33,812 nucleotides of DNA, taken from positions 1-33,812 of the forward strand of contig JAUHYX010000005.1 of the NCBI GenBank assembly GCA_030426285.1. The letters run 5' to 3'. How positions within the stretch are numbered: position 1 is the first letter of the stretch; every line of letters starts with the position of its first letter. The DNA is from a bacterium. GTDB lineage: Bacteria > Bacteroidota > Ignavibacteria > Kapaibacteriales > UBA7675. Below the pieces are notes generated by a model. The model was not told the DNA's origin, ran no database searches, and was given only the letters and a program-made list of their open reading frames with translations. Both the position numbers and the translations under genes were made by a program. Of this stretch, positions 1 to 33,812 are shown in pieces.

Positions 1-115
1 CTGCCCTCGCTTCCATCAGCGCAACACTGCAACCGGCCTGAGCCAACTGCACCGCAGCACTCACTCCGGCAAAACCTGCACCAATAATGATTGTATCAAA
101 AAGTTGATGTTGCAT
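1..115 (-). CDS. FAD-dependent oxidoreductase, N-terminal fragment (runs off the left edge)
   Basis: Reading leftward from an ATG at 115, the first 38 residues are visible. They begin MQHQLFDTIIIGAGFAGVSA. This is a dinucleotide-binding Rossmann start: a hydrophobic beta strand, then GAGFAG (GxGxxG), a helix rich in Ala, and an acidic end of the second strand (MEARA), which favours FAD. Such starts are typical of flavin amine oxidases, phytoene or hydroxysqualene dehydrogenase-like enzymes and glutathione-reductase-type flavoproteins. The substrate cannot be told from this fragment. The gene is divergent from the tRNA-tig block, and its short leader contains one of the two 9-bp minisatellite blocks. 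I am confident of the fold and not of the reaction. Confidence 0.75.
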   Translation of the reverse strand, partial: MQHQLFDTIIIGAGFAGVSAAVQLAQAGCSVALMEARA

Positions 116-129
116 TTGAGATTCACACA

Positions 130-155
130 ATGGACACAATGGACACAATGGACAC
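130..155. repeat. Short 9-bp tandem repeat block (ATGGACACA, about 3 copies)
   Basis: ATGGACACA occurs at 130-138, 139-147 and 148-155, the last copy lacking its final base. The block lies 14 bases upstream of the start codon of the leftward flavoprotein gene, so it sits in that gene's leader or promoter. On the minus strand its core reads GTCCATT, the same core as the larger plus-strand block at 177-275. The two blocks are thus inverted copies of one repeat family. Confidence 0.9.
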
Positions 156-176
156 TTTTTTTAAGTTAACTAAAAG

Positions 177-275
177 TTCAGTCCATTCAGTCCATTCAGT
201 CCATTCAGTCCATTCAGTCCCTTCAGTCCATTCAGTCCATTCAGTCCCTTCAGTCCATTCAGTCCATTCAGTCCC
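177..275. repeat. 9-bp minisatellite (TTCAGTCCA/C, 11 exact-length copies)
   Basis: Eleven consecutive 9-base units run from 177 to 275 with no indels. Only the last base varies: units 5, 8 and 11 end in C, the others in A, giving the order AAAACAACAAC. Units 6-8 and 9-11 therefore repeat the same 27-base higher-order block, which suggests growth by duplicating three units at a time. The array lies between a flavoprotein gene and the tRNA-Leu/tig promoter region. The frame translating it (a Val-His-Ser repeat) looks spurious. Confidence 0.95.
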
Positions 276-299
276 TTAAACGCATTTATGAACAAAAAT

Positions 300-332
300 T
301 TTGGTTTTGGTACAATACAAGATGTATATTTG
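300..332 (+). promoter_or_regulatory. Candidate Bacteroidota-type promoter for tRNA-Leu and tig
   Basis: TATATTTG at 325-332 matches the Bacteroidota -7 element TAnnTTTG. TTTG at 300-303 lies 21 bases upstream, about where the -33 element would be. Transcription would start near 339, about 50 bases before tRNA-Leu. A second TAnnTTTG match (TAGTTTTG, 342-349) has no upstream TTTG at proper spacing. This is a sequence match only. Confidence 0.4.
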
Positions 333-391
333 TGGTCTTCATAGTTTTGCAGTACCGTAAGTGAACAGTGTACGCAATTGCTGAATGCAAA

Positions 392-475
392 GCGGATGTG
401 GCGGAATTGGCAGACGCACCAGATTTAGGATCTGGCGAGTTTACGCTCGTGGGAGTTCGAGTCTCCCCATCCGCA
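392..475 (+). tRNA. tRNA-Leu, anticodon UAG
   Basis: An 84-base class II tRNA. The acceptor stem GCGGATG (392-398) pairs with CATCCGC (468-474), with discriminator A at 475. The anticodon stem CCAGA (419-423) pairs with TCTGG (431-435) around loop TTTAGGA, placing anticodon TAG at 426-428. A long variable arm (CGAG...CTCG) follows, as expected for leucine tRNA. The T stem GGGAG/CTCCC encloses TTCGAGT. The 3' CCA is not encoded, so it must be added after transcription. It sits 57 bases before tig and may share its promoter. Confidence 0.97.
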
Positions 476-532
476 CTCTTCACAAAGAACATACCAATAT
501 CACGTACTATCTAATTAAAGAGTGGAACGCAG

Positions 533-1786
533 GTGGAAAAGCAGTTAACCCCGCTAGAGGGATGCAAACACGAATTGACAGTTACGTTGAACCAAGAAGA
601 TTTGAATCCTCATTTTGAAGAAGCGTACAAACGCGCTCAAAAAGAGGTGAAAATGCAGGGATTTCGTCAGGGGAAGGTCCCGTTGGGTATGATCAAAAAG
701 AAGTTCGGTAAGCAAATTCGCCGTGACTCTTCTGAAGACATTGCCAATGCAGAATTCAACAAGATTGTTCGCGAAGATGAACTTCGCGTTGTCGGCCAAC
801 CGATCATGAATCGTTTGGACGTCGAAGATACGGGTTTGACATTTGCTATTACATTTGATGTATTACCTGAGTTTGAACTCGGTGAGTACAAGGGTATTAC
901 CGTTGATAAGCCGGTGAAAGAAGTAACTGATGCTGACGTAGATGCAGAAATCGATCGCATCTTGTTAGAGAAAGGCACAATGGAGCCTGTCGAAACTGTT
1001 GATGGTGACAATTTTGTCGTGAAGGCTGCTTTTAATGAAGTGGATCCTGCTACCGGCGAGCGCAAATTCGAAGAAGATGCAGAACCACAAACAGTTCTTC
1101 TTGCCGATCCAAATTTGAGCAGCGATTTGAAAGCTCTCATGCGCAATTTGAGCGTGAACGACGAGTTTGATTATGCTCCAGCACCTCAAGGCGATACCGA
1201 GCCGCGCAAATTTCATGCAACAGTATTGGAAATCCACGCAATTGAGCCAGCAGAATTTTCAAATGAGCTCGTTGAAGAAATCAGCGGTGGGCGTTTCTTC
1301 TCAACAGAGGAATTCCGCGATGAATTGAAAAAGCAACTCGTAGATATGACTGCGAACCGCATCAAAGAATCCGTGGAAAACCGCGTCGTAGATGCAGTTG
1401 TGAGTAATCATGACTTTGACGTCCCAGAATCACTGGTACGCGAGCACCTCACGCAGTATCTCAATGAAGAAAAGAAGCGCTATCCTGAAGAAAAACTTCC
1501 AGAAACGTTCAGCATTGAACATTTCTACGAAACAATGCGCCCTACAGCTGAAAAGGCAAGCAAGTGGTTCATGATTCGCGACAAGATCATCGAGTCTGAG
1601 AAACTAGAGTTGGCTGATGCTGACTATACTGCTTACGCTGAAGAAGTTGCAGGACAGTACAATTTCCCAGTTGAGAGTTTGATGGAGATCATCAAAAACG
1701 ATGAACGCATTCAACAGCAACTGATGAGTAAAAAAGTAATTGACACAGTGGTTGATTTCGCCATTGTCAACGAAGTAGAAGCGTAA
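533..1786 (+). CDS. tig: Trigger factor, ribosome-associated chaperone
   Basis: 417 residues, close to the usual 430. It binds the ribosomal exit tunnel and shields nascent chains. The N-terminal ribosome-binding domain carries the signature GFRQGKVP at residues 43-50 (family form GFRxGKxP), inside a helix-loop rich in Lys and Arg. A middle segment at roughly 150-240 corresponds to the FKBP-like prolyl isomerase domain but is not strongly conserved by eye. The C-terminal half is charged and helical, as in the substrate-binding arms. The chosen start is GTG at 533. It gives the normal N terminus ([10 protein letters not shown]) with a weak upstream AGG. Ten bases separate the stop from clpP, so tig heads a tig-clpP-clpX operon, a common bacterial order. 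Confidence 0.95.
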
Positions 1787-1796
1787 CGAGGATATC

Positions 1797-2450
1797 ATGA
1801 CGTTAGATTTACACAGCACTGCTCCTGGAAAAGGCAACATGCCGCCGGTAAACAGCGTGGTTCCACGCGTTATTGAGCAAACGCCTCATGGCGAACAGGT
1901 TTACGACATTTTCTCGCGCTTGCTCAAAGAGCGCATCATCTTTTTGGGAAATGAGATTGATGACTATACTGCGAGCATCGTCGTGGCGCAGTTGCTGTTT
2001 TTGTCTAGTCAAGACCCGAAAAAAGATATTCACTTGTATATCAACTCACCAGGTGGAAGTGTTTCCGCAGGATTGGCGATTTACGACACCATGAAGTTTA
2101 TTCAGTGTGATGTATCGACAATCTGTGTTGGCATGGCCGCGAGCATGGCTCAAGTTCTGCTTTGTGCTGGAACTGAAGGTAAGCGTTATGCCTTGCCTCA
2201 TTCGCGTATTATGATGCATCAGCCAATGGGTGGAACGCGCGGACAAGCAGCAGATATTGAGATCTATACCAAAGAAATGTTGCGTATTCGCGAGCAGTTG
2301 TATAAGATCATTTCTGCACACACTGGCAAAGATGCTGAGACGATCAAAAAAGACGCTGACCGCGACAACTATATGGCTCCAGAAGAAGCTTTGAAATACG
2401 GTTTGATCGACAAAGTTCTCGAGCATAAATCAGATGAGAAGGAAGACTGA
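1797..2450 (+). CDS. clpP: ATP-dependent Clp protease proteolytic subunit ClpP
   Basis: 217-residue serine peptidase that forms the tetradecameric proteolytic chamber of ClpXP. The catalytic triad is complete: Ser116 in GMAASM, His141 in MMHQP and Asp190 in DRDNYM. The oligomerisation and substrate-binding strand YINSPGGSV is at 81-89. The start ATG at 1797 is preceded by CGAGG. Met15 ([11 protein letters not shown]) is an alternative start, and ClpP is often processed near this position. It lies 10 bases after tig and 9 before clpX, so the three genes are almost certainly cotranscribed and the two subunits made in proportion. Confidence 0.97.
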
Positions 2451-2459
2451 GAGTAGCGC

Positions 2460-3749
2460 ATGAACAGTGAGTCTCAAGACACCGATTTGAAATGTTCTTT
2501 TTGTGGTCGATCAGGCGATGAAGTTCATAGCCTTGTAGCTGGCCCGGATGTGTATATCTGTGACAGTTGTGTAGCTAAGTCATCGGAGATACTGAAGCAA
2601 AATGTGAAATCAGCACCAATGGATGTTGACTTCGATCTTCCAACGCCATCTGGTCTCAAAAATTCTCTCGACGACTACGTTATCGGTCAAGATGACGCCA
2701 AACGCGTCCTTGCGGTAGCTGTGTACAATCACTACAAGCGTATTCAAGCTGAGCGCTTAGTTGGCACGCACAATGACGTTGAAATTGAGAAGTCAAATAT
2801 TCTGCTACTCGGTCCAACTGGTACTGGAAAAACATTCCTTGCACAAACATTAGCGCGTTTGCTCAATGTGCCATTTGTGATTGCAGATGCAACTACACTT
2901 ACCGAATCGGGCTATGTTGGTGACGATGTAGAAACCATCCTAGCGCACCTGCTTCAGGCTGCTGACTACAATGTAGACATGGCAGAACGCGGGATTGTAT
3001 ACCTCGACGAAATCGACAAGATTACGCGCAAGAGTGATTCTCCAAGTATTACGCGCGATGTCAGCGGTGAAGGCGTGCAGCAAGCTCTGTTGAAAATGCT
3101 CGAAGGAACGGTTGCTGGTGTTCCACCACGCGGCGGAAGAAAGCACCCGGAGCAGCCGCTTATAAATGTAAATACCAAGAATATTCTGTTCATTTGTGGT
3201 GGTGCTTTTGACGGACTGGAAAAGCATGTAGCTCGCAGATTGAATTCTTCCACTCTCGGCTTTCATGCTACAACTCTGGAAGAGCGTGTTGAAGAAACAT
3301 ATGAGCTTCTGTTGCAAGCTGAACCGGAAGATCTTCTCAATTTTGGCTTTATCCCCGAATTTATTGGTCGCTTGCCGGTGATAGCACCATTGCATGCTTT
3401 GACGCATGAAGCAATGCGAAAAATTTTGGTAGAACCTCGTAATGCTCTGATCAAGCAATATCAAAAGTTGTTCTTGATGGAAGGCGTTGTGTTGGAATTT
3501 GAAGATGATGCATTTGATGTAATCGTCGAAAAAGCCATGACACGCAAAACAGGTGCAAGAGCTCTCAGAGGGGTGCTAGAGTCGGTTATGAACCCAATCA
3601 TGTTTGACATCCCCGATCAAGATAATCTCAAGATTTGTACGATAACTGCAGACACGGTAGCGAAAAAGTCGAAGCCAATTCTTACATTTGACGAAAACCC
3701 TGCGGAAGAAACATCCGTTGAGGGAGATCTGTCAAAAACTGGTTCGTAA
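2460..3749 (+). CDS. clpX: ATP-dependent Clp protease ATP-binding subunit ClpX
   Basis: 429-residue AAA+ unfoldase that recognises tagged proteins, unfolds them and feeds them to ClpP. An N-terminal zinc-binding domain has four cysteines (C12, C15, C34, C37). Walker A is GPTGTGKT at 118-125 and Walker B IVYLDEID at 179-186. The pore-1 loop GYVG is at 151-154 and the RKH loop at 227-229. The sensor-2 region contains GARALRG near the C terminus. All key ATPase and translocation elements are present, and the length is normal. It starts 9 bases after clpP and is followed 15 bases later by a small exported protein before the operon's terminator. Confidence 0.97.
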
Positions 3750-3764
3750 CTAACCGGAGAATAT

Positions 3765-4313
3765 ATGAGCGCGTTGAAACGACTTCTCTTAGTAGCTTGT
3801 GCTTTTGTTTCAATCTCAGCACTGTCCATTGCCCAAACACATGGTGAGAGGCTAGCTGGAGAACTGTCATTTGGTTTTGCCGAAGCTAACCTAGGTATTG
3901 GTGTAGTATATGTACACCCTTTGGAGGACTGGCTAGAACTTGGTGGTGAAGTAACGTATTTCCTTCCTCACAGCGGCAATAGCACGTTGGGCGTTGATGT
4001 TAATGATTGCTTTTGGTTGGTTATGGCGAATGCATATGCAACGTTTGACCAAATTGAAGGTGCGAACGTTTACGGAATTGGTGGCTTGAACCTAGTTAAC
4101 TGGACAAGATCTACGTATTTCGTTGGTTCGGGCGATGAGTATGAAGACGGTGCCCAGAGCGAGAATAAGATTGGAGGCCAGATTGGCATCGGTGCTAATA
4201 GAATTTTTGGCGACGATATTCTTGTTCACTTTGAACTCATGATTCCTTTTGGTGGAGCAAATGCGTGGTTTAAAGTGATTGCACAAGCAGGTGCTAGAGT
4301 ACCGATATTCTAG
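3765..4313 (+). CDS. Small exported, barrel-like protein of unknown function
   Basis: 182 residues. A signal peptide is clear: basic start (MSALKRLLL), hydrophobic core, and likely cleavage after SIAQ near residue 24. The mature part alternates hydrophobic and polar residues, is rich in Gly and aromatics, and has segments such as GELSFGFAEANLGIGVVYV. It ends QAGARVPIF, with a terminal aromatic, which fits a small outer-membrane beta-barrel. I do not recognise a named family. ATG at 3765 has a good ribosome site (GGAGA, 3756-3760). It is the last gene of the tig-clpP-clpX operon, 15 bases after clpX, and is followed directly by a strong terminator. The reason for the clp linkage is not evident. 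Confidence 0.75.
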   Translation: MSALKRLLLVACAFVSISALSIAQTHGERLAGELSFGFAEANLGIGVVYVHPLEDWLELGGEVTYFLPHSGNSTLGVDVNDCFWLVMANAYATFDQIEGANVYGIGGLNLVNWTRSTYFVGSGDEYEDGAQSENKIGGQIGIGANRIFGDDILVHFELMIPFGGANAWFKVIAQAGARVPIF

Positions 4314-4330
4314 CCTAAGCGAATTAAATT

Positions 4331-4370
4331 AAAAAAGGCTATGATGAGTACTTCATCATAGCCTTTTTTT
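4331..4370. terminator. Bidirectional rho-independent terminator
   Basis: The stem GGCTATGATGA (4337-4347) pairs perfectly with TCATCATAGCC (4353-4363) around a 5-base loop. It is flanked by six A on the left and seven T on the right, so it can act on both strands. It ends the rightward clp operon and the leftward lipoprotein gene whose stop lies at 4405. Confidence 0.93.
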
Positions 4371-4404
4371 GTTTACCGTCAATATCAAACAACGTTCGTA
4401 GTTG

Positions 4405-6081
4405 TTATTCTAGCCAAACAGTCTCCTGAAACTGCTTACATTCTTCGAGTGTCCACGTAAACTCTTTGACAGCATATCCATCTTTAGCCACGCGAATTGC
4501 ATATGTTCTTGGGGCGCAGAGTCCGTCGAAAATCACAAAGCCATCGCCATTCGAAACCAGTGTTTCAACCACGGCTCCTTCACTTGTTAGACGTACTTCC
4601 GCTCCCTGTAGAAAAGCTTCACTCTCGCTATCGCGAATTTTCAGCTTCATAACAGCCGTGCAGCATTCTTCACTTGTAGATTCTGCCAATTGTTTTGTGA
4701 GTTCCACAGTGTCAGTACAGGAAAATTCGACTCTAAACTCTTGAGCAACATATCCTTCGCGAATGATGTCGAACCAATAGTCACCTGTACAAAGACCATC
4801 AATAATTACCAAGCCATCAGAATTAGTGTACAGCGTCTGTACTTTTTCGCCGTTGTCCCACACTTGTATCTTTGCTTCAACAATTGGTTGTTCTGATTCT
4901 TGTGCGAGTGCATGTAAGATGAGCACATTGTCGCAGCATTCTTCTGATGCCTCAACTGTTAGTGTTTCACTGACCTCACCATTGCATGGCATTTCAAATT
5001 CAAAACCGACTTCACTGTTGTTCCAAATGGCGTCAACGGCATAGTCGCCTTCACAAATACCATCGAACACAACTACTCCGTCTCCATTGGTGTACAAGTA
5101 TTCAACCAGAGAACCCTGTTGCCACAACCGAACCTTAACCTCTTCTTGCGGCGTCCCTTCGGTGTCTTTGACTGTTAGCCACAACACGCCATCGCAGCAA
5201 GTATCTTGTTCTGCACTTTGCATTGTCACAGTGAAGTCTTTCTCTTGCCCACATCCCAACTCAAATGTGGTTTCGGTGGATTCGAAACCTTCTTTGATGA
5301 AGTCAACACCATAACCGCCTTGGCACAACTCTAGAAATGTAGCCGTACCTCCTTCATTGGTTTCTTTGGTTGCTACGACAGCTCCGTTGTTCCAAAGCTT
5401 CACGAGTACTCCGCCCACACCTTCTTCGGATTCATCGTCAAGCACTGTGAATGTGGCTGCACCGTCACAGCAGTCTTCCTGCATGAGAATTTCTAGCTGC
5501 GCTTCTTCACATGAATCCACTTCAAACACATATTCTATGACTGGACGACCTTCTATGGCGAGTCTGACTTCATACTCGCCATGGCAAATGTCAGAAAACA
5601 ACACCGTTCCTGTGGAATCCGTTGTATCTCGGCCAAAGGTTGTACCGCCATTGCGCAACCACACATCAACGTGGTCTAGAAGTACATTCGAACTCGAATC
5701 CCGTACTACAACTTGTACAGAGGCGCAACATGTGTCTACACTTGCAGGCATGTTCACTACATTCGTCGGCTGATTTTGCCAATCGTTGTATGACATCTCA
5801 AGAACTTCAAAGTCTTCGTGATGCACGCGCAGTGTTATGCCATCTGCAACTGCAGAAAAGCCCGTGAGCAGAAATGTCCCGACGCTGTCAGTAACATCTT
5901 GTGCCAATACGTTGGTGCCACTCAGTGCCGCGACTGTGGCATCTGCGAGTGGTGCCCCGTTTGCATGAACAGTTCCGGCAATACTCTCAACATTTTCAGT
6001 TGTGACAGTGTTGGAACTGTCACATGCCTGAAGCAACAGTATTCCGCAAAACAAAGCGGCCATCAACTTCATCGTTTTCAT
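4405..6081 (-). CDS. Lipoprotein with five cysteine-patterned CarboxypepD_reg/Cna-B-like repeats
   Basis: 558 residues from ATG at 6081. An in-frame TTG at 6141 would add 20 residues ahead of the signal peptide and is unlikely. The lipoprotein signal MKTMKLMAALFCGILLLQAC puts the acylated Cys at 20. A cysteine-free module (about 31-115) looks like a carboxypeptidase-regulatory-like beta-sandwich (SIAGTVHANGAPLADATVAA). Then come five modules of about 90 residues, each with a vicinal Cys pair, a Cys 47-48 later in a C.G.Y-like turn, and a Cys 24-26 after that: C118/119-166-191, C204/205-253-277, C295/296-343-366, C382/383-431-455, C473/474-522-548. Each carries V.L(W).NG...T..(D)G...F..LC. The fold resembles SpaA/Cna-B domains, probably disulfide-tied. 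It lies 63 bases downstream of the propeller gene, likely in one operon. Function unknown. Confidence 0.8.
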   Translation of the reverse strand: MKTMKLMAALFCGILLLQACDSSNTVTTENVESIAGTVHANGAPLADATVAALSGTNVLAQDVTDSVGTFLLTGFSAVADGITLRVHHEDFEVLEMSYNDWQNQPTNVVNMPASVDTCCASVQVVVRDSSSNVLLDHVDVWLRNGGTTFGRDTTDSTGTVLFSDICHGEYEVRLAIEGRPVIEYVFEVDSCEEAQLEILMQEDCCDGAATFTVLDDESEEGVGGVLVKLWNNGAVVATKETNEGGTATFLELCQGGYGVDFIKEGFESTETTFELGCGQEKDFTVTMQSAEQDTCCDGVLWLTVKDTEGTPQEEVKVRLWQQGSLVEYLYTNGDGVVVFDGICEGDYAVDAIWNNSEVGFEFEMPCNGEVSETLTVEASEECCDNVLILHALAQESEQPIVEAKIQVWDNGEKVQTLYTNSDGLVIIDGLCTGDYWFDIIREGYVAQEFRVEFSCTDTVELTKQLAESTSEECCTAVMKLKIRDSESEAFLQGAEVRLTSEGAVVETLVSNGDGFVIFDGLCAPRTYAIRVAKDGYAVKEFTWTLEECKQFQETVWLE

Positions 6082-6144
6082 ATAGGTTTCGTATACTCCA
6101 TTATTGTGTGTTAACCTCAAAACAACCGTCAAACACCCCAAACG

Positions 6145-9100
6145 TTACAGTTTCACAAACGTAAACAGATGGGTTTTGCCTGCAGCTTCTATAACCAATG
6201 AATATGTTCCTGCAGGTAAAGAAGATGTTTGAACTTGTATATCGGTCCCATGAGTTGTCCACGGTGCGGAAACCTTCTGTCCTGACATCGAGGTCACTAC
6301 AAGACTCTTTGGTGCTGCGTTCAGACCTTGAATAACAACATGGTCGCGCGCAGGGTGGGGGGCTAGCACGATGCCGTGTTGTGCGTCAATGACATCTGTA
6401 AGAGCCTGAACAACGACTTCAGACGTCATGCTGCAGCCGTACTCATTCGTAATGACAACATAGACTTCATATTCAACAAACAGTTCCAATTCACCGGCAT
6501 ACACTAATTCTAGGAGATTCTCGATCTCAACCTCTTTGCCGTCTACAAACCACTGTACCTGTTCATAGTTTTCGCATACATCACAACGGAAGGCTTCATT
6601 AAGCCAATCTCCTCCAGCTGTGAGAAACTCAACTTCGATAACTGGCAAGTCTGGGAGAGGACGCTCAACAACCGTAATCGTGTCGCTTATCACCTGGCAG
6701 CCACGATCGTCGACCGCTGTTGCCCAATATTCACCAGGTTCCGAAACTTCAATGACGTCGTCTGTCATACCATTCGACCACTCAACAGACTCAAAGCCAA
6801 TAACACCAAGTTCTATCGAAGCACCAGAGCAATATTCAAATGTGTTTGAGAGGTCTGTTAAATTGATGACGGCGGTCGTCACAACATCACTCATTGTGAC
6901 TTCGGCAGTTCTCATTTGTTGGCATCCACCTGGCCAGACCACCGTTACTGAATACGAGCCTGGTGTATCGACGGTGATTGAAGAGCCTGTGCTTCCTGTA
7001 CTCCATTCGAATGTTGCACCATCCAATGGGTGGGAGAAGTCTTCTTCAACAAATAGTGTTGTTGCTGTTCCCGGGCACAACTGAGTTTCGCCTTCCAAAA
7101 ACATATTTACGTCACATTCTGGAATCCACGCCAACCTACCTGAGGGAGCTGAACCAGCAGCTGAGAACTCTCCACCTACCAACCAACCGTCTCCCATGCG
7201 AGCCATTGTGTTAACTCTGCCATTGGTTCCCGAACCAAAAGCAGCAGCAGTGGAATCCAAGAGACCAATGCCTGAGACTTCACAATCTCCTACAAATTCT
7301 ACGTCTCCCGCCATCCCGATAGACTGATCTCCAATTGCGGAAACGGCAAATACAATTCCTTGTACTTCGTAACCACCAACCATAGATAGGCTCTGCATAC
7401 TTCCAGCCGCAAAATTCTGAGCACCTAATTCTTGATCAATAAATTCCCCAGCCATGAGAAAAATACCTTCACCGATAAAGGAAAGATCATACACGATGCC
7501 TTCAACGCCGGAACCAATTGAGCGCCATCTATCGGATGTCCAATATGCAATGCTGTGGGAAGAGAGTCCACTCGCAGGTGTAAAAGCTCCGCCAGCTAAC
7601 ACATACTGATCATTGTCAGGTGCAATCTCAATGACATTTACTCTCGCATTCATACCGCTCGCCATGGCTTTCCATTGAGAGCCATCCCAAGACGCAATTC
7701 GGTTTGCTGATGTAGATCCTATTTGCGTGAAATCACCACCGCAGTACATGTTAGAAGGTGACGTGCCAGCTACAGCAAAAACGGCAGCATTTGCCCCATC
7801 TTCCAAGCTGTTCCAATTGCCATCATAGTATGCAACATAGTTGGTATTGAGTTCGTCAATTTGTGTGAATTCTCCGCCGACAAGGAGAGAGCTCCCAATT
7901 GCTGCCACGGAGTTGATACGGCCATTAAACTCGCCGGGGAAAGCGGCCCAATCGCCATCCACATTCATAGCAATATTGCTTGCAATACGGTCACCAGCTA
8001 CATCAAAGTCGCCAACCACAACAAATGAATTGTCACCTGAAGCAACAATATCTGTTACGACGCCGAGAATGGCATTATTACTGCGGCCAGATACGGAACT
8101 CCACGAACCAGTTGTTGATTCTACTGCCAAAGAAGCCACAACCGTACTGCCATCATGCTCAAATGATCCGCCAAAGAGGCGATGTGTCATGTATGCAGAT
8201 TGCTCGTAAACGGGGCCATTAAAGGCATGTGAGGGAGCCTGAAACATTGGCTGTGGAATATTGAATAGATACTCCACAACATACTGCGGTTGCTCTATTC
8301 CGCCTTCGGCAACAATGTCTCCACCAATACTGAGCACCCCGCTGCCGTCTTGGGTAACTCCCAGTGAACGAACTGTACCGGTAACTGAGGTGATCGCGGT
8401 TGTAGAGCCAGATTGATCGGTTAGTCCACTCCAAACATTGCTACTCCACTTTGCAATATTTTGCGTGCCATCAAGGTTGTTGATATGCGTAAATGCTCCT
8501 CCGATAAACAGTCCAGATTCATGCGGCAGCAATGTATACACTGTGCCACCACTCGTGACGCCTTCATCGAGAGCACTCCACGTTGCACCATTCCAGCTCG
8601 CAATGCTCTGCGAAGCCGTTCCTCCGGCAAGGCTAAAGGTGCCACCCACAAAAAGTGAACCGTTGTATTCGGCCATGCACTGAACAGATGCTCCTTCAAT
8701 GCCTGCGCCAACAGCAGCCCATTGAGATCCATCCCATGCAGCGATGCGCGTGGCACCAATACTCCCAGCGGTTGAGAAGTCACCGCCGACATACAGTTTT
8801 CCACCGTACACATGTAGTGCGCGAGTCGTATCGTTAACTCCACCACCGAATGGACCCCAATTGTCGCCATTCCACGATGCCACAAAGTTGAGTGTAACGC
8901 CATCAACACTTGTAAATCCACCTGCAGCAACTACTTCACCATTGTATTCTACCAATGCATAAACAGGTGCATTGAATTTGCCTGGAGACCGCCACGCGGT
9001 TCCGTCAAAGTAGGCAATGTTCGAGGCAAGAGTGCTCTCTGCAGAGGTAAAGTTCCCGGCTACCCAGAGATTCCCATGCGCATCTACAAGACTAGCGTAT

Positions 9101-9255
9101 ACCGTGCCATCGATGCCATTGCTTGAAAACTGTTGGATGATTTCATCGTACCAGTCACGGGAGTCACACTCTTGAGCATAGGCTGTGCTAGAGATTGTGG
9201 CAGATAAGCACATGAGGCACAGAATTGTAACGAATGTATGCAAGCGTTGAGACAT
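6145..9255 (-). CDS. Large secreted beta-propeller-like protein with Ig-like domains and T9SS sorting tail
   Basis: 1036 residues. A signal peptide ends near STAYAQ (residue 28). Residues about 45-720 hold roughly fourteen repeats of about 45 residues, each with a strand of the form LxVGGxFT followed by IAxWDGxxW and often GxGxxGxV. This resembles kelch-like or delta-60-type propeller repeats. Residues about 725-950 look like two or three Ig/PKD-like domains with paired cysteines (CPGT, YCSGAS, CDVCENY). The last 75 residues are a T9SS type A-like sorting domain: APHPARDHVVIQG, then MSGQKV, LPAGTYSLVIE, and a final hydrophobic strand ending FVKL. It should be exported by Sec, then T9SS, to the surface or medium. 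AAGGAAC precedes the ATG. It is probably the first gene of a two-gene operon with the Cys-repeat lipoprotein. Confidence 0.85.
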   Translation of the reverse strand: MSQRLHTFVTILCLMCLSATISSTAYAQECDSRDWYDEIIQQFSSNGIDGTVYASLVDAHGNLWVAGNFTSAESTLASNIAYFDGTAWRSPGKFNAPVYALVEYNGEVVAAGGFTSVDGVTLNFVASWNGDNWGPFGGGVNDTTRALHVYGGKLYVGGDFSTAGSIGATRIAAWDGSQWAAVGAGIEGASVQCMAEYNGSLFVGGTFSLAGGTASQSIASWNGATWSALDEGVTSGGTVYTLLPHESGLFIGGAFTHINNLDGTQNIAKWSSNVWSGLTDQSGSTTAITSVTGTVRSLGVTQDGSGVLSIGGDIVAEGGIEQPQYVVEYLFNIPQPMFQAPSHAFNGPVYEQSAYMTHRLFGGSFEHDGSTVVASLAVESTTGSWSSVSGRSNNAILGVVTDIVASGDNSFVVVGDFDVAGDRIASNIAMNVDGDWAAFPGEFNGRINSVAAIGSSLLVGGEFTQIDELNTNYVAYYDGNWNSLEDGANAAVFAVAGTSPSNMYCGGDFTQIGSTSANRIASWDGSQWKAMASGMNARVNVIEIAPDNDQYVLAGGAFTPASGLSSHSIAYWTSDRWRSIGSGVEGIVYDLSFIGEGIFLMAGEFIDQELGAQNFAAGSMQSLSMVGGYEVQGIVFAVSAIGDQSIGMAGDVEFVGDCEVSGIGLLDSTAAAFGSGTNGRVNTMARMGDGWLVGGEFSAAGSAPSGRLAWIPECDVNMFLEGETQLCPGTATTLFVEEDFSHPLDGATFEWSTGSTGSSITVDTPGSYSVTVVWPGGCQQMRTAEVTMSDVVTTAVINLTDLSNTFEYCSGASIELGVIGFESVEWSNGMTDDVIEVSEPGEYWATAVDDRGCQVISDTITVVERPLPDLPVIEVEFLTAGGDWLNEAFRCDVCENYEQVQWFVDGKEVEIENLLELVYAGELELFVEYEVYVVITNEYGCSMTSEVVVQALTDVIDAQHGIVLAPHPARDHVVIQGLNAAPKSLVVTSMSGQKVSAPWTTHGTDIQVQTSSLPAGTYSLVIEAAGKTHLFTFVKL

Positions 9256-9360
9256 AATGTTCCTTGAGGAAGTGAAAGACTGTTGTGCATGGAATAAACC
9301 ATGGCAACAAGGAATGTAGCAAAAAAATAGCAGAAATGGGGAGGAGAGAAGTGAAGAATT

Positions 9361-9390
9361 GGCGCAGGAGAATTTGCAGTCTCCTGCGCC
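9361..9390 (-). terminator. Terminator-like hairpin after the kynurenine operon
   Basis: GGCGCAGGAGA (9361-9371) pairs perfectly with TCTCCTGCGCC (9380-9390) around an 8-base loop. It lies 14 bases past the stop of kmo. No long T run follows on the minus strand, so it is either a weak intrinsic terminator or an mRNA 3'-end stabiliser. Confidence 0.65.
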
Positions 9391-9404
9391 ACCAACAATA
9401 AAAT

Positions 9405-10748
9405 CTAATATTGCTCCATGGCCTTTGCGATCATGGCCTCACCTTCCGGAGAATCCCAGTTTTCAGAGAAACCAGGCTGGGCAAAAAGGTGTTCAAATAG
9501 TCGGTCCTGACGTTCTTTCTGTTGCCATGCAATGTTATATGGTGTGTGTGTAAAAGTCACCAATGAATACAGTGGCGTGAACTGGTCAGGATACATTCGC
9601 TGTATTTTTTTCTCAATTTTCTTGCGCAACAAGAATTGTGGATTTGCCACGCTATCGCGCATTTCAATAAAGTTATACAGCGCCAAGTCGGCAATGCCGT
9701 CGCCACATGGCTTGCGCTCGGCTCCAAAAGCAGGTACTGCCTTGCTCCAGTCGTCTTGACAGTCATCCAGGATGCGATCAAACACAGAACAGTCTTCAAA
9801 CCCTGATATCATGCCCTGTCCGTAAAACGGAACGATGGCATGTGCTGCATCTCCGGTGAGCATTATTTTGTCTTCCTTTGTCCACGGCTCACAGCGAATT
9901 GTGGCAAGAGAGGAGGTTGGGTTGGCGTGCCAGTCCTCCAAAAGTGTCGGCATGTGTTCTAGTGCATCGGGGAATTGTTGTTTGAAGAAGTTGACTACAT
10001 CGTCATCGGACTGCAAACTCTCAAAGCTGACTTCTCCCTCAAATGGGAAAAACAGCGTGCAGGTGAAACTACCGTCAATATTTGGCAGAGCTATAAGCAT
10101 ATACGAGCCGCGGGGCCAAATATGCAGGTAATTTTCAGGAATTCGGAATCCACCTTCTTCAGCAGCAGGGATGCAGAGTTCTTTGTATCCATGTGACAAG
10201 TAAGACTGCGAATAATTGAATCTGTCTGTTTTCATCATAGCGCCGCGCACTGCAGAAAATGCACCGTCGGCACCAATCACATGGTCGGCAGAAACAACAG
10301 TAGACTCTTGTGTGACTTCGTTGGTGAACGACAATGTGGGGGAATCTAAGTCAACATCAGTGCAGCGTTCGTTAAAGTGAATCGTTACATTGCCGGTTGC
10401 TTCTGCGGCAGTCATCAAGGTTTTGTTGAGTCCACCACGCGACACACTGTAGATTGACTCACCTTCTTGGCCATATGCCTGAAAGGTGGTGTTCCCTTCA
10501 GTATCATGCATCATGCGTCCTTTCATTTCAACGCTGGTTGAGCGCACTTCATCCGCAACGCCTGCCATTTCGAGTGCTTTCCAGCCGCGAACTGAACAAG
10601 CAAGATTTATCGATCGTCCCGCTGGAATTTGTGCCGTACGCATATCCGGCCTGCGTTCATACATTTCAACGGTGTACCCGCGTTTGGCGAGTAGAACTGC
10701 TTGCATTGACCCAACGAGTCCTGCTCCTGCAATGACGATTTTTTTCAT
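9405..10748 (-). CDS. kmo: Kynurenine 3-monooxygenase
   Basis: 447 residues, the usual size for KMO. It is an NADPH- and FAD-dependent enzyme that hydroxylates L-kynurenine to 3-hydroxykynurenine. FAD-binding GAGLVG is at 8-13 and the acidic strand end (MYERRPDMR) at 29-37. The KMO-typical RSINLACSVRGWKALE is at 45-60. The DG motif GADGAFSAVR is at 159-168 and the GD motif GDAAHAIVPFYGQG at 299-312, close to the family form. The C terminus lacks an obvious membrane anchor of the mitochondrial type. It is the last gene of the minus-strand kynurenine operon, 45 bases after an outer-membrane protein gene, and a strong hairpin follows. Confidence 0.95.
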   Translation of the reverse strand: MKKIVIAGAGLVGSMQAVLLAKRGYTVEMYERRPDMRTAQIPAGRSINLACSVRGWKALEMAGVADEVRSTSVEMKGRMMHDTEGNTTFQAYGQEGESIYSVSRGGLNKTLMTAAEATGNVTIHFNERCTDVDLDSPTLSFTNEVTQESTVVSADHVIGADGAFSAVRGAMMKTDRFNYSQSYLSHGYKELCIPAAEEGGFRIPENYLHIWPRGSYMLIALPNIDGSFTCTLFFPFEGEVSFESLQSDDDVVNFFKQQFPDALEHMPTLLEDWHANPTSSLATIRCEPWTKEDKIMLTGDAAHAIVPFYGQGMISGFEDCSVFDRILDDCQDDWSKAVPAFGAERKPCGDGIADLALYNFIEMRDSVANPQFLLRKKIEKKIQRMYPDQFTPLYSLVTFTHTPYNIAWQQKERQDRLFEHLFAQPGFSENWDSPEGEAMIAKAMEQY

Positions 10749-10793
10749 ATGTACTCTGCTGTAGTTGTTTGTTTCACAATTGTTCAGAGGCTT

Positions 10794-11423
10794 TTATCCG
10801 TCAAACTCATTCGGAATAAAGCGCAGTTGCAGTGAAATATTCTGCAAATACGCCGCACCTCTATCACTTGAGCGTATTGACAAAAAGTCTCGATAATACG
10901 CTACACCAATTTCCAAAAACGAATGTGTGCGAACATGAACACTCATTGTCCCGGCAAGTGCAAAACTGCGAAATGTTGCAGAAATGTCACTCTCGCCTGT
11001 GTTGCCGTTGCTACCCTTGTACTTGTTGACGGCGGAAAGCAGCCAACCCGGTTCAATCCCGGCTCGAACAATAAAACTGTTGGCTTCGAGAGGGGATACG
11101 TAGATGCCAAGTGGAAATCCAAAGCGTTTGATCAAAACCCAAGACTCTACACTTTCTTGTGTTGCGTCTAAACTGTATCCGCCTTGTCGATACAACAACG
11201 CGCCGGTAATACCAGTCGTTTCAGAATACTGGTAGTCCATTGCCACTCCGGTCTCAAAACCCAAGAGAGCTGAGGTAGCAACATCTGCGTCAAGCGAAGC
11301 AGATGCGGAGCTCAATCCAAACACAAACTGTGGTTCAGCCTCAAATGTGGTTGAATCTGATTGTGCTTGGGCAGTCAACATGCATCCGAGGAATAAAAGT
11401 GCTATGCTGCAGGCGTTCTTCAT
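10794..11423 (-). CDS. Outer-membrane beta-barrel-like protein inside the kynurenine operon
   Basis: 209 residues from ATG at 11423. This start gives a clean signal peptide (MKNACSIALLFLGCMLTAQAQ) and avoids overlapping kynureninase, whose stop lies 1 base upstream (TAA at 11427-11425). A longer frame from 11504 exists but would put 27 residues ahead of the signal peptide. The mature part has alternating strands with Gly and aromatic residues (GFETGVAMDYQYSETTGITG, LLYRQGGYSLD, FLEIGVAYYRDF). It nears its end with ISLQLRF, as in small porin-like or PorT-like barrels. It lies between kynU and kmo in the same direction, so it is cotranscribed with catabolic enzymes. A role in uptake is possible but not shown. 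Confidence 0.75.
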   Translation of the reverse strand: MKNACSIALLFLGCMLTAQAQSDSTTFEAEPQFVFGLSSASASLDADVATSALLGFETGVAMDYQYSETTGITGALLYRQGGYSLDATQESVESWVLIKRFGFPLGIYVSPLEANSFIVRAGIEPGWLLSAVNKYKGSNGNTGESDISATFRSFALAGTMSVHVRTHSFLEIGVAYYRDFLSIRSSDRGAAYLQNISLQLRFIPNEFDG

Positions 11424-11424
11424 A

Positions 11425-12702
11425 TTATAGGTCCAAGTATGTTTTAAGAATGCTATAGAATCTGAAAACATCATGGTAGGTGTTGTAAAGTGGCACTGGT
11501 GCAATGCGAATGACGGCTGGTTCGCGCCAGTCGGCTACCACACCGTGCTCAGTCAGATAGTCGAAGCATGTTTTACCATGGCCGTGCAACACAAGTGACA
11601 ATTGACAACCGCGCTGAGCCATGTCGCGCGGAGTAATGATGTCTATCACTTTCGTACCATTCCGAGTATTGAGATCCTCAATGAGGTATTCAAGATAACC
11701 AGTTAGTTGCTTTTGTTTAGCTACGAGTTCGTGCATTGATACTTTGTCAAAAATATCTAGCGAGGCGCGATGAGCTGCCATGAGCAGAACAGGGGCATTC
11801 GATAGCTGCCAAGCCTCTGCTGTTGCTTCAGGGCGAAATCCCTTTTTCATTTCAAAACGTTCGGATTCTGCATTGCCCCACCAACCTCCGAATCGAGGCA
11901 AACTGGTGTTTTGAGCATGGCGTTCGTGAACGAATACGCCTGACACCCCGCCCGGGGATGAATTCAAATACTTGTAGCTACACCATACGGCAAAGTCAAC
12001 ATCCCATTCATGCAGGTGTAGTTCTACATTTCCAACTGCATGTGCCAAATCCCAACCAACCACTGCGCCAGCTCTGTGCCCAGCTTTCGTGATTTCTGGA
12101 ATCTCAAAAAACTGACCTGTGTAATACTGCACTCCAGAAATCATCACCAATGCCAATTGGTCTGCATGCTGTTCAATTGTGGCGACAATATCTTCAGTTC
12201 TCAGCGTGTGTTCGCCATCTCGAGGTGATAGCTCAACGATAGCATCGTCTGGATTCAAGCCGTGATGGCGCACTTGGGTCTCGAGTGCATATTGGTCAGA
12301 CGGAAACGCACCGGCTTCGCAAATTATCTTAAAACGTTGCTCAGTTGGCCGATAGAATGTCACCATCATGAGGTGCAGGTTGACAGTTAGCGCATTCATT
12401 GAAACCACTTCGTGTGGTAGCGCACCTACGATTCGAGCCAGCGAGTCAGTTAGTTGCTTGTGGTATGAAAACCACGGTCTGCGCGAGTGCATGTGCCCCT
12501 CAACGCCATACTTGTGCCAGTCTTCTAGCTCAAGCATAACACTATCTGCTGTTGCTTTTGGTTGCAGTCCAAGTGAGTTTCCGCACAAGTACACACACGG
12601 TTCGCTATTGTGCTGTGGAATCAGAAACTCATCGCGAAACTCGCGCAGTGGATCCTGTTTGTCAAGTGAGGTAGCAAACTCCGCTGTTGCTTGAAATTCC
12701 AT
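11425..12702 (-). CDS. kynU: Kynureninase
   Basis: 425 residues, the normal length. This PLP enzyme cleaves 3-hydroxykynurenine (or kynurenine) to 3-hydroxyanthranilate (or anthranilate) and alanine. CGNSLGLQPKA is at 40-50 and the glycine/histidine segment GHMHSRRPWFSYH at 69-81. The PLP-contacting Asp218 lies in WDLAHAVGN (217-225), and the Schiff-base lysine is K244 in CSYKYLNSSPGG. All agree with the fold-type I kynureninase family. Its ATG overlaps the stop of the decarboxylase gene by one base (TAATG), showing translational coupling. With KMO in the same operon, 3-hydroxykynurenine is the likely substrate. Confidence 0.97.
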   Translation of the reverse strand: MEFQATAEFATSLDKQDPLREFRDEFLIPQHNSEPCVYLCGNSLGLQPKATADSVMLELEDWHKYGVEGHMHSRRPWFSYHKQLTDSLARIVGALPHEVVSMNALTVNLHLMMVTFYRPTEQRFKIICEAGAFPSDQYALETQVRHHGLNPDDAIVELSPRDGEHTLRTEDIVATIEQHADQLALVMISGVQYYTGQFFEIPEITKAGHRAGAVVGWDLAHAVGNVELHLHEWDVDFAVWCSYKYLNSSPGGVSGVFVHERHAQNTSLPRFGGWWGNAESERFEMKKGFRPEATAEAWQLSNAPVLLMAAHRASLDIFDKVSMHELVAKQKQLTGYLEYLIEDLNTRNGTKVIDIITPRDMAQRGCQLSLVLHGHGKTCFDYLTEHGVVADWREPAVIRIAPVPLYNTYHDVFRFYSILKTYLDL

Positions 12703-13715
12703 TATTCAAACATCTCTTTTTTTAGTCCTAAAAATTCCAATGCCGAGTCAGCAAACAACTGCTCTTTTGTTGAAGCACTGAGATCATCCATTTGTTCTAT
12801 GAACTTGCCGTGTTCCAAATCGCCAAGAGGAAACGGATAGTCGGTGCCGTAAGCGATGCGATTGGCGCCAACCACACTCATGGTGTAGCGCAAGGCGTCT
12901 TGATCATGAGTAATGCCATCTACCCAAAATTTGCCAGCGTATTCGCGCGGGTCTTTGACATTGTTGAGATTGACCAAGTCTGGTCTGCAATGCCAGCCGT
13001 GTGAGATGCGACCAAGTGTATGCGGGAACGACCCACCGCCGTGAGCAAAAAGCACACGCAGGTCTGGAAATCTGTCGAACACCCCACCAAACATCATCGA
13101 ACAAATTGCACGACTCGTTTCTGCTGGCATGCTTACCAACCACGGCAACCAATACTTTTCTATCTGATCAAAGCCCATCATGTTCCACGGATGAACCATA
13201 ATACATGCATTTGTTTCTACTGCCGTTTCCCAGATGACGTCAAATTGCGGATCGTCGAGGTTTATGTCATTGATGTTTGATCCGATTTGCACGCCGGGGA
13301 GGTTGAGTTCGTTGCGTAAGCGACGCAGTTCTTGAGCAGCAAACTCTGGATGCTGCATCGGGAGAGTGCCCAAGCCAACAAAACGTTTTGGATAGGGGGA
13401 AATCACTTCAGCCAAGTGGTTGTTGAGAAACTGCGACCAATCCAATCCGTCCTCTGGCTGTGCCCAATAGTTGAACAGCACGGGTACTGTACAAAGCACC
13501 ATAACGTCAACATTGTGCGCATCCATTTCTGGTAGAATCGCAGCGGGGTTCCAACAGTTTTCTTGAATTTCTCTGAAAAACTTACCGTCGTCACGCATCA
13601 TGCGCGCGCTGCCTTGTTTGTGATGATCGAGATAGATAAATCCGCCGTACCCATACTTTTCTTTGAGATTTGGCCAAGATTCCGGTAACAAGTGTGCGTG
13701 AATATCAATTTTCAT
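12702..13715 (-). CDS. nbaD: 2-amino-3-carboxymuconate-6-semialdehyde decarboxylase (ACMSD)
   Basis: 337 residues, as in bacterial ACMSD. This zinc amidohydrolase-superfamily enzyme decarboxylates ACMS to 2-aminomuconic semialdehyde. That diverts carbon away from quinolinate and NAD synthesis toward full oxidation. Metal ligands are visible: His6 and His8 in DIHAH, His175 in VHPWNMMG and Asp292 in GTDYPFPLGD. Catalytic His225 is in FAHGGGSFPHTLGR. Arg48 (KFFREI) matches the substrate-binding Arg near position 51 of the Pseudomonas enzyme. It begins 27 bases after the dioxygenase gene and overlaps kynU by one base. The Pseudomonas-style name nbaD is used by function. Confidence 0.95.
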   Translation of the reverse strand: MKIDIHAHLLPESWPNLKEKYGYGGFIYLDHHKQGSARMMRDDGKFFREIQENCWNPAAILPEMDAHNVDVMVLCTVPVLFNYWAQPEDGLDWSQFLNNHLAEVISPYPKRFVGLGTLPMQHPEFAAQELRRLRNELNLPGVQIGSNINDINLDDPQFDVIWETAVETNACIMVHPWNMMGFDQIEKYWLPWLVSMPAETSRAICSMMFGGVFDRFPDLRVLFAHGGGSFPHTLGRISHGWHCRPDLVNLNNVKDPREYAGKFWVDGITHDQDALRYTMSVVGANRIAYGTDYPFPLGDLEHGKFIEQMDDLSASTKEQLFADSALEFLGLKKEMFE

Positions 13716-13742
13716 AAGAAGAGTAGCATTCAGTTTGGTGAA

Positions 13743-14261
13743 TTAAGACTGTGGTGGAGTCATGACTGTGCCACACGATTTGCATGTGCGGTGTTCGGTT
13801 GACGAATAGAAGTTTTCAAACACTATCGGCAGTTGTTTTACGATATCGGTGAGGTCCATAAACTCTTCATACAACTTGCCTGAACAGTTGTCACAGAACC
13901 ACATAAATGCGTCCTTTTCGCCTTCGCGGCGCTTGCGCTCAACTACGAGACCTACTGTATCTGCTCCACGTTGCGGCGAATGTGGGACTTTAGGAGGGAG
14001 GAGGAAAATTTCACCTTCTCTGATATCAACTTTCTTGATTTCACCATCAACATGCAGTCTCAAATGAATGTCGCCCTCGAGCTGATAAAAGAACTCTTCA
14101 GACTCATTGTAGTGGAAGTCTTTGCGGTTGTTTGGGCCGCCAACAACCATGATTATGAACTCGGTGTCTTCGTATACGACTTGGTTGCCAACGGGTGGTT
14201 TAAGCAAGTGTCTGTTGTCGTCTATCCACTGTTTGAAATTTATTGGCATCCGAAATGACAT
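13743..14261 (-). CDS. nbaC: 3-hydroxyanthranilate 3,4-dioxygenase
   Basis: 172 residues from ATG at 14261, chosen because TCCTCCC at 14266-14272 gives a perfect GGGAGGA ribosome site. A longer frame to 14375 would run across the divergent promoter. This cupin enzyme opens the ring of 3-hydroxyanthranilate to give ACMS. Fe(II) ligands are His50, Glu56 and His94, with substrate-binding Arg47 and Arg98, all nearly in register with the Cupriavidus enzyme. Bacterial-type C-terminal cysteines C123, C126, C160 and C163 form the expected second, rubredoxin-like iron site. It is the first gene of the five-gene minus-strand operon. Also called haaO. Confidence 0.96.
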   Translation of the reverse strand: MSFRMPINFKQWIDDNRHLLKPPVGNQVVYEDTEFIIMVVGGPNNRKDFHYNESEEFFYQLEGDIHLRLHVDGEIKKVDIREGEIFLLPPKVPHSPQRGADTVGLVVERKRREGEKDAFMWFCDNCSGKLYEEFMDLTDIVKQLPIVFENFYSSTEHRTCKSCGTVMTPPQS

Positions 14262-14344
14262 AGAGTCCTCCCGACATAATCGTATGAAAGTGTTATCTTC
14301 GCGACAAAATACGAAATAATAACGACCTTCAATTGAACACGACC
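14262..14344. promoter_or_regulatory. Divergent control region between the two kynurenine gene arms
   Basis: This 83-base space separates the minus-strand dioxygenase operon from the plus-strand SDR/dehydrogenase genes. Both arms should be transcribed from here and may share one regulator. The minus arm has a strong ribosome site (14266-14272); the plus arm has none that is clear. I found no exact TAnnTTTG element or obvious palindromic operator, so the promoters are inferred from layout. Confidence 0.5.
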
Positions 14345-15127
14345 ATGAACATTTCATTGGCCTCAAAAAAAGCACTGATATGCGGTAGTTCGCAAGGAAT
14401 TGGTTGGGCTACGGCTCAGTGCATGGCAGAAGCTGGCGCAACAATTGTGTTGCTCGCCCGCAACAAAGACGTCTTGGAGAAGCGCCGAAGTGAGCTTCGC
14501 ACACCGGCAATACAACACCACGAAGTTCTCGTCGCAGATTTTGACGATGTGACGCAGCTGCGATCGGTGTTGGAAACAAGAGGGATGCACGATATTGATA
14601 TCCTTGTGAACAACACTGGGGGACCTCCTGGAGGCCCGATAGCTGAAGCAGGGGACGATGAATTTTTGCGCACGTTTCAGCGACATCTGTTGGGGAACCA
14701 AGCACTCGTGCAATCGGTGTTACCGGGAATGCAAAAACGCAAGTTCGGTCGCATTCTGAATGTCATCTCAACATCGGTAAAACAGCCGATTCCAGGACTC
14801 GGTGTCTCTAATACTGTCCGCGGTGCAGTAGCAAACTGGGCAAAAACACTTGCAGGTGAAGTTGGCAAGTTTGGCATTACCGTGAACAATGTGTTGCCGG
14901 GCGCAACGGCAACAGCAAGGTTGGATCAAATTGTTGAGAAGAAGATGGCTACAACCGGGAAATCGCGTGAAGAAGTCGAAGCCTCGCTGCTGTCAGCCAT
15001 CCCGGCCGCACGTTTTGGCAAACCAGAAGAGCTCGCATATGTGATGACATTCCTGGCATCTGATTTCGCGTCTTATATCAATGGTGTAAATGTACCGGTT
15101 GATGGCGGCCGTACCGCGTGTTTGTAG
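14345..15127 (+). CDS. Atypical SDR-family protein, candidate for an unassigned aminomuconate step
   Basis: 260 residues from ATG at 14345; a TTG four codons earlier is less likely. It is a Rossmann-fold short-chain dehydrogenase/reductase related to FabG-like reductases: GSSQGIG at 14-20 (TGxxxGIG), NNTGG at 89-93, GKFGITVNNVLPG in the normal place, and the C-terminal NGVNVPVDGG. The active site is unusual. The segment that should read YxxxK aligns as SNTVR (Ser155, Arg159), so both the catalytic Tyr and Lys are replaced. Ser142 or Ser144 could be the catalytic Ser. It lies divergent from the kynurenine operon and 47 bases before the semialdehyde dehydrogenase, so a role in this pathway is likely. 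The reaction is unknown; reduction or processing of 2-aminomuconate is only a hypothesis. Confidence 0.82.
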   Translation: MNISLASKKALICGSSQGIGWATAQCMAEAGATIVLLARNKDVLEKRRSELRTPAIQHHEVLVADFDDVTQLRSVLETRGMHDIDILVNNTGGPPGGPIAEAGDDEFLRTFQRHLLGNQALVQSVLPGMQKRKFGRILNVISTSVKQPIPGLGVSNTVRGAVANWAKTLAGEVGKFGITVNNVLPGATATARLDQIVEKKMATTGKSREEVEASLLSAIPAARFGKPEELAYVMTFLASDFASYINGVNVPVDGGRTACL

Positions 15128-15174
15128 AGTGTCGTGATTCTGATGTTTTCATTGTTACCAACTTGGATTGAGTA

Positions 15175-16617
15175 GTGGAAAAACTTCGCAACTATATCAA
15201 TGGTAAGTTTTGCGCACCAGCAAGTCGCAAATACTTGGAAAATGTTGAACCAGCTACTGGAAGAGTGTATTCGCTAATTCCAGATTCCGATGAACGCGAT
15301 GTTCAGAAGGCCGTAGACGCTGCTAGTGCCGCGAAAAAGGCATGGGGCGCAACCGAGCCGGAACAGCGAGCAGCAATACTCAACCGCTTGGCCGACTTGA
15401 TTGAGGACAACCTCGACGAGTTTGCGCTTGCAGAGTCTCGCGACAATGGTAAACCTTTGTGGCTTTCAAAAGCCGTTGATATTCCACGTGCCGCAAGAAA
15501 CTTCAGATTTTATGCCACAGCAGCTGCGCAATTTGGTTCTGAGTCTTCGGTGCAAGGAGATGTGTTGAACTATACATTGCGAAAACCAGTCGGTATTGCC
15601 GGGTGTATCTCGCCGTGGAATTTGCCACTGTATCTGTTCTCTTGGAAAATTGCTCCGGCATTGGCCGCTGGGTGCTGCGTGATCGCAAAACCTTCTGAGG
15701 TAACACCGCTGACTGCCTACTTGTTGTGCCGACTCCTCAAAAAGGCTGGCTTCCCTGACGGTGTTGTTAATATCATACACGGAAATGGTCCCGGTGCCGG
15801 TGCGCCAATTATCGAACACAAAGACATTCCGGCAATTTCGTTCACAGGTGGAACCGCTACCGGAGAGTGGATTGCTCGCACAGCAGCGCCAATGTTTAAG
15901 AAGCTGTCGCTTGAATTGGGCGGCAAGAATCCAACCATTGTGTTTGATGATTGCGACTTTGAGACAACCGTTCGAGGTGTGGTTCGCGCTGCATTTGCCA
16001 ATCAGGGACAAATCTGTTTGTGCGGCTCGCGCATCTATGTGCAACGCGGGATCTACGAACAATTTCGGGATGCCTTTGTGGAAAAAGTACAGACATTGAC
16101 ATGTGGAGATCCGCTTAAGCCAAAAACAAAGCAAGGTGCTGTGGTAAGTGAGAGTCACATGGAAAAGGTATTGTCCTATATCGAACTCGCTCAAGAAGAA
16201 GGAGGAACAGTTCTCACTGGTGGAAAACGCGCGCGAGTTTCTGGTAGGTGCAAGGAAGGCTATTTCATAGAGCCAACCGTCATAGAAGGCCTCACTGCAA
16301 CTTGTCGCACCAATCAAGAAGAGATATTTGGTCCTGTTTGTACTATTGAGGCGTTTGACACAGAGGAAGAAGCAGTACAACTCGCCAATTCTACGAAGTA
16401 TGGATTGGCTTCGAGTGTGTGGACTTCAGACTTGAATTGTGCGCACAGGATGGCAGCAAACATCGAAGCTGGAATTGTTTGGATCAATTGCTGGCTCGAA
16501 CGAGACTTGCGCACGCCATTTGGCGGCGTTAAGCACAGTGGAGTTGGTCGTGAAGGGGGCATGATTGCACTCGACTTTTTCACCGAACCAACCAATGTTG
16601 CAATCAAAGTGAATTGA
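15175..16617 (+). CDS. nbaE: 2-aminomuconic 6-semialdehyde dehydrogenase (ALDH family)
   Basis: 480 residues. The NAD-dependent aldehyde dehydrogenase oxidises 2-aminomuconic semialdehyde to 2-aminomuconate. The catalytic cysteine is C281 in NQGQICLCGSRIYVQ, the general base Glu247 is in LELGG, and Asn149 is in SPWNLPLYL. RAARNFRFYA (105-114) and SPWNLPLYLFSWKIAPA (146-162) are typical of the aminomuconic/hydroxymuconic semialdehyde subgroup (ALDH8A1-like). This supports the specific call over a generic ALDH. The start is GTG at 15175 (MEKLRNYINGKF). It follows the SDR gene by 47 bases and lies opposite the operon that makes its substrate. A terminator-like hairpin follows. 2-hydroxymuconic semialdehyde is the main alternative substrate. 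Confidence 0.92.
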   Translation: MEKLRNYINGKFCAPASRKYLENVEPATGRVYSLIPDSDERDVQKAVDAASAAKKAWGATEPEQRAAILNRLADLIEDNLDEFALAESRDNGKPLWLSKAVDIPRAARNFRFYATAAAQFGSESSVQGDVLNYTLRKPVGIAGCISPWNLPLYLFSWKIAPALAAGCCVIAKPSEVTPLTAYLLCRLLKKAGFPDGVVNIIHGNGPGAGAPIIEHKDIPAISFTGGTATGEWIARTAAPMFKKLSLELGGKNPTIVFDDCDFETTVRGVVRAAFANQGQICLCGSRIYVQRGIYEQFRDAFVEKVQTLTCGDPLKPKTKQGAVVSESHMEKVLSYIELAQEEGGTVLTGGKRARVSGRCKEGYFIEPTVIEGLTATCRTNQEEIFGPVCTIEAFDTEEEAVQLANSTKYGLASSVWTSDLNCAHRMAANIEAGIVWINCWLERDLRTPFGGVKHSGVGREGGMIALDFFTEPTNVAIKVN

Positions 16618-16627
16618 ACAGAAACAG

Positions 16628-16665
16628 CTGCACAACCGCAGTTTATATTCTGCGGTTGTGTGCAG
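16628..16665. terminator. Hairpin between converging nbaE and gdhA
   Basis: CACAACCGCAG (16631-16641) pairs with CTGCGGTTGTG (16650-16660) around TTTATATT. The stem extends through CTG/CAG outside a 2-base bulge. No T tract follows on either strand. It sits in the 56-base gap between two convergent stops, so it probably acts as a bidirectional terminator or 3'-end barrier. Confidence 0.65.
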
Positions 16666-16673
16666 TACAAGTG

Positions 16674-18023
16674 TTAGTAGATACCCTGTTGTAGCATGGC
16701 TTCGGCGACCTTTGCAAATCCGGCGACATTAGCTCCGCGAACATAGTCTACATGGCCATTTGTAGAGCCATATTCTACGCATTGATCGTGAATGTTCGAC
16801 ATAATGTCCTGTAGTCTTGCATCCACCTCTTCACGTGTCCACGACAGTCGAAGACTGTTCTGAGACATCTCTAGGCCAGAGGTTGCTACACCACCTGCAT
16901 TGGCGGCCTTGGCCGGTGCAAACAGAACATTCGCTCCCTGAAACACTTTGATGCCCTCGAGATTCGTGGGCATGTTCGCGCCTTCACCGACTGCCTTCAC
17001 GCCATTTTTTACAAGTGCGACTGCATCGCTCTCTTCGATTTCATTTTGGGTCGCACAAGGGAATGCCAAATCGGCCTTGATGTCCCAAGGTCGTTTTCCA
17101 TCTAGATACTCACAGCCAAATTCACTCGCGTATTCCGAAATGCGTCCGCGGCGGTTGTTCTTTAGGTCCTTGACCCATTCCAATTTTTCGCGGTTCACTC
17201 CATTTTTGTCAAACACAGTGCCACCAGAATCTGACAATGTGAGTACCGTGCCACCGAGATCAAGAAGCTTTTCGACAGTGTATTGAGCAACATTCCCCGA
17301 ACCACTAACCAAACAAGATTTGCCGTCGATGTGATGGCCATTGTGCTTCAACATGTTTTCAACCATGTACACGCAGCCATATCCTGTTGCTTCGGGGCGT
17401 ATCAACGATCCACCAAAGGTAATTCCCTTGCCGGTTAGCGTACCTGTAAACTCATTCGCCAATCGTTTGTACTGACCAAACAAATATCCAACTTCACGTC
17501 CGCCAACTCCAATATCGCCAGCAGGAACGTCGGTGTTGGGCCCAATGTGCCTAAAGAGTTCTGTCATAAATGCCTGGCAAAAACGCATAACTTCGTCATC
17601 TGACTTTCCTTTCGGGTTAAAATCAGAGCCACCCTTTCCACCACCCATTGGCAGGGTTGTCAGCGCATTTTTGAAAATCTGTTCAAATCCGAGGAACTTT
17701 AGAGTGTCCAAGCGCACGCTAGGGTGAAAGCGAATTCCGCCTTTGTACGGGCCAATAGCATTGCTGAATTGCACGCGATAGCCCTTGTTTACATGAACTT
17801 CACCACGGTCGTCGGTCCACACTACGCGAAACGAAATTGCTCTATCCGGCTCTGAGAGCCGTTCCATGACTTTTGCTTGTATGAACTCTGGATGAGCATT
17901 TAGGTAGTCTGAGATGGTATCAGCTACCTCGTAAACTGACTGCAAGAACAAATTCTCACCGGGGTTGCGTTCTGTGAGAGTGTTCATGAACTCCGTCAAG
18001 TGAAACTTTTGGGCTGTTGACAT
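16674..18023 (-). CDS. gdhA: Glutamate dehydrogenase, hexameric NADP-type
   Basis: 449 residues, the size of small hexameric GDH. It interconverts 2-oxoglutarate plus ammonia and glutamate. The glutamate-binding stretch GPYKGGIRFHPSV is at 91-103, and the signature LPMGGGKGGSDFNPKGKSD around 124-142 contains the catalytic Lys130. DVPAGDIGVGGREVGYLFG follows, and the nucleotide-binding fold has VSGSGNVAQ. The absence of a mitochondrial-type antenna and the similarity to E. coli-type GDH favour NADP(H) and assimilation. It converges on the semialdehyde dehydrogenase gene and is divergent from the dioxygenase. A link to ammonia freed in tryptophan breakdown is plausible from position but unproven. 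Confidence 0.95.
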   Translation of the reverse strand: MSTAQKFHLTEFMNTLTERNPGENLFLQSVYEVADTISDYLNAHPEFIQAKVMERLSEPDRAISFRVVWTDDRGEVHVNKGYRVQFSNAIGPYKGGIRFHPSVRLDTLKFLGFEQIFKNALTTLPMGGGKGGSDFNPKGKSDDEVMRFCQAFMTELFRHIGPNTDVPAGDIGVGGREVGYLFGQYKRLANEFTGTLTGKGITFGGSLIRPEATGYGCVYMVENMLKHNGHHIDGKSCLVSGSGNVAQYTVEKLLDLGGTVLTLSDSGGTVFDKNGVNREKLEWVKDLKNNRRGRISEYASEFGCEYLDGKRPWDIKADLAFPCATQNEIEESDAVALVKNGVKAVGEGANMPTNLEGIKVFQGANVLFAPAKAANAGGVATSGLEMSQNSLRLSWTREEVDARLQDIMSNIHDQCVEYGSTNGHVDYVRGANVAGFAKVAEAMLQQGIY

Positions 18024-18154
18024 GTCGTCTTCTCATTGAAAGTGAAGCAATGCTACTGGTCTAAATTTAACAAAATGAGCTTCTGATCGCGAATACTGCC
18101 GCAATTCGAACAGATTTCTCGTAGGTTTCGCCAAAACATTTGGAGTACACGCGT

Positions 18155-19150
18155 ATGAACCGCAAACAATTTCTGAAAACAATAAGCGCTGCTGGTGTTT
18201 TGTCGACCCTGCGCTTACCCAACACATTGTCGGCAGCACCAGCCAAAGAGAGTGAGTGTGTGTTGATCCCATCTGAAACAGCTGGCCCATTCCCTCTAGA
18301 TCTAACTGACAACAGTGCATTTTTGCGCTCAGATATACGTGAAGATCGCGGCGGACTCGAACTCAGATTGAGAATGCGGATTGTTGGTGAGGACAATTGC
18401 GCCCCAATGCCAAACGTGCGGGTTCACATATGGCATTGTGATGCTGATGGTGTGTATTCTGGATACAATACTGGCAATAATCCTGGGGATGTCAATGACA
18501 CGTGTTTTCGTGGACACCAATTCACTGATGAGAACGGCGAAGTTCAGTTCACAACTATTTTGCCTGGTTGGTATCCCGGCCGCATTTGTCACATTCATTT
18601 TCAGGTGTATGTGAGTAGTTCGTACTCAGCAACATCGCAGTTTACGTTTCCTATCGCGCCCAAAAATGAACTGTATGGTGCGAACTCTGAATTGTATCCC
18701 AAAGGTGCTGACCCGTTGTCATTTACGCAGGATGGAGTGTTTGCCGATGGGGTTGACGGACAGGTTGCTACATTGGTGGTAGAGAATGATGGAACAGCCT
18801 CGTCGTTCTTTGAAGCCACCGTGCGCGGCGCGGGAACAGTGGGCGTAGGACACTACGAACGCCGCACCGAACAATATATTCATGTTGGTCAGCCGTACCC
18901 CAACCCAAGTGTAGAGAGAGTGCGCATACCATTTGCTCTACATCGTTCAGCTCGTGTAAAGTGTTCTGTGTACGACATCGAAGGCAAAAAATTGATTGAC
19001 CTTTGCGATGCTGAATTCACAGCAGGCGAGCACCTAGTGGAGTTGTTGCCAAGTATGCTTGGCACTGAGGTTTCACGCGTGATTTGTCAGTTCGAGGTTG
19101 TTACCGATGAGGGTGTTTTTCGCATTCCGAGGGTGATCATTGTGCACTAG
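18155..19150 (+). CDS. Exported intradiol ring-cleavage dioxygenase-like protein with T9SS sorting tail
   Basis: 331 residues from ATG at 18155, preceded by TTTGGAG (18139-18145). An in-frame TTG at 18140 is less likely. The N terminus MNRKQFLKTISAAGVLSTL is a signal peptide with an RKxFLK motif, a near-consensus Tat signal. Residues about 35-225 match the intradiol dioxygenase fold with all four Fe(III) ligands: Tyr101 (DADGVY), Tyr140 (LPGWYPGR), His146 and His148 (CHIHF). The last 85 residues look like a T9SS type A sorting domain (GQPYPNPSVERVRIPF, YDIEGKKL, AGEHLVEL, ending VIIVH). It may cleave catechol-type aromatics outside the cell; the substrate is unknown. It is divergent from gdhA and near the kynurenine genes. 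Related exported family members exist in other bacteria. Confidence 0.85.
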   Translation: MNRKQFLKTISAAGVLSTLRLPNTLSAAPAKESECVLIPSETAGPFPLDLTDNSAFLRSDIREDRGGLELRLRMRIVGEDNCAPMPNVRVHIWHCDADGVYSGYNTGNNPGDVNDTCFRGHQFTDENGEVQFTTILPGWYPGRICHIHFQVYVSSSYSATSQFTFPIAPKNELYGANSELYPKGADPLSFTQDGVFADGVDGQVATLVVENDGTASSFFEATVRGAGTVGVGHYERRTEQYIHVGQPYPNPSVERVRIPFALHRSARVKCSVYDIEGKKLIDLCDAEFTAGEHLVELLPSMLGTEVSRVICQFEVVTDEGVFRIPRVIIVH

Positions 19151-19257
19151 TGACTAATGGAGCAATTCACTTTCAGGAAATCCCTACAAAGAGATAGAAC
19201 TACATTCCGGTGAACAGTAAGCCGTGCCGGAGATGTTCGAAAAATCTTGGGGGTCTC

Positions 19258-22200
19258 ATGAGAGTCTCATTCCTTCTCCTGGCCGTCTTTGTTACTGCGT
19301 GGTCCCACGCATACGGAGGCAGTGAATTGACATTAGTGTATCCAACAAATCTAACTGAACTAGAGCCACATGATAGTCTTGTGTTCCACAGCTCTGTGCC
19401 ACTTGATCCCAACCTTGTGTCTCACGAATTCAGCAAGGAGAATGAGCCCTTGTGGCCCTTCTCTAAATCTGTACCCTGGCGCTTCGTAGACAGCCAAGTG
19501 CTACAACGCATCCAAGATGTATACAGCGTTGCTTTGCGAGATTCGTTGCTGCTGCGACATAGCCGTCCATATGAGTGTAGTGTTCGCTCAGAAGATACAC
19601 TCGTCGTTTCCTTCCGAGGTCTCGATCGCGGCAGAATGTTCACTGCCCTTACATTTGGAATTCCGTTTGACACCGTAGACTCAACCGGCACAGAATACAC
19701 AGCGTACACAGACCAGCAATCATGGTCCATACGAGCTCATGACCCGGTGTCTCATATCGCGAGTGTGTTCCCCACATCTGGCCCTCTGTATTGCAACGAA
19801 ACCGTGTCCATACAGTTTAGCAACTCCAATGATCTAGTGACCATGGGCACTAATCTGGATCACGGCATAGTGATTACCCAGGACAATGGTGGTACGAATC
19901 ATGTGTATGTAGAGAGTGTAGATATCGTGGAATCTATACGGTCTGTAGATGTACAACTTGGTGGACTTGCTCCAGGCGTTTCATTCACAATCACCCTAGA
20001 CCCGGATGTATACTCCTCATTGCAGAATCACAATTTTGCTTTACAATATTTTGTACCGGAGCAAGGGATGTTGATTGTACATCCGATCGTGCAACAACAG
20101 GATGGAGCACTGCGGCACGAAAAGCCAGATACATTGTATTTCAAGCAGACTGACTCAGCACAAATTTCACTAGCAAAACCAGGTCACAGGATAGCGAAGT
20201 CTGAAATTCTAACGAGTCCATACCAGTATGAATTACAAGAAACCTCCGTAGTTCTGAATGCAGGCTGTCCTGCAATAGATGTAACTGAATGTGAAGTGCT
20301 GTATGTTCCGCAACAGACGACCACTGTTGTCGTTCCGGACATACCACAATTGAATATTCAAGTGCTTACCCAATCTGGTGAGCTCATTGGAGGATCCGGA
20401 GAGTACACGTATTCGGATTCGCCACTCGTGATTGCTGCTGCCGCAACAAATGGATACAAATTCAATGGTTGGGATGTGGTTGAAGAGTGGGGGCCTCTTC
20501 CTGAAGCAATTGTGACAGAAAAAGCACAATTGGCACATCTAGCAAAGATTGGAGGCCACCTTCAGCTCCACCCTGATATTGAGGTTGTACCACCCTGTGA
20601 TGAATATTCCTTTTGCATCGAGTCTATTGTCTTGGACAACTTTCTCAAGAACTGTGTGATTTCTGGACTCGAAATGCCAACTGACATTGTAGAAACCAAT
20701 CTAGTGGGTTGTCACACATACCCTACAAATGATCTGGTTGGAATAACAGCTGAAATCATCCCAGAGTATCGCGACGATTACCTCATCGTGGGCTACCGGG
20801 TGAATGGACACTGGATTGACTTCGACCCACCCAGCGTCTCTGTTTCTACGAAATTGCGTCCCGGACACTGCGCCACCCAAAAGAATATTGAAATCGTAGC
20901 CATCCCGCGAGAGAATGTGAGAGTAGATGTCTCAGCAATTGTGCACCGGCAGGGAGCATCGAAACCAGGACTGCAAAACGACTTTCAAGTGCTTGTGTAC
21001 GAGCAGTGTACAGACGGAGAAAATCTCATTACGAGCACATCGAAGGGAGCAGAGCAGACTTTTTATGTGGCTCCAAGTAGCACACTGCGTGTAGAGTATT
21101 ATGTAGCCGATGCAAGTACCGACTACGTCGACTTTGTACACTGGCAATATGCGCCTGGCTTCACACATCCTTATGTCAGTACTCCGCCAGAACAGCCCGA
21201 TGTTGTTTCATTTGAATTTCAAGTGAAACACCACACCAGTATTCAAGCTGTTTTCGAAGAGAAGTTTCACCTCATTGAAGTCGGATTTCACAGAGAGGAT
21301 CAACGCGAGGAAATTGACTGGTTCGATATCCGAGATCTTACCCAAGACCCAATCGAAGATATTGAAGTAATGCCGATAGCAGACTATGGTATGGGTACAT
21401 ACATGTTCCTCAAGTTTAGCCACGCTCCCGATGCACACAGTGTTCTACATGGAGGTGTGATTGTAGATGAAGTTTCACAGCGTATGGACGTTGACAGATA
21501 CGAGCTAGGACAACTAGAATCTTATGTTTTCACAGACGAGAGTACTGTGATGGTGCATGAAAACATGCTCACTCTACCTTTGGTGAAACGGGAATCAACT
21601 GTTGATGGACTTCCAACAGGTATTCCGAAGGGCGAACGTTTTCGTGCACTGATTCGAGAAGTTTCAACTACACACACAGATGGTTCTGTAGAATCAATTG
21701 ATGAAACAGTAATCGTTCAAGGCGAAACGGAAATGCCGGGGTTGGACATTGTATTCAAGGGCGCACGCGTACTGGAACATTCGTATGATGGGGATGTTGA
21801 ACTCATGCATTTCTATAAAGCCTCTATTGTAAATGCAGCCGATATAGCGGAATACGCACTCGAAGGTAATTGGGACGACGAGTCCCTGAAGATTGACAAC
21901 ATCGGCAAACTTCCACATCATTGTTACGACGAGCTAGACAAAGACGACTACCCGATTGCTAGTTATGATGAAACTGTGCTTTCCACAGCAAAACTCGACA
22001 AGAGTGACTTAGCCTTCTTGCATGTGCTCGGGCTAGACTATGATAATCTCGATTCTCAATGCGACTCTGTTGGATTCATTGAAGCCGCCGAAGACTTTTA
22101 CAACGGGGTGATGTATGACGAGCTCAATGGCCCCTTTGAAGCCCGTTATTTGATGGAGAATGTTAAGCTAGATAGCCTGCTGATCGAGATAAAGAATGAA

Positions 22201-22446
22201 GCAAGTACATTGGACTTGTTTGAGGCAATTGCCCTGTTTGTGGCTACTGTTGTTATACTTCTTGTCTTCGAAGGATTCTACCAGATTCTCATGGGATGGT
22301 GTCCAGAACTAATGGGCGATAGAGCCTGGGCATACGGAAAAGATTCTTGGTGGGGCACACACCCATCATGGGGGCATCAACAGCAGTGGGTGAAGAGCCT
22401 GGATCTCAAACACGATGTAGAATTTAAACTCAGAATGGAGGATTGA
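19258..22446 (+). CDS. Very large secreted protein of unknown function with C-terminal hydrophobic segment
   Basis: 1062 residues from ATG at 19258, preceded by GGGGG. A GTG at 19210 would add 16 residues before the signal peptide MRVSFLLLAVFVTAWSHAYG. The first 300 residues resemble Ig-like modules of the SbsA/Big_5 type (VYPTNLTELEPHDSLVFHSS; VFPTSGPLYCNETVSIQFS). Residues about 360-690 contain up to three copies of a divergent 'bacterial repeat' pattern (GYKFNGW, YLIVGYRVNGHW, YVDFVHWQYAPGF). The rest is acidic with no motif I know. Near residues 987-1015 there is a strong hydrophobic stretch (AIALFVATVVILLVFEGFY), followed by a Trp-rich tail. No T9SS tail is seen, so it may be membrane-held. 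Translation is coupled to the next gene across one base. Confidence 0.7.
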   Translation: MRVSFLLLAVFVTAWSHAYGGSELTLVYPTNLTELEPHDSLVFHSSVPLDPNLVSHEFSKENEPLWPFSKSVPWRFVDSQVLQRIQDVYSVALRDSLLLRHSRPYECSVRSEDTLVVSFRGLDRGRMFTALTFGIPFDTVDSTGTEYTAYTDQQSWSIRAHDPVSHIASVFPTSGPLYCNETVSIQFSNSNDLVTMGTNLDHGIVITQDNGGTNHVYVESVDIVESIRSVDVQLGGLAPGVSFTITLDPDVYSSLQNHNFALQYFVPEQGMLIVHPIVQQQDGALRHEKPDTLYFKQTDSAQISLAKPGHRIAKSEILTSPYQYELQETSVVLNAGCPAIDVTECEVLYVPQQTTTVVVPDIPQLNIQVLTQSGELIGGSGEYTYSDSPLVIAAAATNGYKFNGWDVVEEWGPLPEAIVTEKAQLAHLAKIGGHLQLHPDIEVVPPCDEYSFCIESIVLDNFLKNCVISGLEMPTDIVETNLVGCHTYPTNDLVGITAEIIPEYRDDYLIVGYRVNGHWIDFDPPSVSVSTKLRPGHCATQKNIEIVAIPRENVRVDVSAIVHRQGASKPGLQNDFQVLVYEQCTDGENLITSTSKGAEQTFYVAPSSTLRVEYYVADASTDYVDFVHWQYAPGFTHPYVSTPPEQPDVVSFEFQVKHHTSIQAVFEEKFHLIEVGFHREDQREEIDWFDIRDLTQDPIEDIEVMPIADYGMGTYMFLKFSHAPDAHSVLHGGVIVDEVSQRMDVDRYELGQLESYVFTDESTVMVHENMLTLPLVKRESTVDGLPTGIPKGERFRALIREVSTTHTDGSVESIDETVIVQGETEMPGLDIVFKGARVLEHSYDGDVELMHFYKASIVNAADIAEYALEGNWDDESLKIDNIGKLPHHCYDELDKDDYPIASYDETVLSTAKLDKSDLAFLHVLGLDYDNLDSQCDSVGFIEAAEDFYNGVMYDELNGPFEARYLMENVKLDSLLIEIKNEASTLDLFEAIALFVATVVILLVFEGFYQILMGWCPELMGDRAWAYGKDSWWGTHPSWGHQQQWVKSLDLKHDVEFKLRMED

Positions 22447-22447
22447 C

Positions 22448-23116
22448 ATGACATGGATAATTAAAAACCTCAAATGGCTCTCAGGCCTAAACATTGGTGT
22501 AGTGTACCGGAAATTTTCTGTGTGCATACTGGCTTGCGTTGCTATGTCGGTAGTGGGAAAAGCTCAGGCAGTTGATATTCTTAACCCAAGTAAACCCACA
22601 TACTATACTGGAACTGACATTGAGTTCAGGTGGGACGCGTGGAACATGCACGGAAGGTGCTATTTACGCATCATGAATCTCGACGGCGGAGGATTTATTG
22701 AAGTCGGATGGGCGAAGTATGAAGATTCGAAGTTTGCATGGACAATCCCGGATGACTTGGTCACACGTAATTGTCTATTTCAAATACTGGATTCGATCCA
22801 ATACAATGTCATGGGCAATAGCAGGTACTTTAAGATTGAGAAGCTATCCTCAAATACACCCGTTGAGATAGAACTTGCGACGCAATTAGTTTCGCCTCAT
22901 CCGGTAGAGAATGTGCTTAACTTTGCGCAAGAGAACGCTACGGACATAGTACACTCTACTAGATACAACATTGTTCACGTTGAATCTGGGAGCATAGTGA
23001 TAAGAGATGTCCAAGTTCCTTGCAACATCGAGCACCTACAACAAGGTGTGTATGCACTGGTACCTAGGAATTCATCAACCAAAGCAATACAGCCGATCGT
23101 ATTTGTAAAGCAATAG
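22448..23116 (+). CDS. Small secreted Ig-like protein with probable T9SS sorting tail
   Basis: 222 residues. ATG at 22448 follows the previous stop by one base, with GGAGG (22437-22441) inside the end of the upstream gene, so the two are translationally coupled. A long n-region precedes a hydrophobic core ending GKAQA (about residue 41). Residues 42-130 (ILNPSKPTYYTGTDIEFRW ... FAWTIPDDL ... YFKIE) have the spacing of Kre9/KNH-type Ig-like domains. The C terminus (SPHPVENVLNF, VESGSIVIRDV, LQQGVYALVPR, ending IVFVKQ) looks like a T9SS type A sorting domain. It probably acts with the 1062-residue partner at the cell surface. Function unknown. Confidence 0.72.
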   Translation: MTWIIKNLKWLSGLNIGVVYRKFSVCILACVAMSVVGKAQAVDILNPSKPTYYTGTDIEFRWDAWNMHGRCYLRIMNLDGGGFIEVGWAKYEDSKFAWTIPDDLVTRNCLFQILDSIQYNVMGNSRYFKIEKLSSNTPVEIELATQLVSPHPVENVLNFAQENATDIVHSTRYNIVHVESGSIVIRDVQVPCNIEHLQQGVYALVPRNSSTKAIQPIVFVKQ

Positions 23117-23129
23117 GTCTCGGAGCGAA

Positions 23130-24545
23130 TTAGAGAGTCTCGCGGCGTTTGAGCAGTGCAATTGATTCGATATGCCATGTATTGGGAAACATATCAACCG
23201 GTTGCACTAGCTCTACGTCGTAGTCTCTATGCAGAACAGCACAATCTCTTGCTTGTGTGGCTGGATTGCAACTGATGTAGATGATTTTTTTTGCACCGAT
23301 CTCTAGGAGCTTTTCAGTGACATCAGGATGCATTCCTGCTCGAGGTGGATCAACTATGATGACATCTGGTGCAGGCAAATCTTTGAGCAATTCTCCCTTG
23401 GCTGCATGTCGCATGTCAGCTTCGAAAAATTCAGCATTGTCTACATTGTTGACCTTGGCATTCTCATGTGCATCGCGAATTGAGGAGGCGCTTATTTCGA
23501 TACCAAAAATTTTGTCAACTCTTTGCGCGGCTATCAGAGTAATCGTGCCAGCACCGCAATACAAATCCCAAACAATGTGTTCGCGTTGTAGATTTGCCAA
23601 ATCTAAAGCTGTCGAAAACAGTACTTCTGCCTGCGCCGGATTGGTCTGGAAAAATGAGAACGGTGAAATCGTAAAATCTACATTACACAGCGTTTCTTTG
23701 ATAGTCTTCGATCCATCGGTAAAGACAATTTCACCTTGTGCTACCGACGACTTGCTATTGGAAATGGCATGCATGAATGTCGTGCCGCCGTTTTCAATGC
23801 ACACAGTGTGTGCATATTCAATGTATTGCCGTTGATCGTCGTTTTGCGGTGATGTTGTTATAAGAATACACATCATTTCTCCGGTACGCGAGGTGCGGAA
23901 CACAATGTTTCTCAAGAAGCCGGTGTGTGTCTTTGTGGTGAAAGGACGCAGCCCCAACTCCAGTGCTTTGGATCTCAAGAGTTCCAATATTGGCATGGTG
24001 TCTTTGTGCAGCAAGTGACACTCGCGCAAATCCAAAATTCGGTCGAATCTTCCAGGTATATGCATGCCAAGTGCAAAGTCGCGCTCGATCTCTTCATCTG
24101 ATTGAATTTCTTGCTCTGTTAACCAGCGCTTATCACCAAACGTAAATTCCATCTTGTTGCGATAGTTGTACTGCGAAGAGCAGCCAATTGTCTCCCGCAA
24201 TTCTTGCGGCTCAATACCCCCCAAGCGCTCAAATGCATCGCGTACATTTTGAGTTTTCCACCTCAACTGGTCTTCGTAACGCAGATGCTGCCATTTGCAT
24301 CCCCCGCATGTCCCAAAATGTGAGCACACAGGCTCAACCCTAGCTTCAGAAGGCTCAATCAATTCGTGAATTACAGCCTCGGTGTATCTGCGTCGCTTTC
24401 TGCGCGTCTCAGCAACAACTGTATCTCCGGGAATTCCACCCTCCACGAAGTACACCTTTCCGTCGTGTCGAGCAATTGACTTGCCTTCAAACCCGATTGA
24501 CTCAATCTGTAGCTCTAATTGTTGTCGCTTTTTCTTATTTTTCAT
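23130..24545 (-). CDS. rlmD: 23S rRNA (uracil-C5)-methyltransferase, RlmD/RumA family
   Basis: 471 residues. SAM-dependent enzyme that methylates C5 of a uridine in 23S rRNA (U1939 for E. coli RlmD). An N-terminal TRAM domain (about 8-62) is followed by the four [4Fe-4S] cysteines C74, C80, C83 and C176, which separate this family from the cluster-free RlmC/TrmA types. The SAM motif DLYCGAGT is at 327-334, VDPPRAG at 398-404, and the catalytic nucleophile Cys426 is in SCNPAT. RlmD and related RumA paralogs in this phylum are hard to tell apart, so the exact target U is uncertain. It converges on the secreted-protein pair with a 13-base gap. Confidence 0.9.
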   Translation of the reverse strand: MKNKKKRQQLELQIESIGFEGKSIARHDGKVYFVEGGIPGDTVVAETRRKRRRYTEAVIHELIEPSEARVEPVCSHFGTCGGCKWQHLRYEDQLRWKTQNVRDAFERLGGIEPQELRETIGCSSQYNYRNKMEFTFGDKRWLTEQEIQSDEEIERDFALGMHIPGRFDRILDLRECHLLHKDTMPILELLRSKALELGLRPFTTKTHTGFLRNIVFRTSRTGEMMCILITTSPQNDDQRQYIEYAHTVCIENGGTTFMHAISNSKSSVAQGEIVFTDGSKTIKETLCNVDFTISPFSFFQTNPAQAEVLFSTALDLANLQREHIVWDLYCGAGTITLIAAQRVDKIFGIEISASSIRDAHENAKVNNVDNAEFFEADMRHAAKGELLKDLPAPDVIIVDPPRAGMHPDVTEKLLEIGAKKIIYISCNPATQARDCAVLHRDYDVELVQPVDMFPNTWHIESIALLKRRETL

Positions 24546-24638
24546 GGCAGTACAAATGGAATTCCTTTAACCAGTCTCTTTTTTTACAACAATTCACTCA
24601 GACGCTTGAGTGTGTGTTGTCGTGTGTAGATCAATCGA

Positions 24639-25577
24639 ATGATGCCAATAACGGGAACCGCTACATATGTTGCAGGTACAACGTGGTTGCTCGACAGGTC
24701 GTGCGATTACGATTGTTCCTTTTGTTCCTTTCGCGACCCTAAGGGTATGTGGAAAGGCGCATTGCGAGATGCATCGTTGCCGCGCATTACCCACAATACA
24801 TCTGTGGTTGAGATACTTACTGGCAACATGCAACGATCAAATCCATGGTTGCGGACTCATGTTGATCGCCTGATTCAGGCTTGTGAGGCCGTGAAAGAGA
24901 AAGGTGCTGCTCCTGTTCTTTCGGCAACGAGTGTGCCAGCTAGCCATCTGCGGTATCTTGCGCCTCATGTCGGTTTTTTTCGACTTCATGTGGATGTGTT
25001 TGCCACGCAGGACATGCCCGGAAAGTCTATTGAAGATGTTGAGCTTGTGCTCACGCAACTTGCAGCACTACGATGTTCGGTATCCCTTGTTGTACTGATA
25101 GGTGCTGGGGAGACGACTGAGCAACGCCGGGCCTTGATTCGCCGCCTGAGTAACATCAAGCCAACGCATCTCGATATTGTGAGTATCGCATTGCGACCGT
25201 ATATCTCGGGTGGAGTGTCCTGGCAACCTTCGTATCAGCTCACACCAGAAGCCATTGGCAATTGTTTGCGCCTATGTGAAACTGCAGTCCCGGAAACTAC
25301 CGTGTCTGTACAAGTTCCTGGAATGAGTGACTGGAGTTTGCTCCTAGACGAGGGGTTGCAGGATTTTGACGTATTGCGACCAGAGGACCATGCCTCAGTT
25401 GACTCTGGCTCGGTTTTTGTTCCCCCTACCGTGCAAGAAGTGGAGATTGCATTGCAATCGCGCGGGATGTTGATAGCAGAGCGCGAATGGCAACGAGAGC
25501 GCGGTGATAGGCCATTTTCACGTGACGAAACTGAGAAGTCAATTCCTGAATGGACTGACCAAATACATCTTTTCTGA
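24639..25577 (+). CDS. CofG-like radical SAM protein, function unknown
   Basis: 312 residues. The radical SAM cysteine motif CxxxCxxC is present as C22, C26 and C29 in RSCDYDCSFCSF, which should bind a [4Fe-4S] cluster. Cys-x-Phe after the third strand is typical of the CofG/CofH/MqnE/MqnC group (FxCxFCxF-like). Further downstream, PGKS (127-130), VVLIGAGETTEQR (151-163, GIGET in CofG) and ALRPYISGG (184-192) follow the same order as in CofG. The region between the first strand and about residue 90 is shorter and different from true CofG. No CofH partner or F420 gene is visible. Start: ATGATG at 24639 with no clear ribosome site. It is 15 bases upstream of a CorA-type gene. Confidence 0.65.
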   Translation: MMPITGTATYVAGTTWLLDRSCDYDCSFCSFRDPKGMWKGALRDASLPRITHNTSVVEILTGNMQRSNPWLRTHVDRLIQACEAVKEKGAAPVLSATSVPASHLRYLAPHVGFFRLHVDVFATQDMPGKSIEDVELVLTQLAALRCSVSLVVLIGAGETTEQRRALIRRLSNIKPTHLDIVSIALRPYISGGVSWQPSYQLTPEAIGNCLRLCETAVPETTVSVQVPGMSDWSLLLDEGLQDFDVLRPEDHASVDSGSVFVPPTVQEVEIALQSRGMLIAEREWQRERGDRPFSRDETEKSIPEWTDQIHLF

Positions 25578-25592
25578 CAATAGCGGTGTTCG

Positions 25593-26642
25593 ATGATTCG
25601 CATTCTTATACAGCATGGTGACCAAGTACGAGAGATAGATCTCCCGGAGCTGTTCAAGCTGCGCGCTTCAAGCGATTTTCAGGATACAATGGTGTGGGTT
25701 GATATGGACAACCCGACAGAAGAAGAGGAAGAAACTGTTCTGATTCATCTGTTCTTGTTTCACCCACTTTCGGTTGAAGATTGTCAACGCGAACGCCTTG
25801 AACCAGATGAGGGTGATCACTACCCCAAGGTCGAAGAATACGGAGATTACTTGTTCGTTATCTTCAACCCACTAGACATGCCGATAGAGTCGTATTCATA
25901 CAATCCCAACGCCGCTGCTGAAGAATATGAAAAGCTGTTCAAAGTGAAATTCCCAACCCGTCAGATAAATACTTTTCTCGGTAAAAATTTCCTGATCACC
26001 CATCACTATGAGCGTTCTCCTTCAGTTGAATATGCTCGAACAATGTGTCTGAAAAACCCGCAAGCACTACGGCGGGGTCCTGACTATGTGTTTCATGTGA
26101 TAATTGACCAGATAGTGGACAATTATGCACCAGTGATGGACTATTTTGACGACCTGGTTGAGCGGACTGAATTTGAAGTTTTTGAGAACTCACAGTCTTC
26201 GCTGCTTTCGCGGATTCTCAGTCTTAAGAAAGGAATACAACGCCTGAAGCGCATTACTACATATCAACGCGAGATCTTAAATAGATTGTCGCGCGGCGAA
26301 TTTACCTTGATTGCTTCTGACGAAGCGTTTTATTACCGGAATGTATATGATCACTTGGTTCGAATTGTGGACCTAACCGAAACATACCGCGATCTCGTAA
26401 ATGGCTTGCTCGATGCATACCTAAGCGTTTCCAATAATCGCATGGGAGAGGTCATGAAAGTTCTGACGGTGATTTCTACAATTTTTCTTCCATTGACTCT
26501 GATTACCGGAATCTACGGGATGAATTTTGATCATATGCCCGAACTACACACCGAAATAGGTTATTATGCAGTTTGGACGTTGATGATTACTGTGGCTGGA
26601 GGCATGTTGTTGTTTTTCAAGAAAAAAGGATGGTTGGATTGA
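25593..26642 (+). CDS. corA: CorA-type divalent metal ion transporter
   Basis: 349 residues. Pentameric inner-membrane channel, usually for Mg2+ (some members carry Co2+, Ni2+ or Zn2+). A large cytoplasmic N-terminal domain with acidic segments is followed by a long helix (about 175-285) and two membrane helices at about 289-308 and 322-342. The selectivity motif YGMN is at 308-311 at the end of the first helix, and the C terminus is basic (FFKKKGWLD), as in the family. Length and order are normal. It begins 15 bases after the radical SAM gene and its stop is 2 bases before the amidase start, so these may form one transcript. Confidence 0.92.
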   Translation: MIRILIQHGDQVREIDLPELFKLRASSDFQDTMVWVDMDNPTEEEEETVLIHLFLFHPLSVEDCQRERLEPDEGDHYPKVEEYGDYLFVIFNPLDMPIESYSYNPNAAAEEYEKLFKVKFPTRQINTFLGKNFLITHHYERSPSVEYARTMCLKNPQALRRGPDYVFHVIIDQIVDNYAPVMDYFDDLVERTEFEVFENSQSSLLSRILSLKKGIQRLKRITTYQREILNRLSRGEFTLIASDEAFYYRNVYDHLVRIVDLTETYRDLVNGLLDAYLSVSNNRMGEVMKVLTVISTIFLPLTLITGIYGMNFDHMPELHTEIGYYAVWTLMITVAGGMLLFFKKKGWLD

Positions 26643-26644
26643 AG

Positions 26645-28666
26645 ATGCGACACGTCACTCTTTTGGGAATAACAGTACTACTTGTGCTTGTTACGTGTGC
26701 AGAAACGTTGGCACAACAGTCTACGTGGGTCATAACACCTAACAATAAGCGCATGTCGGTTCCTTTAACAACTGTCAACGGACGCTCATATATATCTGAA
26801 GTCGCACTTTCTAAAATGCTCGCAGGGTCACTGGACCGCGATACCAAAGGGGCTTCAGTTATTGCAACAGGACGCGGAGATATCAAGTTTTTTCGCGACA
26901 GCTTTTTGGTGCAAACCGAAACGGCAAATGGCAAAGCAATAAGCCAACTGCCACTGCCGGTACTGTTGCGCAACAATGAGCTCGTCCTGCCGTGGAAAGA
27001 CATTCGTTATGTTTTGCAATTTGCAGGAATGTTCACAGAGTCTGTGACCTCGCGCGGCTTGCAAATTAGTGGGCAGGGAACTGATAACCTCGAACGCACA
27101 CCTTCAGACAGCCAAATGATTATCACAGGTGCGACCAAGGACACCGAGAGTGGCGTGGAGCCAAATGATAAAGACTCACCAATTGTAGCTCATGCAACCT
27201 CGCCGTTGGTGGGTGCTGCGCTAGCAGATACGGATGCAACAAATGAATTGCAAGAGGCTGGAATTCTCAGACGAGGTACTGCTAGGGACAACAGAACCAC
27301 AGGTGGCGTGTTTGGTCCTTATGGCGAACGGTATACATTGCCGGAACAGCTGAGACGCCCTGGTGTGCGTGAGGTTGACCGATCGATGTTGCCACAGGAT
27401 GAACAAGTTTCGCCACAACAGCAACAAGCAAGACCTTTGCGAGAACAAGCGCCCGAACCATTTAGCCGCGGACGCTATGTATTGCCAAGAGATTTGCAGC
27501 GGAACTTGAACGATACCAATACAAATGGCTCGTCGTATCATATTCAGAATGCACCACAATCTGCATTCATTGCAGGCTTTGTCTCAATGGAGTTGTTGGA
27601 ACCGAATGTGCGGGTTACATCGTTTGCAGTAGACACTCTTGATGGTAGGAGAGTTCGCATAAGCATTGGATGCAACGGTCCACTGCCGTCAGGATATCAA
27701 AAACCTGAGATCGATGGAACTAGGGTAGTATTGCGAATTCCAGATGTTACAAACAGCGTTGAAATGAAGGCGGAGTACGATGGTGTTGCTGTTGTTGCGG
27801 AACACATTCGCAACATTCAGCTGTTTCGCTTGAGGTTTGATGCTCAGATCAAAGACTGCGATTACAGGCGCAATGGCGTAGATGGCTTAGAGTTCGTTGT
27901 GTATTTAGAGGGAGCTCCTCGCACAAATACAAGTCTAGCAAATGCCTCAAAGGATTGGGCCCTAGATGTTATTGTGATTGATCCAGGCCACGGTGGCAAA
28001 GACCCAGGAGCGGTGAGCAAAAACGGTACGCGTGAAAAAGATATCGCACTGCAGTTGTCGTTGAAGCTCGCTGAAGAAATACGCAAAGCCATGCCGAACA
28101 CAAAAGTGGTGTTAACTCGTGATGACGATACGTTTATTCCATTATACCGTCGCGGACAAATAGCCAATGAAAACAATGGAAAATTGTTTATTTCTATGCA
28201 CCTCAACGCCGTTGCTGGAAGCTCGCGAACTGCGCGTGGATTTGAGACATTTATACTGCGACCGGGCCGCAATGATGATGCGGCAGAAATTGCGCGCAGA
28301 GAAAATGCTTCAATCCGGTTTGAAGAAGACCCTTCGAAATACAAAGAGCTGACAAATGAAGAATGGATCGTCGTTGAGATGGCACAACGCGCCTTTGTAA
28401 AATTCAGTGAGAAGTTTGCAGAGATGTTGCAGGGTGAGGTATCAAAAAAATCAAAACTGCACAATCGCGGAGTAAAACAAGCAGGATTCTTAGTGCTTGT
28501 CGGAGCTTCGATGCCAAATGTCTTGTTTGAAGCTGCCTTTCTTTCAAACTCGAACGACGAACAATATATTACTTCGGAACAGGGGCAGCGAGAAACAGTT
28601 CAGGGCATGCTCAAGGGCATTCTCAAATATGCCGAGCACTATGAAGTAGAGTTGGGCAGCAACTAA
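26645..28666 (+). CDS. N-acetylmuramoyl-L-alanine amidase (Amidase_3) with N-terminal accessory domains
   Basis: 673 residues from ATG at 26645, which gives the signal peptide MRHVTLLGITVLLVLVTCAETLAQ. A longer frame from 26573 lies inside corA. Residues about 28-145 resemble a copper-amine-oxidase-like N domain. A low-complexity Gln/Pro/Arg-rich linker spans about 150-300. Residues 320-425 may be an AMIN-like targeting domain. The catalytic domain (440-665) is a zinc amidase that cleaves peptide stems from glycan strands: His449 (DPGHGGKDPGA), Glu464 (GTREKDIAL), His519 (SMHLNA) and catalytic Glu629 (LFEAAFLSN). It likely acts in septal wall splitting in the periplasm. Its TAA overlaps the stop of the converging L,D-transpeptidase. 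Confidence 0.92.
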   Translation: MRHVTLLGITVLLVLVTCAETLAQQSTWVITPNNKRMSVPLTTVNGRSYISEVALSKMLAGSLDRDTKGASVIATGRGDIKFFRDSFLVQTETANGKAISQLPLPVLLRNNELVLPWKDIRYVLQFAGMFTESVTSRGLQISGQGTDNLERTPSDSQMIITGATKDTESGVEPNDKDSPIVAHATSPLVGAALADTDATNELQEAGILRRGTARDNRTTGGVFGPYGERYTLPEQLRRPGVREVDRSMLPQDEQVSPQQQQARPLREQAPEPFSRGRYVLPRDLQRNLNDTNTNGSSYHIQNAPQSAFIAGFVSMELLEPNVRVTSFAVDTLDGRRVRISIGCNGPLPSGYQKPEIDGTRVVLRIPDVTNSVEMKAEYDGVAVVAEHIRNIQLFRLRFDAQIKDCDYRRNGVDGLEFVVYLEGAPRTNTSLANASKDWALDVIVIDPGHGGKDPGAVSKNGTREKDIALQLSLKLAEEIRKAMPNTKVVLTRDDDTFIPLYRRGQIANENNGKLFISMHLNAVAGSSRTARGFETFILRPGRNDDAAEIARRENASIRFEEDPSKYKELTNEEWIVVEMAQRAFVKFSEKFAEMLQGEVSKKSKLHNRGVKQAGFLVLVGASMPNVLFEAAFLSNSNDEQYITSEQGQRETVQGMLKGILKYAEHYEVELGSN

Positions 28667-29457
28667 AACTCGTTGAGAAAACGCTGACTACCAAGCGGGG
28701 CTTGTACAACACCAATAGGTAAGCTCTTGCGCCGCCAGCGCACAGATCCGGACATTGCATATCGTTTCCCAAGACGAATCTTTTTACCGTCATGTGCCAT
28801 TGTGATAATTCGCTTGAACTCCGCCTGCAATTCTGTCGTTAACGTGTCGAGTACAACATACTCCTGCGTATTATCAGCCGAATCTGCGAATGCTAAATTG
28901 ATAACAGGACGCTCGTTGGAAACCAACACAGGCGTGCCAAATGGAATCAATGGATACAGCACTTTTATATCTTCTCTTGCCATGCGTAAGCAACCATGCG
29001 ACGAAGCCTTTTTACCCAAATAGCGGTAGTAGCCGCGCCCGTCAAGCCCGTGAAACCCAATGTTTCCATTAAAGCCGATCCAATGCCACAAACGGGCATT
29101 GTCGTACTGCCTACTGATTCCCAATGGGTTTTTGGTTTGCACTGTGTAGAGTCCGCGCGGTGTATGCATACCGTCGTCAATGCGCGGATTACCCGAAGAA
29201 ATCGGGTATGAAATCGTGCTGTCATGACGCCTTATGAGATGCATCCACTGCTTGTCTAGATCGACAATCACAAACTGATCGCCCAATACAAACACAGTGT
29301 CGGTAACTTCTTGCAGTGAAGAATGCACAAAATCGGCGCGTGGCTCAGTAATTGGGCGTACTTCTTGGGCGACACTGGTATCGGGCCAATGCGCTCCTAC
29401 CACGCAGCACATGCCAGCAACAAGTGCAAATGCAATATGTAGTCCCGATTTTTTCAC
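28663..29457 (-). CDS. L,D-transpeptidase (YkuD domain)
   Basis: 264 residues with a signal peptide (MKKSGLHIAFALVAGMCCVVGA). The YkuD domain spans about 60-175: the strand FVIVDLDKQWMHLI, GMHTPRGLYTV (96-106), and the catalytic signature with His136 (FHGLDG) and SHGCLRM, containing His154 and nucleophile Cys156. It joins meso-diaminopimelate cross-links or attaches proteins to peptidoglycan in the periplasm. About 85 residues of basic C-terminal extension follow the catalytic domain. It overlaps the amidase tail to tail by four bases (CTAA) and is divergent from murA, so this is a compact wall-remodelling neighbourhood. Confidence 0.93.
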   Translation of the reverse strand: MKKSGLHIAFALVAGMCCVVGAHWPDTSVAQEVRPITEPRADFVHSSLQEVTDTVFVLGDQFVIVDLDKQWMHLIRRHDSTISYPISSGNPRIDDGMHTPRGLYTVQTKNPLGISRQYDNARLWHWIGFNGNIGFHGLDGRGYYRYLGKKASSHGCLRMAREDIKVLYPLIPFGTPVLVSNERPVINLAFADSADNTQEYVVLDTLTTELQAEFKRIITMAHDGKKIRLGKRYAMSGSVRWRRKSLPIGVVQAPLGSQRFLNEF

Positions 29458-29539
29458 ATCTGAAGTTAGTCAAGAAATGCAACCAGTCAAAGGAAATCCA
29501 CGTCACGTACTTCTATTGACAGAACTACGAGACATGGCA

Positions 29540-29570
29540 TTTGTGTTTGAATCAATTTGCCGTAGTTTTG
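29540..29570 (+). promoter_or_regulatory. Bacteroidota-type promoter candidate for murA
   Basis: TTTG (29540-29543), 19 bases of spacer, then TAGTTTTG (29563-29570) fits the phylum consensus of a -33 TTTG and -7 TAnnTTTG. Transcription would begin near 29577, 30 bases before the murA start. This is the best promoter match I found in the window. Confidence 0.55.
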
Positions 29571-29606
29571 TGAAGCAGCATACAACTCAACCAACCGCAG
29601 TACATT

Positions 29607-30869
29607 ATGGAAAAATTTATTGTCAGAGGTGGAAAACCTCTACAAGGCACTATTGATGTTTCAGGTGCGAAAAATGCCTCGCTAGCACTTATCCCTGCAA
29701 CGCTACTCGCTCCGGGCGTGTATAACCTTTCAAATACTCCCAATTTGCGCGATGTGTGGACAATGTCGCGCCTTATGTCGTCTCTCGGCGTTCATTGTGA
29801 ATTGAACGACAGTACATTGTTTGTAGACTCCTCAAATGTCACGAGTTTGGAAGCACCGTATGAGCATGTCAAGAAAATGCGCGCTTCATTCTATGTGTTG
29901 GGACCACTCCTTGCTCGTTATGGAAAAGCCAAGGTTTCTCTTCCAGGAGGGTGTGCTTGGGGACCTCGCCCTGTAGACTTGCACATAAAGGGACTCAAGA
30001 AACTCGGAGCTACAATTGAATTAGACAGTGGGTATGTGCTGGCGGAAACAGATCGTCTGCGCGGCGATCATGTACATTTCGATATTTCAAGTGTTGGCGC
30101 AACTGTCAATATTTTGTTTGGAGCGGTTCTGGCACGTGGTGAGTCTCTCATCACAAATGCTGCAACTGAACCAGAGGTCACAGCCCTAGCGCGCATGTTG
30201 GTTTCAATGGGTGCAGAAATTGAAGGGATTGGAACAACAACGTTGCGCGTGCAAGGAAAAGATGAGTTGCATGCTTGTGATGTAGAGACAATTCCCGATC
30301 GCATTGAAGCTGGCACATTCTTGATGGCTGCAGCAATGACAGGCGGGGATGTTACGTTGCAAAACTGTAATCCATATCACCTCACTGCTGTTATTGCCAA
30401 ACTAGAAGAGGCGGGAGTTGAGTTTGATATCAATGGCAGTACAATTCGCGTTTCAACGCCAGCAGGTCTGTCCGCGCAAGATATTACTACCGCCGTATAC
30501 CCCGGATTTCCTACAGATTTGCAAGCGCAGTGGACGGCATGCATGCTTGTTGCTCAGGGTTCGGCAACTGTTACGGATACCGTGTATCACGATAGATTTA
30601 AACATGTCCCTGAGCTCAATAGGCTTGGCGCTGATATTGAAGTGACAGATAATACTGCACATATTCGCGGAGGAGCAGAACTCAGCGGTGCAAGTGTGAT
30701 GTCAACCGACTTGAGAGCAAGCGCATCCTTGATTTTAGCTGCGTTGGTCGCGAAGGGCAGCACGGAGATTTTGCGGATATATCACATCGATCGCGGATAT
30801 GAAGCCATAGAACAAAAACTTCGCAAACTCGGAGCCGATATCTCCAGAGTGCGCACTGAGGAATTCTAG
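29607..30869 (+). CDS. murA: UDP-N-acetylglucosamine 1-carboxyvinyltransferase
   Basis: 420 residues, the normal length. It transfers enolpyruvate from PEP to UDP-GlcNAc, the first committed step of peptidoglycan synthesis, in the cytoplasm. The conserved K22-N23 pair lies in SGAKNA. The catalytic loop LPGGCAWGPRPVDLH contains Cys116, so the fosfomycin-sensitive Cys form is predicted. TDLRASASLILAAL near the C terminus is also typical. It is divergent from the L,D-transpeptidase, has its own promoter candidate, and is followed 7 bases later by the EnvC-like gene. Confidence 0.97.
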   Translation: MEKFIVRGGKPLQGTIDVSGAKNASLALIPATLLAPGVYNLSNTPNLRDVWTMSRLMSSLGVHCELNDSTLFVDSSNVTSLEAPYEHVKKMRASFYVLGPLLARYGKAKVSLPGGCAWGPRPVDLHIKGLKKLGATIELDSGYVLAETDRLRGDHVHFDISSVGATVNILFGAVLARGESLITNAATEPEVTALARMLVSMGAEIEGIGTTTLRVQGKDELHACDVETIPDRIEAGTFLMAAAMTGGDVTLQNCNPYHLTAVIAKLEEAGVEFDINGSTIRVSTPAGLSAQDITTAVYPGFPTDLQAQWTACMLVAQGSATVTDTVYHDRFKHVPELNRLGADIEVTDNTAHIRGGAELSGASVMSTDLRASASLILAALVAKGSTEILRIYHIDRGYEAIEQKLRKLGADISRVRTEEF

Positions 30870-30876
30870 AGGTTGC

Positions 30877-32070
30877 ATGCGCAATGTATGGATCATAGCG
30901 ATGCTGTTGCTGCTCATGCAGCCTAGTCTGTCGTTCGGGGGTGCAGCTACACTGCGCGCAGACGATGCCAAAATCAAAGCTGAGCAACAGCGATTGCAGC
31001 GACTGAATTCATCAATTACGCGCGACAAGAGAAAACTCGCGAACATGACGGCAGAAGAGCGCAAACGCAATCGTGCCCTGTCTTTGTGGCAGAAACAGAG
31101 CTCAGAGTTGGAATCTTATCTTGTGTTGCTCGGTAGGGAAACAAGTAGGATTCAGGACAGCATCATCATAACAGAAATGATCATCACAGATCTAGAGCGC
31201 AGAATCACTATGCTGCGCAAAGAATATGCGGACCTTGTTGAGGCAGTCCACAAAGCCGGTACAGCCACGGATGAGGAGCTCTTGGTAACGGATGAATCGT
31301 ACTCAGATCAAGATAGAATGACGCACTACCTAAATGATGTCACGTCACTGGCTAGTCGCAAAGCCAAAGACTTGGTGGTATTGCGCGACTCGCTAGACTG
31401 CGAGAAAGAAAACCTGTTGCAGCTGCTCAGTCACAATGAGCGCAACTTGTTAGAAGAACAACAGCGCAAAGAGCAGTTGCAAAGCAGTATTAGCCAGCAA
31501 GAGAAAGCCATCAAATCCATTAAGGGAGACAAGCGACAGCTCCAATCCGAAATCGACAAAAAGCAGGCCAGTGCCAAGAAACTACAAGGCATTGTGCGCT
31601 TGTTGATCGCAGAGGAGGCAAAACGCAGTCGCGGTGGTGGCGTGACCGGTGCCCCTGTTGCAGGAACCACATCCAGCGCTTTTAAGCAGAACTCGCTCGC
31701 TTGGCCAGTAAATAGCAAAAAGCTGCTGCACACGTATGGCAAACAACGCAATCGCAACACGGGTACTGAAACCGAGAACTTGGGTATTGATATACAAGTT
31801 GCAAAGGGCAGCTCAGTACGAGCTGTTGCTGCTGGACGAGTGTCGTTGATTCATTTCTTGCCGGGGTACGGTTCGTTTGTGATTGTTGACCACGGCAATT
31901 CATTTCGAACTATTTATGCAAATTTAGGCTCAATTCAAGTTACGAAGGGTGAGCGTTTAAATGCCGGAAGTGTCATTGGATTGTCTGGGCAGAGTGTGGA
32001 AGGGGAGTATCTGCACTTCGAAGTATGGAAGGGACGCGACCACACAAATCCAAAAAGTTGGTTGAAATAG
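30877..32070 (+). CDS. EnvC-like murein hydrolase activator with degenerate LytM (M23) domain
   Basis: 397 residues: a signal peptide (MRNVWIIAMLLLLMQPSLSFG), a long coiled coil (about 28-250) and a LytM/M23 domain (about 275-395). The zinc site is broken. The first His of the family is Asn301 (ENLGID), with Asp305 kept. The HxH motif reads Tyr378-Leu-His380, and the YAHL motif reads YANL (Asn349). This pattern matches EnvC/NlpD proteins, which do not cleave but switch on Amidase_3 enzymes at the division site. The obvious client is the amidase encoded at 26645-28666. It lies 7 bases after murA and 7 before recG. A weak direct endopeptidase role cannot be excluded but is unlikely. Confidence 0.88.
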   Translation: MRNVWIIAMLLLLMQPSLSFGGAATLRADDAKIKAEQQRLQRLNSSITRDKRKLANMTAEERKRNRALSLWQKQSSELESYLVLLGRETSRIQDSIIITEMIITDLERRITMLRKEYADLVEAVHKAGTATDEELLVTDESYSDQDRMTHYLNDVTSLASRKAKDLVVLRDSLDCEKENLLQLLSHNERNLLEEQQRKEQLQSSISQQEKAIKSIKGDKRQLQSEIDKKQASAKKLQGIVRLLIAEEAKRSRGGGVTGAPVAGTTSSAFKQNSLAWPVNSKKLLHTYGKQRNRNTGTETENLGIDIQVAKGSSVRAVAAGRVSLIHFLPGYGSFVIVDHGNSFRTIYANLGSIQVTKGERLNAGSVIGLSGQSVEGEYLHFEVWKGRDHTNPKSWLK

Positions 32071-32077
32071 TGGAAGT

Positions 32078-33812
32078 ATGCATGAAGACAACAACATACA
32101 TGACCTACAATACACAAAGGGTGTAGGTCCTGCTCGTGCACGCGCCTTTGCCGAAGAAGGCATTCTCTCACTAGAAGATGTCGTATACATGATTCCGCGC
32201 GGATACTTGCTGCGTGATTCTTCTCTCAATGCTCGACAACTCCATTCCCAAATGGTCGGAGCGTTGGAAGGCGGTCTTTTTGCGGAGACGGCACCAGAGT
32301 TCAAAGGAGAACATACACTTGTAGGGCAGATTTCTCGCCTCTACACTCGCAGGCTGCGCGGCAACCGAAAAATGCTCATTGCTGATTTTGACGACGGGAG
32401 CAACTATCGGGTTGAGTTGCTTTTTTTTGCACACATCGACTATTTCGAGCGTATGCTGTCGCGCAGTACGATGCTCGCGATTTCGGGGACATTTGAACTC
32501 AATAAGCAACGCAACCTCACGATCACGCATCCTGAAATAGAACAACTCGATGAAGACGATTCCGCCGAGTTTGAGGCAGGAAAAATCTTACCCAGATACA
32601 CGCTGAGCCAAACACTGCGCAGCGCGGGGATCACAGCGCGTGTCATGCGCAATATTGTTGAACAGGCCTTTGAGAGCATTCCAGAGCAGGTCTCGCATAT
32701 ACCGGAGCAGATTGTGTTGGACTATGCGTTGTCCTCAAAACACGCTGCCTTGTATAATCTGCATTTTCCCAGCAGTGAGCAAGCGTTGGCTGAAGCACAG
32801 CGCACTCTCAAGTTTGAAGAACTCATGTACTTTGAGCTTATGATGGTGGGAAGGCAGCAGCAACGCAAACACACACTTAGTGCTCCAACCCTGTCAAAAC
32901 GAAGCACGCACGCACGACAGGTCGTTGAGTCTCTCGGATTCGAGCTTACCCGCGCACAAACTCGCGTTCTCAATGAGATTTACGCAGATGTCTGTGCAAG
33001 CACGCCCATGAATCGACTTCTCCAGGGTGATGTAGGCTCTGGCAAAACTATCGTTGCATTGCTGAGTATGCTTATGGCGGTTGACAATTCCTGTCAGGCG
33101 GCAATTATGGCTCCAACTGAAATCCTTGCAGAGCAACACTGTCAAAGTATGAGTAAGCTTTTGCAAGGAACTCCTATTCGCGTAGGATATTTGGGCGGCG
33201 GTTTAAAAGCGGCCGAGCGTAGAGCAATATTGGCAGACATTGCCAGTGGGGTAGTGCATATTGTAACCGGCACACATGCACTCTTTCAGGAACATGTGAA
33301 GTACAACAAACTCGGTTTGGTTGTTATAGATGAGCAGCATCGCTTCGGCGTGAAACAGCGGGCGGAATTGCGTTTGTTGGCGGAACGGTCACTTGACAAT
33401 TTGTCTCCGCATGTATTGGTCATGACAGCCACGCCAATACCGCGAACATTGTCAATGACTCTTTACGGCGACCTCAATCTGTCGGTTATAGACGAACTTC
33501 CGAGTAACCGAAAGCCAATCACAACAACAGTTGTATATGAGAGTCAGGCACAGCAGGTGTTCGACTTTATACGAAAAGAAATCAGCTCTGGCAGGCAAGC
33601 CTATATCGTGTATCCACTGGTTGAAGAAAGTGAGAAGCTGGACCTAAAGTCTGCCGTAGAACATCACGAATACCTGAGCAAAGAGGTGTTTCCAGAATGT
33701 CGCATCGGTTTGTTGCACGGACAAATGACGTGGCAGGAAAAGGAACAGCAAATGCAGGCCTTTAAGCAGCATGAGTATCAAGTGTTAGTAGCAACAACAG
33801 TGGTTGAAGTTG
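32078..33812 (+). CDS. recG: ATP-dependent DNA helicase RecG (3' end beyond the window)
   Basis: The first 578 residues are visible, with no stop before the window edge. RecG remodels stalled replication forks and branched DNA. Residues 12-24 (QYTKGVGPARARAF region) resemble the start of the wedge domain, and an OB-fold-like part spans about 60-150. The helicase core contains Walker A GDVGSGKT at 317-324, MAPTEILAEQH, VTGTHALFQE, the DEQH box (418-421, followed by RFGVKQR) and MTATPIPRTL. IDELPSNRKPITTTV follows. These are the RecG forms rather than those of PriA or Mfd. Start: ATG at 32078, seven bases after the EnvC-like stop, with GGAAG just upstream. Confidence 0.95.
   Translation, partial: MHEDNNIHDLQYTKGVGPARARAFAEEGILSLEDVVYMIPRGYLLRDSSLNARQLHSQMVGALEGGLFAETAPEFKGEHTLVGQISRLYTRRLRGNRKMLIADFDDGSNYRVELLFFAHIDYFERMLSRSTMLAISGTFELNKQRNLTITHPEIEQLDEDDSAEFEAGKILPRYTLSQTLRSAGITARVMRNIVEQAFESIPEQVSHIPEQIVLDYALSSKHAALYNLHFPSSEQALAEAQRTLKFEELMYFELMMVGRQQQRKHTLSAPTLSKRSTHARQVVESLGFELTRAQTRVLNEIYADVCASTPMNRLLQGDVGSGKTIVALLSMLMAVDNSCQAAIMAPTEILAEQHCQSMSKLLQGTPIRVGYLGGGLKAAERRAILADIASGVVHIVTGTHALFQEHVKYNKLGLVVIDEQHRFGVKQRAELRLLAERSLDNLSPHVLVMTATPIPRTLSMTLYGDLNLSVIDELPSNRKPITTTVVYESQAQQVFDFIRKEISSGRQAYIVYPLVEESEKLDLKSAVEHHEYLSKEVFPECRIGLLHGQMTWQEKEQQMQAFKQHEYQVLVATTVVEV

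Follow-up and report, generated by a model that had tools for sequence, protein, structure and literature searches.

Can an iron enzyme that seems to be addressed to Tat at one end and to T9SS at the other be carried through both machines in turn, and so come to act outside the cell? The question is raised by a gene in a 33,812-nucleotide stretch of DNA from a bacterium of the Kapaibacteriales (contig JAUHYX010000005.1 of assembly GCA_030426285.1), which is called the window below. The ORF at 18155-19150 of the + strand encodes a product of 331 residues that consists of a signal, an intradiol dioxygenase and a T9SS tail. A sequence-only reading had proposed that this protein is exported by Tat and then sorted by T9SS. 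Its ORF, coordinates and strand are correct, with the ATG at 18155 and the stop codon at 19148-19150. The features of the gene are the following.

18142-18145, + strand: Shine-Dalgarno-like GGAG at a spacing of 9 nt from the ATG, read directly from the sequence.
18155-19150, + strand: the whole gene, stop included; an ORF with full-length relatives at 40-52% identity.
18155-18238, + strand: predicted Tat-type signal peptide, residues 1-28, from the motif, the low hydrophobicity and the low-pLDDT N-terminus of the model.
18161-18178, + strand: Tat-like motif R3-K4-Q5-F6-L7-K8, from family conservation and a whole-genome motif search.
18251-18859, + strand: intradiol ring-cleavage dioxygenase domain, residues 33-235, from PF00775 (best stretch 56-143), the PDB and Foldseek.
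18257-18259, + strand: Cys35, putative disulphide partner of Cys82 (18398-18400).
18455-18457, + strand: Fe(III) ligand Tyr101, invariant in 44 relatives and 13 further aligned homologues.
18572-18574, + strand: Fe(III) ligand Tyr140, invariant in the alignments.
18587-18589, + strand: Cys145, adjoining the ligand His146, with Cys95 (18437-18439) as a possible partner.
18590-18592, + strand: Fe(III) ligand His146, invariant in the alignments.
18596-18598, + strand: Fe(III) ligand His148, invariant in the alignments.
18860-19147, + strand: T9SS type A-like sorting domain, residues 236-331, from profile tests and an AlphaFold2 model of the tail, which is an Ig-like beta-sandwich.

The dioxygenase gene is flanked on one side by a divergent gene, which is glutamate dehydrogenase-like as read by eye only, and on the other by the gene for a 1062-aa protein that has no confident family match and a single sub-threshold one. 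Genes for the kynurenine route of tryptophan breakdown are located at window positions 9405-16617 and encode a FAD monooxygenase (KMO-like), a kynureninase, an amidohydrolase (ACMSD-like), a 3-hydroxyanthranilate dioxygenase, an SDR protein and an aldehyde dehydrogenase. A link between the intradiol dioxygenase and this pathway was considered and rejected, because the kynurenine neighbourhood is absent around the genes of the relatives. The aldehyde dehydrogenase gene, which was considered as a frame-broken one, is a single intact open frame with a non-ATG start. On the opposite strand, positions 6145-9255 encode a 1036-aa beta-propeller (Rax2-like) with a T9SS type A tail above the NCBIfam cut-off, an ordinary Sec-type cargo.

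The central part of the protein matches PF00775 (Dioxygenase_C) with 46.3 bits against a cut-off of 27.3 (E 4.1e-12). The Fe(III) ligands Y101, Y140, H146 and H148 are all at the positions that the sequence-only reading had assigned to them, and none of them varies among the 44 relatives. The closest solved structures by sequence are those of a secreted mite intradiol dioxygenase (6bdj/5vg2, 2e-20), and the Streptomyces protein SACTE_2871 (4ilt/4ilv) is also matched. An AlphaFold2 model, for which the family alignment was used, also matches these structures, 5vg2 with a Foldseek E of 2e-12 and a TM of 0.71 over the target, and thus has the intradiol fold. Judged by its ligands and its fold, the gene product is a Fe(III) intradiol dioxygenase of the secreted kind, the catalytic activity of which is predicted.

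The domain also contains conserved cysteines. Cys35 and Cys82 are invariant in the tailed family and nearly so in homologues from other phyla, and we infer that they are likely to form a disulphide. Cys145, directly before the ligand His146, is shared by all 41 tailed relatives of the alignment; it is missing from 12 tail-less homologues of other phyla, from L081 and from the distant tailed proteins L222, L227 and L230-L233. Cys95 would be its possible partner.

A single scan of the genome collection yielded the 44 relatives, all but one of which belong to the Bacteroidota/Chlorobiota/Ignavibacteriota group by their record names; 41 of them form the aligned full-length set, with 40-52% identity to the window protein. 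The R-[K/R]-x-F-L-K signal, the dioxygenase and the T9SS type A tail are kept together in at least 41 full-length relatives. The parts follow each other in the same order in all 41 aligned sequences: the signal, which is short and basic, comes first, then the dioxygenase, and last a tail that contains a PNP motif. Relatives of this tailed architecture span Bacteroidota, Kapaibacteria and Ignavibacteria. Furthermore, of 60 related genomes, the majority of which belong to the same order, 16 contain a homologue, not counting the window's own genome, and the homologues read from these 16 genomes have tails and Tat-like starts, several of which are RR. The window protein forms the longest branch of the family tree (1.51, compared to a median of 0.36).

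A LytTR response regulator is encoded within ~4 kb of the dioxygenase in 12 relatives (L039, L041, L043, L044, L045, L050, L052, L057, L067, L074, L077 and L080), with a gene for a His_kinase-family sensor in 11 of them; counted over the loci that have long flanks, the LytTR gene is near the dioxygenase in 10 of 26. Two-component regulation of the tailed dioxygenase is possible in those relatives. The LytTR/His_kinase pair is absent from the window. Some genomes contain two copies of the tailed dioxygenase, either in tandem, as at L045 (8001-9008 and a copy ~0.9 kb upstream), or as L055 and L078, both in genome G018. The homologue at G102:C159:2842-3842 (L234, L235) is found in two overlapping frames, split near residue 132, either through an error in sequencing or because the gene is broken.

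The N-terminus of the window protein is MNRKQFLKTISAAGVL. The RKxFLK Tat-like signal had been read correctly, and its basic pair is R-K, not the canonical R-R. The R-x-x-F-L-K context is complete and is followed by a weakly hydrophobic h-region; we infer that the signal is cleaved near LSAA-P. In the first alignment (n=43), R3 is found in 40/43 sequences, K or R at position 4 in 39/43, F6 in 43/43, L, I or V at position 7 in 43/43, and K or R at position 8 in 40/43. Across 50 members, the pair that ends at the second motif position is RK in 33, RR in 8 and KR in 4, and the remaining 5 have neither K nor R at this position. The RR members are scattered over the tree, with at least 7 parsimony changes, 2 of which are forced by well-supported branches, so that RR and RK look interchangeable in the family. 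Among the Tat profiles, PF10518 (TAT_signal) weakly matches 7 of 42 members and TIGR01409 weakly matches 2 of 42, and the window protein is matched by none. Because most members have R-K and 5 of the 50 lack both K and R at the second position, the majority of the family would fail predictors that strictly demand twin arginines.

The hydrophobicity of the signal is low. Measured as the maximum mean hydropathy over 12 residues, it is 1.59 +/- 0.21 for the family and 1.38 for the window protein. The value is 2.58 +/- 0.35 (minimum 1.95) for 61 T9SS cargos with Sec-type signals from the same genome, and 1.1-2.0 for RR-bearing proteins of this genome. In this comparison the family members are related to each other, so that its Mann-Whitney p is not to be taken literally. 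The Sec set comprises those of 66 complete T9SS-tailed ORFs read from the genome that have a clearly hydrophobic signal: the cut at a hydropathy of 1.9 leaves out a Tat-like protein and four others in which no signal could be recognised, and the choice of start codons for the cargo ORFs favours hydrophobic starts. A motif of the type RxxF[LIVM][KRQ] or R-x-x-F/W-L-K is present in 0 of these 61 cargos. A Sec-only signal, which the sequence-only reading had named, together with periplasmic localisation, as an outcome that would speak against it, was not seen; by its motif and its hydropathy the window signal is unlike the Sec-type signal of the usual T9SS type A cargo.

The strongest competing explanation is that the protein is an ordinary cargo, exported by Sec before it enters T9SS, and that RKxFLK is just an n-region that is basic by inheritance. 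In reviews, T9SS cargo is assigned to Sec (PMC9251779, PMC5449463), and the R-K pair of the window protein, together with the 5 of 50 members whose second position is not basic, is consistent with such an origin. Oxidative folding in the periplasm would fit the conserved cysteines; if they are disulphide-bonded, they would not be oxidised in the reducing cytoplasm before Tat export, which counts against the Tat route. An inherited basic stretch, however, is difficult to reconcile with a motif whose conservation greatly exceeds that of the remaining signal, F6 being found in every sequence of the first alignment, with the lack of the motif in the Sec-type cargos of the genome and with the low hydrophobicity. 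Furthermore, RR precedes the domain in all 12 sampled tail-less homologues (L082-L093), which are plasmid-collection records from Actinomycetota, Cyanobacteriota, Alpha-, Beta- and Gammaproteobacteria and Deinococcota. Tat export thus looks like the rule for this enzyme type, with the T9SS tail added in Bacteroidota and their relatives. Export by Sec is therefore unlikely, and the Tat route is predicted for the window protein with good confidence.

The sequence-only reading had also called passage from Tat to T9SS unusual. The route is unusual with respect to the reviews cited above, but it is not unique to the dioxygenase, because two DUF1501 proteins of the same genome share both signals. 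The whole genome was searched for M-x-R-[K/R-like]-x-F-[L/I]-[K/R], with N, S, H and Q allowed as well in the second place. Of the 5 matches, 3 are real ORF starts: the window gene and the two DUF1501 genes. One of the latter (G000:C149:2007-3596, L179) begins with MKRRDFLK and its tail scores 18.1 bits with TIGR04183 and 28.9 bits with a profile of the genome's own tails. The other (G000:C172 from 4224; L124, L183) begins with MKRRDFIK and scores 35.2 bits with TIGR04183, over the cut-off. All three real genes with the exact start in this genome are therefore T9SS-tailed, and a chance occurrence of the motif was rejected. The two DUF1501 proteins, with RR signals and T9SS tails, indicate that the route probably serves a small cargo class. 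No T9SS tail was found on the other Tat-type proteins of the genome, in which RR is at a different distance from the start. A DUF1800 gene precedes the C149 DUF1501 gene.

An RKxFLK start is also found, in Bacteroidota genomes that carry the family, on two LigB extradiol enzymes (L192, L201) and two pirin/quercetinases (L206, L210), as well as on tail-less intradiol, lipoprotein-like L198 and L081 (Bacteroidota). These occurrences suggest that R-K is a common Tat variant in Bacteroidota. The presence of the motif on LigB and pirin/quercetinase proteins, which are of the metallo-dioxygenase type, fits a Tat signal for metal-loaded enzymes.

Both machineries that the protein would need are encoded in the genome. 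The search for Tat and T9SS genes that the sequence-only reading had recommended found TatC, TatA/B, SprA, PorU and about 100 cargo tails. There is one TatC (216 bits), two TatA/B-type genes lie side by side, and about 100 tails are over the TIGR04183 cut-off. The SprA and PorU matches are each split over two contigs, as expected in a fragmented draft assembly. In the 42 genomes that carry the family, TatC is present in 37 and SprA in all 42; TatC may be missing from the other 5 through incomplete assemblies.

The C-terminus (residues 236-331) had been taken for a T9SS type A-like tail, and the profile tests agree, since it matches sorting-domain profiles built from the family and from its own genome. 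With the general profiles the window tail remains below threshold: 17.9 bits with PF18962 (cut-off 27) and 14.0 bits with TIGR04183 (cut-off 23). At a loose limit of E 10, TIGR04183 matches 41 of 42 family members and PF18962 matches 38, with best E-values of 4e-9 and 3e-8, respectively. The family tail profile, built without the window tail, gives it 65.4 bits (E 2.7e-19), and the own-genome profile, for which other T9SS cargos of the window's genome were used, gives 26.9 bits, compared to 6.4 and 8.6 bits, respectively, for the best of 1000 shuffled tails. The own-genome profile scores all 41 tails at 25-51 bits, whereas the maximum in 1025 shuffles is 8.8. The shuffles led us to reject a chance match, and by its sequence the window tail is clearly homologous to T9SS type A tails. 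The AlphaFold2 model of the tail is an Ig-like beta-sandwich of seven strands with a mean pLDDT of 91. Foldseek matches of the tail alone are to generic Ig-like domains, none at E <=0.001, so that the fold alone proves nothing; RemA-CTD bound to T9SS (8gl6_D) is among the matches at E 0.007.

No other tail in the family is as diverged as that of the window protein: its mean identity is 27%, compared to a median of 45%, and it has lost the near-invariant N247, T256, Y309 and Y311. Its partial decay is possible, and the protein or its tail may be fast-evolving or losing function. The enzyme might thus be exported by Tat and then reside in the periplasm, its decayed tail no longer sorting it in the window species, as the sub-threshold scores, the divergence and the longest branch of the tree would allow. 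This outcome is improbable, because the tail is full length and in frame, is recognised by two independent profiles and is modelled as an intact sandwich, and because other T9SS tails of the genome score low too, the C149 DUF1501 tail among them. Passage of the window copy through T9SS is accordingly regarded as very probable. With its R-K pair and its diverged tail, the window copy makes the case less well than its relatives do.

Taken together, the gene most probably encodes a Tat-exported, T9SS-sorted and probably surface-exposed Fe(III) intradiol dioxygenase, a reading to which we assign a probability of about 0.72. The polypeptide would fold and bind Fe(III) in the cytoplasm and would be exported by Tat in the folded state through its R-K-x-F-L-K signal. 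In the periplasm, the folded C-terminal Ig-like domain would be recognised by T9SS, and the dioxygenase would pass through SprA, with PorU processing or anchoring it, and would end at the cell surface or be released. Folded proteins are moved by T9SS (PMC9251779, PMC5449463), which makes a folded, Tat-exported cargo mechanically compatible with it. Outside the outer membrane, the enzyme might perform ortho cleavage of catecholic rings, such as those of plant phenolics and of humic-type or siderophore-like catechols, and this extracellular ring opening might serve before uptake or as detoxification.

Mite enzymes of the same sub-type have an unusually open active site and cleave catechols, caffeic and chlorogenic acids, catechins and procyanidins (PMC9167512), which by analogy suggests a similar substrate breadth for the window enzyme. 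It is very improbable that the protein has kept the fold for a structural or other Fe(III) role and does not cleave rings: the activity of the tailed members is a prediction and the mite enzymes cleave catechol itself with low efficiency (PMC9167512), but the four ligands and their surrounding motifs are invariant and the characterised mite relatives do cleave catechols and larger phenolics.

Bacteroidota and their relatives might have a permanent route from Tat to T9SS that serves a class of folded cargo, to which at least the DUF1501 proteins and the tailed intradiol dioxygenases, in which the second arginine is usually a lysine, would belong; we consider this generalisation somewhat favoured. 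If it is true, metalloenzymes loaded in the cytoplasm could work on the cell surface, and the cleavage of aromatic rings would be extracellular in environmental Bacteroidota, which bears on the turnover of plant phenolic and humic matter. The data also suggest that R-K Tat signals of the Bacteroidota group escape predictors based strictly on RR. The conserved family with Tat-like signals and T9SS tails allows a direct test of whether a folded, metal-loaded protein passes through both machines.

Exported intradiol dioxygenases and T9SS type A cargo are known already; what surprises is the combined route. To our knowledge, the combination of Tat and T9SS is not listed in textbooks. In the open-access literature we found no paper that connects T9SS with intradiol enzymes or type IX secretion with DUF1501, and none on Tat with a sorting domain and a dioxygenase. 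T2SS is described as the only two-step outer-membrane system that is fed by Tat (PMC5449463, PMC9251779).

The best match in sequence and fold is Tetur07g02040 (TuDOG6) of Tetranychus urticae (5vg2, 6bdj), which is secreted and has the same four ligands and the equivalents of C35 and C82. Unlike the window protein, it is exported by eukaryotic secretion, has neither a Tat-type signal nor a T9SS tail, and has Pro at positions 95 and 145. The Streptomyces protein SACTE_2871 (4ilt, 4ilv) resembles the window protein in that a bacterial intradiol domain is joined to an extra module, but this module is carbohydrate-binding according to the PDB title, and the organism is monoderm, so that there is no outer-membrane step. 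The intradiol dioxygenases with Tat signals from Acaryochloris, Sinorhizobium, Cupriavidus, Deinococcus, Paracoccus and Nonomuraea (L082-L093) share the domain, the ligands and an N-terminal twin-arginine motif; they differ in having RR, not RK, and no T9SS tail, and are expected to be periplasmic, or released in monoderms. T9SS type A cargo (TIGR04183/PF18962), finally, has a signal peptide and a C-terminal Ig-like sorting domain, as does the window protein, whose genome contains SprA and PorU. The documented cargo of this type is Sec-exported, whereas the signal of the window protein is Tat-like.
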